DNA of 64,000 nt from Actinomycetes bacterium (GCA_021850325.1 JAJZMF010000027.1:1-64000), one strand, 5' to 3'. Shown: positions 1 to 64,000, numbered from the stretch's first letter. The notes: a model not told the origin generated them from the sequence alone. Numbers and translations are program-made.

Positions 1-437
1 CACGTACCCGCAAGCCTTCTCTCACCGTTCCTCCTGGCCTCGTGGTCGTCGGACCAGACAAGCCTGTCAGCGCGCGGGCGGCCCCAGGTGGATGCTCAGG
101 GGCGAACGTTGCCGGAAGGGGCACTAGCAAGTCATCGGTGACGCCCCTCCGCCCAAGCGGTTCAATCGAGCGGCTCATACTCCCCACATCCCCCTCCCGA
201 GAGGTGTACCCCATTATGATGCCCTTCACATCTGGATGGTACCTTTGGCCGGTCCGGGGCGCCTAAGACAAGCAGGCAGATCTGCCCGGTGTCAATGGCC
301 ATCAAGATCTCCCCAGTGGCGGCCATGAGCTTTCCCCAGCGACGGCCACGGTCCTGTCCCCAAGGAGGGCCAGACGGCCTCCCCGGGGACGGACAGGCTC
401 GCGCCCCGGGGTCTGCCGCCGTTCCTGTCCTGTGCCG
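1..437. other. left-edge region without a convincing gene
   Basis: No open frame here has recognisable protein similarity, a ribosome-binding site or a plausible domain. Frames on both strands overlap one another and read as low-complexity Arg/Pro/Gly-rich sequence, typical of GC-rich non-coding DNA. It may be decayed flank of the IstB-like remnant to its right. Confidence 0.4.
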
Positions 438-581
438 GGCCAGGGGCACCACTCCCTTGTCGGCCATCGCATCGGCCAGGCGCACCGGCTGGCCCTCACT
501 GAGCACCACGTGGGCGTGGTGCAACAAGCGGTCGACCAAGGCGGCCGTTCTCTTGTGGTCATGACAGAAAGCCCTGGTAGA
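438..581 (-). pseudogene. IstB-like ATPase C-terminal remnant (IS21 family)
   Basis: A short minus-strand stretch reads TAALVDRLLHHAHVV followed by GQPVRLADAMADKGVVPL. This resembles the C-terminal end of the IstB helper ATPase of IS21-family elements, where an A-x-x-DRLxHHA segment is followed by a short basic tail. The Walker A and B motifs of IstB are absent upstream, no IstA transposase is visible and no terminal inverted repeats were found. It is therefore a decayed fragment, not an active element. The match is from memory of the family and the stretch is short, so identity is moderate at best. Confidence 0.4.
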
Positions 582-848
582 TCGGCACGCTCGGTGTCGT
601 GGACGTAGCTGACACAACGTACCCTCATGCCCGGCTAGCTCACCGCCGGGCCGAGCGAGCTCTTCTCTGGCGATCCAGTTCCTTCATCAGGAACCAGTAG
701 AACGATCGCCTCTTTGTCAAGGTGGGCCCCGCAGAGGTGCCGGTTGCACACCCCCGCGCCCGCCGTCCCCCGATGCAGCGTGAACAGCTCGTGAAATGGG
801 CAGCCCACCGCGCCCTCCCGCCTGGGCCCGGCTTTAGGATCGCCGGCC
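582..848. other. leader region of the adenine deaminase gene
   Basis: About 270 bases between the IstB-like fragment and the adenine deaminase start. I see no strong promoter hexamers, no riboswitch-like fold and no coding frame with recognisable similarity. An AGGA at about 837-840 is a weak ribosome-binding site for the gene that follows. Confidence 0.35.
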
Positions 849-2642
849 ATGAGAGACCACATCGACCCCGAGGTGCGCCGCCGGGCCATGCGCGCCGCGC
901 TGGGCCAGGAGGGCTTCGACCTGCTGCTGACGGGGGGCACGGTGGTCGACGTGGCCACCGGGGAGCTGCGCCCGGCAGACGTCGGCGTGGTCGGCCCTCT
1001 GGTCGCCAGCGTCCACCCTGCAGGCCAGCGCGTCGATGCTGCTCGGGTTGTCGACTGCAGCGGCGCGTACATCGCGCCAGGCCTCATCGACATGCACGTG
1101 CATTTTGAGAGCTCGATGCTCACGCCCGCCGCCTACGCCGCCGCCGTGGCGCCAAGGGGGACCACGACGGTCTTCTGCGACCCGCACGAGCTGGCCAACG
1201 TGGCCGGCCTGGAGGGCGTGCGCTATGCCGTACAGGCCAGCCGGGGCCTGCCTGTGAGGTTCATCGTGCAGGCGCCGTCGTGCGTGCCGCCCCAGCCCGG
1301 CCTGGAACTGTCGGGCTATGACCTCGGCTCGGCCGAGGTGGCGGAGATGCTCTCGTGGCCCGAGGTGGGCGGCCTGGCCGAGGTCATGGACATGCTCGGG
1401 GTGCTGGGTTCGGCCCCCCGCATGGTGGACGTGGTATCGGCCGGCCTGGACAGCGGCAAGCTGGTATCGGGGCACGCCAGTGGCCTGGGGCCGGCCGAGC
1501 TGGCCGGGTACCTGTGCGCAGGCATCGACTCGGACCACGAGGTCTTCGCCCCCGGTGACGTGATGGCCCGCCTGCGGGCGGGGATGACGGTCGAGTTGCG
1601 GGGCATGCTCGACCACCTGCTCCCCGAGGTGGTCACCCAGCTCGCGGCCCTACCCGAACTGCCCGTCCACCTGGTGCTGTGCACGGACGACCTGTTCGCC
1701 GACACCCTGCTGCGCGAGGGCGGGGTCGACCACCTGGTGCGCAGGCTGGTGGCCTATGGCATGCCCCCGGTTCGGGCGGTCAGGGCCGCCACCTACCATG
1801 CCGCGTACCGCCTCGGCCGAGCCGACCTCGGTCTGGTGGCGGCGGGGCGCCTGGCTGACCTCGTCGTGCTGGACGACCTGGCCGGCTTCAACGTGCGCCA
1901 GGTCTACTCGGGCGGCGCGCTGGTGGCCGAGGGGGGCGAGCTCGTGGCCGTGCCCCAGGCGCCGCCTGCCGTGGCGCCCCGGCACACGGTGCGCCTCAAC
2001 ACCCTGTCGACCAGCGACTTCGTCCTGCGCCTGCCCGCGGCAACGGGCCAGACGGGCTCCCGGGCGCGCCTGCGCAGCGTGCACGGGGTCGTGGCCACCA
2101 CCTGGGCCGAGGCCGAGGTGGACGTGCGTGATGGCGCCGTGGTCTTGCCCGAGGGCCACCTGCTCCAAGCGGTGGTGCACCGCCACGGCCGCACCGAGCC
2201 GGTGGTGCACCTGGCGCTCGTGAGCGGTTGGGGCGGCCCGTGGACCGGTGCCATTGCCACCACCGTCTCGCACGACACCCACAACCTGGTCGTGTTCGGG
2301 CGGGACGCCGCCGATATGGCCGTGGCCGCCAACGCGGTCATCGAGAGCCAGGGGGGTGTAGCCGTGGCCGCGGGCGGGGCCGTGCTCGCCCACCTGGCCC
2401 TGCCCATCGCCGGCATCCTCTCGGACCTCCCGGCGCCCGAAGTGGCAGCCAAGCAGCGGGAGCTGCTCCAGGCCGCCCTCAGCGTCGGCCTACCCCGGGG
2501 GGCGCTCACCCAGCCCCTGCTGCAGGTCTTCGCAGCGACCCTCGCCTGCCTGCCCGGACCCCACGTCACCGACCTGGGCCTGGTGGACGGCTCAACCGGG
2601 GAGCTGGTGGGCAGCCCGCTGATCGCCCTGTCGGCCCCGTAG
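849..2642 (+). CDS. ade: adenine deaminase
   Basis: 597-residue amidohydrolase of the bacterial adenine deaminase family (adenine to hypoxanthine plus ammonia), cytoplasmic. An N-terminal beta-sandwich part is followed by the metal-site strand GLIDMHVHFESSMLTP (about residue 78) and RGTTTVFCDPHELANV, then GHASGL and GIDSDHE, all hallmarks of Ade. The C-terminal part has the ADLVVLDDL strand and the family's Gly/Ala-rich tail domain. Length is normal for the family. The ATG at 849 has a weak AGGA 8 bases upstream. It faces the minus-strand transport/deaminase operon, suggesting a shared role in purine-base salvage. No key residue appears missing. Confidence 0.9.
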   Translation: MRDHIDPEVRRRAMRAALGQEGFDLLLTGGTVVDVATGELRPADVGVVGPLVASVHPAGQRVDAARVVDCSGAYIAPGLIDMHVHFESSMLTPAAYAAAVAPRGTTTVFCDPHELANVAGLEGVRYAVQASRGLPVRFIVQAPSCVPPQPGLELSGYDLGSAEVAEMLSWPEVGGLAEVMDMLGVLGSAPRMVDVVSAGLDSGKLVSGHASGLGPAELAGYLCAGIDSDHEVFAPGDVMARLRAGMTVELRGMLDHLLPEVVTQLAALPELPVHLVLCTDDLFADTLLREGGVDHLVRRLVAYGMPPVRAVRAATYHAAYRLGRADLGLVAAGRLADLVVLDDLAGFNVRQVYSGGALVAEGGELVAVPQAPPAVAPRHTVRLNTLSTSDFVLRLPAATGQTGSRARLRSVHGVVATTWAEAEVDVRDGAVVLPEGHLLQAVVHRHGRTEPVVHLALVSGWGGPWTGAIATTVSHDTHNLVVFGRDAADMAVAANAVIESQGGVAVAAGGAVLAHLALPIAGILSDLPAPEVAAKQRELLQAALSVGLPRGALTQPLLQVFAATLACLPGPHVTDLGLVDGSTGELVGSPLIALSAP

Positions 2643-2643
2643 G

Positions 2644-2690
2644 CGCCCCGGCATGGGGCGGGGCCCCGGCAGCCGGCCCCGGCAGGGCCG
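2644..2690. terminator. GC-rich hairpin between convergent genes
   Basis: CGCCCC at 2644-2649 pairs with GGGGCG at 2655-2660 across a 5-base loop, followed by a second GGGGCC/GGCCCC-rich region. It lies between the stop of the adenine deaminase gene and the stop of the convergent permease gene. There is no clear T tract, so its termination strength is uncertain. Confidence 0.4.
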
Positions 2691-2753
2691 CAGGGCTCGT
2701 ACCCCCGGGCCGGGGCTTGCTGTAGGTGCAGGCCAGTGCGGGCCTGGGACTGC

Positions 2754-4397
2754 TCACGTGGTGCCGAAGCGGCGTAGCACGGGTGCTTCCACCAAGCCGA
2801 CGGCGGCGTACACTGCCGCCGAGACCACAGTGGTCAGCACCACGCCCGACCACAGCAAGGCGAACTCCGAGCCGGTGCCGGCCTCGAGCATCAGGTAGCC
2901 GAGGCCCTGCCCGGTCGAGAGCCACTCGGCCAGGACGGCGCCGAGCATGGCCCCCGGCGCGGCGATGCGGGCCGAGCTGAACAGGCTGGGCAGGGCGCTC
3001 GGCACGCGGAGCTTCCACAGGGTGGCCCACGACGAGGCCCCGTAAGCCCGCATGACGAGGAGGGGGCCGGCGGCGGGGGAGCGCAGCCCGCCGACCACGT
3101 TGACCAGGGTGGGGAAGAACGTCACGATGCCGGCGATAGCGGTCACGCTCAGCAGCCCCCGCCCGAGGGCCAGTGTGATGAGAGGGGTCATCGCCACGAG
3201 GGGCACGGACCTCAGGACCAGGGCCACGGGCATGAACGTCGACTCGACGGCGCGCCAGCTGACCACGGCCATGGCGGCGCCCACGGCGAGCACCGTGCCC
3301 GCCAGGTAGCCGAGCGACGCATCGCGCAGGGTGGTCGCCAGCGCGGCCCACAGCTGGGAACGGTTGGCGCCGGCTCCCGGCCCCTGGGCCACGAAGTCCC
3401 AGACGTCGACCGGTCCCTTGGCAAAATAAGGGTTGAGGCCCAGGACCTTTATGAACCCGGCCCATACGACCACCGCCGCCGCCAGTGACAGCGCCAGGAG
3501 CGAGACCGAGCGCAGGGCCCGCCACGCCAGCCCCCCGAACCCTGGGCCACTCGTCCCCGAGCCGGGGCTTGCCGTGCCCGGTTGGGAGCCGGCCGCCACT
3601 GCCCATGGCGTGGCCCACCTGGCGACCCGACCGGTGAGGCTGTAGCCGGCTCCGGCCACCGCGGCGGCAAAAAGGGCCAGGGCCCACACCCGCGTGACCT
3701 CCAGGGACTGCTCGGCGTTGATCATGGCCACACCGATGCCGCTGTTACCTCCGAGGTACTCGCCGATGATGGCGCCGAGCAGGGCAGCCGGGGCCGCCAC
3801 CTGGAGGGCGGCGAACAGGCTCGGCAGGGAGGACCGCAGGCGCACCTTGGTGAGCGCCGCCCAGGCGGAGCCGCCGTAGGCGTGGACCATGTCCAAAGCG
3901 GTGGGGTCCGCCGAGCGCAACCCTGCCGTCATCCCCACCAGCGTGGTGAAGAACACGCTCAGTGCGGCTAGGACCACCTTGGGCTGGTCGCCGTTGAGCA
4001 CGATGTTGAGGATGGGGGCGATGGCGATGATGGGCATGCAGTAGCTGGCGATGGCCAGCCGTAGCAGCGCCGCCTCGGCGACCCTGCTGGCCGTGAACAC
4101 CAGGGCGACGACCACTGCGGCCAGGTTGCCCCACAGCCAGCCCTGGGCCGCCTCGGACAAGGTGACCCCGGCGTTCTGCCACAGCAGGCTACGGTCGTGC
4201 CACAGCCCGCCGAGCACCCCGACCGGGGTGGGCATTATGTGCCGGCCGGCGAACACGTAGGCGGCCAGCGCCTCCCAGGCCAGCAGCAGCCCCGCCGCCC
4301 CGGCGGCACTGCCGAGCCAGCCATGAGCCCTCCCTTGCCCGTCGGCGCGACCTTGGGCCGTCCCGGCCAGGCCGGCGGGAGCCAAGAGCCCGCTCAA
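2754..4397 (-). CDS. ABC transporter permease, two fused SsuC/TauC-type domains
   Basis: About 547 residues carrying two complete BPD_transp_1 permease domains in tandem. Each has a cytoplasmic loop of the EAA type: MVHAYGGSAWAALTKVRLRSSLPS in the first half reads as the coupling loop, and MRAYGASSWATLWKLRVPSALPS repeats it in the second. About six hydrophobic segments lie in each half, separated by a Gly/Ser/Pro linker near residue 265. Family members are normally about 260 residues and dimerise, so one polypeptide replaces the dimer. The likely start is TTG at 4397, overlapping the upstream deaminase stop as TTGA; a TTG at 4385 is an alternative. Its ATPase is probably the divergent gene at 7585. 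The substrate is not readable from sequence; context suggests a purine-like or related small molecule. Confidence 0.82.
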   Translation of the reverse strand: MSGLLAPAGLAGTAQGRADGQGRAHGWLGSAAGAAGLLLAWEALAAYVFAGRHIMPTPVGVLGGLWHDRSLLWQNAGVTLSEAAQGWLWGNLAAVVVALVFTASRVAEAALLRLAIASYCMPIIAIAPILNIVLNGDQPKVVLAALSVFFTTLVGMTAGLRSADPTALDMVHAYGGSAWAALTKVRLRSSLPSLFAALQVAAPAALLGAIIGEYLGGNSGIGVAMINAEQSLEVTRVWALALFAAAVAGAGYSLTGRVARWATPWAVAAGSQPGTASPGSGTSGPGFGGLAWRALRSVSLLALSLAAAVVVWAGFIKVLGLNPYFAKGPVDVWDFVAQGPGAGANRSQLWAALATTLRDASLGYLAGTVLAVGAAMAVVSWRAVESTFMPVALVLRSVPLVAMTPLITLALGRGLLSVTAIAGIVTFFPTLVNVVGGLRSPAAGPLLVMRAYGASSWATLWKLRVPSALPSLFSSARIAAPGAMLGAVLAEWLSTGQGLGYLMLEAGTGSEFALLWSGVVLTTVVSAAVYAAVGLVEAPVLRRFGTT

Positions 4398-5455
4398 GCC
4401 GGCGCACCCGGCAGGCCGGCCAGCTGCTCGTCGAGACGGTCGAGCTCCGCCTCGAGCTCGGCCCGCAACGCCGCCCGCTCCGGGCCGCCCAACCAGGCCG
4501 CCTCCACCCCTGTGAGGACCAGCCGCCTCACCTCTTGGGGGCCGGCGCCCATGGCCGGGCACATACGGGCGTACTCCTCGCCGATGTCGGTGGCGAACAT
4601 GGTGGGGTCGTCGGAGTTGAGCGTCACCCGCAGCCCCGCCTCCACCATGGCCCTTATGGGGTGGGCGGACAGCTCAGGCCAGCCGTAGACGACCGAAGTA
4701 GAGGTGGGGCAGCAGGTGAAGAACACGCCCTCATCGCGGCAGCGCGCCACAGCGGCAGGCGACGCGAGCACGTGGTAGCCGTGGTCCACCCGCTCACAGC
4801 CGAGCTCGTCCAAACAGGTCAGCACGTTGGCGGCCGGGCCGTCCTCGGCAGCGTGGCTCGTGAGGCGCAGGCCTCCTCGTCGGGCGCGGGCGAAAGCATC
4901 CTTGAACTTCTCCGGCGGGTCGGGTGCCTCGGCACCGTCCATGCCGAGGCCGATGACCTCGGGCGCCCGGCATGCCAGGACCTCGTCCACCATGGCCAGG
5001 GCGGTCTGCGGGTCGTCCTGGCGGTAGATGTCGGCGATGAGCCGGCACTGCACGCCGTAGTCCGCCTCGGCCGCCCGGATCCCCTCGACCAGGCCTTCGA
5101 CACAGGTGGCCATGGGCACGCCGCGCCGGGTGTGCAGGGTGGGGTTGAAGAACATCTCCCGGTAGCGCAGGTTGCCCAGCTCGGCCCCGTCGGCCAGGGA
5201 CTCGTAGGCCGTGCGGGCGAAGTCCTCGCGGTCGATGAGGGTGGACGAGACAAGAGCGAATATCTCGAGGAACTGGTAGATGGTCCCGTAGTCGTAGAGC
5301 CTGCCCACGTCCTCGGTGGGGAGCCGGGTGCCGTGCTTGCGCGCCAGCTCGGCAAAGGTCGACGCCCGGACGGTCCCTTCGAAGTGGCAGTGCAGCTCGA
5401 CCTTGGGGACACGCCGCAGGTACTGGTCGAAGCTGGTGATGGGCCCGGTGATCAC
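4394..5455 (-). CDS. adenosine/adenine deaminase family protein
   Basis: 353-residue metal-dependent deaminase of the adenosine deaminase family. Catalytic elements are all visible: HCHFEGTVR (the HxH zinc ligands, about residue 18), SHAAED (zinc His and catalytic Glu; usually HAGE), RVDHGYH (active-site His) and LNSDDPTMF (zinc Asp pair). The CPTSTSVVYGW segment near residue 250 departs from the CPTSN or CPLSN of typical members, so adenosine need not be the substrate. The GTG start overlaps the stop of the upstream binding-protein gene (GTGA), and its own stop overlaps the permease start, so it is translationally coupled inside a transporter operon. It probably deaminates the imported compound. 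Confidence 0.85.
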   Translation of the reverse strand: MITGPITSFDQYLRRVPKVELHCHFEGTVRASTFAELARKHGTRLPTEDVGRLYDYGTIYQFLEIFALVSSTLIDREDFARTAYESLADGAELGNLRYREMFFNPTLHTRRGVPMATCVEGLVEGIRAAEADYGVQCRLIADIYRQDDPQTALAMVDEVLACRAPEVIGLGMDGAEAPDPPEKFKDAFARARRGGLRLTSHAAEDGPAANVLTCLDELGCERVDHGYHVLASPAAVARCRDEGVFFTCCPTSTSVVYGWPELSAHPIRAMVEAGLRVTLNSDDPTMFATDIGEEYARMCPAMGAGPQEVRRLVLTGVEAAWLGGPERAALRAELEAELDRLDEQLAGLPGAPA

Positions 5456-6564
5456 GCTTGGTTCGAGCCCTTGTAGATCTCCTGCAGGATCTCGTTGGTG
5501 AAGTAGGAAGGCTTGCTCTTGATACCCACCAGCGACAGGGTCCTGATGTTGGCGGCCACGTCGGCAGGGCTCATCCAGAACAGGCCGTGCCGGGCGGTGG
5601 TCCCGGTCTGGAACAGCTTCTGGTAGGCGCCCAGCTCCTCCTGCTGGGTACGCACGTCCAGGCCGTCTGACTTGCCGTAGACGTCGACGGTGAGGTGGGC
5701 GGCCAGCGTGGGGTCCAGGAACGCCTTCTGCCAGCCCTGGATCTCACCCTTCATCAGGGCCACCACCTTGGCGCGCTCGGAGGGGTTGTCCAGGCTCGAG
5801 GCGGACGCCAGGTAGGTCCCGCTGTAGAGGCGGTAGCCGTAGTCGTACAGGAGCCAGCTCTTGGTGGCCACGCCCTTGGCTGCCAGCAGGAACGGCTCGT
5901 TGGTGATGAACGCGTACCACCCGTCCACCGTCCCCGCCGCCAGGGGCGACGGGTCGAACTGTACCGGCACGATATCGACCTTGGCCTCGGGGATGCCCTG
6001 CAGCTCGAGGAAGGCCCTGAACGAAAGCAGGTTCCCGGCCTGCACACCGATCTTCTTGCCGATCATGTCCTTCGGGCCGTTGATGGGCCGCTTGGCGAGC
6101 GACATGATGGCTTGGGGCGCCTTTTGCATCTGGGCCCCGATGATCTTCAGGTCGGCACCGTTGTTGATGGCCGCCGAGGTCAGGTCCGGCCCGCTTATGC
6201 CCACCAGGGCCTTGCCCGAGACCACGATGGGCTCCACCGAGGTGTTGGGCCCGCCGGGCAGCAGGGTGACCGACAGGCCCGCCCGTTGGTAGTACCCGGA
6301 CGACCTGGCGATGTAGCTCCCGGCGAACTCGATGTCGTCGATCCAATCGAGCTGCAGGCTGGCTGCCCCCAGGGACCGGGCCGCCGGGTGAAGTGACGCT
6401 GCCGCGGCACGCCCGGAGCCGAGCAGGCCCTCCCACGCCCCGGCCCCCGAGGTGGCCAGCACGGCCACCCCGGCGCTACGGCGCAGGGCCTGTGACAAAA
6501 AGGTACGGCGGTCGGTGTACTGTGGGCTCACGGGCGTTTTCCTTTGCTGTGTGGGCGACGTCAT
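5452..6564 (-). CDS. NMT1/SsuA-like solute-binding protein, Tat-exported
   Basis: 370-residue periplasmic-type binding protein of the NMT1/THI5-SsuA-TauA superfamily. A twin-arginine signal (TDRRTFLSQALRR, near residue 18) precedes a hydrophobic stretch and an Ala-rich cleavage region. The mature part starts SLQLDWIDDIEFAGSYIA and contains the usual GKKIGVQAGN and SPLAAGTVDGW segments. The ATG at 6564 overlaps the upstream dioxygenase stop as ATGA. No lipobox cysteine is present. It should deliver its ligand to the fused permease downstream; the D-W-x-x-D-I-E-F start is reminiscent of pyrimidine- or nucleobase-type members, but ligand assignment is inference. Confidence 0.83.
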   Translation of the reverse strand: MTSPTQQRKTPVSPQYTDRRTFLSQALRRSAGVAVLATSGAGAWEGLLGSGRAAAASLHPAARSLGAASLQLDWIDDIEFAGSYIARSSGYYQRAGLSVTLLPGGPNTSVEPIVVSGKALVGISGPDLTSAAINNGADLKIIGAQMQKAPQAIMSLAKRPINGPKDMIGKKIGVQAGNLLSFRAFLELQGIPEAKVDIVPVQFDPSPLAAGTVDGWYAFITNEPFLLAAKGVATKSWLLYDYGYRLYSGTYLASASSLDNPSERAKVVALMKGEIQGWQKAFLDPTLAAHLTVDVYGKSDGLDVRTQQEELGAYQKLFQTGTTARHGLFWMSPADVAANIRTLSLVGIKSKPSYFTNEILQEIYKGSNQA

Positions 6565-7430
6565 CGCGCCGCGTTCTTGACGAAGTCTTCGTTCTCCCAG
6601 CGCACCGGCTTTCGCCCGCCGAACCAGGAGCCCCTTATATGGCGACGCCGCGCGGCCGAACTGGTCGCCACGGCAGCCGAGTGCCACAGGTAGCAGTCGT
6701 GGAAGAGCACGTCGCCCCTCTCGGCATAGAGCGCGACCTCCCCGGGGACCTTCTCGAAGCGCAGGGGCATGGGCGCCGGCGGGGCGGCAGCGGTGTGACC
6801 TCCTGTCGGGCGGGACCCCGCGGGGACCACGGCGCCGTTGACGTTCTCGTAGGGTGCCGGCGTGGCCCACAGGTGGCTGCCGGGTACCACCCGCAAGAAA
6901 CCGTTGTCGGGGCTTGTGGCGTCCAGGTGCACCGTAACTGCGGTGGCCGGCCACAGGTCCAGGTGGGGCGCCGACTGCCAGTCGCTGTGCCAGCCGATAC
7001 GCCTGTACCCGCTGTCGGGCCCGGGCCGGGCGTCCTGGTACACGAAGCCGGAGTCGCTGTCCTCTGCGGACCAGCACCCCGGCCCGAGCCACCCCCGCAC
7101 CAGTTCGGCCACGGGAGGGCTGTGCAGCAGGTGCCGGGCCGTGGGCGACAGTTCGGTGATGTGCTGGACGTAGTTCGGCTGCCCGGTCGGGGGCCGGCCT
7201 TTCTCCTCGTTGAACCTGTCGGTGCCGTAACGGGCGTCGAGCCGGCCGTCGGCCAGCCGGCGCTGAGCCGAGCTGCACTCCTCGGACAGCGCATCAGCCG
7301 TCGCGCCTTCGACAGCGCCGCTCAGCACGGCAAACCCGTGGTGGCGGTAAAAGGCCGTCAGGGCGGTGAGCTCGTCGGGGCGGAAGGCCCAGGGAGTTGC
7401 CCCGAGGCCGCTGGTCTGGGTCGTCGGCAC
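6561..7430 (-). CDS. phytanoyl-CoA dioxygenase (PhyH) family Fe(II)/2-oxoglutarate oxygenase
   Basis: About 289 residues with the double-stranded beta-helix iron site: GWHSDWQ gives the H-x-D pair (about residues 148 and 150), a distal His lies in DCYLWHSA (about 250), and an Arg-rich strand follows for 2-oxoglutarate. Family members hydroxylate or demethylate small molecules. It is the first gene of the coupled operon and its stop overlaps the binding-protein ATG. I chose GTG at 7430 because the longer frame to 7586 would run through an AT-rich promoter-like patch and collide with the divergent ATPase start; the start remains uncertain. It probably acts on the transported substrate or a downstream product. 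Confidence 0.82.
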   Translation of the reverse strand: MPTTQTSGLGATPWAFRPDELTALTAFYRHHGFAVLSGAVEGATADALSEECSSAQRRLADGRLDARYGTDRFNEEKGRPPTGQPNYVQHITELSPTARHLLHSPPVAELVRGWLGPGCWSAEDSDSGFVYQDARPGPDSGYRRIGWHSDWQSAPHLDLWPATAVTVHLDATSPDNGFLRVVPGSHLWATPAPYENVNGAVVPAGSRPTGGHTAAAPPAPMPLRFEKVPGEVALYAERGDVLFHDCYLWHSAAVATSSAARRRHIRGSWFGGRKPVRWENEDFVKNAAR

Positions 7431-7584
7431 ACGGAGATGGTAAATAGGTAATTGTTGCGGGGGTGTTTCGGTCTGTGACGCCGCTGTTACGGGCCGGTTA
7501 AGACTGCGTGCCGGCTCGGCCGAGGGCAGGCAATAGGCCGGGATCCGGGCGCGGCCGCCGGGCGCGCTCGGTACCATTCGGCCC
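7431..7584. promoter_or_regulatory. divergent promoter region, dioxygenase operon / ATPase
   Basis: This 154-base gap separates the divergent dioxygenase and ATPase genes. It holds the only AT-rich patch nearby (TAAATAGGTAATTGTTG at about 7440-7456), in contrast to the GC-rich surroundings. Exact -35 and -10 elements could not be fixed by eye. No inverted repeat matching the LacI or GntR sites elsewhere in the window is present. Confidence 0.45.
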
Positions 7585-8457
7585 ATGTCTTTGACCTACG
7601 AGCACTCAGAGAGGGCACTGCTGGCTGGTACCGCGGCACTGGCGTCTGGCTACCCGGCGGGCGCAGGAGGCATATCGGTCCAGGGGTTGTCCAAGCAGTT
7701 CCGTATCCGCCGCTCCACCGTGCAAGCCCTCGACGGGGTCGACCTGGAGGCGCCGCGGGGCTCGTTCGTGGCCCTGCTCGGCCCCTCTGGGTGCGGCAAG
7801 TCAACAGTGCTGCGGGTGCTCGCCGACCTGGAGCAGCCGAGCGCGGGCACCGTGCTGGTCCACGGCGAGGCCCCCCACGCCGTGCGCAGCGCCCACCGCC
7901 TCGGCATTGCGTTCCAGGACGCCGCCCTGCTGCCATGGCGCTCGGTGGTGGCCAATATCCGCCTACCCCTCGAGATGGGCGGACGGCAGGTCTCGCCCGG
8001 GGCCATCGCCGACCTGGTGGACCTGGTCGGCCTCAAGGGTTTCGAGCAGGCGCGGCCGGCGCAGCTGTCAGGAGGGATGCGCCAGAGGGTGGCGATAGCG
8101 CGGGCCCTGGTCATGGGCCCTGAGGTGCTGCTGTTGGACGAGCCCTTTGGTGCCCTCGACGAGATGACCCGCCAGCGGCTCAACATCGAGCTGCTACGCA
8201 TATGGGCCGAACGCGCCCCCACCACTTTGCTTGTGACCCACTCCATCAGCGAGGCCGTCTTCCTGGCCGACATGGTCGCGGTGATGTCCCCCCGGCCGGG
8301 GCGCATGCGCGCCCTGGTCGAGGTGGGCCTGCCCCGGCCCCGCTCGCCCGAGATCATGAGGTCGCCGAGCTTCCACGCCATCTGCGACCATCTGAGCGAG
8401 GTGCTGTTCGGGGACGGTCTGCCTCCCTCGGGCGACGACCAGTCCACGGGGACATGA
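7585..8457 (+). CDS. ABC transporter ATP-binding protein, SsuB/TauB type
   Basis: 290-residue ATPase. Walker [10 protein letters not shown] (residues 66-74), Q-loop FQDAALLPW, signature LSGGMRQR, Walker [13 protein letters not shown] and the switch His in [10 protein letters not shown] are all intact. The [11 protein letters not shown] wording after the Q-loop is typical of the nitrate/sulfonate/taurine importer subfamily, matching the SsuC-like permease and NMT1-like binding protein encoded divergently. An N-terminal extension of about 28 residues precedes the ATPase fold. The ATG at 7585 is the first start in frame. Confidence 0.9.
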
Positions 8458-8505
8458 ACGGGCTGGGCCGGCGCACCCCCGTGTTCTCGTTACGTCATAG
8501 CTCCA

Positions 8506-8535
8506 CCACCGGGTCGGGCCGGTGGCAACAAATTG
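8506..8535. terminator. hairpin between convergent ATPase and deoC genes
   Basis: CCACCGG at 8506-8512 pairs perfectly with CCGGTGG at 8519-8525 around a 6-base loop, followed by a locally AT-rich CAACAAATTG. The rest of the 210-base gap shows no gene. It probably ends transcription from the plus-strand ATPase gene, and perhaps both convergent units. Confidence 0.45.
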
Positions 8536-8667
8536 CTGCTTGAGCCCCGCCAGCAGCGTTGCCCGGTGCCGGCGCTCCCGTTGGGCCCGCTGGCGCGAAC
8601 GGCTCTGGCGGTGCCGGCGGTAGTAGCGGGGGCCCGGGCCACCGTAGACCTCACGTCCCCCGTGCCA

Positions 8668-9351
8668 TCAGTACGAGGTCGCGGGCAGCTCACCCCCTCG
8701 GACGATCTTCAGACCTGCTGACGTCCCGAGCAGCGCCGCGCCGGCAGCGAGCAGGGCCCTGGCCTGGGCCTCCGAGGTGATCCCGCCCGACGCCTTCACG
8801 GCGACAGATGGCGGGACATGGGCCCGGAGCCAGCCCACGTCTTCGGGCGTGGCCACACCTACAGCCCCCGACGACGCGTTCTTCACGAACTTCGCCCCGG
8901 CTTGGACGGCTGCGTCGGTCGCGAGCGTGCGTTCTGCGGGCGTGAGGAGGGGCAGTTCCAACATCACCTTGACCGGTACCCCCCCTGCTGCCGCTATCAC
9001 CTGGCCGAGGTCGTCGGTGAAGCGCTGAGCTTCGCCCGAGCGCAACCAGCCGATCTGGACACCCAGGTCGACCTCCTGGGCGCCCGCATCGACGACGGAG
9101 CGCATCTCGGCAACGCGGCCCGTTGTGGTCATGCAGCCGTAGGGGAAGTCGACTGCCGTTGCAACCTTGATGTCGGTCCCGGCAAGCAGTTTGCGCATCT
9201 CAGGCACCCAGGCGGCGCCCACCATCGCCGCGTCGAAGCCGAACTCCACGCACTCGGCTGCGTGCTTGTCGATCTGGGCCCGGTCTACGCCGGGGGCGAT
9301 CAATGTGTGCTGGATGAAGCGCGCCAAGTCCCTAGATCCCGAGTCGCTCAC
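8668..9351 (-). CDS. deoC: deoxyribose-phosphate aldolase
   Basis: 227-residue class I aldolase: 2-deoxyribose-5-phosphate to glyceraldehyde-3-phosphate and acetaldehyde. Catalytic residues are present: Asp in GAQEVDLGVQIGW, the Schiff-base Lys in KFVKNASSG (usually FVKTSTG) and the second Lys in VKASGGI. The phosphate-binding GTSAGLKIV closes the fold. I place the start at GTG 9351, preceded by GGAGGT 7 bases upstream and overlapping the end of the nucleoside hydrolase gene; a longer frame to 9378 lacks this signal. It is the last gene of the nucleoside operon. The N-A-S-S substitution beside the catalytic Lys marks a divergent branch. Confidence 0.88.
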   Translation of the reverse strand: MSDSGSRDLARFIQHTLIAPGVDRAQIDKHAAECVEFGFDAAMVGAAWVPEMRKLLAGTDIKVATAVDFPYGCMTTTGRVAEMRSVVDAGAQEVDLGVQIGWLRSGEAQRFTDDLGQVIAAAGGVPVKVMLELPLLTPAERTLATDAAVQAGAKFVKNASSGAVGVATPEDVGWLRAHVPPSVAVKASGGITSEAQARALLAAGAALLGTSAGLKIVRGGELPATSY

Positions 9352-10324
9352 GGCTCGCACCTCCTGTCCTCTCGTCACCTAGCAATCGCATTACGGTGCC
9401 CACGAAACCTTCGCGGTCGATCTCCTCAACCACCGAAGCGTTGGGCTCGCGGCCGAGCACCCCCCAGTCGAACACCGAGTAACCAAGGGTCATCTCGCCG
9501 CTCGTCTCGACATCGACGAAGTACCGGCTGGTGCGCCTCACCAGGCTCGGCTCGAGGAGGGTTAGCGCTGTCAGCAGGTCGGGATGGGTCGAACCCGGGA
9601 TGCCCGCAGTGCGGTCGAACTCGAGCGTCGGGGCATTTACGATCCCGAAGAAGTGGGACAGGCTCGTGCCCAGCTCAGCTATGCGCTCCAGTTCGGCGTC
9701 GCTGAAGACCGCCTGGCGGAGCGTGAGGCCCCAGTCGACGATCGTCAGGTTGAACCCTGCGTGCACCACCGCGCGTGCTGCCTCGGGGTCCGCGTAGAAG
9801 TTGTACTCGGCAGCCGGGGTGATGTTCCCCCTGAAGTTGTTGGAACCCCCCATCACATAGAGCTCACGCACCTTCTGGGGCAGTTCACGGTCGAGGATGA
9901 GCGCTGCGGCCACGTTTGTCAGCGGGCCGATGCAGACCAGGTCGAGCTCCTGGGCGTGCTCGTCGGCAAGGCGGAGAAGTGCCTGGACGGCGTGCTCGCG
10001 CTCGGGCCGCTGGCTGGGCTTCGGCCAACTGTGCCCGCCCTTGCCGTCGCCGTGCACGTTCTCGGCTGATGTCCAGCCGCGCATGAGGGACTCCCTGCAG
10101 CCAGGGTAGACGGGGACCTCCCCGCCTCTCCCGCTCTGCTCGATCGTGATGAGCGCGTTCTCCAGTTGCTGTTCGAAGTTCACGTTGCCGGCCACCACCG
10201 TCACGGCTTTGAGGTCAGCAGCAGGATGGAGCAGGCACGCGAGCATGGCGAAACAGTCGTCAGCTGCCGTGTCCGTGTCGAGCACCATGGGGTGCCTGGT
10301 GCCGCTCGGGACAGGGGCGCTCAC
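9332..10324 (-). CDS. inosine/uridine-preferring nucleoside hydrolase
   Basis: 330 residues of the IUNH family, which cleaves the N-glycosidic bond of ribonucleosides to base and free sugar. The calcium-binding cluster VLDTDTAADD (usually DTDPGxDD) keeps the first Asp and the Asp pair. GPLTNVAAAL, VMGGSNNFRGN and EYNFYADPEAA are the usual later motifs. The GTG start at 10324 overlaps the kinase stop (GTGA), so it is coupled to the kinase, and its 3' end overlaps deoC. No signal peptide, hence cytoplasmic. Together with the kinase and aldolase it would degrade nucleosides without a phosphorylase. Confidence 0.88.
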   Translation of the reverse strand: MSAPVPSGTRHPMVLDTDTAADDCFAMLACLLHPAADLKAVTVVAGNVNFEQQLENALITIEQSGRGGEVPVYPGCRESLMRGWTSAENVHGDGKGGHSWPKPSQRPEREHAVQALLRLADEHAQELDLVCIGPLTNVAAALILDRELPQKVRELYVMGGSNNFRGNITPAAEYNFYADPEAARAVVHAGFNLTIVDWGLTLRQAVFSDAELERIAELGTSLSHFFGIVNAPTLEFDRTAGIPGSTHPDLLTALTLLEPSLVRRTSRYFVDVETSGEMTLGYSVFDWGVLGREPNASVVEEIDREGFVGTVMRLLGDERTGGASRERLGI

Positions 10325-11256
10325 GACCGCACCTCCAGCGCGGCAGGCAGCTCCGGCTCCCGCAGCTGCCGGCGATTGGGCAGGGAGGGCAGGACCCCTG
10401 CGACCGAGACACAGTGCGCCGCGGCGACGCTGGCAAAGCGGGCGGCCTCGACAAGAGTGGCCCCCTCCCCTACGGCAACCCCCAGAGCCGCCGTAAAAGT
10501 GTCGCCGGCACCGGTCGAGTCCACGACCTCGCGCACCGGGCACGCCTCTACATGCGTGACGGCCCCGTCCGAGGCCACGAACGCCCCGTGGGGACCTGCC
10601 GTCACCACTACCGACCGCCCCGTGGCGGCAAGGCTCGAGGCCAGCTCGGCCGGTCCGGCCTCCTCCCCTCGGCCGAGGAGCGACCGGGCCTCGGTGACAT
10701 TGGGGGTGATGATGTCAGCGAGGGCCAGCAGCTCGGCGAGCTCCTCCGCGGTCGCATCAGGGACGGGTGCTGGGTTGAGGATGGAGCGGACGCCCTCGCT
10801 GGCCGCGAGCTCGAGGGCCCGTCGGGCCGCTGGGAGCGGGATCTCCAGTTGCACGAGCAGCACATCGCTGCCCGCCACGTCGCAAGGCTCGATGTGCTCG
10901 GGCGCGAGGCCGGCCAGCGCCCCCGGCGCGACAACGATCCGGTTGTCGCCTCCCTGCTCGACCAGGACCGCGCCGGTCATCGTCGGCTCCCCGCTCCTTA
11001 CCACAACGCGGGCCTCGACCCCCTCCTCCTGCCAGAGCTGGTTGGCTTTGTCGGCGAACGCGTCATCTCCGAGGGCGGTGCGCAAACGCACCTCGGCACC
11101 GAGACGGGCCGCGGCGACTGATTGGTTCGAGCCCTTGCCCCCGTGCTCAACGCGGTGGTAACGGCACAGGACCGTCTCACCCGCTGCCGGGAACCGTTGC
11201 AGCCCGAACGTGAGGCCCACCCCGTAGCTTCCCACCACGCTCACCTTGGGCGCCAT
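10321..11256 (-). CDS. PfkB-family sugar kinase, ribokinase-like
   Basis: 311 residues. EHGGKGSNQSVAAARLGA (about residue 38) and DSTGAGDTFTAAL (about 243, with the catalytic Asp) are the two PfkB signatures in ribokinase form. The N-terminal substrate loop reads GSYGVGL. E. coli ribokinase has GSINADH there, where Asn14 and Asp16 contact ribose hydroxyls, and both are Gly here. That suggests a sugar other than ribose; with deoC in the same operon, 2-deoxyribose is a reasonable candidate. It follows the permease genes by 68 bases and is coupled to the nucleoside hydrolase. Confidence 0.85.
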   Translation of the reverse strand: MAPKVSVVGSYGVGLTFGLQRFPAAGETVLCRYHRVEHGGKGSNQSVAAARLGAEVRLRTALGDDAFADKANQLWQEEGVEARVVVRSGEPTMTGAVLVEQGGDNRIVVAPGALAGLAPEHIEPCDVAGSDVLLVQLEIPLPAARRALELAASEGVRSILNPAPVPDATAEELAELLALADIITPNVTEARSLLGRGEEAGPAELASSLAATGRSVVVTAGPHGAFVASDGAVTHVEACPVREVVDSTGAGDTFTAALGVAVGEGATLVEAARFASVAAAHCVSVAGVLPSLPNRRQLREPELPAALEVRS

Positions 11257-11324
11257 GATGTCCTCTCGAGCCCGGGCCGGGGCCCGAGCCGAGGCAAACA
11301 GTCCGGTACCATGTCCAACTCCTT

Positions 11325-12245
11325 TCAGGTCCTTATGTAAGGGACGCCGTCCGCTTGTGGAGCGCGGACACGACCGACGAAGCCGGACACCGCCACTATG
11401 GTGACGAGGTACGGTACGGCGAGGAAGAGATCGTAGGGCACGGAAAGGCCCAGAGCCTGCAGGATGCTCTGCAGAGCTTCGAAGGCACCGAAGAGCAGAG
11501 AGGCGACAAGCACGCCCCTCGGCCGCCAGTTGCCGAAGATCACTGCGGCAAGAGCTATGTAGCCGACGCCGGCGGTCATGTCGGATGAGAAGTTATCCAC
11601 CTGGGTGAGGACGAAGGCCCCACCCAGCCCGCATGCGACGCCGCTTGCCGCTACCGCCAGGTAACGGATGCGGTACACGCTGAGGCCCGCGGCATCAGCA
11701 GCCTCGGGGCGCTCTCCTGCGGCCAGGACATGCAGTCCCGCCCTGGTCCGGAACAGCCAGAACCCCACCCCCGGTACAGCCAGCAACGCCAGGTACGTCA
11801 GGGGGGATTGCTCGAACAGCGACGGCCCCAGCACCGGGATACGGTCGAGCAGCGGGACGTTGAGCTGTCCGATGCCAGGCACGGGCGGGGTACCGGAGTA
11901 GCCGTAGATCGCCTGGTAGAGGAAGTCGGTCAGGCCGGAAGCGAGCAGGTTGACAGCCATGCCGGCGATCACCTGGTTGGCGCCGGCGTGCACGGCCAGC
12001 CAGGCGAGGATGAGTGCGCTGAGCACAGCCAGCACCACCGCCAGGGCGAGACCACCGACCACGCTGCCCGTCGCTCCGGCTCCGGCGAAGTAGCCGAACG
12101 CCCCGATGAGGAGCATCCCTTCGAGGGCGATGTTGAGCACACCGGAGCGCTCGGAGATCACGCCGCCCAGACCGCCGAACAGGATCGGCGTCGAGAGCTC
12201 GAGCGTGGCCGTGATGCCACTGGTCACGACAAGCTCGGCGCTCAT
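11325..12245 (-). CDS. nucleoside ABC transporter permease (YufQ/NupC type)
   Basis: 306-residue membrane protein of the BPD_transp_2 family with about eight to nine hydrophobic segments. GGLGGVISERSGVLNIALEGMLL near the N-terminus and GANQVIAGMAVNLLA are the conserved loops of the second permease in BMP-type nucleoside importers. The ATG at 12245 overlaps the stop of the partner permease (ATGA). It should form a heterodimer with that partner and be energised by the double ATPase at 13432-14919. Confidence 0.88.
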   Translation of the reverse strand: MSAELVVTSGITATLELSTPILFGGLGGVISERSGVLNIALEGMLLIGAFGYFAGAGATGSVVGGLALAVVLAVLSALILAWLAVHAGANQVIAGMAVNLLASGLTDFLYQAIYGYSGTPPVPGIGQLNVPLLDRIPVLGPSLFEQSPLTYLALLAVPGVGFWLFRTRAGLHVLAAGERPEAADAAGLSVYRIRYLAVAASGVACGLGGAFVLTQVDNFSSDMTAGVGYIALAAVIFGNWRPRGVLVASLLFGAFEALQSILQALGLSVPYDLFLAVPYLVTIVAVSGFVGRVRAPQADGVPYIRT

Positions 12246-13435
12246 CTCGCCTCCGCTCCTCGCGGTGCGGTGCGGCGGCGCGCCCTCAGGTAGCGGACCA
12301 GCACCGGCATGCCGACGACGGTCCCGATCATGATCGCCTCCAGCAGCACGACGAAGGGGCCGGAGACCCCGGCCGCGGACTGCATGTTGGTTGACCCTGC
12401 GGCAAGGGCACCGAGAAGGGTGCTGGCGAGGAGGATACCCCCGGGGCCGTTGTTGCCGAGCAGGGCAACAACGATTGCCGTGTACCCGACCTGGAGGGAC
12501 ATGTCCTGGGGCACCGAACCCAGAACGCCGGCCACTTCGAGCATCCCGCCGAGCCCGGCCAGGGCCCCGCTGAGCGCCAGCACGGACACCCCCACCCGCC
12601 GGACAGAGAAGCCGGCGGCGGTAGCGGCGTCGGGGTTGAGGCCCACCATGCGAAGCCGGAAGCCGTAGCCCGTCCTGAAGAGCAACAGCCAGACGAGCGG
12701 CACGAGCACGAGGGCGACGATGATCGCTGCCGTGAGCTGAGTGTTGCCAACCAGTGTTGGGAACATTGCCTGACCGCTGAGCTGAGGCGTCTGGTTGATC
12801 GCCCCCGGCGCCTTGGCGGGCCCGGTGACCGCGTAGTCGATCAGGTTGGTGGCCACGTACGTGAGCATCAGAGTGGTGATCACCTCGTTCGCGCCCGTGT
12901 AAGCCTTGAGCACTCCGGCCACGCTGGCCCAGACGGCACCGGCAGCGAGCGCTGCCGCCGCCATCGCGACGAGCTCGAGCCCCGGCCCCAGGCGGGTGTA
13001 GCCACCGACCACCGCCGCCGCGAGGGCACCTACGCCGAGCTGCCCGCCGGCACCGATGTTGAACACCCCGGCACGGAAGGAGATGCCCACGGCCAGCGAA
13101 GCGACCAGTAGCGGCGCAGCCTGCACAGCAGTGCTGGCCAGGCTCTGGGCGCTCCCGAGGGACCCGCTGACGAGGGCGGCGTAGGCCGACTGCGGGTTGA
13201 TCCCGTTGGCGGCCAGCGCCACTGCGCCGAGGGCGAAGGCGACGAGGACGGCGAGGACGCTCTCACCTAGCTGCTGGCTGCTCGGAGCGACCAGGACCGC
13301 GCGGGCGCGGTGCGAGAACTGACCGAGCACCGTGACGTCAGCACCCCTGCCGGCCGGGGGCGTGAGCTTGCCGGGCCCCGGCTCGAGGCCGTCGCCGCTC
13401 GGCTCGACAAGCCCCAGGTCCTGCCCACTGCTCAT
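12242..13435 (-). CDS. nucleoside ABC transporter permease (YufP/NupB type)
   Basis: 397 residues, longer than its partner through an N-terminal cytosolic extension of about 50 residues. The core has the FRAGVFNIGAGGQLGVGAL loop and TGANEVITTLMLTYVATNLIDY, typical of the first permease in BMP-type importers. The ATG at 13435 overlaps the ATPase stop (ATGA), and its own stop overlaps the next permease start, so the three transporter genes are translationally coupled. Confidence 0.88.
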   Translation of the reverse strand: MSSGQDLGLVEPSGDGLEPGPGKLTPPAGRGADVTVLGQFSHRARAVLVAPSSQQLGESVLAVLVAFALGAVALAANGINPQSAYAALVSGSLGSAQSLASTAVQAAPLLVASLAVGISFRAGVFNIGAGGQLGVGALAAAVVGGYTRLGPGLELVAMAAAALAAGAVWASVAGVLKAYTGANEVITTLMLTYVATNLIDYAVTGPAKAPGAINQTPQLSGQAMFPTLVGNTQLTAAIIVALVLVPLVWLLLFRTGYGFRLRMVGLNPDAATAAGFSVRRVGVSVLALSGALAGLGGMLEVAGVLGSVPQDMSLQVGYTAIVVALLGNNGPGGILLASTLLGALAAGSTNMQSAAGVSGPFVVLLEAIMIGTVVGMPVLVRYLRARRRTAPRGAEAR

Positions 13436-14919
13436 GCCGCAACCCCTGCCATCAGCCGCCCGATCTGTTCGCGGTCGTCCGGGCCTACCGGCTGGCTGAC
13501 CCGGCCCTCGTAGAGGACATAGACCCGGTCAGCGAGCTGGCAGATCTCGTCGAGGTCGGCCGAGATAAGGAGCACCGCACCTCCGCGCTCTCGCAGTTCG
13601 ATGAGCGCCTTGTGCACGCTTGCCGTAGCCCCCACGTCGAGGCCACGAGTCGGCTGCGCGGCGACGACGACCCGGGGACCGGCGCCCAGCTCGCGAGCCA
13701 CGATGACCTTCTGCTGGTTGCCACCCGAGAGCTCTGCCAGCTTCTGGTCGATGCTGCCGCAACGGATGTCGTAGTTCTTCACGAGCTGCTCGGCCCGCCT
13801 CCGGGCTGCTCGCACGTCGAGCAGGCCATGCCGGGCGAACCCCAGCTCCGCCAGGTCGAACAGCACGAGGTTCTCCCACACGCTCGCCTGCGCGACCATG
13901 CCGTCGTGGTGGCGCTCGCTCGGGATACGCACCAGCCCACGCCGGCGGATCGCTGCCGGCGAAGCCCGCTCGAGCCGCTCGCCCGCAAGCGTGAAGGTGC
14001 CCCCTTCCAGCGACCGGGTACCGACAAGTGCCTCCTCCAACGCGACCTGGCCGTTCCCGTCGACACCGGCGATCCCGACGATCTCACCGCTGAGCACGGA
14101 GAGGCTCACGTCCCTCAGGCCCGGTTCACCGCGTGAACGCGCGCCTCCAAGGGAGAGCACCGGCTCGCTGCTCGCAGGCCGCCGGCTCGGGCTCGGGGCC
14201 TCGACTGGTTCGCCGACCATCAGGGCGGCAAGCTCACCGAGCGGCGCCGACGGGGGGCGCTCTGCAACCAGACGGCCGTTCCTCAATATCAGTACACGGT
14301 CGGCGACTTCGCTCACCTCGTGCAGCTTGTGGCTGATGAAGACGACCGACTTGCCACCCGCCGCCATCTCCCGGACGACCCGGAACAGGCCCTCCGTCTC
14401 GGCCGGAGTGAGCACAGCCGTTGGTTCGTCGAGGATCAGGACCTCGACGCCTCGGTAGAGCGCACGCACGATCTCGACGCGTTGCTGCTCGCCGACGGCG
14501 AGGTCCTCGACACGCCGGTCTCCGGCGACGGCGAGCCCGACCTCTGCCGCGAAGGCCTCGACGCGTCGTGCCATGGCGCGGCGGTCGAGGACCGCTCCAC
14601 CCTCTTCGAAACCGAGGACCACGTTCTCGGCAACACTAAGGCGCGGTATGAGCATGAAGTGCTGGTGGACCATGCCGATACCACGCCTGATGGCGTCCCT
14701 GGGGCTGCCGAGCACGACACGCTCCCCGTCTTTGACGATGCTCCCTCCGTCGGGGCGGGTAACACCCGACGCAATTCTCATCAGAGTCGTCTTGCCGGCA
14801 CCGTTCTCGCCGAGGAGCGCCACGACCTCACCGGCGCGGACCGTCAGGCTGACATCCGCGCAGGCGTGGGTGTTCGGCGGGAAGAACTTGTCGATGTGGA
14901 TGAGTTGCAGCTCTTGCAC
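13432..14919 (-). CDS. nucleoside ABC importer ATPase, two nucleotide-binding domains
   Basis: 495 residues with two ATPase domains, as in RbsA/YufO. Domain 1 has GENGAGKTTLM, LAVGEQQRVEIVRAL and VLILDEPTAVLTPAE. Domain 2 has the usual degenerate P-loop of this family (GVDGNGQVALEEAL), LSGGNQQKVIVAREL and a Walker B-like VVVAAQPTRGLDVG in which the acidic residue after the hydrophobic strand is replaced, as is common in these proteins. The GTG at 14919 has AAGGAG about 8 bases upstream. It powers the two permeases encoded directly downstream. Confidence 0.9.
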   Translation of the reverse strand: MQELQLIHIDKFFPPNTHACADVSLTVRAGEVVALLGENGAGKTTLMRIASGVTRPDGGSIVKDGERVVLGSPRDAIRRGIGMVHQHFMLIPRLSVAENVVLGFEEGGAVLDRRAMARRVEAFAAEVGLAVAGDRRVEDLAVGEQQRVEIVRALYRGVEVLILDEPTAVLTPAETEGLFRVVREMAAGGKSVVFISHKLHEVSEVADRVLILRNGRLVAERPPSAPLGELAALMVGEPVEAPSPSRRPASSEPVLSLGGARSRGEPGLRDVSLSVLSGEIVGIAGVDGNGQVALEEALVGTRSLEGGTFTLAGERLERASPAAIRRRGLVRIPSERHHDGMVAQASVWENLVLFDLAELGFARHGLLDVRAARRRAEQLVKNYDIRCGSIDQKLAELSGGNQQKVIVARELGAGPRVVVAAQPTRGLDVGATASVHKALIELRERGGAVLLISADLDEICQLADRVYVLYEGRVSQPVGPDDREQIGRLMAGVAA

Positions 14920-14944
14920 CGCTCTTCTCCTTGGTCATGCCGGT

Positions 14945-14980
14945 GCCCCCGGCTGGGCGAGCTCCCGCCCGGCCGGGGGC
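14945..14980 (-). terminator. strong stem-loop between binding-protein and ATPase genes
   Basis: GCCCCCGGC (14945-14953) pairs with GCCGGGGGC (14972-14980), and after one mismatch GGGCG pairs with CGCCC around a 6-base loop. There is no T tract. Its position just after the binding-protein gene in an importer operon suggests an RNA-stabilising or partly terminating element that lets the binding protein be made in excess of the membrane subunits. Confidence 0.55.
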
Positions 14981-15021
14981 AGCACAACGGCCATCGAGGG
15001 CAGACCGTCCCTTGTGCGGGC

Positions 15022-16098
15022 TCAGCGACCGTTCGGGTACTTGGGCTTGACGGGTACGACGATCTTGCCTGTCGAGATCGCCTTCATCGCAGCTGCGAGC
15101 TTCTTCTTCACCTGTGCCGGCACGGCGCTCGCCAGCCCGTGGAAGGGAGCGAGGCCCACACCGTGGTTTGCAAGGTCGTAGGTGTGGGTCCCCGACTTCC
15201 AGCTCCCGTGGACGTACTGGCTTATATTGTCCTCGGCCACGGTGCTCAGCTCTTTGATCACGCTCGTGACCACGGTCTTCGGTGCAAGGTAGTTCTGGTC
15301 TGCATCGACACCGATGGCCCACACGTGGGCAGCCTGGGCTGCATCGATCCCACCTATGCCCGACGCACCGGCAGCGGTGTACACGACATCGGCCCCTGCA
15401 GCGATCTCAGCCTGGCCGGCGGCCTTACCGGCCTGCTCGTTGGTGAACGACCCCGTCCACTCGACCTTGATATGCGTGCCGGGGTACTCGGCGAGGGCAC
15501 CGGCCTCATAGCCGGCAAGGAAGGCCTGCAATGTGGACTCGTCGACCCCTCCCACAAAGCCGATGGTGTGCGTCTTGCTGATACCGGCAGCGACGATACC
15601 GCCCAGGTAGGAGCTCTCCTGCGCGTCGAAGACATCGCCAGCGACGTTCTTGAGCGGCGGCGAGTAGGAGTAGTCGAGAATGACGAAGTCGACATGGGGG
15701 AACCGCTTGGACACCGCCTGCAGCGCATCGCCCATGGAGAACCCGGAAAGTATCACGAGGCCGCTCTGCTGGGCGGCAGTGGTGATGTTCTGGACGTACT
15801 GCGACGGGTCCTGCGTCTGGATCACATGATAAGGGATGTGGTTGGCGATTGCCCCGGCCTTTACCCCCAGATATGTGTACTGGTTGTAACCATGGTCGTT
15901 CAGACCGCCGACATCGGACACATAGGTGACCGACTTGGTCGTGCCGTGCACCACCTCGGCTCGGCCCGCGTTCCGCGGGGACGCGCCCGATGCCGGCGCC
16001 GAGAGCGCCAGGCTCACGACGCCGGCGCTCAGCACCGCGGCGCTCGCCGCACGCACCCGCCGACCGTTCGGCTTCCCGGACATCTTTGACAATTGCAT
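15022..16098 (-). CDS. BMP-family nucleoside-binding protein
   Basis: 358-residue solute-binding protein of the BMP/PnrA family. A Sec-type signal (Arg-rich start, hydrophobic AASAAVLSAGVVSLALSAPASGA) precedes a mature domain with SDVGGLNDHGYNQYTYLGV near the N-terminus, GFVGGVDESTLQAFLAGYEAGA in the middle and AIGVDADQNYLAPKTVVTSVIKEL towards the end, all standard BMP motifs. BMP proteins in this context bind purine nucleosides. There is no lipobox Cys, unlike most Gram-positive members. The ATG at 16098 has GGGAAAGG upstream; a TTTAGACAT motif directly abuts the start. Confidence 0.88.
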   Translation of the reverse strand: MQLSKMSGKPNGRRVRAASAAVLSAGVVSLALSAPASGASPRNAGRAEVVHGTTKSVTYVSDVGGLNDHGYNQYTYLGVKAGAIANHIPYHVIQTQDPSQYVQNITTAAQQSGLVILSGFSMGDALQAVSKRFPHVDFVILDYSYSPPLKNVAGDVFDAQESSYLGGIVAAGISKTHTIGFVGGVDESTLQAFLAGYEAGALAEYPGTHIKVEWTGSFTNEQAGKAAGQAEIAAGADVVYTAAGASGIGGIDAAQAAHVWAIGVDADQNYLAPKTVVTSVIKELSTVAEDNISQYVHGSWKSGTHTYDLANHGVGLAPFHGLASAVPAQVKKKLAAAMKAISTGKIVVPVKPKYPNGR

Positions 16099-16104
16099 GT
16101 CTAA
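16096..16104 (-). promoter_or_regulatory. candidate GntR-type operator half at the bmp start
   Basis: On the minus strand TTTAGACAT runs into the ATG of the binding-protein gene. The same word occurs upstream of the gntR gene at 16912-16919, and the flank forms GTTTAGAC, close to the GT-N-TA-N-AC core described for HutC-subfamily regulators. Binding here would block translation initiation or early elongation of the operon message's template. Confidence 0.4.
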
Positions 16105-16174
16105 ACACCTTTCCCTTGGGGTTTGTGCTTCGGTCTTTCCTTGGTGCCCTGGACCTTCTCTGCCCGCTCCGGCA

Positions 16175-16909
16175 TCAACGGCGGAGGACCGTACTGAGCC
16201 GGAGGCGGTCACCTCGCGCCCAGCTGTCGGAGCACTCGACGGGCTTCGAGCTGGAGTCGTACGAGACCTGCTCGATGTGCAGCAGCGGTACGGTAGGCGG
16301 CGCCGCGATCTCGGCTGCCACCGTGGCATCCGCAATTGCGGCAAAAGTACGGCGGCCCCAGCTGATCCCGACACCGAAGTCGTCGAGCGAGCCGAAGAGG
16401 GTCTTCGTCCTGAAGTCCACGTCGAGCAGGCCTGGACAAGTGGCGAGCGCGACCCGGTTCTCGACGAGCACGTGCGGTTCGCCGTCCACCACAAAACGAC
16501 GCTTGAGCCTGAACACCTCGCGCCGGCGCCCCATTCGCAACAAGCGGCGCAACCCGGGGCTGGCGGGAACGACGTCCTGTTCGACCACCTCGACGTGGTA
16601 CGGCTGTTTGAGCTCCATGAGGACCTCGGAGATCGTTACCAACCGGGCCAGCGAGAGCTCCTCCTCACCGCTCGACACGAACGTCCCGCGCCCGTGCAGG
16701 CGCGTGAGGAGGCCCTCGTCCACGAGACGCTGGACGGCGGCACGCAATGTGCCGCGACTGACCCCAAGCTCAGTGGCAAGCTCTGGTTCCGAGCTGAGCC
16801 GCGTGCCCGCCCTCAGGTGCCCGCCGACGATCTGCTCGCGCAGTACCTCGGCTACCTGGTCGGACAGCAGACGCGGCCGGTCGCGACTGATTGTGGGAGG
16901 AGTAGACAT
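16175..16909 (-). CDS. GntR-family regulator, HutC subfamily
   Basis: 244 residues. An N-terminal winged helix-turn-helix (SDQVAEVLREQIVGGHLRAGTRL, SEPELATELGVSRGTLRAAVQRL, GLLTRLHGRGTFV; residues 15-78) is followed by a UTRA ligand-binding domain with RRRREVFRLKRRFVVDGEP-like strands. It precedes the nucleoside operon on the same strand with 76 bases between, and three spaced TAGAC repeats overlap its own start, suggesting autoregulation and control of the operon. The effector is probably a nucleoside or sugar phosphate, by analogy only. Confidence 0.87.
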   Translation of the reverse strand: MSTPPTISRDRPRLLSDQVAEVLREQIVGGHLRAGTRLSSEPELATELGVSRGTLRAAVQRLVDEGLLTRLHGRGTFVSSGEEELSLARLVTISEVLMELKQPYHVEVVEQDVVPASPGLRRLLRMGRRREVFRLKRRFVVDGEPHVLVENRVALATCPGLLDVDFRTKTLFGSLDDFGVGISWGRRTFAAIADATVAAEIAAPPTVPLLHIEQVSYDSSSKPVECSDSWARGDRLRLSTVLRR

Positions 16910-16930
16910 CTTTAGACATCCATAGACGTA
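16903..16930. promoter_or_regulatory. triple TAGAC direct repeat at the gntR start
   Basis: TAGACATC, TTTAGACATC and CATAGACGTA follow one another at 10-base spacing (TAGAC at 16903, 16913 and 16923), so the copies lie on one face of the helix. The first copy includes the start codon of the regulator gene. The same word recurs at the binding-protein start (16096-16104). It is probably the operator of this regulator. Confidence 0.5.
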
Positions 16931-18062
<1,132 letters not shown>

Positions 18063-18091
18063 TTGACACCTAGTGCGTAAACTGGTTTACT
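18063..18091 (+). promoter_or_regulatory. promoter of the oligosaccharide uptake operon
   Basis: TTGACA at 18063-18068 and TTTACT at 18086-18091 are separated by exactly 17 bases, a good vegetative promoter. The LacI-type operator GTAAACTGGTTTAC (18077-18090) overlaps the spacer and the -10 box. The lacI promoter at 28020-27992 has the identical arrangement. Confidence 0.72.
18077..18090. promoter_or_regulatory. LacI-family operator O1
   Basis: GTAAACTGGTTTAC is an inverted repeat with GTAAAC/GTTTAC arms and a TG centre. The identical sequence (reverse orientation) lies in the promoter of the lacI-family gene at 27993-28006. It overlaps the -10 box, so bound repressor would occlude polymerase. 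Confidence 0.7.
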
Positions 18092-18124
18092 ACTGCGTAG
18101 GTAAACGCGTTTACCTACGCAGTA
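18091..18124. promoter_or_regulatory. 34-bp perfect palindrome with operator O2
   Basis: A perfect palindrome of 17 + 17 bases whose left arm is TACTGCGTAGGTAAACG. Its core GTAAACGCGTTTAC (18101-18114) has the same arms as O1 with a CG centre, the commonest centre for LacI-family sites. It lies just after the predicted transcription start, about 24 bases centre to centre from O1, so two dimers or a tetramer could bind. As RNA it would form a long 5' hairpin. Confidence 0.72.
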
Positions 18125-18233
18125 AGGGGGCACGGAGGGGGACCAGGGAGCAATGGCTGCCTGAACAGCTGTCAGCAGCCTGCCCGACCGCTACCACTCC
18201 TGGGCGCGTCGACAAGAAGAAGGTGACCGTGCA

Positions 18234-19958
18234 ATGAAGGGTAAGATCTCAGCCAGGGACGTCCCAGCCACACATTCCGGCAAACGGCAGCTGGTGGCTG
18301 CCATCGGAGCGTCGGTGACCACGCTCGCAGCCCTGTGCAGCGCTGCGTTCGCAGGAGCGCCGGCAGCCTCGGCTGCGGCAGCTCACCAACCAGGCATCAC
18401 CTACGGCGGGACGCTGACGGCGGCCACCAACGGCTCCGGGCCGTGGAGCCCCGTGTTCAACCCCTTCTCGCCCAGCTACAACTACGCCTTCGGGTTCGGT
18501 GCCGTCTACGAGCCGCTCTACCAGTACAACGCCACCACTCACAAGAACACACCCTGGCTTGCGACGGCGTACCGATGGGGTGACAAGGGTAAGGTCATCG
18601 AGTTCCAGATCCGCAAAGGCGTCACGTGGTCGAACGGGAAGCCTCTCACGCCCGGCGACGTCGCCTTCACGTACGAGCTCTACAACAGGATCCAGAAGGA
18701 GAACGGCGGTACCACCGGCCTGGTGTCGGCCCAGGTACGAGGCGACTGGGTCGTGCTCACCTACAGCACCTCGCAGTACGTCAACTTCTACACCATCGCC
18801 ATGAACGTCGCCATTGTGCCGCCGTTCACTTTTGCCCACGTTGCTGACCCGCTCAAGTTCGAGGACTCCCATCCCATCGGCACCGGGCCGTTCGTTCTGT
18901 CCTCGTTCAACACCGAGTACATCATCTACAAGAAGAACCCTCACTACTGGCAGAAGGGCAAGCCTTACATCAACGAGGTCGAGGACATCTCCGCTAGTGG
19001 CAATGCCACCATGGAGGCCCTGCTGATCTCACACCGTACCGACTACTCCGGCGTCTTCACATCGGATATCTTCAAGACCTTCGTGGACCGGAACCCATCG
19101 CGCAACATCGTCTACACACCGCCTGACGGTACGGTGAGCCTGGCTCTGAACCTCACGAACCCGATGTTCCAGGACCTCGCGCTCCGACGAGCTATCAACC
19201 TCGCCGTGAACCGCAAGACATTGGACATGATCGGTGAGTCCGGTGCGGAGCCGCCGGCCAGCCAGAGCGGGCTTGCCGGGGCAGCTACCACGCCCTATGT
19301 CCTGAAGCAGTACAGAGCACCTGTGGGGCCCGACATCCCAGCGGCCACGGCTGACCTCACGAAAGCCGGCTACAAGCTGCAGGGTGGCAAGCTGTTCGCC
19401 CCTGGGAGCAGTTCGCAGGTGGCTTTCTCGCTGAGCTTTCCCAGCAGCTACTCCGACTGGTTGACCGACTGTTCCATTATCGAGCAGAACCTCTCGCAGA
19501 TCGGCATAGCCGTTACGTGCAACGGCTTGTCCTACCAGGAGTGGAGCACCGACTACCTCGACAGCAACTTCCAAGCCACCTTCGACACCCAGGTCGGGCC
19601 TCTGCCCTACAACGAGTACGACCAGGTCTTCGGCGTGCCGGCGGGAGGCCTCCCTGCCATTGGCAAACCCAACAACTACACCAACGTCGAGCACTACGAC
19701 AATCCCGCAGCAGTTGCCGCGTTGGCGAAGCTCGAGGTCACGAACCCCGCCAACATCGTCGCCCAGCGGCAGCAGGTGACGCTCCTGCAGAGGATCTACA
19801 CCCGGGACCTCCCGGTTATCCCACTGTTCGACAGCACCTACCACGAGGACTTCGTCAACGGGCCGCTCTACGGGTGGCCGTCATACAAGAACCCCTATAT
19901 GTGCACCTTCTGCAACGCCTACCAGGAGCAGATCCTCCTGGGAGCACACGAGCGCTGA
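18234..19958 (+). CDS. family-5 extracellular solute-binding protein
   Basis: 574-residue SBP_bac_5 protein (DppA/OppA/XP-type). A Sec signal peptide (KRQLVAAIGASVTTLAALCSAAFAGAPAASA) precedes the mature domain. GTGPFVLSSFNTEYIIYKKNPHYW, DLALRRAINLAVNRKTL and the C-terminal RQQVTLLQRIYTRDLPVIPLF are conserved family elements. No lipobox fits around the single Cys. In this family both peptides and plant-derived oligosaccharides are ligands; the LacI control and GH130 neighbours favour an oligosaccharide. The ATG at 18234 has AGAAGGTGA upstream. Confidence 0.88.
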   Translation: MKGKISARDVPATHSGKRQLVAAIGASVTTLAALCSAAFAGAPAASAAAAHQPGITYGGTLTAATNGSGPWSPVFNPFSPSYNYAFGFGAVYEPLYQYNATTHKNTPWLATAYRWGDKGKVIEFQIRKGVTWSNGKPLTPGDVAFTYELYNRIQKENGGTTGLVSAQVRGDWVVLTYSTSQYVNFYTIAMNVAIVPPFTFAHVADPLKFEDSHPIGTGPFVLSSFNTEYIIYKKNPHYWQKGKPYINEVEDISASGNATMEALLISHRTDYSGVFTSDIFKTFVDRNPSRNIVYTPPDGTVSLALNLTNPMFQDLALRRAINLAVNRKTLDMIGESGAEPPASQSGLAGAATTPYVLKQYRAPVGPDIPAATADLTKAGYKLQGGKLFAPGSSSQVAFSLSFPSSYSDWLTDCSIIEQNLSQIGIAVTCNGLSYQEWSTDYLDSNFQATFDTQVGPLPYNEYDQVFGVPAGGLPAIGKPNNYTNVEHYDNPAAVAALAKLEVTNPANIVAQRQQVTLLQRIYTRDLPVIPLFDSTYHEDFVNGPLYGWPSYKNPYMCTFCNAYQEQILLGAHER

Positions 19959-19969
19959 ACGCGGACTGT

Positions 19970-20030
19970 CCGGGGAGCGCAGGGGGACGGTGGCTTTGGC
20001 CGCCAACGGTCCTCCCCCTTCCCTCCCCGG
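19970..20030 (+). terminator. imperfect stem-loop after the binding-protein gene
   Basis: CCGGGGAG (19970-19977) pairs with CTCCCCGG (20023-20030), enclosing GGGGGAC against GTCCTCCCCC with small bulges. No T tract follows and the permease gene starts at 20062. Like the hairpin at 14945-14980 it lies between a binding-protein gene and transporter subunit genes, so partial termination or 3'-end protection of the binding-protein message is likely. Confidence 0.5.
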
Positions 20031-20061
20031 GCGCTGTAGGTTCTAGCTCCGGAGGGCAGAA

Positions 20062-21060
20062 GTGCTAGTGATCCTCAAAAAGCGGTTACCCCTCTACGTT
20101 CTCACCGCCTGGTTGGCCATCACGGTGAACTTCGTGGTACCGAGGTTGATGCCGGGCAACCCGGCCGAACTGCTCCTGTCGAGGCTGCAGGCACAGGGCA
20201 CGGTACCTCTGGCCAACCTGACCGCCATCGAAGCGGAGTTCGGGCTCTCGAGCCACGCGAGCTGGTGGTCGCAGTACTGGGACTACCTGGTGCACCTGGC
20301 CCATCTGCAGCTGGGGCTGTCGGTCACGTACTTCCCCGAGCCGGTCACGCAGGTGATAGCCAACACGTTGCCGTACACACTGGTGCTCGTCACCCTGGCA
20401 ACCCTGCTCAGTTGGGTGATAGGGATCGTCCTGGGAGTTCTCGTGGGATGGCGCCGGGGTTCCCGCCTCGACAGCATCCTGATCCCCACGAGCACCTTCT
20501 TCTCGGCGGTGCCGTTCTTCCTGGTCGGCCTCTTCCTCGTATGGACCCTCGGAGTGGGCCTGGGATGGTTACCGATCAACGGAGCCTTTGGAGCCGGGAC
20601 CAACCCGGGCCTGAACGGCCCGTTCCTGTGGAGCTGGCTCCGGCACGCAGCCCTCCCCCTTCTCACGATAGTGGCAAGCTCGTTCGTGAGCCACATGCTG
20701 CACATGCGCAATATGATGGTGACGACACTCGGCGAGGACTACGTCCGCTTGGCGGTGGCGAAGGGCTTACGCGAACGGCGGATCAAGTACAGCTACGCAG
20801 GCCGCAACGCCGTACTACCCAGCATCGCCTCCTTCGCCATCTCTCTCGGCTTCGTGGTGGGAGGCTCCGTGCTGGTCGAAACGGTCTTCTCCTATCCCGG
20901 TATCGGCTTCGCTCTCTACCAGGCCGTCAACAACGAGGATTATGCCCTGATGCAGGGCATCTTTCTGATCATCGCCCTCGCTGTGCTCGTTGCCAACCTT
21001 CTAGCCGACGTGCTGTACGCCGTACTCGACCCCCGCTCACGACAGCAGTTGAGCTCATGA
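20062..21060 (+). CDS. ABC transporter permease, DppB/OppB type
   Basis: 332-residue inner-membrane permease with six predicted segments. The N-terminal KRLPLYVLTAWLAITVNFVVPRLMPGNP and the coupling loop EDYVRLAVAKGLRERRIKYSYAGRNAVLPSI are typical of DppB. The GTG at 20062 follows GGAGGG (20051-20056); a GTG two codons later is an alternative. Its stop overlaps the next ATG (ATGA), so its translation is coupled to the DppC-D-F fusion, which supplies the second permease half and both ATPases. Confidence 0.87.
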   Translation: MLVILKKRLPLYVLTAWLAITVNFVVPRLMPGNPAELLLSRLQAQGTVPLANLTAIEAEFGLSSHASWWSQYWDYLVHLAHLQLGLSVTYFPEPVTQVIANTLPYTLVLVTLATLLSWVIGIVLGVLVGWRRGSRLDSILIPTSTFFSAVPFFLVGLFLVWTLGVGLGWLPINGAFGAGTNPGLNGPFLWSWLRHAALPLLTIVASSFVSHMLHMRNMMVTTLGEDYVRLAVAKGLRERRIKYSYAGRNAVLPSIASFAISLGFVVGGSVLVETVFSYPGIGFALYQAVNNEDYALMQGIFLIIALAVLVANLLADVLYAVLDPRSRQQLSS

Positions 21061-24000
21061 GCAGCGTCCCCCTGCCCGTGCCGCTGGAGCAGGCTCCACC
21101 GACCGGCACACGCGCCCTGGAGCGGGTCAAGACGTCCGTGAAGCGCTACGGCTCGCCCAAAGTGGTCGCCGGTCTCGGGGTACTCCTCCTGTTCGCCCTG
21201 ATGGGCTCGATCGGGCCCCTCGTGCTGTCCCGCAACCCCATCACCCCTACAGGCGTCTCACTGCAGCCGCCGTCGTGGGGCCATTGGCTCGGCACCACCC
21301 TCCAGGGCCAGGACGTCTTCACCCAACTGGTGGACGGGACGGGTAGTTCGCTGGAGATCGGCTTCATCGCCGGAGGCCTCGCCACCGCCGTATCGGTGGT
21401 GATCGGCTTGGTGGCCGGCTATCTGCGGGGCCTCGGGGGCGAGATCTTCTCAGCCCTCAGCAACGTCTTTTTGGTCATACCGTCGTTGCCCCTCATAATC
21501 GTTCTGGCCGGGTACCTTCCGAAGTCTGGGTTCCTGTCGATCACGGTCGTCATAGCCGTCACTTCGTGGGCGGGCGGGGCGCGGCTCATCCGGTCTCAGA
21601 CCCTCGCCATGGTCCAACGGGACTATGTTCAGTCCGCGAAGGCGATCGGGGAGCCCAGGCGCAGGATCCTGTTCGGCGAGGTGCTACCGAACCTCCTGAC
21701 GATCGTCATGTCGACGCTCCTCTTTGCCGTGATCGGGGCGATCGCTGCTGAAGCCGGTCTCGCGTTCCTGGGCCTTGGCAACGTGGACCAGGTGAGCTGG
21801 GGCTACATGATCAACCTGGCAGAAGCCAACGACTCGCTGCTGGCCGGGGCGTGGTGGTGGTGGCTGCCGCCGGCGCTCTGCTACGCGCTCGTCGGCGCAG
21901 CGCTGGCCCTCATGAACTTCGGCATTGACGAGGTTGGGAACCCTCGCCTCAGGATGGCGCGCCTTGCCGCCCGGAGGCCTGCCCTCGGGCCCGTGCCAGC
22001 CCGCTCGGCACAGAGGACCGAGGCAGCCGAAGACGTCCTGTTGGAAGTGCAAAAGCTCAACGTCGGCTACTTGACGCCATCGGGCACAGTCACGGCCGTG
22101 GAGGACGTCGACCTGGTGCTACGCCGGGCTCAGGTGCTCGGGATCGCTGGCGAAAGTGGGAGCGGCAAGTCCACCCTCGCGAACGCCCTGACCCGCCTGG
22201 TCGTGCCGCCAGGAGTGGTCCTGAGCGGCTCCGTCCGCTACCACCCGAAGACGGGCCCGGGCGTGGACCTCCTCTCGCTCCCGCCCGAGGACCTGCGCCG
22301 GCTGCGCTGGGAGCAGATGGCCGTCGTCTTCCAGAGCGCCATGAACGCCCTCAACCCGGTGCTCACCATCGACGCCCAGATGCGCGACGCCATAAGCGCC
22401 CACCGGCCAGGGACGGCCAGGAACCAGGCGCGTGCGCGCGTCGCCGAGATGCTCAGGCTCGTCGGTGTCCCAGAGCGACGAGCGAGCAGCTTCCCGCACG
22501 AGCTGTCAGGGGGCATGCGCCAGAGAGTGTCGATCGCCATGGCGCTCCTACTCGAACCGGAGCTTGTGGTGTTCGACGAGCCCACCACCGGTCTCGACGT
22601 CGTTGTACAGAGAGCCATCCTGGGACGACTGCTCTCCCTGCGTGAGAAGCTCGGCTTCTCCGTCATCTTCATCACCCATGACCTGTCGCTCCTCCTGGAG
22701 ATGTGTGACACGGTTGCCGTGATGTACGCGGGCAGGGTCGTGGAAGTGGCGCCAACGGAGTCTCTGTACACCGGCCCGCTCCACCCCTACAGCAGGCGCT
22801 TACGCGATGCTTTCCCGCCCATCGAGGGCGCCCGGCAGCGTCTGACCGGCATCCCCGGCTCACCGCCCGACCCCGCTCAGCCCGTCGCGGGTTGCCCCTT
22901 CCACCCACGTTGCGACAGGTCTTTCGACCCTTGCCCGCAGGTGCTTCCGGACCTGCTGGTGGTCGATGGGCACCGCGTACGTTGCCACCTCTACGACGGT
23001 TCGCTCGCCCCGCCCCCGGAGGCCGGACCAGCCCCGGTCACCTTCCTCCAGCCGCCAGCGGCCTCCGCCGCGCCTGCCGGGCCCAGCCCGAAGATGGACC
23101 TCCGCACCGAGGTTCCCGAAGGTGCGGCAGTCCTGGAGTGCCGGGACCTCACCTTGCGCTACCGGCTTCAGGGCGACAGGCACCGGGTCGTGCATGCCGT
23201 CGAGAGCGTGTCGCTGGCACTGGTCCCGGGCCAGGTGTCAGCCATCGTGGGGGAGAGCGGCTCTGGTAAGTCGAGCCTGCTGCGCGCCCTGGCCTTGCTT
23301 GTGGAACGCACTTCGGGGGATATCCTGATGGCCGGGAGGTCGGTGCCGCACCACAAGCAGCAGCGGGCGGCCTACCGCTCAGCCGTCCAGTTGGTCTTCC
23401 AGGACCCGTTCGCGTCCATGAACGGGGTACGCACTATCGGCCACCATCTGCAGCGGCCCCTGCGCATCCATGGAGGCATCTCCAACCGCCGCGAGCTCGA
23501 GGTCGCAACCTCCCGGCTACTCGAGCGAGTGAGCCTCACGCCGCCCGCACGCTTCGCGTCCAGGTACCCCCACGAGCTGTCAGGAGGGCAACGGCAGAGG
23601 GTCATGATCGCCCGCGCCCTGGCAGTGGGCCCATCGGTGCTGCTTGCCGACGAGCCGGTTTCGATGCTCGACGTGTCCATCCAGGTGGACGTCCTCAACC
23701 TTCTGGCCGACCTGGTCAGAGAGGAGGGCCTCGCCCTGCTCTATGTCACCCACAACATTGCCAGTGCCCGCTACATTGCAGACACCATCAGCGTCATGTA
23801 CGCCGGCAGCATCGTTGAATCCGGTCCTTCCGAGCAGTTGACCGGCCACCCCAACCACCCCTACACACGACTGCTGCTCGCTTCGACGCCCCGGCCGAGC
23901 GCCCGGCTCAGTGGTGGTGGGGCCCCAAGCCCTGGCAGCCAGCCCGGTGACAGCGGGGAACCTCCGGATCTTGCCGCCCCACCGACCGGCTGCCGGTTCC

Positions 24001-24149
24001 ACCCACGTTGCCCCTACGTCATGGAGATCTGTCGGCACAGCGAGCCGCCGTTCGAAGACGTGGGGGCCGCCACCCGGTCGGCCTGCTGGTTGAACGCGAC
24101 CAGCACCCACGGGCCGCAGCCCGATATGGGTCAGCAGCTTCGGGCGTAG
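21057..24149 (+). CDS. DppC-DppD-DppF fusion: permease and two ATPases in one chain
   Basis: 1030 residues with no interrupting stop. Residues 1-300 form a DppC-type permease (VQSAKAIGEPRRRILFGEVLPNL coupling loop). After a basic linker comes ATPase 1 (Walker A GESGSGKST near 370, [36 protein letters not shown]) with the Cys-rich CPFHPRC tail of the oligopeptide family. After a Pro/Ala linker comes ATPase 2 (GESGSGKSS near 735, LSGGQRQRVMIARAL, LLADEPVSMLD, VTHNI) with its own CRFHPRCPYVMEIC tail. All catalytic motifs look intact in both. These are normally three separate genes. The stop overlaps the end of the convergent gene by 19 bases. Confidence 0.88.
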   Translation: MSSVPLPVPLEQAPPTGTRALERVKTSVKRYGSPKVVAGLGVLLLFALMGSIGPLVLSRNPITPTGVSLQPPSWGHWLGTTLQGQDVFTQLVDGTGSSLEIGFIAGGLATAVSVVIGLVAGYLRGLGGEIFSALSNVFLVIPSLPLIIVLAGYLPKSGFLSITVVIAVTSWAGGARLIRSQTLAMVQRDYVQSAKAIGEPRRRILFGEVLPNLLTIVMSTLLFAVIGAIAAEAGLAFLGLGNVDQVSWGYMINLAEANDSLLAGAWWWWLPPALCYALVGAALALMNFGIDEVGNPRLRMARLAARRPALGPVPARSAQRTEAAEDVLLEVQKLNVGYLTPSGTVTAVEDVDLVLRRAQVLGIAGESGSGKSTLANALTRLVVPPGVVLSGSVRYHPKTGPGVDLLSLPPEDLRRLRWEQMAVVFQSAMNALNPVLTIDAQMRDAISAHRPGTARNQARARVAEMLRLVGVPERRASSFPHELSGGMRQRVSIAMALLLEPELVVFDEPTTGLDVVVQRAILGRLLSLREKLGFSVIFITHDLSLLLEMCDTVAVMYAGRVVEVAPTESLYTGPLHPYSRRLRDAFPPIEGARQRLTGIPGSPPDPAQPVAGCPFHPRCDRSFDPCPQVLPDLLVVDGHRVRCHLYDGSLAPPPEAGPAPVTFLQPPAASAAPAGPSPKMDLRTEVPEGAAVLECRDLTLRYRLQGDRHRVVHAVESVSLALVPGQVSAIVGESGSGKSSLLRALALLVERTSGDILMAGRSVPHHKQQRAAYRSAVQLVFQDPFASMNGVRTIGHHLQRPLRIHGGISNRRELEVATSRLLERVSLTPPARFASRYPHELSGGQRQRVMIARALAVGPSVLLADEPVSMLDVSIQVDVLNLLADLVREEGLALLYVTHNIASARYIADTISVMYAGSIVESGPSEQLTGHPNHPYTRLLLASTPRPSARLSGGGAPSPGSQPGDSGEPPDLAAPPTGCRFHPRCPYVMEICRHSEPPFEDVGAATRSACWLNATSTHGPQPDMGQQLRA

Positions 24150-25741
24150 CGAACCAGCCGCCCGTCGATCTCGGTCCGGCCAGCCGCCCGCTCGACCCGC
24201 GCTCCAGGCGGGGTGTGCACCAGCACTGCGGAAGTCCCTGGCTCGATGGGCACCCGGAGGGCACCTTGGGCTTCCCGAGCAAGTATGTTGTCAGACACGG
24301 GGTCGTAGAGGTCCGCCGTGTCCTCTAACGAGAGCTCGACCACCGTCCGGGGCCCGGGGTTGTAGTACAGATAGGTCGGGTGGGCCGGTCGGGCGAAGAA
24401 GTCCAGCGAGTTCAGATCAGCGCGCATGAGACCGGCCTCGTCCAACCCTGAGGTTGTCGCCGCCAGTATGCCCACCCAGCTCGACCCGTAAAGTCCGAGG
24501 TTGATGGCTCCCTCGGCCAGGCCCCACTGCTTCCCGTACCGTTCGGGGTCCCCGGTGGCGCAGGGCCTTCTACCAGCCTCGGTCTTGCGGATACCTTCAT
24601 AGGCGATCACGTGCTCCGGGCGCGAAACGAACCTGTCCCCATAGAACTGCTGAGTGGGCGCCATCTGGTCCGCGTAGAAGAACCGTGAGGCGTTGGAGCC
24701 GTTGTAGAGCCACCTGCCCACGACGTCCTTGAGCTCCGTCCGGTACTTGACGGCGGGGGCCAGGAAGGCCGTGGCGAAGCTGTTCATGGCGAAGCCGTAG
24801 CCGCCGCCGTCGGTCCTGCTACCGATAAGCCCGTGGACGTCGTGGTCACCCCATCGTGCCGTCAGAGTGCCCCACCCAGGCCGGGCTTGCGAGCCCGCCA
24901 CCAGCCAGCCGAGGTACTTGTCCACGTCGTAGGTGGTACCGAGCTCGGCGTTCATCCTGGATGCCACATAAGGCAGCATTACGGGCAGCACCTCGTAGAA
25001 CAGGTTGCCGCCCGCGCCCTCGAGGTACGCCATCGCTCTTCTCGCCAGTTCCAGGTGCCTGCGTTCGCCCGACCTGGCATACGCCCACAACCCGATCACA
25101 GCGGCGCCGGCGGCGCCTTCGCCCCCTTCGTTCACGTCCTCCGAGTTCCAGCACGTCCTCATCGCCCGGAAGTCGAAGCCAGTCCCGTTGAAGTCCGCAG
25201 CTTCACCGCCGAGGGCGCTGCTCATCTCGTGGAAGCGGTCCGCGATCGTGCCCAGCGACGCCATCAGTGCCGCGCGGCCCGGGTAGAGAGCTCCCAGCAT
25301 AAAGAAGAGCACGTTGGGGATGGTCGCGTACCAGTAGCTGTCCCCACCGTTCCGGGCCGTGGCACGGGCCACATCGGGCGCAGGCATGTTGAGAGCCACG
25401 CCGAGGTCGGGCCGGAAGAAGGTGGAGAGCATCCCGACGTAGTCCCGGCCACCCTGGTTGGACTTGTCGATGCCCACAAGTGTGGCACCCACCACGGAGG
25501 CGACCTGGTTCACAGCCTCTTGGAGACCATCTGTCCCCAGCCGGCTGTCACCCAGGTACGACGGCAACTTGTATGTGGGCGAGGCCGAGTTGTAGTGCGT
25601 CCGGTCGTCCAGGATCGTGGTGTAACTCCCCGGCGACGACCAGTCGTACACGAACGTGTCGTACTCGACGGCTCGGTGCCGCCAATCGAAGGGCGCCAAC
25701 GGCACAGGTGAAGACGGGAAGGTCGATGCGGAGAGGACCAC
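24131..25741 (-). CDS. uncharacterised glycosidase-like protein
   Basis: 536 residues that I cannot assign to a named family. No signal peptide, so probably cytoplasmic. The central part is rich in Trp, Tyr, Gly and paired helices (EGGEGAAGAAVIGLWAYARSGERR, LARRAMAYLEGAGGN), suggesting an alpha/alpha-barrel, with acidic clusters DVNEGGEG, RWGDHDVHG and YEGIRKTE as possible active-site regions. The last 100 residues look like a beta-sandwich (YLYYNPGPRTVVELSLEDTADLYD). It starts at GTG 25741, 22 bases after the GH130 gene, as third gene of the lacI operon. Its function is probably hydrolysis or modification of the oligosaccharide handled by the GH130 enzyme. Confidence 0.62.
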   Translation of the reverse strand: MVLSASTFPSSPVPLAPFDWRHRAVEYDTFVYDWSSPGSYTTILDDRTHYNSASPTYKLPSYLGDSRLGTDGLQEAVNQVASVVGATLVGIDKSNQGGRDYVGMLSTFFRPDLGVALNMPAPDVARATARNGGDSYWYATIPNVLFFMLGALYPGRAALMASLGTIADRFHEMSSALGGEAADFNGTGFDFRAMRTCWNSEDVNEGGEGAAGAAVIGLWAYARSGERRHLELARRAMAYLEGAGGNLFYEVLPVMLPYVASRMNAELGTTYDVDKYLGWLVAGSQARPGWGTLTARWGDHDVHGLIGSRTDGGGYGFAMNSFATAFLAPAVKYRTELKDVVGRWLYNGSNASRFFYADQMAPTQQFYGDRFVSRPEHVIAYEGIRKTEAGRRPCATGDPERYGKQWGLAEGAINLGLYGSSWVGILAATTSGLDEAGLMRADLNSLDFFARPAHPTYLYYNPGPRTVVELSLEDTADLYDPVSDNILAREAQGALRVPIEPGTSAVLVHTPPGARVERAAGRTEIDGRLVRYARSC

Positions 25742-25762
25742 CGGAGCAGCGCCCGTCGTACG

Positions 25763-26842
25763 TCAGGTGTGCTGGAGCCGGGCGACGCCGATCGCGCTGT
25801 CGGCCATGCCGTAGAAGACGAACGTGCTGCCTTCGATGGTTTCTATCGCCGTAGGGAACACTACGTTCGGGACCGTGCCCTCGAGCTCCTCGGCGACCTC
25901 AGGTTCCAGGAGCGGGCCCGATGTGCGGGCGATAACACGGCTCGGGTCCTCGTGGTCGAGCAGCATTGCGCCGGCGCAATAGCGTACGTTGCCCTGCGGG
26001 CCCTCACCCCGGGTGGCACCGGTGCCGGCGAGGGTCACCCCGTGGTGAACGAGCAACCATCCCTCCGGCACACGGAGCGGCGGCGTGCCGGCACCGATCT
26101 TCAGCGACTCGAACGCGAACTCGGGCTGCGCCACCGGCTTGTGCCCCCTCAGGTGGGCCAGCCGGGACAGGTCGGCCTCCACTTCGGCGGCCGGAGCGTA
26201 GGAGATCCAGATGCCCGGCCGGTCGTCGCCCAGTGACGGGGGCACGAAGCCCTCCCCTCCCCCGAAAACCGAACGGACGTCCCACACGGGGCGGTGCAGG
26301 AGCGCATAGCTCGGGCGTCCGTCGGGGCCGCGCACCGGCTCAGGGAACACGACCACGTCCTTGTTGTCGAACACGTTCAAGTCCAGCGCCATAGAACTGT
26401 CGTACTCAAAATGGACGGGCCCCAGCCGCTGCCAGTCGCGCAGGTCGCTCGACGCCGCAAGCGCCGCCCGAGGGCCGAGGGGCCCGTAGGCAACGTAGGC
26501 CATGATGTACCGGCTCAGGTTCTCCACCCAGGTCACTCTGGGGTCCTCGACGCCGGCGTGGTCCGGCGCCTTTTCCCAGTGCGCATCCGGCTCCAGTACC
26601 ACGCTCTCACGAGCAGCAGCAACCGGCTCGCCGTTGTCGACTATCAGCTTCGCCAGACCTATGCGGGACTCGTTCCCCGGTGCCACCAGCCGGGGAAGCA
26701 GGTACGGTGTGCCGTCTCGTCCCCGAGCGCTGGCGGGATTGAGCACACCCTCTCTCTCCAGCTCTGACTCAGGGTCTTTCCGCATTATGACGCCGAGGCG
26801 TGCCAGGTTGTACGGCACGGCCGGCAGGGCCCCTGCCTGCAC
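25763..26842 (-). CDS. GH130 family beta-mannosyl phosphorylase-like enzyme
   Basis: 359 residues of the five-bladed GH130 fold. GVEDPRVTW (about residue 96) carries the conserved catalytic Asp; EGWLLVHHGVT, VPNVVFPTAIE and FVFYGMADSAIGVA are later blade motifs. GH130 enzymes phosphorolyse or hydrolyse beta-mannosides; which reaction applies here depends on phosphate-site basic residues I cannot align with certainty. Cytoplasmic. The GTG at 26842 has GAAGGGA 8 bases upstream and lies 15 bases after the lacI stop, so it is co-transcribed with the regulator. Confidence 0.82.
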   Translation of the reverse strand: MQAGALPAVPYNLARLGVIMRKDPESELEREGVLNPASARGRDGTPYLLPRLVAPGNESRIGLAKLIVDNGEPVAAARESVVLEPDAHWEKAPDHAGVEDPRVTWVENLSRYIMAYVAYGPLGPRAALAASSDLRDWQRLGPVHFEYDSSMALDLNVFDNKDVVVFPEPVRGPDGRPSYALLHRPVWDVRSVFGGGEGFVPPSLGDDRPGIWISYAPAAEVEADLSRLAHLRGHKPVAQPEFAFESLKIGAGTPPLRVPEGWLLVHHGVTLAGTGATRGEGPQGNVRYCAGAMLLDHEDPSRVIARTSGPLLEPEVAEELEGTVPNVVFPTAIETIEGSTFVFYGMADSAIGVARLQHT

Positions 26843-26857
26843 GATGTGATCCCTTCG

Positions 26858-27952
26858 TTATTGGTTGGAGACGCCACCCTGGCCGTTGGCATGCTTCGGG
26901 ACCGCATGGGAGCTCCTCCGCACGACGAGGCCACTTTGCAACATGACCTGGCCCTGGGTACCCCTACCGTCTATTGCGTCGAGCAGGGTAAGGGCCGCGA
27001 GCTTGCCCCAGTCGCGGGTGTCCGTGGCCACGGAACTGAGCGGAGGGGCAACGTGGGCCGCCATCGGGATGTTGTCGAACCCGACGACGGCCAGATCCCG
27101 TGGCACTCGCAGGCCGCGTGACATGGCGGCAGCCATCCCGGCAATGGCCATCAGGTCGTTGTCATAGAAGATGGCGTCGGGAGGCTCCGGCGAGTCGAGC
27201 AGAGCCCGGGTCGCCTTTGCACCACCCTCGGGTGTGAAGTCGGCAATGCCCTCTGCGCAGTAGCTCTTCCCAGCCTTCCTCAGTGCGGCCCGCCACCCCA
27301 GTTGGCGGTTGTGCGTGTGGATGTAGCCAGGAGCCCCGGTCACGTGAGCGATCCTCTGCCGACCGGAAGCAAGCAGGTGCTCCGTAGCCAGCTCGGCGCC
27401 CTTGCGGTCGTCGATGCCGACCGCGGGGATCGGGCACGAAGGACCGGGAGCACCAAGGGCGACAGCGGGGACCTGCAGATCAGCCAACAGAGCGAAACGC
27501 GACTCGCGTGTCCTGACGTCGCTCAGCAGGAAACCGTCCACCCGGCCCTCACTGGCGAGCCTACGGTAGGTGGGCTCCTCGAGCTCGTCTGTCACGATCG
27601 ACAGGACGAGGGTGTAGTTGCGCACGGAGATGGCAGCCTCCACCCCAGCCAGGAAGCTCGGAAAAAACGGGTCCTCCGTCAGGACGTCGGGGTCACGGCG
27701 CATAACCCACCCGATGGCGTAAGCGCGTGCCGCCGAAAGCGACCGGGCTCTGATGTTCGGCACATAGCCGAGCTCCTCAGCCGCCGCTCGCACCCTGGCG
27801 ATCGTCTCCCGGCCGATCCGCCCGCCATCCGGGCTCAGGGCACGCGACGCGGCCCCCTTGGAGACCCCAGCCAACTGCGCTACGTCGTTGATGGTGGCAC
27901 GTCTTGTTGCAGTCTGCTCCTTTTGTCTGCGTTGTCGCGGCATGCTTTCCAT
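26858..27952 (-). CDS. LacI-family transcriptional regulator
   Basis: 364 residues. The N-terminal helix-turn-helix and hinge are clear: RATINDVAQLAGVSKGAASRALS, GRIGRETIARVRAAAEELGYVPN. The periplasmic-binding-like effector domain follows (AVGIDDRKGAELATEHLLASGRQRIAHVTG, DAIFYDNDLMAIAGMAAAMSRGLRVPRDLAVVGFDNIP). The start is ATG 27952 or ATG 27943; both follow the operator-containing promoter. Identical operators at its own promoter and at the uptake operon show autoregulation plus control of import. The inducer is probably a mannoside or related oligosaccharide. Confidence 0.9.
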   Translation of the reverse strand: MESMPRQRRQKEQTATRRATINDVAQLAGVSKGAASRALSPDGGRIGRETIARVRAAAEELGYVPNIRARSLSAARAYAIGWVMRRDPDVLTEDPFFPSFLAGVEAAISVRNYTLVLSIVTDELEEPTYRRLASEGRVDGFLLSDVRTRESRFALLADLQVPAVALGAPGPSCPIPAVGIDDRKGAELATEHLLASGRQRIAHVTGAPGYIHTHNRQLGWRAALRKAGKSYCAEGIADFTPEGGAKATRALLDSPEPPDAIFYDNDLMAIAGMAAAMSRGLRVPRDLAVVGFDNIPMAAHVAPPLSSVATDTRDWGKLAALTLLDAIDGRGTQGQVMLQSGLVVRRSSHAVPKHANGQGGVSNQ

Positions 27953-27990
27953 CTGTTGCCGCCGGCACCCGGCCCGGCGCTCCCTCGGGC

Positions 27991-28020
27991 TAGTAAACCA
28001 GTTTACTAATGTCGTGTCAA
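27991..28020 (-). promoter_or_regulatory. lacI operon promoter with embedded operator
   Basis: Reading leftwards, TTGACA (28020-28015) and TTTACT (27997-27992) have a 17-base spacer. GTAAACTGGTTTAC, the same word as O1, fills the end of the spacer and the -10 box; the inverted repeat extends to TAGTAAAC/GTTTACTA (27991-28008). Architecture is the same as at 18063-18091. Confidence 0.72.
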
Positions 28021-28488
28021 GGCTCTGCCCCGTACACGACGGCGCCCCCCGTCCACGAACATCCTCGCCCCGGTTGGGAAGTCGAGCTGCACGACCTCGT
28101 CTTTGATGGCCGTCCGCGCCCGGTACCGGCCACCGGCCCAGCCGCCCCCCAAAGGTTGGCGCTTTGCTGCCGGCTGCGCGCCGCAGGCTGCCGAGCACGT
28201 GGGAGGCCCGCTGACATCAGGCACCGTGACGCGACCGGAGCGGCTTCCCCGCGTGGTGCGGCCATGGCCCGGGTGGCCGAGCCCCCCGCATCCCGAAGGA
28301 CGTCGCCTTTCGGTGGCGGTGCTGAGGTCCCCTCTCCGGCCTGGCCCGACCGGACAAGCCCCCACATCTCCCGGCGCCCCCACCGGGGCAGTCCAGGAAA
28401 TCTCTCCCCACCTGGTTGGCCAGGCCCTCCGCATGCCGAACACTACGGGGTGCTCATCACGCGCACCGAGCCAGCAGGGACCGCCCCC
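28021..28488. other. intergenic region between lacI and the GGDEF gene
   Basis: About 470 bases. A frame continuous with the GGDEF gene stays open through it, but the reading (Arg/Pro-rich, no domain) and absence of a ribosome-binding site argue against coding. No further copies of the LacI operator were found. Nothing else is recognised. Confidence 0.4.
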
Positions 28489-30192
28489 GTGATCATGCGC
28501 CGCGGCACCACGATCACGTCCCAGCACCTGCTCGACCGGGTCCCTGCGCTCGTGTCCTACTGGGGCACCGACTGCAGGAACGTCCTGGCCAACGCCGCTT
28601 ACCAGGGCCTCTTCGGCGTGGCGGACCAGGACATCGAGGGTATGCACCTGGCCGAGCTGCTCGGCTGGGAGGCCTACCGGCGCACCCTTCCCTACATACG
28701 CGGGGTCCTGGCCGGGAAGGACCAGTGCTTCGAGGAAACCCGGCCGGGCCCCGACGGGCACCTCCACCACTTCGAGGTCACCTACCTGCCCGACATCGTC
28801 GAGGGGACCACGGTCGGCTTCTACGTCCTGGGTGTGGACGTCACGGCGCGGGTGGCGGCCCAGCGTGACGCCCGGCGCAGCCTGGAGCTGCACCGGGCCA
28901 TAGCCCGCAGCATGCCGGGCTCGTTCGTGCTGCTCTTCGACGCCGAGCTGCGCTACCTGGTGGCCGACGGGCCGGGCCTGGCCGCCTTCGGCCTGAGGGG
29001 CCCCGACCTGGAGGGCCGCCTCATGCCCGAGGTCCTGCCCGAGCGGGCAGGTGCGCTCGAGCCCCTCTACCGGGCCGCGCTGCGTGGTGAGCAGCACAAA
29101 TGGGACCGCGTGGTGAACGGCCGTGTAATCGAGATGGCCGTCGGGCCCGTCCGCGACGACGACGGAGCGGCCTTCGCCGGCTTGGTCGTAGGCACGGACG
29201 TGACCGCCGCCCGCCGCCGCAGGGAGACCGACCGGGCCCTGCACATGATCGCCCGGTCCACGGCCCACGGGGCGAGCACAGCAAAGGTGGCGGCGGAGGT
29301 CGCCCGGGCCCTGCTGTCGCTCCTCGGGGCGGCTCATGCCTCGGTGAGCAGGTTCGCCGACGACGGCCTGGAGATCCTTGCCGTCGAGCCGCCCCTGGAG
29401 GGCCTACCGGGCCGCCTGCCCACCGGGACCGGTCCCTACGGCACGGCCGCCGAGCAGGTGGCCGAGGACGGCGAGGCTCACTACGTCCACTACGGCCCCT
29501 CCGGCCAGAGCCTGTCCGGCCTGCTCCATGAAGCGGGCATAGCGGCCGGTGCCGCAGCCCCCATCTGGGTCAATGGGCGCCTCTGGGGTGCGGCCGGGGT
29601 GGGCCTGTCCGAGGCCGCGGGGGACCCGGAGGAGGTCCTCGAGCGCCTGCGCGAGTTCGCCGCCGCCGTGGCCACCAGCATCTCCAGCTCGGCGGCCTGG
29701 GACGCCCTGAGGGCCCTCGCCGGTACCGACCCCCTCACCTGCCTGCCCAACCGGCGCACCTTCGAGGAACGGTTGGACCAGGCGGTCAACGCTGCCCAGC
29801 GCCAGGGCCACGGTGTGGGCCTGGTGATGGTCGACCTGGACAAGTTCAAGGCTCTCAACGACACGCACGGCCATCCCGAGGGCGACAAGGTGCTGGCTGC
29901 ACTGGCCAACCGCATGGCGTCAGCTGTGCGCTCGGACGAACTGCTGGCCCGCCTGGGGGGCGACGAGTTCGCCCTCCTGCTGCCCCGGGCGGGGGCCGAA
30001 CAGGCCAGGGCTGCGGCTCGCCGCCTGCGCTCCGCCGTGTCCCAGAGCCCGATCGAGGGCCAGCGCGTGACCATCACGACCGGCGTGGCCAGCCTCCGGG
30101 GTGTCTCGGCCAGCCGTGCCGACCTCCTCGCGCTGGCCGATGCCGACCTCTACCGGGCCAAGCCGGGCTCCGACGCCCGGGTTCTCGGCTGA
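28489..30192 (+). CDS. PAS-PAS-GAF-GGDEF diguanylate cyclase
   Basis: About 567 residues. Two PAS domains (residues 10-125, with YWGTDCRNVLANAAYQ, and 135-255, with SFVLLFDAELRYLVADG), a GAF domain (265-400) and a C-terminal GGDEF domain (DPLTCLPNRRTFEERL; active-site LGGDEFALLL). The A-site is intact, so it should synthesise cyclic di-GMP. No RxxD inhibitory site is obvious five residues before GGDEF (sequence there is DELLARL). No transmembrane segment, so a cytoplasmic sensor. The start is uncertain: GTG 28489 has AGGGA 8 bases upstream; ATG 28495 and GTG 28450 are alternatives. Confidence 0.85.
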   Translation: MIMRRGTTITSQHLLDRVPALVSYWGTDCRNVLANAAYQGLFGVADQDIEGMHLAELLGWEAYRRTLPYIRGVLAGKDQCFEETRPGPDGHLHHFEVTYLPDIVEGTTVGFYVLGVDVTARVAAQRDARRSLELHRAIARSMPGSFVLLFDAELRYLVADGPGLAAFGLRGPDLEGRLMPEVLPERAGALEPLYRAALRGEQHKWDRVVNGRVIEMAVGPVRDDDGAAFAGLVVGTDVTAARRRRETDRALHMIARSTAHGASTAKVAAEVARALLSLLGAAHASVSRFADDGLEILAVEPPLEGLPGRLPTGTGPYGTAAEQVAEDGEAHYVHYGPSGQSLSGLLHEAGIAAGAAAPIWVNGRLWGAAGVGLSEAAGDPEEVLERLREFAAAVATSISSSAAWDALRALAGTDPLTCLPNRRTFEERLDQAVNAAQRQGHGVGLVMVDLDKFKALNDTHGHPEGDKVLAALANRMASAVRSDELLARLGGDEFALLLPRAGAEQARAAARRLRSAVSQSPIEGQRVTITTGVASLRGVSASRADLLALADADLYRAKPGSDARVLG

Positions 30193-30223
30193 GGGCCCGG
30201 GCGGCCGCCCTAGTATCTCTGCG

Positions 30224-30457
30224 ATGGCTCTCTATGAGTACGTGTGCACGACCTGTGGAGCCCCCTTCGAGGTGCGCCGGGCAATGACCGAACCCGAGGG
30301 CCCCGTGAGCTGCCCCGGTGGCCACGCCACCACCAAACGCAAGCTGTCCAGTTTCGCCTCGCTCGGCGCCCCCACCGCCCAGCTGGCTCCGGTCGGGCCC
30401 GTGGCGAGCGGCGGCGGGTGCTGCGGGGGCGGCTGCGGCTGCGGCCGCGGCCGCTGA
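30224..30457 (+). CDS. FmdB-family zinc ribbon protein
   Basis: 77 residues beginning MALYEYVCTTCGAPFEV, the characteristic FmdB N-terminus (M-P-x-Y-E-Y-x-C-x-x-C-G). A second metal pair is less clear (SCPGGH in place of CPxC). The Gly-rich tail carries a CCGGGCGCG cluster, a plausible metal-binding or flexible end seen in many actinobacterial members. Start ATG 30224, 31 bases after the GGDEF gene. The role is unknown in general; it may be regulatory. Confidence 0.78.
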   Translation: MALYEYVCTTCGAPFEVRRAMTEPEGPVSCPGGHATTKRKLSSFASLGAPTAQLAPVGPVASGGGCCGGGCGCGRGR

Positions 30458-30565
30458 CCCGGAGGAGCCGCGGGCCCGTGCCCGGGCTCCCCAACCGGCC
30501 CGCCCGGTCGGGCTGTCGGGACCGGTGCGCACCTTTGGCCTCCCTGGTATCCTGACCTGAGCTAC

Positions 30566-30577
30566 TGAACCGGTTCA
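30566..30577. promoter_or_regulatory. candidate operator upstream of the GH94 gene
   Basis: TGAACCGGTTCA is a perfect 12-base palindrome 57 bases upstream of the cellobiose phosphorylase start. An AACCGGTT core with a CG centre is typical for LacI-family sites, but the arms differ from the GTAAAC sites at 18.1 and 28.0 kb. It may be bound by a second LacI-type regulator encoded elsewhere. Confidence 0.4.
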
Positions 30578-30633
30578 CCAGGCCGGCGCTCACCGGGGTG
30601 GGCCGGGCCGGGTCACCCAGGGGAGGACGACGA

Positions 30634-33099
30634 TTGCGCTACGGGCACTTCGACGACGACCGGCGTGAGTACGTCATAGAGGAGCCGGCCACACCCCTGC
30701 CCTGGGTCAACTACCTGGGCACGGAGTCGTTCTTCGGCATCGTGTCCAACACGGCCGGCGGTTACTGCTTCTACCGCGATGCCCGCATGCGCCGGCTCAC
30801 CCGGTACCGCTACAACAACGCCCCCCTGGACGTCGGTGGCCGCTACCTCTACCTGCGCGACGAAGCGGACGGGGACTACTGGTCCCCCTCCTGGCAGCCG
30901 GTGCAGAAGGACCTGGACGCCTACGAGTGCCGCCACGGGTTGTCCTACACGTCCATCTCCTCGACCTACCGCCAGGTGGCCGCCAAGACCACCTACTTCG
31001 TGCCCCTGGGCCAGGACCTGGAGGTATGGCTCCTGCAGGTGCGCAACGAGCGCGACGAGCGACTGGAGCTGTCCGTCTTCTCCTCGGTCGAGTTCGCCCT
31101 CTGGGACGCCCAGGACGACGCGACGAACTTCCAGCGCAACTTCTCCACCGGCCAGGTCGAGGTGGAGGGCAGCGTCATCTACCACAAGACCGAGTACCGG
31201 GAGCGCCGCAACCACTTCGCCTACTTCGCCTGCTCGGAGCCCCTGGCCGGCTTCGACACCCAGCGCGACGCCTTCCTCGGCCCCTACCGGGGCTTCGACC
31301 GCCCCCTGGTCGTCGAACAGGGCCGCTCCGGTGGTTCCCTCGCCCACGGGTGGGCGCCCCACGGCTCGCACCACGTGCGCCTCTCCCTGGCCCCGGGAGA
31401 GGAACGCCAGGTGGTCTTCCTGCTCGGCTACTGGGAGAACCCCGAGGACGCCAAGTTCGACCCGCCCGACAGCCAGGTCGTCAACAAGTCCCTGGTCCGC
31501 CCCGTGATCGGCCACTGGCTACAGCCGGCCAACGTGGGTGCGGGCCTGGCCGACCTGCGCCGCTACTGGGACGGCCTGCTCGCCTCCCTCCAGGTCGCCA
31601 CCCCCGACCCCGACACCGACCGGATGGTCAACATCTGGAACGCCTACCAGTGCCTTGTCACCTTCAACATGAGCCGGTCCGCCTCGTCCTTCGAATCGGG
31701 CATCGGCCGGGGCATGGGCTTCCGGGACTCCAACCAGGACCTGCTGGGGTTCGTCCACATGGTGCCCGGACGCGCCCGCCAGCGGATCGTGGACATCGCC
31801 TCCACCCAACTACCTTCGGGTGCCGCCTACCACCAGTACCAACCGCTCACCAAGCGGGGCAACGACGACGTCGGCTCCGGGTTCAACGACGACCCCCTGT
31901 GGCTGGTGCTCGGGGCGGCCGCCTACCTGAAGGAGACGGGCGACTCCTCACTGCTCGTCGAACCGGTCCCCTACGACAGCGCCCCCGGCACCGAGGTGCC
32001 CTTCTACGAGCACCTGCGGCGCAGCGTCGCCTTCACCCTGGAGAACCTCGGGCCCCACGGCCTCCCCCTCATCGGCCGGGCCGACTGGAACGACTGCCTC
32101 AACCTCAACTGCTTCTCCACCACCCCCGGCGAGAGCTTCCAGGTCACCGAGAACCGCTCGGGCGGCGTGGCCGAGTCGGTCTTCATCGCCGGCCTCTTCG
32201 CCCTGGCAGCCCAGGAGATGGCGGACATCGTCGGCGCCCTGGGCCAGGGCTGGGGGCAGCCGGGCGAGGCGGAGGGGTACCGGGCCCAGGCCCGCTCCAT
32301 GCTCGCCACGCTGGCTGAGCACGGCTGGGACGGTGACTGGTGGCGCCGGGCCTACGACTACTTCGGCCATCCCGTCGGGTCCTCGCAGAACGCCGAAGGG
32401 CGCATCTTCATCGAGCCCCAGGGGATCTGCATCATGGGCGGGGCAGGCCTGGCCGACGGCACCGCCCGTCGCGCCCTGGACAGCGTGCGCGAGCACCTGG
32501 CCACCCCCCACGGCATCACCCTGCAGCAGCCCGCCTACTCCCGCTACTACCCCGAGCTGGGGGAGATCTCCTCCTACCCGCCCGGCTACAAGGAGAACGC
32601 CGGCATCTTCTGCCACACCAACCCGTGGGTGATGATCGCCGAAGCCCAGCTGGGCGACGGGGACGCCGCCTTCGACTACTACCGGCGCCTCAACCCCTCG
32701 GCCCGCGAGGCCATCAGCGATGTCCATCGCTGCGAGCCCTACGTCTACGCCCAGATGATCGCCGGACGGGACGCCCCCACCCACGGCGAGGCCAAGAACT
32801 CGTGGCTCACCGGGACGGCGGCCTGGAACTTCGTGGCCATCACCCAGTGGATCCTCGGCGTGCGGCCCGAGCACTCGGGCCTGCGCGTGGACCCGGTGGT
32901 GCCGGCATCCTGGGCCGGCTTCAGCCTCGAGCGGCGCTGGCGGGGCTCGACCTACCGGGTGCGGGTCTCCAACCCCGGTGGGCGGGGCGGGCGGGTGTCC
33001 CGGCTGGTGGTCGACGGCCACCCCCTGGAGGGCAACCTGGTGCCTGTCGCCCCCCCTGGTACGACGGTCGAAGTGGAGGCGGTCCTCGGCGCCGGCTGA
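30634..33099 (+). CDS. cellobiose phosphorylase (GH94)
   Basis: 821 residues. It follows clostridial cellobiose phosphorylase closely from end to end: LRYGHFDDDRREYVI at the N-terminus, PWVNYLGTESFFGIVSNTAGG, the SIGRGMGFRDSNQD-type segment (SGIGRGMGFRDSNQDLLGF), the catalytic Asp in GRADWNDCLNLN, and GEAKNSWLTGTAAWNFVAI near the C-terminus. The reaction is cellobiose plus phosphate to glucose-1-phosphate plus glucose, in the cytoplasm. The start is TTG 30634: GGAGG lies 7 bases upstream and the first residues then match family N-termini. A palindrome upstream suggests sugar-dependent control. Confidence 0.93.
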   Translation: MRYGHFDDDRREYVIEEPATPLPWVNYLGTESFFGIVSNTAGGYCFYRDARMRRLTRYRYNNAPLDVGGRYLYLRDEADGDYWSPSWQPVQKDLDAYECRHGLSYTSISSTYRQVAAKTTYFVPLGQDLEVWLLQVRNERDERLELSVFSSVEFALWDAQDDATNFQRNFSTGQVEVEGSVIYHKTEYRERRNHFAYFACSEPLAGFDTQRDAFLGPYRGFDRPLVVEQGRSGGSLAHGWAPHGSHHVRLSLAPGEERQVVFLLGYWENPEDAKFDPPDSQVVNKSLVRPVIGHWLQPANVGAGLADLRRYWDGLLASLQVATPDPDTDRMVNIWNAYQCLVTFNMSRSASSFESGIGRGMGFRDSNQDLLGFVHMVPGRARQRIVDIASTQLPSGAAYHQYQPLTKRGNDDVGSGFNDDPLWLVLGAAAYLKETGDSSLLVEPVPYDSAPGTEVPFYEHLRRSVAFTLENLGPHGLPLIGRADWNDCLNLNCFSTTPGESFQVTENRSGGVAESVFIAGLFALAAQEMADIVGALGQGWGQPGEAEGYRAQARSMLATLAEHGWDGDWWRRAYDYFGHPVGSSQNAEGRIFIEPQGICIMGGAGLADGTARRALDSVREHLATPHGITLQQPAYSRYYPELGEISSYPPGYKENAGIFCHTNPWVMIAEAQLGDGDAAFDYYRRLNPSAREAISDVHRCEPYVYAQMIAGRDAPTHGEAKNSWLTGTAAWNFVAITQWILGVRPEHSGLRVDPVVPASWAGFSLERRWRGSTYRVRVSNPGGRGGRVSRLVVDGHPLEGNLVPVAPPGTTVEVEAVLGAG

Positions 33100-33220
33100 G
33101 GACCGCGCACCGCCCGCCACCAGGAGCGACGAACGCCACTGGGCCTTGTTGTGCCCCGGCGGGGCGCGCGGGATTAGCGTATGCCCCGATGCATTGCATG
33201 GTCAGCAGTTACAGACGCGT

Positions 33221-34057
33221 ATGACAGCGACGACCGCCTCCCCAGAGCAGCAGGAGCAGGGCTGGCGTTCCGGCCCCCGGGCGGCCATCCAGGCCCGCAC
33301 CCTACGTAAGGACCGATGGTGGGCGGAACCCACGATCACCGGCGTCGTGCTCGTGAGCTTCATCGCCTACTCGACATGGGCCGCCTTCAAGAACGCGGAC
33401 TACTACGCCCACCCGTACCTTTCACCCTTCTACTCCCCCTGCCTGGCCACCATCTGCGAGTCGGCCCGGGCGGGCAGCCAGGTGGTGCACGCTCCGACCG
33501 TGGGCCTCTTCGGCCCCTGGTGGGTGATCTCCCCGGCCATCATCGTGCTGATCGTGCCGCTCGGGTTCCGGATGAGCTGCTACTACTACCGCAAGGCCTA
33601 CTACCGGGCCCTGTGGCAGTCGCCGCCCGCCTGCGCCGTGGCCGAGCCCCACAAGCGCTACCGGGGCGAGAGCCGCTTCCCGCTCATCCTCCACAACGCC
33701 CACCGCTACTTCTTCTACCTGGGCCTGCTGTTCAACGGCATCCTGACCTGGGACGCCATCGAGGGCTTCCACTTCAGCAACGGCTGGGGGATGGGCTTCG
33801 GGTCCCTGATGCTGACCGTCAACGCCATCCTGCTGTGGACCTATTCGCTGTCCTGCCACTCCTGCCGTCACATCGTCGGCGGCCGGCTCAAGCACTTCTC
33901 CCGCCACCCCCTGCGCTTCAAGGCCTGGGGCTTCGTTTCCAAGCTCAACGCCCACCACATGCGCTTCGCCTGGGTGAGCCTGATCTTCGTGGCGCTCACC
34001 GACCTGTACGTCCGCCTGGTCGCCAGTGGGTGGGTCCACGACCCGAGGTTCTTCTGA
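33221..34057 (+). CDS. sdhC: succinate dehydrogenase membrane anchor, Sdh1 type
   Basis: 278 residues with about five transmembrane segments and several His residues in or next to them (LILHNAHRYFFYLG, CHSCRHIVGG, LNAHHMRFAW) that could hold haem. It resembles the single anchor subunit of the mycobacterial Sdh1 complex (Rv0249c type) and not separate SdhC/SdhD pairs. It anchors the flavoprotein and Fe-S subunits and passes electrons to the quinone pool. ATG 33221; its TGA overlaps the next ATG by one base. The 120 bases upstream show no clear promoter. Confidence 0.83.
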   Translation: MTATTASPEQQEQGWRSGPRAAIQARTLRKDRWWAEPTITGVVLVSFIAYSTWAAFKNADYYAHPYLSPFYSPCLATICESARAGSQVVHAPTVGLFGPWWVISPAIIVLIVPLGFRMSCYYYRKAYYRALWQSPPACAVAEPHKRYRGESRFPLILHNAHRYFFYLGLLFNGILTWDAIEGFHFSNGWGMGFGSLMLTVNAILLWTYSLSCHSCRHIVGGRLKHFSRHPLRFKAWGFVSKLNAHHMRFAWVSLIFVALTDLYVRLVASGWVHDPRFF

Positions 34058-35880
34058 TGCCTTCCGAGGAGACTTTCGAGCACCACGACTACGACGTCGT
34101 GGTCGTGGGAGCCGGCGGGGCAGGCCTGCGGGCCGCCATCGCGGCCTACGAGGCGGGCGCCCGCACGGCGCTGATCTGCCGCAGCCTGCTGGGCAAGGCC
34201 CACACCGTCATGGCCGAGGGTGGCATCGCAGCCGCCCTGGGCAACCTGTGGCCCGAGGACAACTGGCAGGTCCACTTCCGCGACACCATGCGGGGCGGCA
34301 AGCTGCTCAACCACTGGCGCATGGCCGAACTGCACGCCAAGGAGGCCCCCGAGCGGGTGTACGAGCTCGAACAATGGGGCGCCCTGTTCGACCGGACCCC
34401 GGCGGGCAAGATCAGCCAGCGTGACTTCGGCGGCCACCGCTACGCCCGGCTGGCCCACGTGGGCGACCGTACCGGCCTGGAGATGATCCGCGCCCTGCAG
34501 CAACGGGCGGTGTCCATCGGCATCGACGTCTTCATGGAGCTCACCGTCACGGACCTGCTGAAGGACGGGGAGCGCATCTCGGGCCTGCTCGCCTACTGGC
34601 GGGAGTCCGGCCGCTTCGTGGTCTTCCAGGCCCCCGCCGTCGTGCTCGCCACAGGCGGCATCGGCAAGTCCTGGAAGGTCACCTCCAACTCCTGGGAGTG
34701 CACCGGGGACGGCCACGCCATGGCCATGAGGGCCGGGGCGACGCTGGTCAACATGGAGTTCGTCCAGTTCCACCCCACCGGCATGGTCTGGCCGCTGTCG
34801 GTGCGCGGGCTGCTGGTCACCGAGTCCGTGCGGGGCGACGGCGGGGTCCTGCGCAACTCGGAGAACAAGCGCTTCATGTTCGACTACATACCGGAGTTCT
34901 TCAAAGCGGAGACGGCCGACAACATAGAGGAGGCCGACCGCTGGTACGAGGACAAGCGCAACAACCGCCGGCCACCTGAGCTGCTGCCCAGGGACGAGGT
35001 GGCCCGGGCCATCAACTCCGAGATCAAGGCCGGCCGGGGCTCGCCCCACGGAGGCGTCTTCCTGGACATCGCCAGCCGGCGTACCCCCGAGTTCATCCAG
35101 CGGCGCCTGCCCTCCATGTACCACCAGTTCAAGGAGCTGGCCGACGTGGACATCACCAAGGAGCCCATGGAGATCGGGCCCACCTGCCACTACGCCATGG
35201 GCGGGGTCGAGGTGGACCCCGACACCCAGGCGTCGCGGGTGCCCGGCCTGTACGCCGCCGGCGAGGTCGCAGGCGGCATGCACGGGGCCAACCGCCTGGG
35301 GGGCAACTCCCTGTCGGACCTCATCGTCTTCGGCAAGCGGGCCGGCGAGTACGCCGCCGCCTACGCCAAGGGCCTGGGCACCGACCGGCCCCAGGTCGCC
35401 ACCTCCGACGTGACCCAGGCCACCCAGGACGCCCTGGCACCCTTCCGCGGCGAAGCGGAGGAGAACCCCTACGCCCTGCACCAGGAACTACAGGAGACCA
35501 TGCAGTCCCTGGTGGGCATCATCAGGGTGGAGGACGAGCTGAGGCAGGCCCTGGAGAACATCGCCGCACTGCGCGAAAGGGCCACCCGGTTGACCGTGGA
35601 GGGCAACCGCCAGTACAACCCGGGCTGGCACCTGGCCCTCGACCTGCGCAACATGCTCCTGGTCTCCGAGGCCGTCGCCACGGCGGCCCTGGAGCGACAG
35701 GAGAGCCGGGGCGGCCACACCCGTGACGACTTCCCGACGACCGATCCCTACTGGGCCAAGCACAACGTCGTGCTGGCCCTCAAGCAGGAGGGCCGGCAGG
35801 CGCCCGAACTGGAGATGAAGCGCCAGGCCCTGCCCGAGCCCCCGCCTGAGCTGGCAGAGCTGCTGGAGGACGCACATTGA
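34057..35880 (+). CDS. sdhA: succinate dehydrogenase flavoprotein subunit
   Basis: 607 residues. The FAD-binding start DVVVVGAGGAGLRAAIAA, the flavin-attachment segment around KAHTVMAEGGIAAALGN (with the H of the covalent FAD site in the AHT motif), substrate-site FVQFHPTGM and TCHYAMGGVEVD, and GANRLGGNSLSDLIVFG are all intact. It oxidises succinate to fumarate in the TCA cycle on the cytoplasmic face. Middle gene of a coupled three-gene operon: the start overlaps the anchor stop (TGATG) and its own stop overlaps the Fe-S gene start (TTGA). Confidence 0.93.
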   Translation: MPSEETFEHHDYDVVVVGAGGAGLRAAIAAYEAGARTALICRSLLGKAHTVMAEGGIAAALGNLWPEDNWQVHFRDTMRGGKLLNHWRMAELHAKEAPERVYELEQWGALFDRTPAGKISQRDFGGHRYARLAHVGDRTGLEMIRALQQRAVSIGIDVFMELTVTDLLKDGERISGLLAYWRESGRFVVFQAPAVVLATGGIGKSWKVTSNSWECTGDGHAMAMRAGATLVNMEFVQFHPTGMVWPLSVRGLLVTESVRGDGGVLRNSENKRFMFDYIPEFFKAETADNIEEADRWYEDKRNNRRPPELLPRDEVARAINSEIKAGRGSPHGGVFLDIASRRTPEFIQRRLPSMYHQFKELADVDITKEPMEIGPTCHYAMGGVEVDPDTQASRVPGLYAAGEVAGGMHGANRLGGNSLSDLIVFGKRAGEYAAAYAKGLGTDRPQVATSDVTQATQDALAPFRGEAEENPYALHQELQETMQSLVGIIRVEDELRQALENIAALRERATRLTVEGNRQYNPGWHLALDLRNMLLVSEAVATAALERQESRGGHTRDDFPTTDPYWAKHNVVLALKQEGRQAPELEMKRQALPEPPPELAELLEDAH

Positions 35881-36674
35881 GCTACGACCTGAAACTCCGG
35901 ATCTGGCGGGGGGACGCCAACGGCGGCCAGTTGCGCGACTACGTCGTCCAGGCCGAGGAGGGCCAGGTGGTCCTGGACGCCGTCCACCGCACCCAGGCCA
36001 CCCAGGCCAACGACCTGGCCGTGCGCTGGAACTGCAAGGCGGGCAAGTGCGGCTCCTGCTCGGCCGAGGTCAACGGCATGCCGCGCCTCATGTGCATGAC
36101 CCGCCTGTCCACCTTCGAGCCCGGCGAGACCATCACCATCACCCCCCTGCGCACCTTCCCCGTGATCCGGGACCTGGTCACCGACGTGTCCTTCAACTAC
36201 GAGCGGGCGCGGCAGGTCCCTCCCTTCACCCCGACGGCCAAGCAGCCCAAGGCGCCCTTCACGATGTTCCAGGCCGACGTCGAGCGCTCGCAGGAGTTCC
36301 GTAAGTGCATCGAGTGCTGGCTGTGCCAGAACACCTGCCACGTGGTCCGCGACCACGAGGAGAACAAGGCCGCCTTCGCCGGCCCCCGCTTCTTCATCCG
36401 CTACGCGGAGCTGGACATGCACCCCAACGACGCACTGGACCGCAAGGACTACGTCCAGGACGAGCAGGGCCTCGGCTACTGCAACATCACCAAGTGCTGC
36501 ACCGAGGTCTGCCCCGAGCACATCAAGATCACGGACAACGCCATCATCCCCATGAAGGAGAGGGTGGCCGACGTCAAGTACGACCCGCTGGTCCGCTTCC
36601 TCGGGCGACGGAGCCGTAGGAACGGCCCCGAGTCCCTGAAGGACTGGGCGCCGGGCGCCCACCATCACGCCTGA
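35877..36674 (+). CDS. sdhB: succinate dehydrogenase iron-sulfur subunit
   Basis: 265 residues. 2Fe-2S ligands lie in NCKAGKCGSCSAEVNG plus the following MCM; the C-terminal ferredoxin half carries CIECWLCQNTC and CTEVCP for the 4Fe-4S and 3Fe-4S clusters. It transfers electrons from FAD to the anchor subunit. The TTG start overlaps the sdhA stop (TTGA). The tail ends in a short His run (APGAHHHA), whose significance is unclear. A rho-independent terminator follows. Confidence 0.92.
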   Translation: MSYDLKLRIWRGDANGGQLRDYVVQAEEGQVVLDAVHRTQATQANDLAVRWNCKAGKCGSCSAEVNGMPRLMCMTRLSTFEPGETITITPLRTFPVIRDLVTDVSFNYERARQVPPFTPTAKQPKAPFTMFQADVERSQEFRKCIECWLCQNTCHVVRDHEENKAAFAGPRFFIRYAELDMHPNDALDRKDYVQDEQGLGYCNITKCCTEVCPEHIKITDNAIIPMKERVADVKYDPLVRFLGRRSRRNGPESLKDWAPGAHHHA

Positions 36675-36695
36675 GCCGACGCTCGGCCTGCCCTA

Positions 36696-36734
36696 GCGCC
36701 CCCGTCCGGTCCCCGGGCGGGGGCGTTCCTTTTC
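36696..36734 (+). terminator. rho-independent terminator after sdhB
   Basis: CGCCCCC (36697-36703) pairs with GGGGGCG (36719-36725), followed by TTCCTTTT. The hairpin sits 22 bases after the sdhB stop and has the most convincing T-rich tail in the window. Confidence 0.7.
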
Positions 36735-36924
36735 CGGCCCCGGGGAGGCCTCCGGCCAGGGACCGGGGCCTCCTTCTCTCCGGCTGCTGCCGCGGCCCGG
36801 CCCCGCCTGCCTGCGGACTGCCCTGGAGCTTGCTCGGTCTTGCTCCAGCGTGTCCCTGCCCGGGCTCTGGCCGGCCCAGAACAGAAAACCTGAGTGCATG
36901 ACCATCATGTTTGTTGGGAATAGC

Positions 36925-36959
36925 TATACTGTCTTTGGACGTTCCAACGTACGGACGTT
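36925..36959 (+). promoter_or_regulatory. hsp20 promoter region with GGACGTT repeat
   Basis: TATACT at 36925-36930 is a good -10 box in an AT-rich patch; no convincing -35 lies at the right distance, which could mean an alternative sigma factor or an activator. Just downstream GGACGTT occurs twice (36937-36943 and 36953-36959), and AACGT-ACGG-ACGTT forms an inverted repeat. HspR-type inverted repeats were not found. Confidence 0.45.
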
Positions 36960-36994
36960 ACGTACCGGCACGACCAACAGAGAGGAGCACGACC

Positions 36995-37459
36995 ATGCTG
37001 ACCCGTTTCGACCCTTTCACCGACTTCGACCGCCTCAGCAGTGAGCTGTTCGGAGCCTTGAACCGCAGGACGACGAGCATGCCGCTGGACGCCTACCGCC
37101 ATGAGGACACCTGGGTGGTCAGGGTTGACATGCCCGGCGTCGACCCGGCATCGATAGACCTGACGGTCGACCGCAACGTGCTGCGCATCGAGGCCTCCCG
37201 CGACTGGAAGCCCGAGGAGGGCGACCTGGTCCTGGTGGCCGAGCGCACCCGGGGCACCTTTGCCCGCCAGCTGCTGCTCAGCGAGGACATCGACAGCGGC
37301 GCCATCAAGGCCGACTACCACGACGGCGTGCTGACCGTCGTGCTCCCGGTGGCCGAGGCTGCCAAGCCCAGGAAGGTCTCCATCGCCACCGGCGGCAGCC
37401 CTCGTGCCGTGGAGGCTCAGGCCACCGAGCACGAGGGTGCCCACCACGAGGCAGCCTGA
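36995..37459 (+). CDS. small heat shock protein, Hsp20 family
   Basis: 154 residues with a single alpha-crystallin domain (about 30-130): PLDAYRHEDTWVVRVDMPGVDPASIDLTV, NVLRIEASR and the C-terminal GVLTVVLPVAE strand. A-G-V-L-T-V-x-L-P is the family hallmark. The N-terminus MLTRFDPFTDFDRLSSELF is typical of actinobacterial Hsp18 proteins. It is an ATP-independent chaperone that forms oligomers. ATG 36995 with AGAGGAG upstream. The tail is His/Glu/Ala-rich and probably disordered. Confidence 0.92.
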   Translation: MLTRFDPFTDFDRLSSELFGALNRRTTSMPLDAYRHEDTWVVRVDMPGVDPASIDLTVDRNVLRIEASRDWKPEEGDLVLVAERTRGTFARQLLLSEDIDSGAIKADYHDGVLTVVLPVAEAAKPRKVSIATGGSPRAVEAQATEHEGAHHEAA

Positions 37460-37580
37460 CCTGACGGGCGGCCGGCCCGCTCGAGCTCTGCCGAGCAGGT
37501 GGGCCCGGTCCGCGGAGCGGCCCGGCCGGTCGGACCGGCCTTGGCTGCGCCCGGGCCGGGCCCGCTAGCGTTGGGCACGC

Positions 37581-37850
37581 ATGCCAACCATCGCTCAGGT
37601 GACGGACGAAATCCTGGTCTTGGCCGCTTCCTACGACGGCAGCTCGATGGACGCCGACCGCTTGGCCGAAGTCCTGTGCACCAAGGCTGACAAGACCGAG
37701 CTGGAGGCCGCCCGCCAGCAGCTGCTGGAGCGTATCTACAGCCGCTCGGACGACTACGCCGCGACCCGCGCCCTGCAGCTCGTCAACCGGGCGCTGGCCA
37801 GAGCCGGTTGGCACGACCCCTACAACTGGAAGCACCGCCGCAAGCCCTGA
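37581..37850 (+). CDS. small uncharacterised protein
   Basis: 89 residues, family not recognised. It is largely helical in appearance, with a Glu/Lys/Gln-rich stretch (KADKTELEAARQQLLERIYS) that could be a short coiled coil, and ends in a basic tail (WHDPYNWKHRRKP). No signal peptide or membrane segment. Starts at ATG 37581, 122 bases after hsp20, without a strong ribosome-binding site. It may be co-induced with hsp20 but nothing shows this. Confidence 0.55.
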   Translation: MPTIAQVTDEILVLAASYDGSSMDADRLAEVLCTKADKTELEAARQQLLERIYSRSDDYAATRALQLVNRALARAGWHDPYNWKHRRKP

Positions 37851-37870
37851 GGAGTGGGCCTGCGGCCTAC

Positions 37871-38887
37871 CTACCAGGTCGGAGCGGGCGTCGTCCCTTC
37901 GAACTCCTGGAGCACGACCCCGCGGCCGATGAGCTCGGCCAGGAAGCCGGCCGGGTCACCCACCAGCTCGGCCAGGCCCCCCGCCGTCGGCTCGAGCCTT
38001 CCCTGGGCCGCCCACGCGGCCGTGGTCGCCGCCACCGTGCCCGCCAGCACGGCCGGGCGACCGGCCGCACCGAGGATCAATGCCTCGGCCAGGCCCCCGC
38101 TCTCGCCTCTGGCCTCCAACCTGACCGCACCCAGTGCCCCCTCGGGGTGCGGGCGGCGCAGCATGGGCAGCCAGGAGGTCATCCGGTCCCTCCTCGAAGC
38201 CGCAGCGCGTGTGGTCACCGTCTGCAGGCCGGGGAAGGCTCGTCCGAGCAACAGGGGGTCGGGCCGGCTCACCCGGTAGCAGTCGGCGCCGCCCACGTCC
38301 GCCGGGAACCACACCAGCTCCCGGCCCGAGCCCGGAGGGCGCCTGGTCCAGGCACCTCGTCGGCGCTCCTCAGCCGGCTCACGCAGGGCAGCGTGGCGAC
38401 GACGGGCGCACGCAGGGCCACCGGTACCGAGGGTGGCCACGTGCAGCTCGTCCACCCTGCCCATGCGGCGCACCAGCCAGGCCCCCATCAGGCACGACAG
38501 GCCAGGGGCCATGCCTGCTCCCACCGCCATCGCCACACCGGCCCTGTTCGCCCCTTCCGCCAACCCGAGGAGGCTGCGCACCTCAGCCGGGTCGTCGTTT
38601 ACCGAGACCACAGCCACGCCGGCGGCCAGTGCCGCCGAGGCCCAGTGGCGGCCCGGGGCCGGCGTAGCCAGGAGCACGACACCGGCCCTGCTCAGGCAGG
38701 CCTCGAAGCGGGAGTGGGTGAGCCTCTCGGCCCGCACCGCTCCCGGCTCGCCCAGGAGCTCGAGAGAGCCCGACAGGCGTTCCGGCCGCCGGGACAGCAC
38801 CGTCAAGCCCGTGAAACCGTAGGCGGACACGAGCAGGCGGGCACTGCGGGCCCCCACGGCCCCCAGCCCGACCACGACTGCTTCCAA
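37871..38887 (-). CDS. saccharopine-dehydrogenase-like NAD(P)-binding protein
   Basis: About 338 residues. A Rossmann start (VVVGLGAVGARSARLL, then TVLSRRPERL) and a middle with MAVGAGMAPGLSCLMGAWLVRR resemble the saccharopine dehydrogenase/homospermidine synthase superfamily; LGTGGPACARRRHAAL and the C-terminal domain are less familiar. The substrate cannot be assigned. The likely start is TTG 38887, directly after the small membrane-protein gene; GTG 38875 is an alternative. No partner biosynthetic gene lies nearby to narrow the role. Confidence 0.65.
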   Translation of the reverse strand: MEAVVVGLGAVGARSARLLVSAYGFTGLTVLSRRPERLSGSLELLGEPGAVRAERLTHSRFEACLSRAGVVLLATPAPGRHWASAALAAGVAVVSVNDDPAEVRSLLGLAEGANRAGVAMAVGAGMAPGLSCLMGAWLVRRMGRVDELHVATLGTGGPACARRRHAALREPAEERRRGAWTRRPPGSGRELVWFPADVGGADCYRVSRPDPLLLGRAFPGLQTVTTRAAASRRDRMTSWLPMLRRPHPEGALGAVRLEARGESGGLAEALILGAAGRPAVLAGTVAATTAAWAAQGRLEPTAGGLAELVGDPAGFLAELIGRGVVLQEFEGTTPAPTW

Positions 38888-38894
38888 GGTCGGC

Positions 38895-39113
38895 CTAGGC
38901 CCCTGTCGGCTCCGCGGCCCGTCCCTCGGGGGGCGGTGCAGCCAGGTCCTGCACGCTGAGCTGGCGCCACCCTCCCCGGTGGGAAGGGGTGCCGCCGGTC
39001 CCCCGCAACCGGACGAACAAAGCCACGAGGCCGGTGAAGCCCACCGCCACCAGTGCCCGGCCCACCAGGGCCAAGGGGCTCCTGCGCCCGCTGGCACCTT
39101 CCGAGCCGGCCAT
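38895..39113 (-). CDS. small single-span membrane protein
   Basis: 72 residues with one hydrophobic segment (LALVGRALVAVGFTGLVALFVRL, residues 14-36) and a Pro/Glu/Ala-rich C-terminal tail. Starts at ATG 39113 and ends 7 bases before the dehydrogenase-like gene, so the two are probably co-transcribed. The family is not recognised. Confidence 0.5.
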   Translation of the reverse strand: MAGSEGASGRRSPLALVGRALVAVGFTGLVALFVRLRGTGGTPSHRGGWRQLSVQDLAAPPPEGRAAEPTGA

Positions 39114-39145
39114 GCTCAGACCCTAGCCCACTACCATGTCCAGGC

Positions 39146-40303
39146 ATGCCTGCAGCCGCCCCGGGCATTGCCGACCTCAGCCCCCAGGCTGCTGGCGTAC
39201 TGCCCAGCCAGATGATCACCGAGGCCGTGGGGGCGGGCTGGGTGCTGGCCGGGGACGAGGGTGTGCCCGTGACCAACGTCCAGCCGGCCAGCCTCGACCT
39301 GCGCCTGGCGGACCGGGCCTACCGCGTCCGCTGCAGCTTCCTGCCCGGGGACGCCCGGGTGCAGGACAAGGTCCGCCAGTACGTGGTCGACGAGCTGGAC
39401 CTGCGAGGTGACGGGGCTGTCCTGGAGACGGGCCGGGCCTACCTGGTGCCCCTCATGGAGTCCCTGGCCCTGCCCCCGGGCGTGCGGGCGCGGGCCAACC
39501 CCAAGAGCTCGACCGGGCGTCTCGACGTCTTCACCCGGGTCATAAGCGACCACAGCGGCCGCTTCGACGAGGTGGCAGAGGGTTACAGGGGCCCTCTGTA
39601 CGTGGAGATCGTGCCCCTGTCCTTCGCCGTACGGGCCAGGCAGGGCCTGGCCCTCAACCAGCTGCGCCTCGTGGTGGGCCGGGCGGTGCGCCTCTCCGAC
39701 GAGGAGCTGCGGGAGGAGCACGCCCGGGGCCCTCTCCTCTACGTCGACGACCGCCCGGTCGCCGGGCAGGACCTGATCACCTCCGACGGGCTCTTCCTCA
39801 GCGTCGACCTGCGCGGTGAGCGGGGCAGCCACGTCGGCTACCGGGCCAAGGAGCACACCCTGGCCATCGACATGGGGTCGCTGCGCTCGCACCGTCCCGA
39901 GGCCTACTGGGACCCCGTACCCGTGGAGGAGGAAGGGCGGGTGCTGCTCGGGCCGGAACGCTTCTACCTCCTGCTCTCCAGGGAGGCGGTGCGCGTCCCA
40001 CCCCACCTGGCCTGCGAGATGACCGCCTACGACCCCACCAGCGGCGAGCTGCGGACCCACTACGCCGGCTTCTTCGACCCCGGTTTTGGCTACGACCCCT
40101 CGGGTGAGCTGAAGGGCTCCCGCGCCGCCCTCGAGGTCCGTGCCCATGACGTGCCGTTCATGATCGAGCACGGCCAACCCGTGTGCAAGCTCACCTTCGA
40201 GCGTATGGTCAGCCCGCCGGCCAAGCTCTACGGCCAGGGGATCGGGTCCAACTACCAGGGCCAGATGGGGACCCTGGGCAAGCACTTCGCGCCTGCGGGC
40301 TGA
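39146..40303 (+). CDS. dcd: 2'-deoxycytidine 5'-triphosphate deaminase, long form
   Basis: 385 residues of the long DCD family, which carries two dUTPase-like halves. The first half has VQPASLDLRLADRAYRVRCSFLPG and RARANPKSSTGRLDVFTRVI (nucleotide-binding S-S-T-G-R). The second has VPPHLACEMTAYDPTSGELRTHYAGFFDPGFGY. The reaction is dCTP to dUTP, feeding thymidylate synthesis. It is about twice the length of the usual actinobacterial Dcd and of the type I know mainly from Alphaproteobacteria. ATG 39146; divergent from the small membrane protein. Confidence 0.87.
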   Translation: MPAAAPGIADLSPQAAGVLPSQMITEAVGAGWVLAGDEGVPVTNVQPASLDLRLADRAYRVRCSFLPGDARVQDKVRQYVVDELDLRGDGAVLETGRAYLVPLMESLALPPGVRARANPKSSTGRLDVFTRVISDHSGRFDEVAEGYRGPLYVEIVPLSFAVRARQGLALNQLRLVVGRAVRLSDEELREEHARGPLLYVDDRPVAGQDLITSDGLFLSVDLRGERGSHVGYRAKEHTLAIDMGSLRSHRPEAYWDPVPVEEEGRVLLGPERFYLLLSREAVRVPPHLACEMTAYDPTSGELRTHYAGFFDPGFGYDPSGELKGSRAALEVRAHDVPFMIEHGQPVCKLTFERMVSPPAKLYGQGIGSNYQGQMGTLGKHFAPAG

Positions 40304-40451
40304 GGGCGCCCGGGCACGCGGCCCAACCTCAGGCCGGGCGCACGGGCTGGCTCCGGTGGCCCTGAGCCAGCTCAGAAGGGACTTCCGGCCCTGACCACCG
40401 GGCGACCGCGGATTGCACAATCGGCTGGTGGCACACACCGACGGCCGTTAC

Positions 40452-41627
40452 ATGACCGAGGCTCCGGAGCGTCCCCGGGCCAGCGGGGCGCTGCAGGCGC
40501 CAGGGCCACGGGGGGACCGGTTCGATGACGCCCCGCTGCTCGTCTTCTGGGAGACGACCAAGGCCTGCGACCTTGCCTGCCGGCACTGCCGGGCCGAGGC
40601 CTCCCCCACGCCCTGTGCCGGCGAGCTGACCACAGACGAGGGCAGGCGCCTGGTACGCCAGCTCAGCCACTTCATGCGGCCACCCGTCCTGGTGCTCACC
40701 GGGGGCGACGTCATGGCCAGGGCTGACGTTCCCTCGCTGGTGGGGACCGCCCATCAGGCCGGCCTTCCCGTGGCGATAGCGCCCAGTGTCACCAGCCGCC
40801 TGACCGACGAAGCCCTGGACGACCTGGCCGCTCTCGGGGCACGCAGCGTTTCGGTGAGCCTCGACGGTGCCCGGGCCGGCACCCACGAGGGCGTCAGGGG
40901 CGTGCCCGGGCACTTCGAGGCCACGCTCGAGGCCATGGCCCGCCTGACCGCTCACGGCTTCCGCCTCCAGGTGAACACCGCGGTGATGGCGGCCAACGCC
41001 GAGGAGCTGGCCGACATCGCCGGCCTGGTGGTGGGCGCCGGCGCAACGTCGTGGGAGCTGTTCTTCCTCGTACAGGTGGGCCGGGGCACGACCGAAGCCG
41101 CCCTGTCCCCCGAGGCCAACGAGGACGTGGCCCACTTCCTGTGGGAGGCGTCGTCCTACGGGGTCGTGGTCCGCACCGTGGAGGGGCCATGGGCCCGCCG
41201 GGTGGCACGCTGGCGCCGTGAGGACCAGGTCCTGCCCGGCGAACAGACCGCCCGGCGTTACGGGCTCGGGGCCCTCTACTCGCAGCTCTCGGACCGCCTG
41301 GCGGAGGTCCTGGGGGCGCCCCGCACGCCGGCCCGGCTCGCCACGAGCGGCACCCGGGACGGCAACGGCACCCTCTTCGTGGGCTTCGACGGGACGCTCC
41401 AGCCGGCCGGCTTCCTGCCCCTGGCCCTGGGCAACGTCAAGCGCGACAGCGCGGTGGACGTCTACCGTCACCACCCGCTCCTCCTCGACCTGCGTCATGG
41501 CCGTTTCCACGGTCGCTGTGGTCGGTGCAGCTACTCCGACATCTGCGGCGGCTCCCGGGCACGGGCCTTCGCCGCCTCCGGCGACCCCCTGGGCGAGGAC
41601 CCGGCCTGCGCCTACCAGCCCGCCTGA
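40452..41627 (+). CDS. radical SAM/SPASM domain protein
   Basis: About 391 residues. The radical SAM motif CDLACRHC (near residue 40) is followed by VLVLTGGDVMARADV and SVSLDGARAGTHEGVRGVPG. The C-terminal SPASM-type region has CGRCSYSDICGGSRARAFAASGDPLGEDPACAY, giving Cys ligands for at least one auxiliary Fe-S cluster. The overall pattern resembles the TIGR04053 family of unknown function, related to haem d1/peptide-maturation enzymes. No small precursor peptide gene is obvious beside it. ATG 40452 was preferred over the upstream TTG 40413 and GTG 40428; none has a strong ribosome-binding site. Confidence 0.8.
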   Translation: MTEAPERPRASGALQAPGPRGDRFDDAPLLVFWETTKACDLACRHCRAEASPTPCAGELTTDEGRRLVRQLSHFMRPPVLVLTGGDVMARADVPSLVGTAHQAGLPVAIAPSVTSRLTDEALDDLAALGARSVSVSLDGARAGTHEGVRGVPGHFEATLEAMARLTAHGFRLQVNTAVMAANAEELADIAGLVVGAGATSWELFFLVQVGRGTTEAALSPEANEDVAHFLWEASSYGVVVRTVEGPWARRVARWRREDQVLPGEQTARRYGLGALYSQLSDRLAEVLGAPRTPARLATSGTRDGNGTLFVGFDGTLQPAGFLPLALGNVKRDSAVDVYRHHPLLLDLRHGRFHGRCGRCSYSDICGGSRARAFAASGDPLGEDPACAYQPA

Positions 41628-41719
41628 GCTGTCGTCGGGGCCCGTCCGGCCCCTTCCCCCCCGGACAGGGTGACGGTACCGGCGGCCCGGTCGTGCCTGG
41701 GACCTAGGATCGTGCCGCA

Positions 41720-43135
41720 ATGGCGAGGCGGTCGACGTCGACTTCGGCCTTCGGGGTCTCCAAGCGGGAGAGCCATGACGCCAGCGGCTTCTACCGCCGT
41801 TTCACCCCTCCCGAGCTGTCCTCGGGATCGGAGGTGGCCGGGCACCGGGCCATCGACAAGCTGATCGTGGGTGACGCCCGCACCATGGACGAGGTCCCCG
41901 GCTCCTCGGTCGCCCTGGTGGTCACCTCACCGCCGTACTTCGCCGGCAAGGAGTACGAGGCGGCGCTCGGGCAGGGTGGCGTCCCGGCCACCTACCTCGA
42001 GTACCTCGGGCTCCTGCGTGACGTGTTCGGAGAGTGCGCGAAGAAGCTGGAACCGGGCGGCCGCATAGCGGTCAATGTGGCCAACCTCGGCCGGCGGCCG
42101 TACCGCTCGCTCTCAGCCGACGTGATCGGCATCCTGCAGGACGACCTGCGCCTGCTGCTCCGGGGCGAGATCATCTGGGTGAAGCAGCGGGGCTCGTCGG
42201 GATCGTGCGCCTGGGGGAGCTTCCAGCGCCCGGCCAACCCGGTGCTGAGGGACCTCACCGAACGGGTCATCGTGGCCAGCAAGGGCCGGTTCGACCGCGC
42301 GCTCACGGCCAGGGAGAGGGCGGCCCGCCGGCTCCCGTCCGAGTCGTCGATGACCCGGGACGACTTCATGGAGAACACGCTGGACCTCTGGGAGATCCCC
42401 GCCGAGAGCGCCACGAGGGTCGGTCACCCCGCGCCGTTCCCGGTCGAGCTCCCGGCCCGCCTGATCGAGCTGTACACCTACCGGGGAGACCTCGTGCTCG
42501 ACCCGTTCGCCGGGGCTGGGACCACCGCGGTGGCAGCGGTGCGTACCGGCAGGCACTATGTCGGCTACGACCTGGACCAGTCGTACGTGGGCCTGGCTGA
42601 GGCAAGGGTGGACGAGGAGCGCCGGCGGCAGGCTCTAGGACCGGCCTCGCCCATGGCGGTGAGCCTGCCCGCGGCACCATCGCCCGCAAGCCCGGGCGAA
42701 GGCCCCTGGTCGCGCGCCGTGCGGGAGGGGCGAGCTGCCAGGGAGGTCGCCCGTTGCCTCATAGGGGAGGCAGGCTTCACCGCCCTCCGGGAGGACCAAC
42801 GCCAGCCGGGCGGCGTCGTGGTCGACTACACCGCCCGGGACAGCCGGGGAGGCATGTGGTCCTTCGACGTGGCAGGCAGCTTGACCAGCTATCGCGCCGG
42901 GCTCAAGCGTACCGGTGCCCTGTGGAAGGCGCTGGGCAAGGCTGCCGTCCTCCACGAGGTCGGCGGCAGCCCGCTCGTCCTGCTCACCGCAGGCCTCCCC
43001 TCCCGTGGCGCCGGAGCGGAGGCCCTCGAGCGGGTGGTCGGGCCGGGCAAGCCCGTGCACGCCGTCATCGACCTGCTGGAGCCGGAAGGCCTGACGCGCC
43101 TCGCTGCCCTCTACGAAGCCGGTCGGCCCGGCTGA
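41720..43135 (+). CDS. DNA methyltransferase (TSPPY type) with extra C-terminal domain
   Basis: 471 residues. The catalytic motif TSPPYF (residues 69-74) precedes the SAM-binding DPFAGAGTT (261-269), the order of beta-class enzymes; TSPPY favours N4-cytosine but N6-adenine is possible. The region between holds the target-recognition part. Residues about 330-471 form a separate domain (FTALREDQRQPGGVVVDYTARD, MWSFDVAG, KALGKAAVLHEV) with alternating strands that resembles a nuclease-like fold without an obvious catalytic E-x-K. No restriction endonuclease gene lies next to it. ATG 41720. Either an orphan epigenetic methylase or an R-M fusion. Confidence 0.82.
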   Translation: MARRSTSTSAFGVSKRESHDASGFYRRFTPPELSSGSEVAGHRAIDKLIVGDARTMDEVPGSSVALVVTSPPYFAGKEYEAALGQGGVPATYLEYLGLLRDVFGECAKKLEPGGRIAVNVANLGRRPYRSLSADVIGILQDDLRLLLRGEIIWVKQRGSSGSCAWGSFQRPANPVLRDLTERVIVASKGRFDRALTARERAARRLPSESSMTRDDFMENTLDLWEIPAESATRVGHPAPFPVELPARLIELYTYRGDLVLDPFAGAGTTAVAAVRTGRHYVGYDLDQSYVGLAEARVDEERRRQALGPASPMAVSLPAAPSPASPGEGPWSRAVREGRAAREVARCLIGEAGFTALREDQRQPGGVVVDYTARDSRGGMWSFDVAGSLTSYRAGLKRTGALWKALGKAAVLHEVGGSPLVLLTAGLPSRGAGAEALERVVGPGKPVHAVIDLLEPEGLTRLAALYEAGRPG

Positions 43136-43213
43136 CCCACCGGCGGGCAGCGTGGCACCGGCCCTCACCCACGGGCGCGACATCTTGCGGCGCCCGCCCG
43201 GGCCCGGGGCGGC

Positions 43214-44236
43214 TCAGGCCCCTATGGCGGACAGCCAGGGGATGCTGAGCTGGTGGGTCGTGCGGGCGAGCGCCCTGAGCATGTTCGTGTAGGCGAGCGC
43301 GGCGGCGGTGGGGCTCGGCCCGTCCTGTGCCATCACGCCGAAGATCTGCACGCTGCGGTGGTAGCGGCGCATGGCGTACCGGGTCAGCGCAGCCCATTCC
43401 GCCGCCTGGACGGGGAAGTAGACCTGGGGCATCGGGATGTCGGGGCGGAAGCCGTAGGCAACCTGCAGCAACTGGTCCTCGGTCCAATAGTGGGGCTCGG
43501 CAGACCCGTCGTCGACCAGGGCCGGCTGGGTACCCCCGACGGCTGCCGCATAGCCGGCCAGTACGTCGTAGGTGTTGGTGAAGCCGGGGTCGAACGCCGG
43601 CTCGGCGTCGTCTGCCGCCACCACCTGCACAAGGTCCGAGTAGCCGCGCTTGTAGCGCAGGGCCGCCGACCATGCGCCCACCTGCTCCACCGTCGCAGCC
43701 AGGGCCTCCCCCCAGCTGAAGTAACTGGTGGGCTCGTCCCGGCAACCGCAGATCCCAACCCCACAGGGCGCCAGGTAGGTGCACGAATTGTTGGTGCCGA
43801 TCGCCACGTACAAGGTGGTGCCCGGCGGGGCCTTGCGGTAGTAGGCGAGTATGTAGGACTCGACACCGCGGGCCACCCAGGCAAAGGGCAGGAAGCGGCT
43901 CGTGAAGCTCATGGTCCCGTCCACCAGGCCGGCCGACGCCGGGCGGCCGAAGTCCAGCACCACCAGTCCCTGCGCAGCGGCTCGGCCCGCTCGGCCGCCC
44001 TGGCTGTAGAGCCTCAGAGGGTTGGCGTTGTTCTCGTAGTAGGACCTTGTGGTGGCCGGCGTGTAATAGGAGGCCAGCCGCCCGGCCACAACCGGTGGCC
44101 GCGGCAGCCAGGGTGCCGAGGCGGCCAGGAGGACCACGGTGAGCACCAGCGGGGCCACGAGCCTGGCCGGCGACCTCCGTCGCAGCCCGGGACGCCGGCG
44201 GTCGTACCATGCCCGGGCGGCCCGGCGCAGCACCAT
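43214..44236 (-). CDS. exported protein of unknown function
   Basis: About 340 residues. A basic N-terminus and one hydrophobic segment (LVAPLVLTVVLLAASAPWL, residues 27-45) form a signal peptide or anchor. The exported part is rich in Tyr and Trp and has a Cys cluster (NNSCTYLAPCGVGICGCRDEP) suited to disulfides; LQIFGVMAQDG and VYFPVQAAEWAAL read like a globular hydrolase-like fold, but no family is recognised. ATG 44236 was preferred to an upstream start at 44353 because the intervening part is Arg/Pro-rich and implausible. Confidence 0.6.
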   Translation of the reverse strand: MVLRRAARAWYDRRRPGLRRRSPARLVAPLVLTVVLLAASAPWLPRPPVVAGRLASYYTPATTRSYYENNANPLRLYSQGGRAGRAAAQGLVVLDFGRPASAGLVDGTMSFTSRFLPFAWVARGVESYILAYYRKAPPGTTLYVAIGTNNSCTYLAPCGVGICGCRDEPTSYFSWGEALAATVEQVGAWSAALRYKRGYSDLVQVVAADDAEPAFDPGFTNTYDVLAGYAAAVGGTQPALVDDGSAEPHYWTEDQLLQVAYGFRPDIPMPQVYFPVQAAEWAALTRYAMRRYHRSVQIFGVMAQDGPSPTAAALAYTNMLRALARTTHQLSIPWLSAIGA

Positions 44237-44356
44237 GGTGCACGATCTTCGCGCCTCTCGGCGGGCGGTGAGCGGCTGCACCGTGCGTCCCTGTCCCACC
44301 ACCGCTCGTGGGCCCGGCGCCCGCCTCCGGACGGTCCCCCCCACCGGCCGCACAGC

Positions 44357-45256
44357 TCAGGCGATCAGGCGGCCCACCTGTTGCTCGGTGACGGCCCACA
44401 GACGGGCCGGGGCGTCGCCCCGGGCCCCACGGGGGATGGAGCGGGCACGGCAGTCGGCGAAGTAGCCCCCGCTCAGGCCGCGCACCTTGGGGCTGTCAGC
44501 CAGCCAGAGCAGCGTCTCGGCGCCCTTCTCGGGGGAGCGGGCGAACGGCTTGAGCGCCACCATGGACGAACGCGCCAGACGGCCGTTGGACATGTTGAAG
44601 TTGGTGGCCACCAGACCGGGGTGGAAACAAAATGCTTCCACCCCCGAGCCGTCCAGCCGTCGTGCAAGTTCGACGGTGAAGGCCACGTTGGCCAGCTTGC
44701 TCTGGCCGTAGCGACGGAACCCCTGCCAGACCGAGCCCCGCTGGCCCCAACCGCGGGCCTCGAGGTCGTCAAAGGGCAGCTGGGCGAGCAGGCCGGCATC
44801 GGAACTGGTCGTGATGACACGTGCCGGGGCACTGGCCCGCAGGCGCTCGAGCAGGAGGTCGGTGAGCAGCCAGGGTGCCACGTGGTTGAGCGCCCAGGTC
44901 GCCTCCAGGCCGTCCGCAGTGACGTGCCTGCGGCTGTACACGGCGCCCGCATTGTTGACCAGGACGTGCAGGGCCGGGAGCCTCCTTCGCACCTCGTCCG
45001 CCAACTGACGGACCTCGGCCTGCACGCTCAGGTCCGCCAGGAACAGCTCGACCCTCGGCTGCTCGCCGGCCGACGCAGCGGCCTGCCGCACGGCTGCTGC
45101 CGCCGCCTCGCCCCGGGCCCTGTCCCTGGCCACCAGGGCCACGTGTGCTCCCCGGCCGGCCATGGCCTTGGCCGCCGCAAGCCCTATGCCGCTCGTTGCA
45201 CCGGTCAACAGGACCTGTTTGCCGGGCAAACCGCTCCAGGTCGACTCGTGGTCCAC
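44357..45256 (-). CDS. short-chain dehydrogenase/reductase, retinol-dehydrogenase-like
   Basis: 299 residues. Cofactor motif TGATSGIGLAAAKAM (residues 17-31), NNAG (about 93), catalytic Ser in VITTSSDAG and the YGQSK active-site pair are intact. ARDRARGE after the second strand suggests NADP preference. The extended form with a long C-terminal part is typical of WW-oxidoreductase/retinol-dehydrogenase-like SDRs; the real substrate is unknown. GTG 45256 has GGGAGG 5 bases upstream. Stand-alone gene, divergent from the discoidin-domain exoprotein. Confidence 0.85.
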   Translation of the reverse strand: MDHESTWSGLPGKQVLLTGATSGIGLAAAKAMAGRGAHVALVARDRARGEAAAAAVRQAAASAGEQPRVELFLADLSVQAEVRQLADEVRRRLPALHVLVNNAGAVYSRRHVTADGLEATWALNHVAPWLLTDLLLERLRASAPARVITTSSDAGLLAQLPFDDLEARGWGQRGSVWQGFRRYGQSKLANVAFTVELARRLDGSGVEAFCFHPGLVATNFNMSNGRLARSSMVALKPFARSPEKGAETLLWLADSPKVRGLSGGYFADCRARSIPRGARGDAPARLWAVTEQQVGRLIA

Positions 45257-45604
45257 GGACGCCTCCCCGGCCCGGCTGGGTGCAGGGCCACAGGCGCACT
45301 CTAGGCCAGCCCCGCCACCAGGTGCGGCCGGGTGGGCCCGGGCCGGCTGGGCCCCGGCGACCAGCCGGTGAGCAGGGGAACAGGCACGGGCGGCACGCCC
45401 GGAGGTTTCCCGGGCCTCCCCTCCGGGTACCACGAAGTCCCGTACCTGTTGGCAGACATCGGGGAGCCGCACCGGGCGGGTGACATCCGCCGGACGTGCA
45501 CCGGTTGCCGGAGCGCCGACGTGACCCCGCCCCCCCAATGGGCCTGGGGGAGCACGCGCCCCGGCGCCGGTCCGGCCCACCCCGCAGAGCACAGGAGGAA
45601 GCAA

Positions 45605-47305
45605 TTGAGACCACAACGTCTGTTGAGCCGACGTCCCAGCGCCAGGTCAGTCCTGGCCGCTCTCTCGGTCGTGGCCACCGGGGCCGCCGTCCTGGCCCCG
45701 GCGTCCGCCGCAAGTGCCGACACGAGCACCAGTTCGACGACCACCACGACCGCGCCGACCACGACCACCGTCCCGGTGCCAGGAGCCAACTGCTCAGCCT
45801 CGCTCAGCGGCCAGGCGCTGGCGCGCAACGGTTGGGTCGCCAGCAGCAACGCTCCCTCGACCTCCTCGGGGGTCGCACCCTACGCGCTGGACGGCAACCA
45901 GAAGACGCGCTTCACCACCCACGGGCCCCAGAAGGCCGGCCTTTACTTCCAAGTCGACCTGGGGAGCCCGAAGACCTTCGACGAGGTGTCGATGGCCAGC
46001 CCGGGCTCTCCCACCGACTTCGCCCGGGCCTATGACGTCGAGGTGTCCAACGACGGCAAGAACTGGTCGGCGGTGGCCGCCTGCAGCGGCAAGGGCACCC
46101 CTGAGGTCGTCAGCTTCCCGGCTCACACCGCCCGTTACGTGCGGGTGGTGCTGACTGCTCAGACGACCAACTACTGGTGGTCGATCGACGAGTTCAACCT
46201 GTACGCCCAACCGGCGCCGGTGACCACGACCACGGTGGCGGCCGAGCACACCACGACCACCCTCCAGGCCTCGACGGGGCAGGTGCAGGTCGGCCAGCCG
46301 GTCACCTACACCGCGACCGTGGGCCCGCACCCCTCGGGCGGCACGGTGAGCTTCTTCGCCAACGGCACCGCCCTGTCCGGTTGCAACCTCGTACCGGTCG
46401 ACCCGGCCACCGGCCAGGCCACCTGTCAGGCGGCCGCCCCGGCCGCCGGGAACTTCGCCGTACAGGCCTTCTACTCGGGCAGTGGGCGGTTCGACCCCTC
46501 GACCTCGCCTCTGCTCACCGAGCAGACCGCCCCACCACCCGCCGGCTACTGGTTGGCCACGGACAGCGGGCAGATCTTCGGCCTGGGCGGGGCCTCCAGC
46601 TTCGGCAGCGTGGGCACTTCGGCGGCCACCGGCCCCGTGGTGGGGATCGCGGCCACGCCGGACGGCCGCGGCTATTGGGTGGTCACCCGCAATGGCAACG
46701 TCAACGCCCTCGGTGACGCCAAGTTCTACGGCGACCTGCCCGGCCTCGGCCTCCACGTCAGGGACATCGTGGCCATCGCCCCGACAGCCGACGGCAAGGG
46801 CTACTACCTGGTGGGAGCCGACGGCGGGTTCTTCACCTTCGGGGACGCCAGGTTCCACGGGTCGCTCCCCGGTGACCACATCCATGCCCACGACGTCGTA
46901 GGCATGGTCGCCTCCCCCTCGGGCTCCGGCTACCTACTGGTCGGGGCGGACGGCGGCGTGTTCACCTTCGGCACCACGCACTTCTACGGCTCGCTGCCCG
47001 GCCTGGGCAAGCACGTGCACGACATCCGGGCCATCCTGAGCGCCCCCGGCGGGACCGGTTACATCCTCGTGGGCGGTGACGGCGGCGCCTTCAGCTTCGG
47101 CCACGGGGCACGCTTCCACGGTTCGCTCCCCGGCGAGGGGGTGCGCGTCTCCGACGTCGTGGGGATCGCCCTCACCCCCGACGGCGGCGGCTACTACATG
47201 GCCGCCACCGACGGGCGGGTGTTCGCCTTCGGCGACGCCCGGTCCTACCCCCGCCCGGCCGGCTTGACCACGAACCTGACCGTGGCCGCGATAGCCGGGA
47301 CCTGA
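45605..47305 (+). CDS. secreted discoidin/Ig-like/beta-propeller-like repeat protein
   Basis: 566 residues. A signal peptide (RSVLAALSVVATGAAVLAPASA) is followed by a Thr-rich linker, an F5/8 type C (discoidin) domain (residues 60-200, ending YVRVVLTAQTTNYWWSIDEFNLY), another Thr-rich linker, a bacterial Ig-like domain (210-300) and about six repeats of roughly 45 residues (G-Y-x-L-V-x-x-D-G-G-x-F-x-F-G-x-A-x-F-x-G-S-L-P) to the end. The repeats are common in Acidimicrobiia exoproteins and probably fold as a propeller. TTG 45605 is supported by AGGAGG about 8 bases upstream. It probably binds cell-surface or extracellular carbohydrate. Confidence 0.8.
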   Translation: MRPQRLLSRRPSARSVLAALSVVATGAAVLAPASAASADTSTSSTTTTTAPTTTTVPVPGANCSASLSGQALARNGWVASSNAPSTSSGVAPYALDGNQKTRFTTHGPQKAGLYFQVDLGSPKTFDEVSMASPGSPTDFARAYDVEVSNDGKNWSAVAACSGKGTPEVVSFPAHTARYVRVVLTAQTTNYWWSIDEFNLYAQPAPVTTTTVAAEHTTTTLQASTGQVQVGQPVTYTATVGPHPSGGTVSFFANGTALSGCNLVPVDPATGQATCQAAAPAAGNFAVQAFYSGSGRFDPSTSPLLTEQTAPPPAGYWLATDSGQIFGLGGASSFGSVGTSAATGPVVGIAATPDGRGYWVVTRNGNVNALGDAKFYGDLPGLGLHVRDIVAIAPTADGKGYYLVGADGGFFTFGDARFHGSLPGDHIHAHDVVGMVASPSGSGYLLVGADGGVFTFGTTHFYGSLPGLGKHVHDIRAILSAPGGTGYILVGGDGGAFSFGHGARFHGSLPGEGVRVSDVVGIALTPDGGGYYMAATDGRVFAFGDARSYPRPAGLTTNLTVAAIAGT

Positions 47306-47326
47306 CCCCGCAAGGGGTGGCTCCCA

Positions 47327-47354
47327 GCGGGCCGGGCCGGTCGGCCCGGCCCGC
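47327..47354. terminator. 12-bp perfect hairpin between convergent genes
   Basis: GCGGGCCGGGCC (47327-47338) pairs perfectly with GGCCCGGCCCGC (47343-47354) around a GGTC loop, between the stops of the discoidin-domain gene and the C25 protease gene. It is symmetrical, so it could end transcription from both sides. No T tract, as is common in high-GC Actinomycetota. Confidence 0.6.
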
Positions 47355-47362
47355 CGGCGCGA

Positions 47363-50300
47363 TCAGAAGTTGGCCGGCACCGAGCACTGACCTTCACGCA
47401 ACGGGGCCTGGTTCGGTTGCCCGGCGTCGGTGGGGGGCGGGACGTTGCCCACGCACACCAGGGGGCCCGCGATGACATTGCCTGCGATCTCCGTCGGCGG
47501 CAGGGCGCCGCCCTGCTCGACCGGGCCGAGCCCGGAATTGTCGTAGACGAGCACGGGGCCGCCCACGGTGGTCCCGGCCAGCTCGGTCCCGGCGGTGTCG
47601 CCGACAAGCAGCACAGTCCCGGCCACGGTGCTCGGGCCGCACCCGTTGGCGGGGCCGCCAGCGGTGTAGACGAAGCCGGTGCTGCCCAGCGATGCCAGGC
47701 TGCCGCCCACGTGCGCACCACAGAGGCGAAGCCCCTTGGCACCGTAGGCGACCACGTCACCCGCCACCCGGCCGGCGTCCACTTCGAGAGCGCCGCCGGG
47801 TGCCACGACCACGGGGCCGAGCACGCTACCGGTGACCTCCACCGATTGACCGGCCAGGACCACGAGCGGCCCCAGGTGCAGACCGGTCACGGTGCCGGTG
47901 AAGCCGACCGTGTCACCGGCCGTCCCCGAACTGGCGGAGTAGTCGGAGCTCCCCGCGTAACCGGCGGACAGGGCCTGGGCCCCACCGGGCAGCGCCCGGG
48001 CCGTGAACGTTGCCGTCGCCGTGCCGGAGGTGGTTGCGACGAGGGGTGCACTGCCCAGGACCGCAGAGCCATCGGAGAACGTCACCGTCCCCGTCGGGGT
48101 ACCCGACCCGGGCGGCAACACGCTGACCGTCGCCTGCAGGTCCACGGCGGCACCGAACAGCGATGAGGCGGGAGCGCTGAGCACGGTCTGGGTGGCAGCC
48201 CGGTCGACGTGGCTTGCCACGGGGCCCGAACCACTGGCCAGGTAGGTCCCTGGTGAACCGGCGTAAGCCGCCGAGTACTGGTAGGTGCCTGCCCCAGGCC
48301 CGCTCAGCGCGCACTGTGCCACCCCGGAGACGAGCGGCTGCTGCTGGCAGCCCGCAACCGGTGTGCCGTCGGCGCTGAAGGCCACCGGGCCCGTCGCCTC
48401 CGGCGGGCTGACGGTGGCGGAGAGGGTGATGGCCTGTCCGCTGACGGACGGGTCGGGGCTGACCGTGAGGACGGTGCTGGTGGCGTCCACGACGTCCACG
48501 GGGAGCGCCGCCGAGCTGGCCTCGTAGTAGGGGCTCGTGGCGTCGTAGCTCGTGCCCCCGGGCAACTGGACGGTGCCCCCGAAGCGCGCCACCACCTGGT
48601 AGCCCGTGCCGACGTCGCCCGCCGGCAGGCTCAGGGCGCCGGCCAGGGCCACACCGGCAGCATCGGTGGACGTGACGTCGGCCGCCACCACCGACCCGTC
48701 AGGCGACAGGACCTGGAACACGACAGGCTCGGAGGCCAACGCTGCCCCACCCGAGGAGAGGGCGGCGCTGAACCCGCCGGCCTGGCCGGAGGTCAACTGG
48801 TCGCTCGCCGTGCCGGTGAGCACGAGCTGCGTGGGGGCAGCCTGCACCTGGAAGCTGCCCTGGGCGCTGGCCGGGCTGTTGCCCGGGCTGCCCAGGTAGG
48901 ACGCCGTCAGGCTGTACTGACCGGGGAGCTCGGTGAGGGGGAGGTCGGCGACGGCTGTACCCGCGCTGTCCGTCGTCCCGGCAACCGTCGTGCCGCCCAG
49001 GCCGAAGAGCACGGTCTGGCCCGCCACCGTGGCCCCCGGGTTCGCCGGGGCCGCCGACAGCGTGGCGCTCACGCCGGCCGTACCGCCGTAGGTGCCACCG
49101 GTGGCCCCACCCAGCTGCAATGTGAAGGCATTGGCTGTCAGCGCCTCCGACGACTGCAGGCCGGGGGTGAACGACGGGGTGAAGAGGTAGCCGTTGTTGT
49201 TGTCCATGCTCACCTCGCCCACGCCGTTGACCGCCTGCACGAGGAAGCGGGCGTCCACCGCCGGCGACCCCTGCAGCGCAGCATTGGCGTCGGTGAAGGT
49301 GCCCGTCCACTGGGTGGAGTCGGTGGCGCTCTGGGTGAGCTCGACCGACTGCCACTGGCCGTGGAGCGGCCCGGACGAGGTCCCCGTGTAGGTGGCCCAG
49401 ACACCCTGGGTGCCGGCCGACGGGTCCCCGGTCACGGTCGCGGTGACGGTGACCTGGTCCCCACTGACCGTGCTCGTCACCGAGGAGATCGTCGGCGGGC
49501 CGGCCAGGGCCGGGGTGTTCGGGCCATAGGACTGGGTGTTGTTGCTGTAGTAGAGGCGGAGCTGGAGGTCGCCGTAGGACCGCATGGTGGCGGTCCCGCT
49601 GCTGGCGGGGCTCGAGCGGTACTGCACACCGGTCACCGCGAGCTGGGTGTCACCGCCCCCGAGGAGGGTGCCGAAGTAGTTGGGGCCCCACGTCCTCTGA
49701 GGGAAGAACACCGGCGAAGCAAAAGGCACCACACCGGGGTTGCCGGTCTCGGTGGCCGGGTCACCGGTGAGCGGGCTGGTGCCCGCCGTGTCGGAGTAGC
49801 TCCCCGCCCACAGGCCGACCCCCCGCAGGGTCTCGCCACTGACGTTGACGTTCTCGGTCTGCACGGGCAGGACCGGCCCTCCGGGGTCGGCCACCACCCC
49901 CTGGGGACCGGAGTCGTAGGTGTAGGTGCTGGACGAACCGGCCGGCGTCACGGTGCGAGGGACCAGGGCCGGGTGCACGTCGAGGAGGGCGGACTCCAGG
50001 CCCAGGGTGCCACCGGGCGTCCCGCTCGGTGCCGGCACGGGCGTCACGGAGCTTGCCGCCGTGCCCGGCGCCGGCTGCTGGTCGGGCTCCTGGAGCCCGA
50101 GCATGGGCAACCCGTAGAGGGTGATCTCGAGCAGGGCCTTCTCCTCCAGCCCGTTCACCTGGTCGAGGCTGGACAGGTACTGCTGCTTGGCCGCCAGTAG
50201 GGCGGTGCCCACGGCCACGGGGGCGGAACCGTTGCCGTAGCCGAGCTGCTGGGCCAGGTCGACGTAGATCTGGTCGCTGTAGGCGACGTAGTTGGTGTCG

Positions 50301-52990
50301 CCGTACTGGTAGCCGGTCCCGGCGATGAGCGTCGCTCCGGCCTCGGTGAAGGCCTGCGGCCAGGCCAGTGGGTCGGTGACGCCGGGGATGGCGGCAGCCG
50401 GGTCGATCCCGTAGCCCGCGTGGCAGCCGGCCCCGATGACCAGGGAGCCCTGCAGGGAGCTGCCCACCTGTTGTTGGAACTGGTTGGTGGTCAACGTGGT
50501 GGTCTCGTCGGCGGCCAGCAGGTTGTTGGCGCTGAAGTGGCCGGCCAGGAAGACCAGGTCATGGTGGCTGGCGAACAGTGAACCGGCGAAGTCGGTGGCG
50601 CTCCAGGAGCTGGAGGGGGCGGCCCCGTCGGGGGCGATGAGGGTGTCGTTGGTGGCACCGCTGCCCAGGCCCGCTGCGAAGGCTCTTTCCACCGCGTTGG
50701 CAGGGGGGGCCATGAAGTCGTAACCCGTGACCAACGAGGAGGTCGGCGTCGGCATCCTGCCGCCCTCGTTGAGGAACTGCTGGATGGTCGCCGCTATGTC
50801 GCTCGGCGTCTGGACCAACCGGCCCACCGCCGCCGTCGGCAGGGGCACCGTCGTGCCCTGGAGCGTTATCTGGCTGGCCGCGCCGTACTGGTCATCGCTC
50901 AGGTAGTAGTTGTCGGCCAGGGCGGCGCCGGCCGGGGAGGTCGTTAGCAGAGGCGGTACGTAGCCGGACTCCGGGGCCAGTCCGGCGGTGTCCGGGTAAC
51001 GGAAGAAGGGGACGACGCTGTCGTCGCCCACGATGACGACGTACTTCAGGTTGTCGGTGCTCGTGCGGTAGCTGTTGACGATGTCCTGGACCGCGCCGGC
51101 CACGAAGTTCTCGGCATAGGGGCAGCCGGGGTACTGCTGTGCCTGGCTCACCAGCTGGTCCACCCGCTGGCTCTGGCTGAGGTCGACGACCACGCCGTTG
51201 GTGGCCGACGCGAGCGCCTGCAGGTCGGGGTAGAGGCTCCCCCCGGGCGCCGCCTGCGGCATCAACTGCGAGTTGTCGACGATGACGGTCTGGTAGGCCG
51301 GCCCCCCGGCCCCACTGATCGTGCCGGAGCTGCTGAAGGTGCTGAGGGTGACCCCCTGGCAAGGACCTCCCGTGGTCCGCACACTGAGGGTGAAGGGCTG
51401 GAAGGGGGCGAAGGCGCCGTTGTTGCCCGACACCCGTACGTAGAAGTAGCCGCTGTTGTCCCATGTGTCGGCGTTGACCGACTTGTCGACGGCACCCGGC
51501 ACGGTCGAGACGGCCAACAGGCTGTCCAGCTGCGCCACTGAGTACGCGCTGGAGAAGGCCGACGGGCTGAAGGCGCTGGGCGAGAACGCACTGGGGGAGA
51601 AGGCGCTGGGCGAGAAGGCCGACGGGCTGAAGGCGCTGGGCGAGAACGCACTGGGGGAGAAGGCGCTGGGCGAGAAGGCCGACGGGCTGAAGGCGCTGGG
51701 CGAGAACGCGCTGGGGGAGAAGGCCGACGGGCTGTAGGCGCTGCCCGGGGTCTGGGCGCTGAGAGCGGCCAGGTTGAGCGGGGAGGACTGCTCGGCCTGG
51801 TAGGCCTGGCCGATATCGGAGAACACGGCCACCTGGTAGTCGGCGGGGACATTGGCCAGGCTCACGTCGACCTGCTGGCCCGGGCTCACCGGGAAGCGGT
51901 ACCACGATGCGTTCCCCTGGAAGTCGATGGTCCCCTGGGTGCCGGCGCCCGTGGTGGTGGCGGTCCCTGTGAGGTCCTGGGCCGTGAGCCAGCTGGTGTT
52001 CGGCACCAGGGCCGCCTCGGGTACCAGCGACACGGCGTCGATGAAACCGCCGGCACTGTCCTGGAGGTTGGGGTCGGTGGAGGCGAACTGGAGCACGGTG
52101 CTGTCGGCGGTAGCCGTGACGGCATAGCGGGCGACCACCCAGTTGGCCCCGCCCTGGAGGCCACTGCCCGGTTGGGCGCTGCCGACCACGTAGCTGCCGC
52201 CCCACTGCACGGAGATGGTGTTGTTGGACGGCGGGGTGTTGGGCCGGGCCCGGTAGGCGAAGGACAGCACGTACTGCTCGCCGGGCACCGTGGCCACCGT
52301 CTGGGTGACCCCTCCCACGCAGTTGGGCTCCAGCTCGTCGTACTGGTTGCCGTCATAAGGCGTGACCTTCACGATGGCCTGCTGCTGGAGCTCGATACCG
52401 CACCCGTTGATGGCCGTCCACCCCGGGATGGTGGCCAGTGCGGGAGGCGAGATTGGGGCGTTGACGAACTGAGCCGGGCCGTTCAGCACCTCTTCGGGCG
52501 GGGGTGTGCTGGCCACGTAGATCTGGAAGCCGTAGGGGCTCGTCACCACCGGCTGCTCGAACGACCCGTTCGTCACCAACTGGTTGCCGGCCACGGTCAC
52601 GGGGACGACCGCCGAGGGCGGGCTCTCGACGCCTGCCACGTCCTGTACGGCTGTGAGCTGGTGGGGCCCGGACAGAAGGTCCACGGCGACGCTCCAGTCG
52701 CCCGAGGTAGCAGCCGTGGCGGCGCCCACCGTCACCCCACCGTCCATGACCCCTACTTGCGCTCCCGGGTCGGCCGTGCCGCTGACCACCACGGTGGGGG
52801 TGGGCTGGGCCAGCCCCGCGGGGCTGGTTATGACCGGGGCGGCGGGGGCGCTCTGGGCCAGCGCCGCAGGCGCTGAGGCGTCCAGCAGCACACCGAGCAT
52901 GCCGGCGACGGCCACCAGGGCTGCAGCCATGGGTGTGGCCCGGCGGAGTGCCTGGGCCGGGGTGTACCGTCTGGTTCGGGGCACGTGCAT
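47363..52990 (-). CDS. giant secreted gingipain-like (C25) peptidase
   Basis: 1875 residues. A signal peptide (ends LLDASAPAALA) is followed by an Ig-like domain, a DUF642-like lectin domain (NGSFEQP, PGWT, YDGNQYDELE), a pre-peptidase C-terminal-like domain (about 360-410), twelve SPSAF repeats (about 418-478) and a C25-type caspase-fold domain (LKYVVIVGDDSVVPFFRYPD; His in AGHFSANN, about 817; Cys in VIGAGCHAGYG, about 855). Several Ig-like domains and a Val/Gly-rich beta-helix-like end with paired Cys follow. The ATG at 52990 has AAGGAG 10 bases upstream and lies 25 bases after the cyclase gene. Probably an exoprotease or self-processing surface protein. Confidence 0.8.
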   Translation of the reverse strand: MHVPRTRRYTPAQALRRATPMAAALVAVAGMLGVLLDASAPAALAQSAPAAPVITSPAGLAQPTPTVVVSGTADPGAQVGVMDGGVTVGAATAATSGDWSVAVDLLSGPHQLTAVQDVAGVESPPSAVVPVTVAGNQLVTNGSFEQPVVTSPYGFQIYVASTPPPEEVLNGPAQFVNAPISPPALATIPGWTAINGCGIELQQQAIVKVTPYDGNQYDELEPNCVGGVTQTVATVPGEQYVLSFAYRARPNTPPSNNTISVQWGGSYVVGSAQPGSGLQGGANWVVARYAVTATADSTVLQFASTDPNLQDSAGGFIDAVSLVPEAALVPNTSWLTAQDLTGTATTTGAGTQGTIDFQGNASWYRFPVSPGQQVDVSLANVPADYQVAVFSDIGQAYQAEQSSPLNLAALSAQTPGSAYSPSAFSPSAFSPSAFSPSAFSPSAFSPSAFSPSAFSPSAFSPSAFSPSAFSPSAFSPSAFSSAYSVAQLDSLLAVSTVPGAVDKSVNADTWDNSGYFYVRVSGNNGAFAPFQPFTLSVRTTGGPCQGVTLSTFSSSGTISGAGGPAYQTVIVDNSQLMPQAAPGGSLYPDLQALASATNGVVVDLSQSQRVDQLVSQAQQYPGCPYAENFVAGAVQDIVNSYRTSTDNLKYVVIVGDDSVVPFFRYPDTAGLAPESGYVPPLLTTSPAGAALADNYYLSDDQYGAASQITLQGTTVPLPTAAVGRLVQTPSDIAATIQQFLNEGGRMPTPTSSLVTGYDFMAPPANAVERAFAAGLGSGATNDTLIAPDGAAPSSSWSATDFAGSLFASHHDLVFLAGHFSANNLLAADETTTLTTNQFQQQVGSSLQGSLVIGAGCHAGYGIDPAAAIPGVTDPLAWPQAFTEAGATLIAGTGYQYGDTNYVAYSDQIYVDLAQQLGYGNGSAPVAVGTALLAAKQQYLSSLDQVNGLEEKALLEITLYGLPMLGLQEPDQQPAPGTAASSVTPVPAPSGTPGGTLGLESALLDVHPALVPRTVTPAGSSSTYTYDSGPQGVVADPGGPVLPVQTENVNVSGETLRGVGLWAGSYSDTAGTSPLTGDPATETGNPGVVPFASPVFFPQRTWGPNYFGTLLGGGDTQLAVTGVQYRSSPASSGTATMRSYGDLQLRLYYSNNTQSYGPNTPALAGPPTISSVTSTVSGDQVTVTATVTGDPSAGTQGVWATYTGTSSGPLHGQWQSVELTQSATDSTQWTGTFTDANAALQGSPAVDARFLVQAVNGVGEVSMDNNNGYLFTPSFTPGLQSSEALTANAFTLQLGGATGGTYGGTAGVSATLSAAPANPGATVAGQTVLFGLGGTTVAGTTDSAGTAVADLPLTELPGQYSLTASYLGSPGNSPASAQGSFQVQAAPTQLVLTGTASDQLTSGQAGGFSAALSSGGAALASEPVVFQVLSPDGSVVAADVTSTDAAGVALAGALSLPAGDVGTGYQVVARFGGTVQLPGGTSYDATSPYYEASSAALPVDVVDATSTVLTVSPDPSVSGQAITLSATVSPPEATGPVAFSADGTPVAGCQQQPLVSGVAQCALSGPGAGTYQYSAAYAGSPGTYLASGSGPVASHVDRAATQTVLSAPASSLFGAAVDLQATVSVLPPGSGTPTGTVTFSDGSAVLGSAPLVATTSGTATATFTARALPGGAQALSAGYAGSSDYSASSGTAGDTVGFTGTVTGLHLGPLVVLAGQSVEVTGSVLGPVVVAPGGALEVDAGRVAGDVVAYGAKGLRLCGAHVGGSLASLGSTGFVYTAGGPANGCGPSTVAGTVLLVGDTAGTELAGTTVGGPVLVYDNSGLGPVEQGGALPPTEIAGNVIAGPLVCVGNVPPPTDAGQPNQAPLREGQCSVPANF
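51557..51736 (-). repeat. 12 x 15-bp coding repeat nested in a 60-bp period
   Basis: Twelve 15-base units encode Ser-Pro-Ser-Ala-Phe. Four slightly different units make a 60-base superunit repeated almost exactly three times (51559-51618, 51619-51678, 51679-51737, with a single A/G change and a truncated end). Nucleotide identity between superunits is nearly complete, including third positions, so copy number expanded recently. It forms a 60-residue spacer between the binding and protease domains. Confidence 0.9.
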
Positions 52991-53015
52991 GGTCACTCTG
53001 CTCCTTCGTCTCGGG

Positions 53016-56000
53016 TCACCCGCTGATGGGCCTGGCGGGGCCGGTGTGGTCTCGGCACAGGGCCAGCGCCAGCTCCCGGGCATCGCCCAGGCTGAGGCGA
53101 CGGCCGAGGTCCGTCTGGTTGACAAGGTCGTCGCCCAGGTGCTCGGCCACCACGGCCAGCCTCTGGTCGAGCTGTTGCTGCAGGGCGGGCACCCGGGGGG
53201 AGCCGGTCTCCTCCCGGACCGCTTCCGCCGCTCCGACCAGCCGGGCTGCTCCGCGGGGGGCAAGGGCGGCCACGAGCATGGCGATGTCCTCGAGGAGCAG
53301 GCACTGCGCCCATTTGTCGCCCGCTGCTGCATAGGCGGCAAGCGCTTGCTCGTAGTTGCGCCCGGCCGCTCCCGGCTCCCCCATCTCCCTCATGGTGTTG
53401 CCCAGGTTGTGGCGGGCGATTGCCACCATCCAGGAGTCGCCCACGGCCTGCTCGACCTGCAGCGCCTCCTCCAGGTGGGCGCGCGACCCGGCGAAGTCGC
53501 CCTCCAGGAAGGCGACCATGCCCAGGTTGTTCTCGGAGACCCCCGTGCCCCAACGGTCCCCCAGGGCACGGCGTACCGCCAGGGCCTGCTCGTTGAGGTC
53601 CCTGGCCCGGGCGTAGTCCTGCTCGTACTCGGCCACGATGGCGAGGTTGCTCAGCACCGATGCCTCGGCGGCCCGGTCGCCCAGCGCCCTGCGTATGCCC
53701 AGGCTGGCCTCGTAGTGCTCACGGGCCGCCGCATAGTCGCCTCTCTGCGCCGCGATGGTCCCGCACAGGTGGGCCACCCGCCCCAGCGTCGCCCCGTCAC
53801 CCAGTGCCTCCAGCTCCGGGCGCGCCAGGCCGAGCTCGGCACGGGCCCGCTCGAGGTCCCCCTGCTTCTGCACGGGGGCAGCCCTGGCCGTGCGGGCACG
53901 TGCCGCGCCCAGCCGGTCCCCACGGCGCGCCGCAAGCTCCAGGGCTTCGCCGAAGACGGACTCGGCCTCCACAAAATCACCCTTGAGCTCGAGGACACCC
54001 CCCAGCTCCATCAGGACCTCCTGGCGGGGCTCCTCCTCGAGCAGGGGGGCGGCCCTCCGGAAGTAGTCGACGGCGACGTCGTTGGCGTAACGGCCCCGCG
54101 CCGACCTGGCAGCGGCCAGCAGGTAGTGGAGCTTCTTGGCCTGGTCGGCGCTGAGCCAGAAGTGGTGGGCCAGCAGGTCCAGGGCTTCGAGCCCGGAGGC
54201 CTCGAGCCAGTTGCCCACCCGGCCGTGCAGGTCCGTGCGCATGGCGAGCGGGATGCTCTCGTAGGCGACGTCGCGGATCACGGCATGCCTGAACGAGTAC
54301 CGGCCCCTTCCGGCCCCCAACTGCGCCACGAGGTTCTCGTTGCACAACTGGCCCAGGTGGGCGTCCACCTCCGCTTCCCCGCCCAGGTCCGGGTGTGCAC
54401 CCCGCAGGACCGGGGTGGCAAAGTCACGCCCCACCACGCTGGCGACCTTGAGCGTGGCCCGGGGCCTCTCCCCGACGGCGTCCATGCGGGACAGCACGAG
54501 CGACGCCAGGCTCATGGGGAGCTCCAGACGGGCCACCGCGGCCTCGTCCTCCGGGCTCACCCCTTTGGTGTGCAGGTAACTGACCAGCTCCTCCAGGTAG
54601 AAGGCGTTGCCCTCGGCCCGCTCGACCAGACGGTCGACGAGGCGGTCCGGGAGCGGTGCCGCCCCCCCGTACAGTGAGCGCCAACGCCCGGCCACCAACC
54701 GCCCGGCGCTCACCCGGTCCAGCCCTCCGAGCTCGAGCACCCTCGTGTACGGCAGGGCCGGGGCCACGAAGTCCCCGGGCCGGTAGGTGAGCACGACCAG
54801 TACCGCGCTGGCCCCGATGGCAGCACAGATCACCCCGAGCAGGTCCTCGGACAGCGTGCCCAGCCAGTGGCAGTCCTCGATGACCAGGACGAGGGGCCCT
54901 TGGCCGGCCCGGAGCACGAGGTAACGGGCGAGCAGTGACTCGAGCGAGGCCTTGCGCAACTTGGCGTCGAAGCTGCGGGTGAGGGGGTTGTCCTCCAGGG
55001 TGGCACCGGTGACGGCTCCCAGGAGGGGGAGCCGCTCGACCAGTTCGGGGCCTGCCGCAGCCAGGGCCCGGCGCAGCGCCGGCTCGACGGGGCCGTCCTC
55101 GGGCACGTCGAGGAGCTCCCTCCAGATGCCCCTCCAAGCCAGGTAACCGGCGCCACCCCCGACAGCCGGCGCCGCCCCTGAGTGGACGGCCAGGCCGTGG
55201 CGCGTGGCCTCGGCCGCCAGTTCCTCGACCAGGCGGGACTTGCCCATGCCCGCTTCGGCGACCAGGGCCACGACGCCGCCCCGGCCGGCGCGGGCCTCAT
55301 CGGCCAGCCCCACCAGCAGGCCCAGCTCCTCCTCCCGGCCGACCAGCGGCTCGTGCGACCGGCGCCGGCGGGCCAACCCGGCACCGGGGCGGCCGACCAG
55401 GCGCTGGACGGCTACCGTCCCGGCCTTGCCCTTGACCCTCAGCTCGCCCCTGGGCTCGAACACGAAGCTGGCCCCCGCCTCCTCTGCCAGCCCGGCCTCC
55501 ACGTAGGCCTCCTGTGGGGGGGCTGCCACCATGAGCCGGGCCGCCAGGTTCACAGCGTCCCCCAGGCAGCAGAAGGTGCGGCGGTGCCGGTGCCCGCTGG
55601 CCCCACTGCGCAACCATCCCCGGGCCAGCCCGACGCTGAGGCCGCTCACCTCCGTACGGCTTGCCAGCCCCAGGACGTCCAGGGCCGCCGCACAGGCCCG
55701 GGCGCCGTCGTCCTCGTGCGCCCGGGGGGAACCGAACACGGCGTACAGGTAAGCGCCCTTGTCCCCCAGCGTCAGTTGGAGGAGGCTCCCGCCGTAGCCG
55801 TGGACGACCCTCTGCACCTGGCGCACGAAGCGGTCCAGGCGCTCGTGGGCGTCCGGCTCGTTGTCGTAGTCGGTCCCCCCGAAGCGCACGAACATGGGCA
55901 CTGCCGGCCTCAGCTCGGCCAGGAAGAGGCCCTGGCCCGCAGCCAGCTGCTCGTAGACCGCAGGCAGCAACCACTGACGGGTCACCTCCTCGGGCAGGGG

Positions 56001-56696
56001 CGGCAGCTCAGCGGTGTGCAGTACGACCGGTGCCGGGGCCCGGACCGTTGCCGGGGACACCACACCCACCGTGCCCTGGCCCTCACCCCTCAGCTCGACC
56101 AGCTGGGCCCGCCCCTGCAGGCGGCTCGCGGTCTGCCCGTCGAGGACCACCTCGCCCACCCTCGCCGCCTGCTCGGTGGCGGCAAGCCTGTCGACCACCG
56201 CGCCCGCCAGAACGTCGATCAACTGGACATCGGGGTCCCCGACCACGAAACGGCGCGCCGGGCCGGTCACCACCGCCACCTTCATGCCCAGGCGGACCGT
56301 CGTACCCCCCGGGGTGGTGGCCTCGGCCACGCCGGCCATGGCGTCCTGCATGGCCAGCCCGCAGGCAACCCCGTAGCTGCCGTCGTCGCCGTCCAGCCAG
56401 CAGGTGACGGCGTCACCGCTGAAGTAGACCACGCTGCCCCCGTAGCGGTGCAGCTCTCCCAGCACGGCATCGAACACACGGTCCAGCACGGCCGTGAGCT
56501 GCTCCGCGCCCAGCTGTGCGCCGAGCTCGCGCACCAGCGCCTCGGTGAGCGGCGTGAACCCCGAGATGTCGGCCATCAGCGCCGTGCCCGAGACCCGGTC
56601 GGCCATGGGCCTGCCCAGGGCCAGGGCACGCCTGCGGTCGCCGGCTATGAAGGCCTCGGTGCCGGTCAGCCCCACGCTCCGGGTCGTTGCGGTCAC
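53016..56696 (-). CDS. soluble adenylyl cyclase-like protein: two class III cyclase domains, AAA ATPase, TPR
   Basis: 1226 residues. Cyclase domain 1 (about 35-190) has LMADISGFTPLTEAL and VVYFSGDAVTCWL, giving both metal Asp residues, but lacks the VN-x-AAR motif. Domain 2 (about 240-430) lacks the first metal Asp but has LTLGDKGAYLYAVFGSP and GDAVNLAARL with the transition-state Asn and Arg. An AAA/STAND ATPase follows (Walker A AEAGMGKSR near 480; VLVIEDCHWLG), then TPR-like helices (about 830-1130). This is the layout of mammalian soluble adenylyl cyclase (ADCY10). The GTG start overlaps the stop of the MFS-CNB gene (GTGA). Product is probably cAMP; see findings for specificity. Confidence 0.85.
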   Translation of the reverse strand: MTATTRSVGLTGTEAFIAGDRRRALALGRPMADRVSGTALMADISGFTPLTEALVRELGAQLGAEQLTAVLDRVFDAVLGELHRYGGSVVYFSGDAVTCWLDGDDGSYGVACGLAMQDAMAGVAEATTPGGTTVRLGMKVAVVTGPARRFVVGDPDVQLIDVLAGAVVDRLAATEQAARVGEVVLDGQTASRLQGRAQLVELRGEGQGTVGVVSPATVRAPAPVVLHTAELPPLPEEVTRQWLLPAVYEQLAAGQGLFLAELRPAVPMFVRFGGTDYDNEPDAHERLDRFVRQVQRVVHGYGGSLLQLTLGDKGAYLYAVFGSPRAHEDDGARACAAALDVLGLASRTEVSGLSVGLARGWLRSGASGHRHRRTFCCLGDAVNLAARLMVAAPPQEAYVEAGLAEEAGASFVFEPRGELRVKGKAGTVAVQRLVGRPGAGLARRRRSHEPLVGREEELGLLVGLADEARAGRGGVVALVAEAGMGKSRLVEELAAEATRHGLAVHSGAAPAVGGGAGYLAWRGIWRELLDVPEDGPVEPALRRALAAAGPELVERLPLLGAVTGATLEDNPLTRSFDAKLRKASLESLLARYLVLRAGQGPLVLVIEDCHWLGTLSEDLLGVICAAIGASAVLVVLTYRPGDFVAPALPYTRVLELGGLDRVSAGRLVAGRWRSLYGGAAPLPDRLVDRLVERAEGNAFYLEELVSYLHTKGVSPEDEAAVARLELPMSLASLVLSRMDAVGERPRATLKVASVVGRDFATPVLRGAHPDLGGEAEVDAHLGQLCNENLVAQLGAGRGRYSFRHAVIRDVAYESIPLAMRTDLHGRVGNWLEASGLEALDLLAHHFWLSADQAKKLHYLLAAARSARGRYANDVAVDYFRRAAPLLEEEPRQEVLMELGGVLELKGDFVEAESVFGEALELAARRGDRLGAARARTARAAPVQKQGDLERARAELGLARPELEALGDGATLGRVAHLCGTIAAQRGDYAAAREHYEASLGIRRALGDRAAEASVLSNLAIVAEYEQDYARARDLNEQALAVRRALGDRWGTGVSENNLGMVAFLEGDFAGSRAHLEEALQVEQAVGDSWMVAIARHNLGNTMREMGEPGAAGRNYEQALAAYAAAGDKWAQCLLLEDIAMLVAALAPRGAARLVGAAEAVREETGSPRVPALQQQLDQRLAVVAEHLGDDLVNQTDLGRRLSLGDARELALALCRDHTGPARPISG

Positions 56697-58459
56697 GCCT
56701 CGGCCGCTCCCGGCACGGCGGGCCCGGCGCTCAGGTAGCTGGGTGTGCGGGCCAGACGGGCCTGTGCCCCTTCGAGCAGGGACGACGAGGCCTCCCCGGA
56801 CGCCAGGGCGGCCATGAAGGAGCCGCCGTCGATGCGCAACAGACGTCCCGGCGCAGTGGCGGAGACCGTGGCTGTGCGCGGGATACGCCGCATGAGGCCT
56901 ATCTCCCCGAAGTAGTCGCCCGGCCCGAGGGAGGTCAGCTCCCTCTCCCGCCCGGTCCCCTCATGCGAGCTCACCCTCATCGCCCCCGCCTCTACCAGGT
57001 AGAGGGCGTCCGCCTCGTCACCCTCGCGGACCACGTCCTGGCCCGCTGCCACATCGACCACTGTCGCGTCCCGGGCCAGCCTCTCGAGCACCGGGCGGGA
57101 GGAGCTGGCCAGGATGGCGGCTCGCTGCAGCAGGGCGAGGCGGGGCTCGACCAGGGCCAGCTCGGCCTGGTTGGCCTGGTCCATGCGGGCCAGGGCGGGC
57201 CACCCGAGCAGGCAGAGCAGCGGCACCAGCCCCCCGGTAAGGGCCATGGTCACGTTCAGGTCCGTAGCGCCGAGCAGCAACGGGGTCAGCACCGCGCCAA
57301 GGGTGATGGCCACCAGGACGAACGTGAAGAACGCCCCGAAGACCCGGGCCAGCTTGTCCTTGGGCAACGAGCGCTGGAGGGCCGTCATGGCGAGCACGTC
57401 GACCACGAGCGTCCCCCCACCCCGGACCACCTCCACCACGAAGGCGACGACCGGGTTGGCCACCACCAGCAGGATGAGGGTGGGAAGGCAGAAGACAGCC
57501 ATGGCGGTGATGATCGAAGGCCCGAGACGGGCTCGGGCCGAAATGGGCTTGACCAGCGGGGCCGCCAACAGCCCTCCCACGCCGAGGCCGGCCAGCAGGT
57601 AGCTGTACCCGTTGGGCCCGGTCCCCAGCTTCTGCTCGGATATGACCACGAACAGCACCGTGTCCACTCCGTAGACGAAGCTCGCCACGACGCTGTAGGA
57701 GGAGAGCACGACCGCCGTAGGGGAGCCGAGGATGGCCTGGGCACCGACCAGCATCTGGCGCAAAGGGCCCCGGGCCCCTCCGGCCGTGACGTCGACAGGT
57801 ACGCTCCGGGCCGAGATCCTGGACACGACCAGAGCTGAGAACAGGTAGCTCACGGCGTTGGCGGCAAAGGTCAGGGGCGTGTCCCCGAGCAGCAGGAGGA
57901 CGGCGCCCAGTCCCGGGCCTACCACCACGGCGAGGTTGCCCACCGTGTTGGACAGGGTGTTGGCAGCCGCCAGCTCGTCCTCGGGCACGAGCTCCGGGGT
58001 CACGGCGGCAACCGCAGGCTGGTAGATCACGCCCAACAGGGAGTTGCCCGCGCCCAGGGCGATGGCGACGATCGGCGCACCGTGGCCCAGCGCCACCAGG
58101 GTGAGCGCGGCCATGAGCAGTGTGGACGCACCGTCCAGCGCCACCATCAACCGGACCCGCTCGAAACGCTCGGCCAGGACGCCCCCGTACGAGCCGAAGA
58201 GCGTCGAAGGCACGAAGCGCCCCACGGTAACGGCGCCGACCCAGCCCGCCGAGTGCGTCTGGTTGTAGACGTACACGGCGAGGCCGACGTTGTAGGCCCA
58301 CGACCCGGCGACCGACACCGAGTAACCGGTCATCATCAGCCGGAAGTCGCGGTGGCCCAAAGGGGACAACAGGCCGCGACGACGCCCGGCGGCTGTGGCC
58401 TCAGCCACGGGGCACCCCCCCAGGGCCCCAACCCCGAGCCGGGTACGAGGGCCCCACAT
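56693..58459 (-). CDS. MFS transporter with C-terminal cyclic-nucleotide-binding domain
   Basis: 588 residues. The first 410 form a 12-span MFS permease of the exporter type (LGHRDFRLMMTGYSVSVAGSW, GGVLAERFERVRLM between spans 2 and 3). Residues about 440-560 are a cNMP-binding domain: AGQDVVREGDEADALYLVEAG and the phosphate-binding cassette YFGEIGLMRRIPRTATV with its Gly-Glu and Arg intact. Transport is therefore likely gated by a cyclic nucleotide. Its stop overlaps the start of the cyclase gene, so receptor and synthase are translated together. ATG 58459 has no good ribosome-binding site; GTG 58408 after a GGGGGG run is a plausible alternative. The transported substrate is unknown. Confidence 0.85.
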   Translation of the reverse strand: MWGPRTRLGVGALGGCPVAEATAAGRRRGLLSPLGHRDFRLMMTGYSVSVAGSWAYNVGLAVYVYNQTHSAGWVGAVTVGRFVPSTLFGSYGGVLAERFERVRLMVALDGASTLLMAALTLVALGHGAPIVAIALGAGNSLLGVIYQPAVAAVTPELVPEDELAAANTLSNTVGNLAVVVGPGLGAVLLLLGDTPLTFAANAVSYLFSALVVSRISARSVPVDVTAGGARGPLRQMLVGAQAILGSPTAVVLSSYSVVASFVYGVDTVLFVVISEQKLGTGPNGYSYLLAGLGVGGLLAAPLVKPISARARLGPSIITAMAVFCLPTLILLVVANPVVAFVVEVVRGGGTLVVDVLAMTALQRSLPKDKLARVFGAFFTFVLVAITLGAVLTPLLLGATDLNVTMALTGGLVPLLCLLGWPALARMDQANQAELALVEPRLALLQRAAILASSSRPVLERLARDATVVDVAAGQDVVREGDEADALYLVEAGAMRVSSHEGTGRERELTSLGPGDYFGEIGLMRRIPRTATVSATAPGRLLRIDGGSFMAALASGEASSSLLEGAQARLARTPSYLSAGPAVPGAAEA

Positions 58460-58730
58460 GAGAAGGACCGCAAGGGAAGCGGCTAGTTGTCATCCCTCCC
58501 CCCTCCTTGGGCGCAGATAATAGCCTTAGGCCTTCCGAGGGCACCTGGTGTGGCCAACCTTCCGGGCAGGACGCGGCACTTGGGCGCACTGTGCGTTGCC
58601 CGGGCAACGCTGGGCGTTATTCGGCTGACGCTGCCCGGTCGGTGCTCCCCCGCCTGCCCCTGTAAGGTCGCACGTCGTAAGAGCACCAGACGGGCCGACG
58701 GCCCAACACGCAGGAGGCGCCCCGGCGCCC

Positions 58731-60515
58731 CTGTCCCGTGCGGGCGGGCCAGGGGGTTGGCGCTCCGTCGCTCTCGGCACGGCCCTCGGCCTGCCCTTCT
58801 TGTTCCTCGTGGCGTTCGTCGGCTTCCCCCTCCTGGAGGAGGTGGGGGGTAGTTTTGCCACCTGGTACCAGCTCGAGCCCGACGGCTTTGCCGGGTTTGG
58901 CAACTACACGAGGCTCTTCGCCGACGTCATGGTCCCGGTCTCGGCCCTGCACACGGTGGCCTACCTGGTGCTCACGGTCCCGGCCGAGGTTGCCCTGGGG
59001 TTGGTCGCAGCATGGGCGACGCTGCGGGTAAAGGTGGGCCGCGGCCTGCTGACGGTGGTCTTCCTGCTCCCCCTGGCTGTCCCCTGGACGGTTGCCGGCC
59101 AGGTCTTCCTGGGCTGGTTCAACGTCAACGGGGTCGCCGACCGGCTGGGCCACGACCTGCTCGGCCTGCCCCCGGGGCTGCTGTGGCTCTACCACCCACG
59201 GCTGGCCTTCGGTGCCGTCGTGGCCCTGGCCATCTGGAAGGGAGCCCCCTGGTGCTACCTCCTCCTGCTCGGCGCCCTGAGCAACTGCCCCGAGGACGTG
59301 ATCGAGGCTGCCCGGGTGGACGGCGCACGCGGCTTCACGCTCTGGGCCCGGGTCGTGCTGCCATCGGTCCGGCCCATGCTTGCCTTCGTCGTGGCCCTGC
59401 GCCTGCTGGCCGAGGCCCAGGCCTACCAACCGGTCGCCCTGCTCACCAACGGTGGGCCGAGCTTCCCGGGAGGGACCTCGCTGATCGGCTTCTACGCCAA
59501 CAAGCTGGCCTTCGGCTACTACAACTTCGGTGAGGCCTCGGCGATGGGAGCGCTCATCGGGGTGGGCCTGGTGATGGTGGCCTTTGCGGGCTACCGTGCC
59601 GCCTACCCACGTGAGGGGCGCCGGTCACGCCTGCGGCACCTGGTGGGCAGCCTGGCCCGCTCGGGCCGACGGGCCACCCGGCCGGCCCGGGGCGCACCGG
59701 GGCCGGCCGGGTGGGTCGCCCCGGCCCACAGCGCCGTGCACCCGAGGAGGAGCCTGGGCACCTCGGTGCGCTGGGCTGCGCATCGGCGCCGGCTGCTCCT
59801 GGCCCTGATGGCCCTCCTCGTCCTGGCGCCCTTTGCAGGGGAGGCCCCGGGCTGGCCGGGTACCCACGTGCTCTCGGGCACCAACTGGCCCCTGGTGGAG
59901 AGCGGCCTGTGGAACTCCCTCCTCCTCAGCGCAGTCACCGTCGTCGGCACTTTGGCCCTCGCCGTCCCGGCCACCTACCTGTTGGCCTACGGGCGTTCCC
60001 GCCTACGGGGCCCTCTGTTCCTGTTCGTGCTGTTCACCCTCGCCGTCCCCGGCGTCATCTTCATCTACCCCCAGTACGAGGAGATCGTCCGTCTGGGGCT
60101 GGTCAACACCCGGGCCGGGATGGCCGTGCTGTACGTGACAGCCAACCTCCCGCTAGCCGTCTTCTTCCTGAGGCCGGCGTTCGCCGCCGTCCCCCGCAGC
60201 CTCTTCGACGCCATGCGCGTGGACGGTGCCTCCAACTTCACGATCGTGGTGAGACTGGTGCTCCGGCACGCGGCCAGCACGCTCGTGGCCGTCTCCGTGC
60301 TGACCCTGGTCTGGGTCTGGGGCGAGTACCAGGTGGCCCAGGCCGTCCTCAGCCCCTCCAACCAGGCCGCCAACACCCTGCCCCTGGACATCTTCAACGG
60401 CACCGTGGGCAACCCGCTCGGGCCCTACCTCCTCTCGCTCGGTCCACCCCTGCTCCTCTTCTTCGCCACCCAGCGGGTGTTCCGCAAGGGCCTGGTCAGC
60501 AGCGAGCTGCTCTGA
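58731..60515 (+). CDS. fused MalF-MalG type ABC sugar permease
   Basis: About 594 residues if begun at CTG 58731, 571 from TTG 58800. Two permease domains in one chain: the first has EDVIEAARVDGARGFTLWARVVLPSVRP and the second RSLFDAMRVDGASNFTIVVRLVLRHAAS, both EAA loops of carbohydrate importers, joined by a basic Pro/Arg-rich linker near residue 300. The first membrane segment begins upstream of TTG 58800 (WRSVALGTALGLPFLFLV), and no ATG, GTG or TTG lies in frame there. GGAGG at 58713-58717 therefore hints at CTG 58731 or another unusual start. No binding protein or ATPase is encoded nearby. Confidence 0.78.
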   Translation: MSRAGGPGGWRSVALGTALGLPFLFLVAFVGFPLLEEVGGSFATWYQLEPDGFAGFGNYTRLFADVMVPVSALHTVAYLVLTVPAEVALGLVAAWATLRVKVGRGLLTVVFLLPLAVPWTVAGQVFLGWFNVNGVADRLGHDLLGLPPGLLWLYHPRLAFGAVVALAIWKGAPWCYLLLLGALSNCPEDVIEAARVDGARGFTLWARVVLPSVRPMLAFVVALRLLAEAQAYQPVALLTNGGPSFPGGTSLIGFYANKLAFGYYNFGEASAMGALIGVGLVMVAFAGYRAAYPREGRRSRLRHLVGSLARSGRRATRPARGAPGPAGWVAPAHSAVHPRRSLGTSVRWAAHRRRLLLALMALLVLAPFAGEAPGWPGTHVLSGTNWPLVESGLWNSLLLSAVTVVGTLALAVPATYLLAYGRSRLRGPLFLFVLFTLAVPGVIFIYPQYEEIVRLGLVNTRAGMAVLYVTANLPLAVFFLRPAFAAVPRSLFDAMRVDGASNFTIVVRLVLRHAASTLVAVSVLTLVWVWGEYQVAQAVLSPSNQAANTLPLDIFNGTVGNPLGPYLLSLGPPLLLFFATQRVFRKGLVSSELL

Positions 60516-60604
60516 CCCACACCGGGCCACCTCCAGGCCCGGCCCGTAACCGGTGCCCCCGAGCAGGCGGACGGTCGGGCCCGCCCTGAGCGCAGAATGG
60601 CAGC

Positions 60605-61117
60605 ATGGACCGCAAGGGCCCCGATCGCACGGGCCGCTCGACCCCTCCCGCTGGGTGGGCGGGAGCACCCCGGCGCGGCGGTACCAGGGCCGGTACCCGC
60701 CCACGGCGCCTGGCCGGCGCGGTCCTCTTGCTGCCTGCGGCGCTGCTGCTCAGCCGGTGCGGGACGACGGGTGGCAACGGGGCCGCCCCGGGTGGCAGCG
60801 CCCTCGCGGAGTGCCGCTCGGCCGTCATGGTCGCGGCGCTGCAGCGCAGCTACGGCCCCCGGGTGCGGATCCTCTACAACGGCCATCTGGCCTGCGCCGG
60901 CAACCTGGCCGAGATCTCGGTGATGATCGCCAACCTGGAGTCGGCAAGGCCCGGCTACACCGGGCCGGTCGGCTCACCGCACGGGGCGTTGATGGAGTAC
61001 TCGCACGGTGCCTGGCACGAGGTGGACCTGTCCAGGCCCAACCCCTATTGCACGCCTGACGGGCGCCAGACCACGGCCGTGCCGAAGGCCCTCGGGACGG
61101 TGTGCGGCATCCAGTGA
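60605..61117 (+). CDS. small exported protein of unknown function
   Basis: 170 residues. A long basic N-terminus precedes a hydrophobic stretch (LAGAVLLLPAALLLSRC) ending in Cys; the residue before it is Arg, which departs from the lipobox consensus, so lipidation is doubtful. The exported part has three further Cys residues (ECRSAVM, LACAGN, NPYCTPDG, VCGIQ) that could pair. No family recognised. ATG 60605 follows the permease gene by 90 bases. Confidence 0.5.
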   Translation: MDRKGPDRTGRSTPPAGWAGAPRRGGTRAGTRPRRLAGAVLLLPAALLLSRCGTTGGNGAAPGGSALAECRSAVMVAALQRSYGPRVRILYNGHLACAGNLAEISVMIANLESARPGYTGPVGSPHGALMEYSHGAWHEVDLSRPNPYCTPDGRQTTAVPKALGTVCGIQ

Positions 61118-61118
61118 A

Positions 61119-61140
61119 CAGGCCGGGCCCACCCGGCCTG
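61119..61140. terminator. 9-bp perfect hairpin between convergent genes
   Basis: CAGGCCGGG (61119-61127) pairs with CCCGGCCTG (61132-61140) around a CCCA loop. It lies 2 bases after the stop of the exported-protein gene and 41 bases before the stop of the convergent response regulator gene. No T tract. Confidence 0.55.
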
Positions 61141-61181
61141 GTGGGAGGACGGGTGCCGGCCCGGGCCCGTGGTGTGCCTAG

Positions 61182-61829
61182 CTAGGAGCCCACCAGCCCG
61201 TGCTTGTGCGCGTAGAGGGTGGCTTGGGCACGGTCACGGCTCCGGGTCTTGGCGAAGATCCTGTTGATGTGGGTCTTCACGGTGGTCTCGGCAACGTAGA
61301 GGTGGGAGGCGATCTCGCTGTTGGACAGGCCCTGGGCGATCAGCGACAGGACCTCCGCCTCCCGTTCGGTCAGGCCGTCGGGGAGCTCGCGGCCAACCGC
61401 GCCGGGGCGCGTCGCTCCGGCAGCGGCGCGGACCAGGGTGGCCTGCACCGCCCGGTCGAGCAGTGCCTGGCCGGCCACTGCAGCTTCCAGGGCGCGGCGG
61501 ATGTCGTCGCGGGTCGAGTCCTTGGTGAGATAGCCGGAAGCGCCTGCGCTCATGGCCGCAATGACCGACCCGTCATCGGCGTAGGTGGTGAGGACCACGA
61601 CATGGGCCCCGGGGTGACGGGCCCGGATCGATGCGGTGGCGGCCACACCGTCCATGACCGGCATCCTGAGGTCCATGAGCACCACGTCGGGACCGAGAAG
61701 CTCGACCATGGCCACAGCCTCCTCGCCGTCCGCCGCCAGGCCGACCACCTCCACTCCGGCCAGCGCGCCGACGATCGTTGCCAGGCCCTCACGGACCACC
61801 CGTTGGTCGTCGGCGATCAGCACCCTCAC
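61182..61829 (-). CDS. NarL/LuxR-family response regulator
   Basis: 215 residues. Receiver domain: VRVLIADDQRVVREGL with the acidic pair, phospho-acceptor Asp in DVVLMDLRMPVMDG (about 54), Thr in VVVLTTYADDG and Lys in GYLTKDS. C-terminal LuxR helix-turn-helix: LTEREAEVLSLIAQGLSNSEIASHLYVAETTVKTHINRIF. The GTG at 61829 overlaps the kinase stop (GTGA), making a coupled pair. Its targets are unknown. Confidence 0.92.
   Translation of the reverse strand: MRVLIADDQRVVREGLATIVGALAGVEVVGLAADGEEAVAMVELLGPDVVLMDLRMPVMDGVAATASIRARHPGAHVVVLTTYADDGSVIAAMSAGASGYLTKDSTRDDIRRALEAAVAGQALLDRAVQATLVRAAAGATRPGAVGRELPDGLTEREAEVLSLIAQGLSNSEIASHLYVAETTVKTHINRIFAKTRSRDRAQATLYAHKHGLVGS

Positions 61830-64000: not shown

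Follow-up and report, generated by a model that had tools for sequence, protein, structure and literature searches.

Within a 64,000-nucleotide window from an Actinomycetes bacterium (GCA_021850325.1, JAJZMF010000027.1:1-64000), taken to be an uncultured actinobacterium of the Acidimicrobiaceae/Acidimicrobiales because its relatives in the named collection are MAGs of that group, ORF calling and translation identified a gene with a GTG start that encodes a 1226-aa protein resembling human soluble adenylyl cyclase (sAC, ADCY10). It is flanked on the same strand by genes for an MFS transporter carrying a C-terminal CNB domain (MFS-CNB) and for a protease-like protein (Table 1). A 4-bp overlap (GTGA) joins the stop codon of the MFS-CNB gene to the GTG of the cyclase; the first reading frame thus ends inside the start codon of the second, and so the two genes are probably translated together. 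On the other side, the ATG of the protease gene, a start codon chosen in this analysis, lies ~25 nt past the cyclase stop. A 571-aa ORF (58800-60515, + strand) diverges from the MFS-CNB gene and contains two BPD_transp_1 stretches, apparently fused ABC permeases.

Table 1 Coordinates of the cyclase gene, its two catalytic domains and its flanking genes in the window.
Feature	Coordinates	Strand	Details
MFS transporter with C-terminal CNB, 588 aa	56693-58459	-	Pfam MFS_1; cNMP_binding, E 4e-20
sAC-type class III cyclase, 1226 aa	53016-56696	-	C1 ~res 30-215, linker, C2 ~240-440, AAA_16 449-633, TPR ~890-1140
C1 domain of cyclase	56051-56606	-	D43, D95 and PPi Lys K139 kept; Asn/Arg pair lost; Tyr91, Ala172
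C2 domain of cyclase	55380-55979	-	DKG K313, N383, R387 kept; R271 for first metal Asp; Cys376
Secreted gingipain-fold (C25) protease-like protein, ~1875 aa	47363-52990	-	Signal-like N-terminus; Ig-like Big_3_5 domains

Pfam searches detected Guanylate_cyc in the second cyclase domain only (residues 314-425, 36 bits), followed by AAA_16, a P-loop NTPase, and three TPR_12 stretches. The first domain is divergent and beyond Pfam's reach, yet aligns to ADCY10 C1 in single-sequence and profile searches. Among PDB sequences, human ADCY10 aligns with both domains in the same order (phmmer E 1e-23; ~21% identity), and a family profile scores it at 167 bits, against 82 bits for the next protein. The AlphaFold2 model of the C1-C2 region, built from 40 sequences, has a pLDDT of 90.6 and a pTM of 0.90. 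In Foldseek searches with this model the first 24 matches were all human sAC (best TM 0.83), and VIA-align superposed residues 4-438 of the model on residues 7-468 of sAC (Z 40.5; 2.7 Å over 420 residues). Other cyclases scored lower, including AC9 (Z 36.4) and single-domain bacterial enzymes (~25; 25.7 for CyaB). As judged from the model, human sAC is the closest solved fold to C1-C2, ahead of the transmembrane cyclases. No membrane modules of transmembrane cyclases appear in the Pfam result, and the translation leaves no room for them before C1 or between the domains. The sequence matches and the model, which follows sAC through both domains, bear out the original prediction of an internal C1-C2 pseudo-heterodimer whose second domain has a cyclase fold. 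The AAA and TPR tail it described is also present, and agrees with that of ADCY10 in domain types.

The catalytic residues were compared across 80 homologues from Actinomycetota, Chloroflexota, Verrucomicrobiota and Pseudomonadota records, with equivalences to human sAC taken from the residue table of PMC12867704. The first metal-binding Asp, D43 (D47 in sAC), the catalytic Asn, N383 (N412), and the transition-state Arg, R387 (R416), are each identical in 80/80, and none of these motifs was used to gather the homologues. The second metal Asp, D95 (D99), and the DKG-loop Lys, K313 (K334), are likewise identical in 80/80, an invariance that is partly selected because the scan patterns contained both motifs. 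In addition, K139 (K144) is Lys in all 40 aligned sequences, namely the window protein and 39 homologues. C1 keeps both metal Asp residues and has D169 and A173 where the Asn/Arg pair would stand, while C2 has R271 in place of the first metal Asp, a position that is never Asp in the 80 homologues. The domains are thus complementary, as had been proposed from the window sequence, every residue singled out in that proposal reads as it was given, and neither domain carries the full set of metal and transition-state residues. Such complementarity, invariant across four phyla, points to one heterodimer-like active site. Since the catalytic residues are invariant and no homologue among the 80 has an Asp at the R271 position, the predicted pseudo-heterodimer is, by sequence, a fixed property of the clade and no peculiarity of the window gene.

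A different view of this core is that it is catalytically weak or a mere nucleotide sensor, with the AAA-TPR part doing the work as a STAND-type regulator. Some class III folds do no more than bind ATP, and one of these (6yii) is among the Foldseek matches; the large AAA-TPR tail attached to the cyclase fits such a view as well. We consider this unlikely: all six catalytic residues are invariant in distant homologues, which is not expected of a decayed enzyme, and the recurrent CNB neighbours described below imply a cyclic nucleotide product.

The nature of that product was approached through the residues that contact the base. Cys376 occupies the position of Thr405, seven residues before the catalytic Asn, as originally noted. 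This position is Gly in 51 homologues, Cys in 11, Val in six, Thr in five, Ser in four and Ala in three, and reads S, S, T, T, T and A in close relatives. The Glu/Cys base-recognition pair of guanylyl cyclases is absent; its first position is an invariant Lys, not Glu, and the Cys, although present, is unconserved. Because the Cys position drifts in relatives while the DKG Lys does not, Cys376 is no guanylate-cyclase signature, and the hint of guanylate specificity that had been drawn from it was dropped as evidence. The combination of an invariant adenine-type Lys with a variable Thr405 position makes ATP the likely substrate, as far as sequence can indicate. That the enzyme is instead a guanylyl cyclase, with Cys376 and the Thr of the neighbouring CNB cassette (PRTAT) pointing to cGMP, appears quite improbable. 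The cassette of the MFS-CNB does read RTA, and a precedent is offered by the Dictyostelium sAC homologue, a guanylyl cyclase according to a title that PMC6660944 cites. However, many CNB neighbours of these cyclases, one of the CRP type included, have RTA or RSA cassettes, and in the enzyme itself the base-contacting Lys is constant in 80 homologues while relatives replace the Cys with Ser, Thr, Ala, Val or Gly.

This clade departs from the human enzyme in the residues linked to control by bicarbonate. Lys95 and Arg176 are the bicarbonate ligands of human sAC, and without bicarbonate Arg176 locks Asp99 in an inhibitory salt bridge (PMC12867704, PMC12250328). The window cyclase has Tyr91 at the Lys95 position, in agreement with the original prediction, and Ala172 at the Arg176 position. 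In the 80 homologues the former is never Lys and the latter never Arg; they are mostly Tyr, Gly or Ser and mostly Ala, respectively. With neutral residues at both positions (Tyr91, Ala172), an Arg176-Asp99 salt bridge is impossible and bicarbonate is not expected to act as the switch; control of the human kind is therefore unlikely, on sequence grounds, and has presumably been lost. The altered bicarbonate response that was first suggested from the Lys95 position alone is thus strengthened, since both ligands are absent clade-wide; the loss of Arg176, like the flanking genes, goes beyond what had been described. The Lys95/Arg176 pair is also incomplete in most non-mammalian sACs (2026 study). 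Metazoan pH-controlled sACs outside the mammals resemble the bacterial enzyme in that one or both positions are neutral while the catalytic residues are kept (PMC12867704), but differ from it in that here both ligands are lost in 80/80 members. A second bacterial sAC-like group of the same class ('group C', ~30% identity; L040-L049 and related loci) has Lys at the Lys95 position. In these cyclases the DKG loop is changed to DGGK, and some members have a C25 neighbour.

The genome, which is 95% complete, was found to contain one class III cyclase, the sAC-type gene, and no class I cyclase. Its CYTH protein is unlikely to be a cyclase because the C-terminus is CHAD-like by eye. The sAC-type enzyme is thus probably the only source of cAMP in this genome. 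Of the three places in the genome that encode CNB domains, one is the MFS-CNB gene next to the cyclase and the other two lie elsewhere. Cassette alignment shows that the phosphate-binding cassette of the MFS-CNB (FGEIGLMRRIPRTATV, GE...PRTAT) is intact in its Glu and Arg.

CNB genes also lie near sAC-type cyclases in other genomes. MFS-CNB genes flank the cyclase at five loci (L041, L043, L071, L078, L088), and SulP-STAS-CNB genes at another five (L081, L090, L099, L202, L225), with one more ~3 kb off (L204). Small CNB proteins (L103, L104, L118), a CRP (L141), a CNB-histidine kinase (L216) and a CNB-patatin (L224) are found beside others. SulP is a family that includes bicarbonate transporters. 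At L078 (1863-4061, - strand), the MFS transporter encoded divergently from the cyclase has two tandem CNB domains. Measured stop to stop between open reading frames, 17 CNB ORFs lie within 1.1 kb of the cyclase at 134 loci, where 0.28 would be expected from a background of 1.1 per Mb (226 matches in ~204 Mb of one class), an enrichment of ~60-fold; even with an assumed background of 12 per Mb, the probability of this by chance would be 2e-8. A CNB neighbour is nevertheless present at only a minority of the cyclases. The MFS-CNB was considered as a universal cyclase partner and rejected, as class- and phylum-wide searches placed most copies away from any cyclase, and none was found at four close orthologue loci of the window cyclase. 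In addition, of the five SulP-CNB proteins encoded closest to a cyclase, three (L090, L099, L202) lack the cassette Arg, so that some of these CNB domains may not bind cAMP.

The protein encoded downstream gave no direct sequence match in the PDB for its core. An AlphaFold2 model of its residues 486-1391 aligned with gingipain RgpB on structural re-alignment (Z 31.3 over 313 residues); when the matches to this 906-aa model were ranked by Foldseek E-value, Ig-like proteins dominated and gingipain was absent from the top 50. GHF (His) and GCH (Cys) motifs are invariant throughout its homologues, and Pfam called Peptidase_C25 in 6 of 30 of these, the window protein not among them. As modelled, the downstream neighbour has the gingipain catalytic fold with its His and Cys motifs and is a putative protease. 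It shares the fold of the catalytic domain and these two invariant motifs with RgpB and Kgp (peptidase C25), but at 11-16% identity, and differs from them in its Ig-like repeats, its Actinomycetota and Chloroflexota hosts and its pairing with a cyclase. Short tandem repeats (PSAFSPSAFSPSAF...) occur in the gene at ~51560-51735 (- strand), where they separate the N-terminal part from the catalytic core. In more distant members (G210 C1 and other class genomes), the open frames that hold these homologues reach 2400-4400 aa, giant secreted-type proteins that in many cases are encoded next to a cyclase.

Of 84 group A loci, 47 have a homologue of the protease core beside the cyclase, as do 30 of the 40 loci with 6 kb available on both sides. 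Nocardioides agariphilus and N. islandensis (L083, L086) are among the hosts of the cyclase-protease pair. Among 48 such ORFs, 24 are downstream of the cyclase, 16 upstream and eight opposite; 40 lie within 300 bp and 46 within 1.1 kb, and the remaining two are no farther away than 3 kb. Across 345 genomes of the class the protease occurs in 19, of which 17 also encode the cyclase (3.4 expected), with a p value of 4e-12 that serves only as a guide because the genomes are not independent and few candidates were scored per genome. Together, the recurrence, the tight spacing and the fold suggest that the partner found most regularly with these cyclases is a secreted gingipain-fold protease. That the protease and CNB neighbourhood reflects shared inheritance or genome islands rather than function is very unlikely. 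Common descent of the loci, the many MAGs among them and the lack of independence of the sampled genomes speak for it; against it, the neighbourhood spans four phyla, the protease gene is found in both orders and on both strands at the close distances given above, and its label, while clustered on the cyclase tree, needs at least 10 changes. A role in anti-phage defence was also considered and rejected, PADLOC having matched only generic TPR and CNB domains.

Several known systems share parts of this architecture. The window cyclase resembles the human ADCY10 catalytic core in its C1-C2 arrangement in one chain, its end-to-end fold, its catalytic residues and its DKG loop, and is unlike it in the substitutions of Lys95 by Tyr, Arg176 by Ala and Thr405 by Cys, in sequence identity and in its place in a bacterial operon. 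Its cyclase-AAA-TPR region (residues 283-886) aligns with the TIGR03903 TOMM kinase/cyclase profile at 206 bits, far below the 706-bit cut-off; the match begins at profile position 311, and the window protein differs from the TOMM fusions in having no N-terminal kinase and in its neighbouring genes. Bacteria are already known to have sAC homologues with a P-loop domain, and those of Roelofs & Van Haastert 2002 and Kobayashi, Buck & Levin 2004, as cited in PMC6660944, likewise combine a cyclase with a P-loop NTPase and a long tail; the novelty implied when the window protein was first described was therefore overstated. In the literature searched we found no account of a whole clade lacking both bicarbonate ligands or of the C25/CNB neighbourhood, and nothing on point on SulP-CNB, MFS-CNB or C25 together with a cyclase. 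The new part seems to be the C25/CNB gene neighbourhood of bacterial sAC-type cyclases. With human sAC as the root of the cyclase tree, its branch (5.3-5.6) is far too long to place, and for this reason we make no claim as to which bacterial group is nearest ADCY10.

The reading that we favour, with moderate confidence, is that of a bacterial sAC-type adenylyl cyclase that is independent of bicarbonate, whose cAMP is read by the MFS-CNB and whose pathway includes the protease. C1 would provide the two metal-binding Asp residues, while the Lys that binds the base would come from C2 together with the Asn and the transition-state Arg, forming one catalytic site between the domains that would convert ATP to cAMP. 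Control would more likely come from the STAND-like AAA-TPR tail than from bicarbonate. At a minimum, the cAMP may act on the MFS-CNB transporter of the same operon, and, judging from gene position, the pathway may serve, or be served by, the adjoining secreted gingipain-like protease. The cyclase half of this reading draws on strong sequence and model evidence, and the transporter and protease half on gene neighbourhood. A broader proposal, which we regard as tentative, is that of a cross-phylum signalling module. In it, an sAC-type cyclase no longer under bicarbonate control would act with a secreted gingipain-like protease and with MFS or SulP transporters gated directly by its cAMP, as a bacterial counterpart of the sAC and sNHE (SLC9C1) of animal sperm. 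Both would pair an sAC-type cyclase with a CNB-bearing secondary transporter, a functional analogy only, as the bacterial partner is an MFS or SulP protein, not a Na+/H+ exchanger, and no common descent of the pairing is implied.

These results describe a large bacterial clade that appears to use the C1/C2 division of labour of human sAC without either bicarbonate ligand, and this clade-wide loss is relevant to the question of whether the sensing of bicarbonate is ancestral or was acquired later. Bacterial sAC-type cyclases also gain a consistent genomic context, composed of a secreted gingipain-fold protease and CNB transporters, so that their physiology can be tested in hosts that grow in culture, Nocardioides for example.
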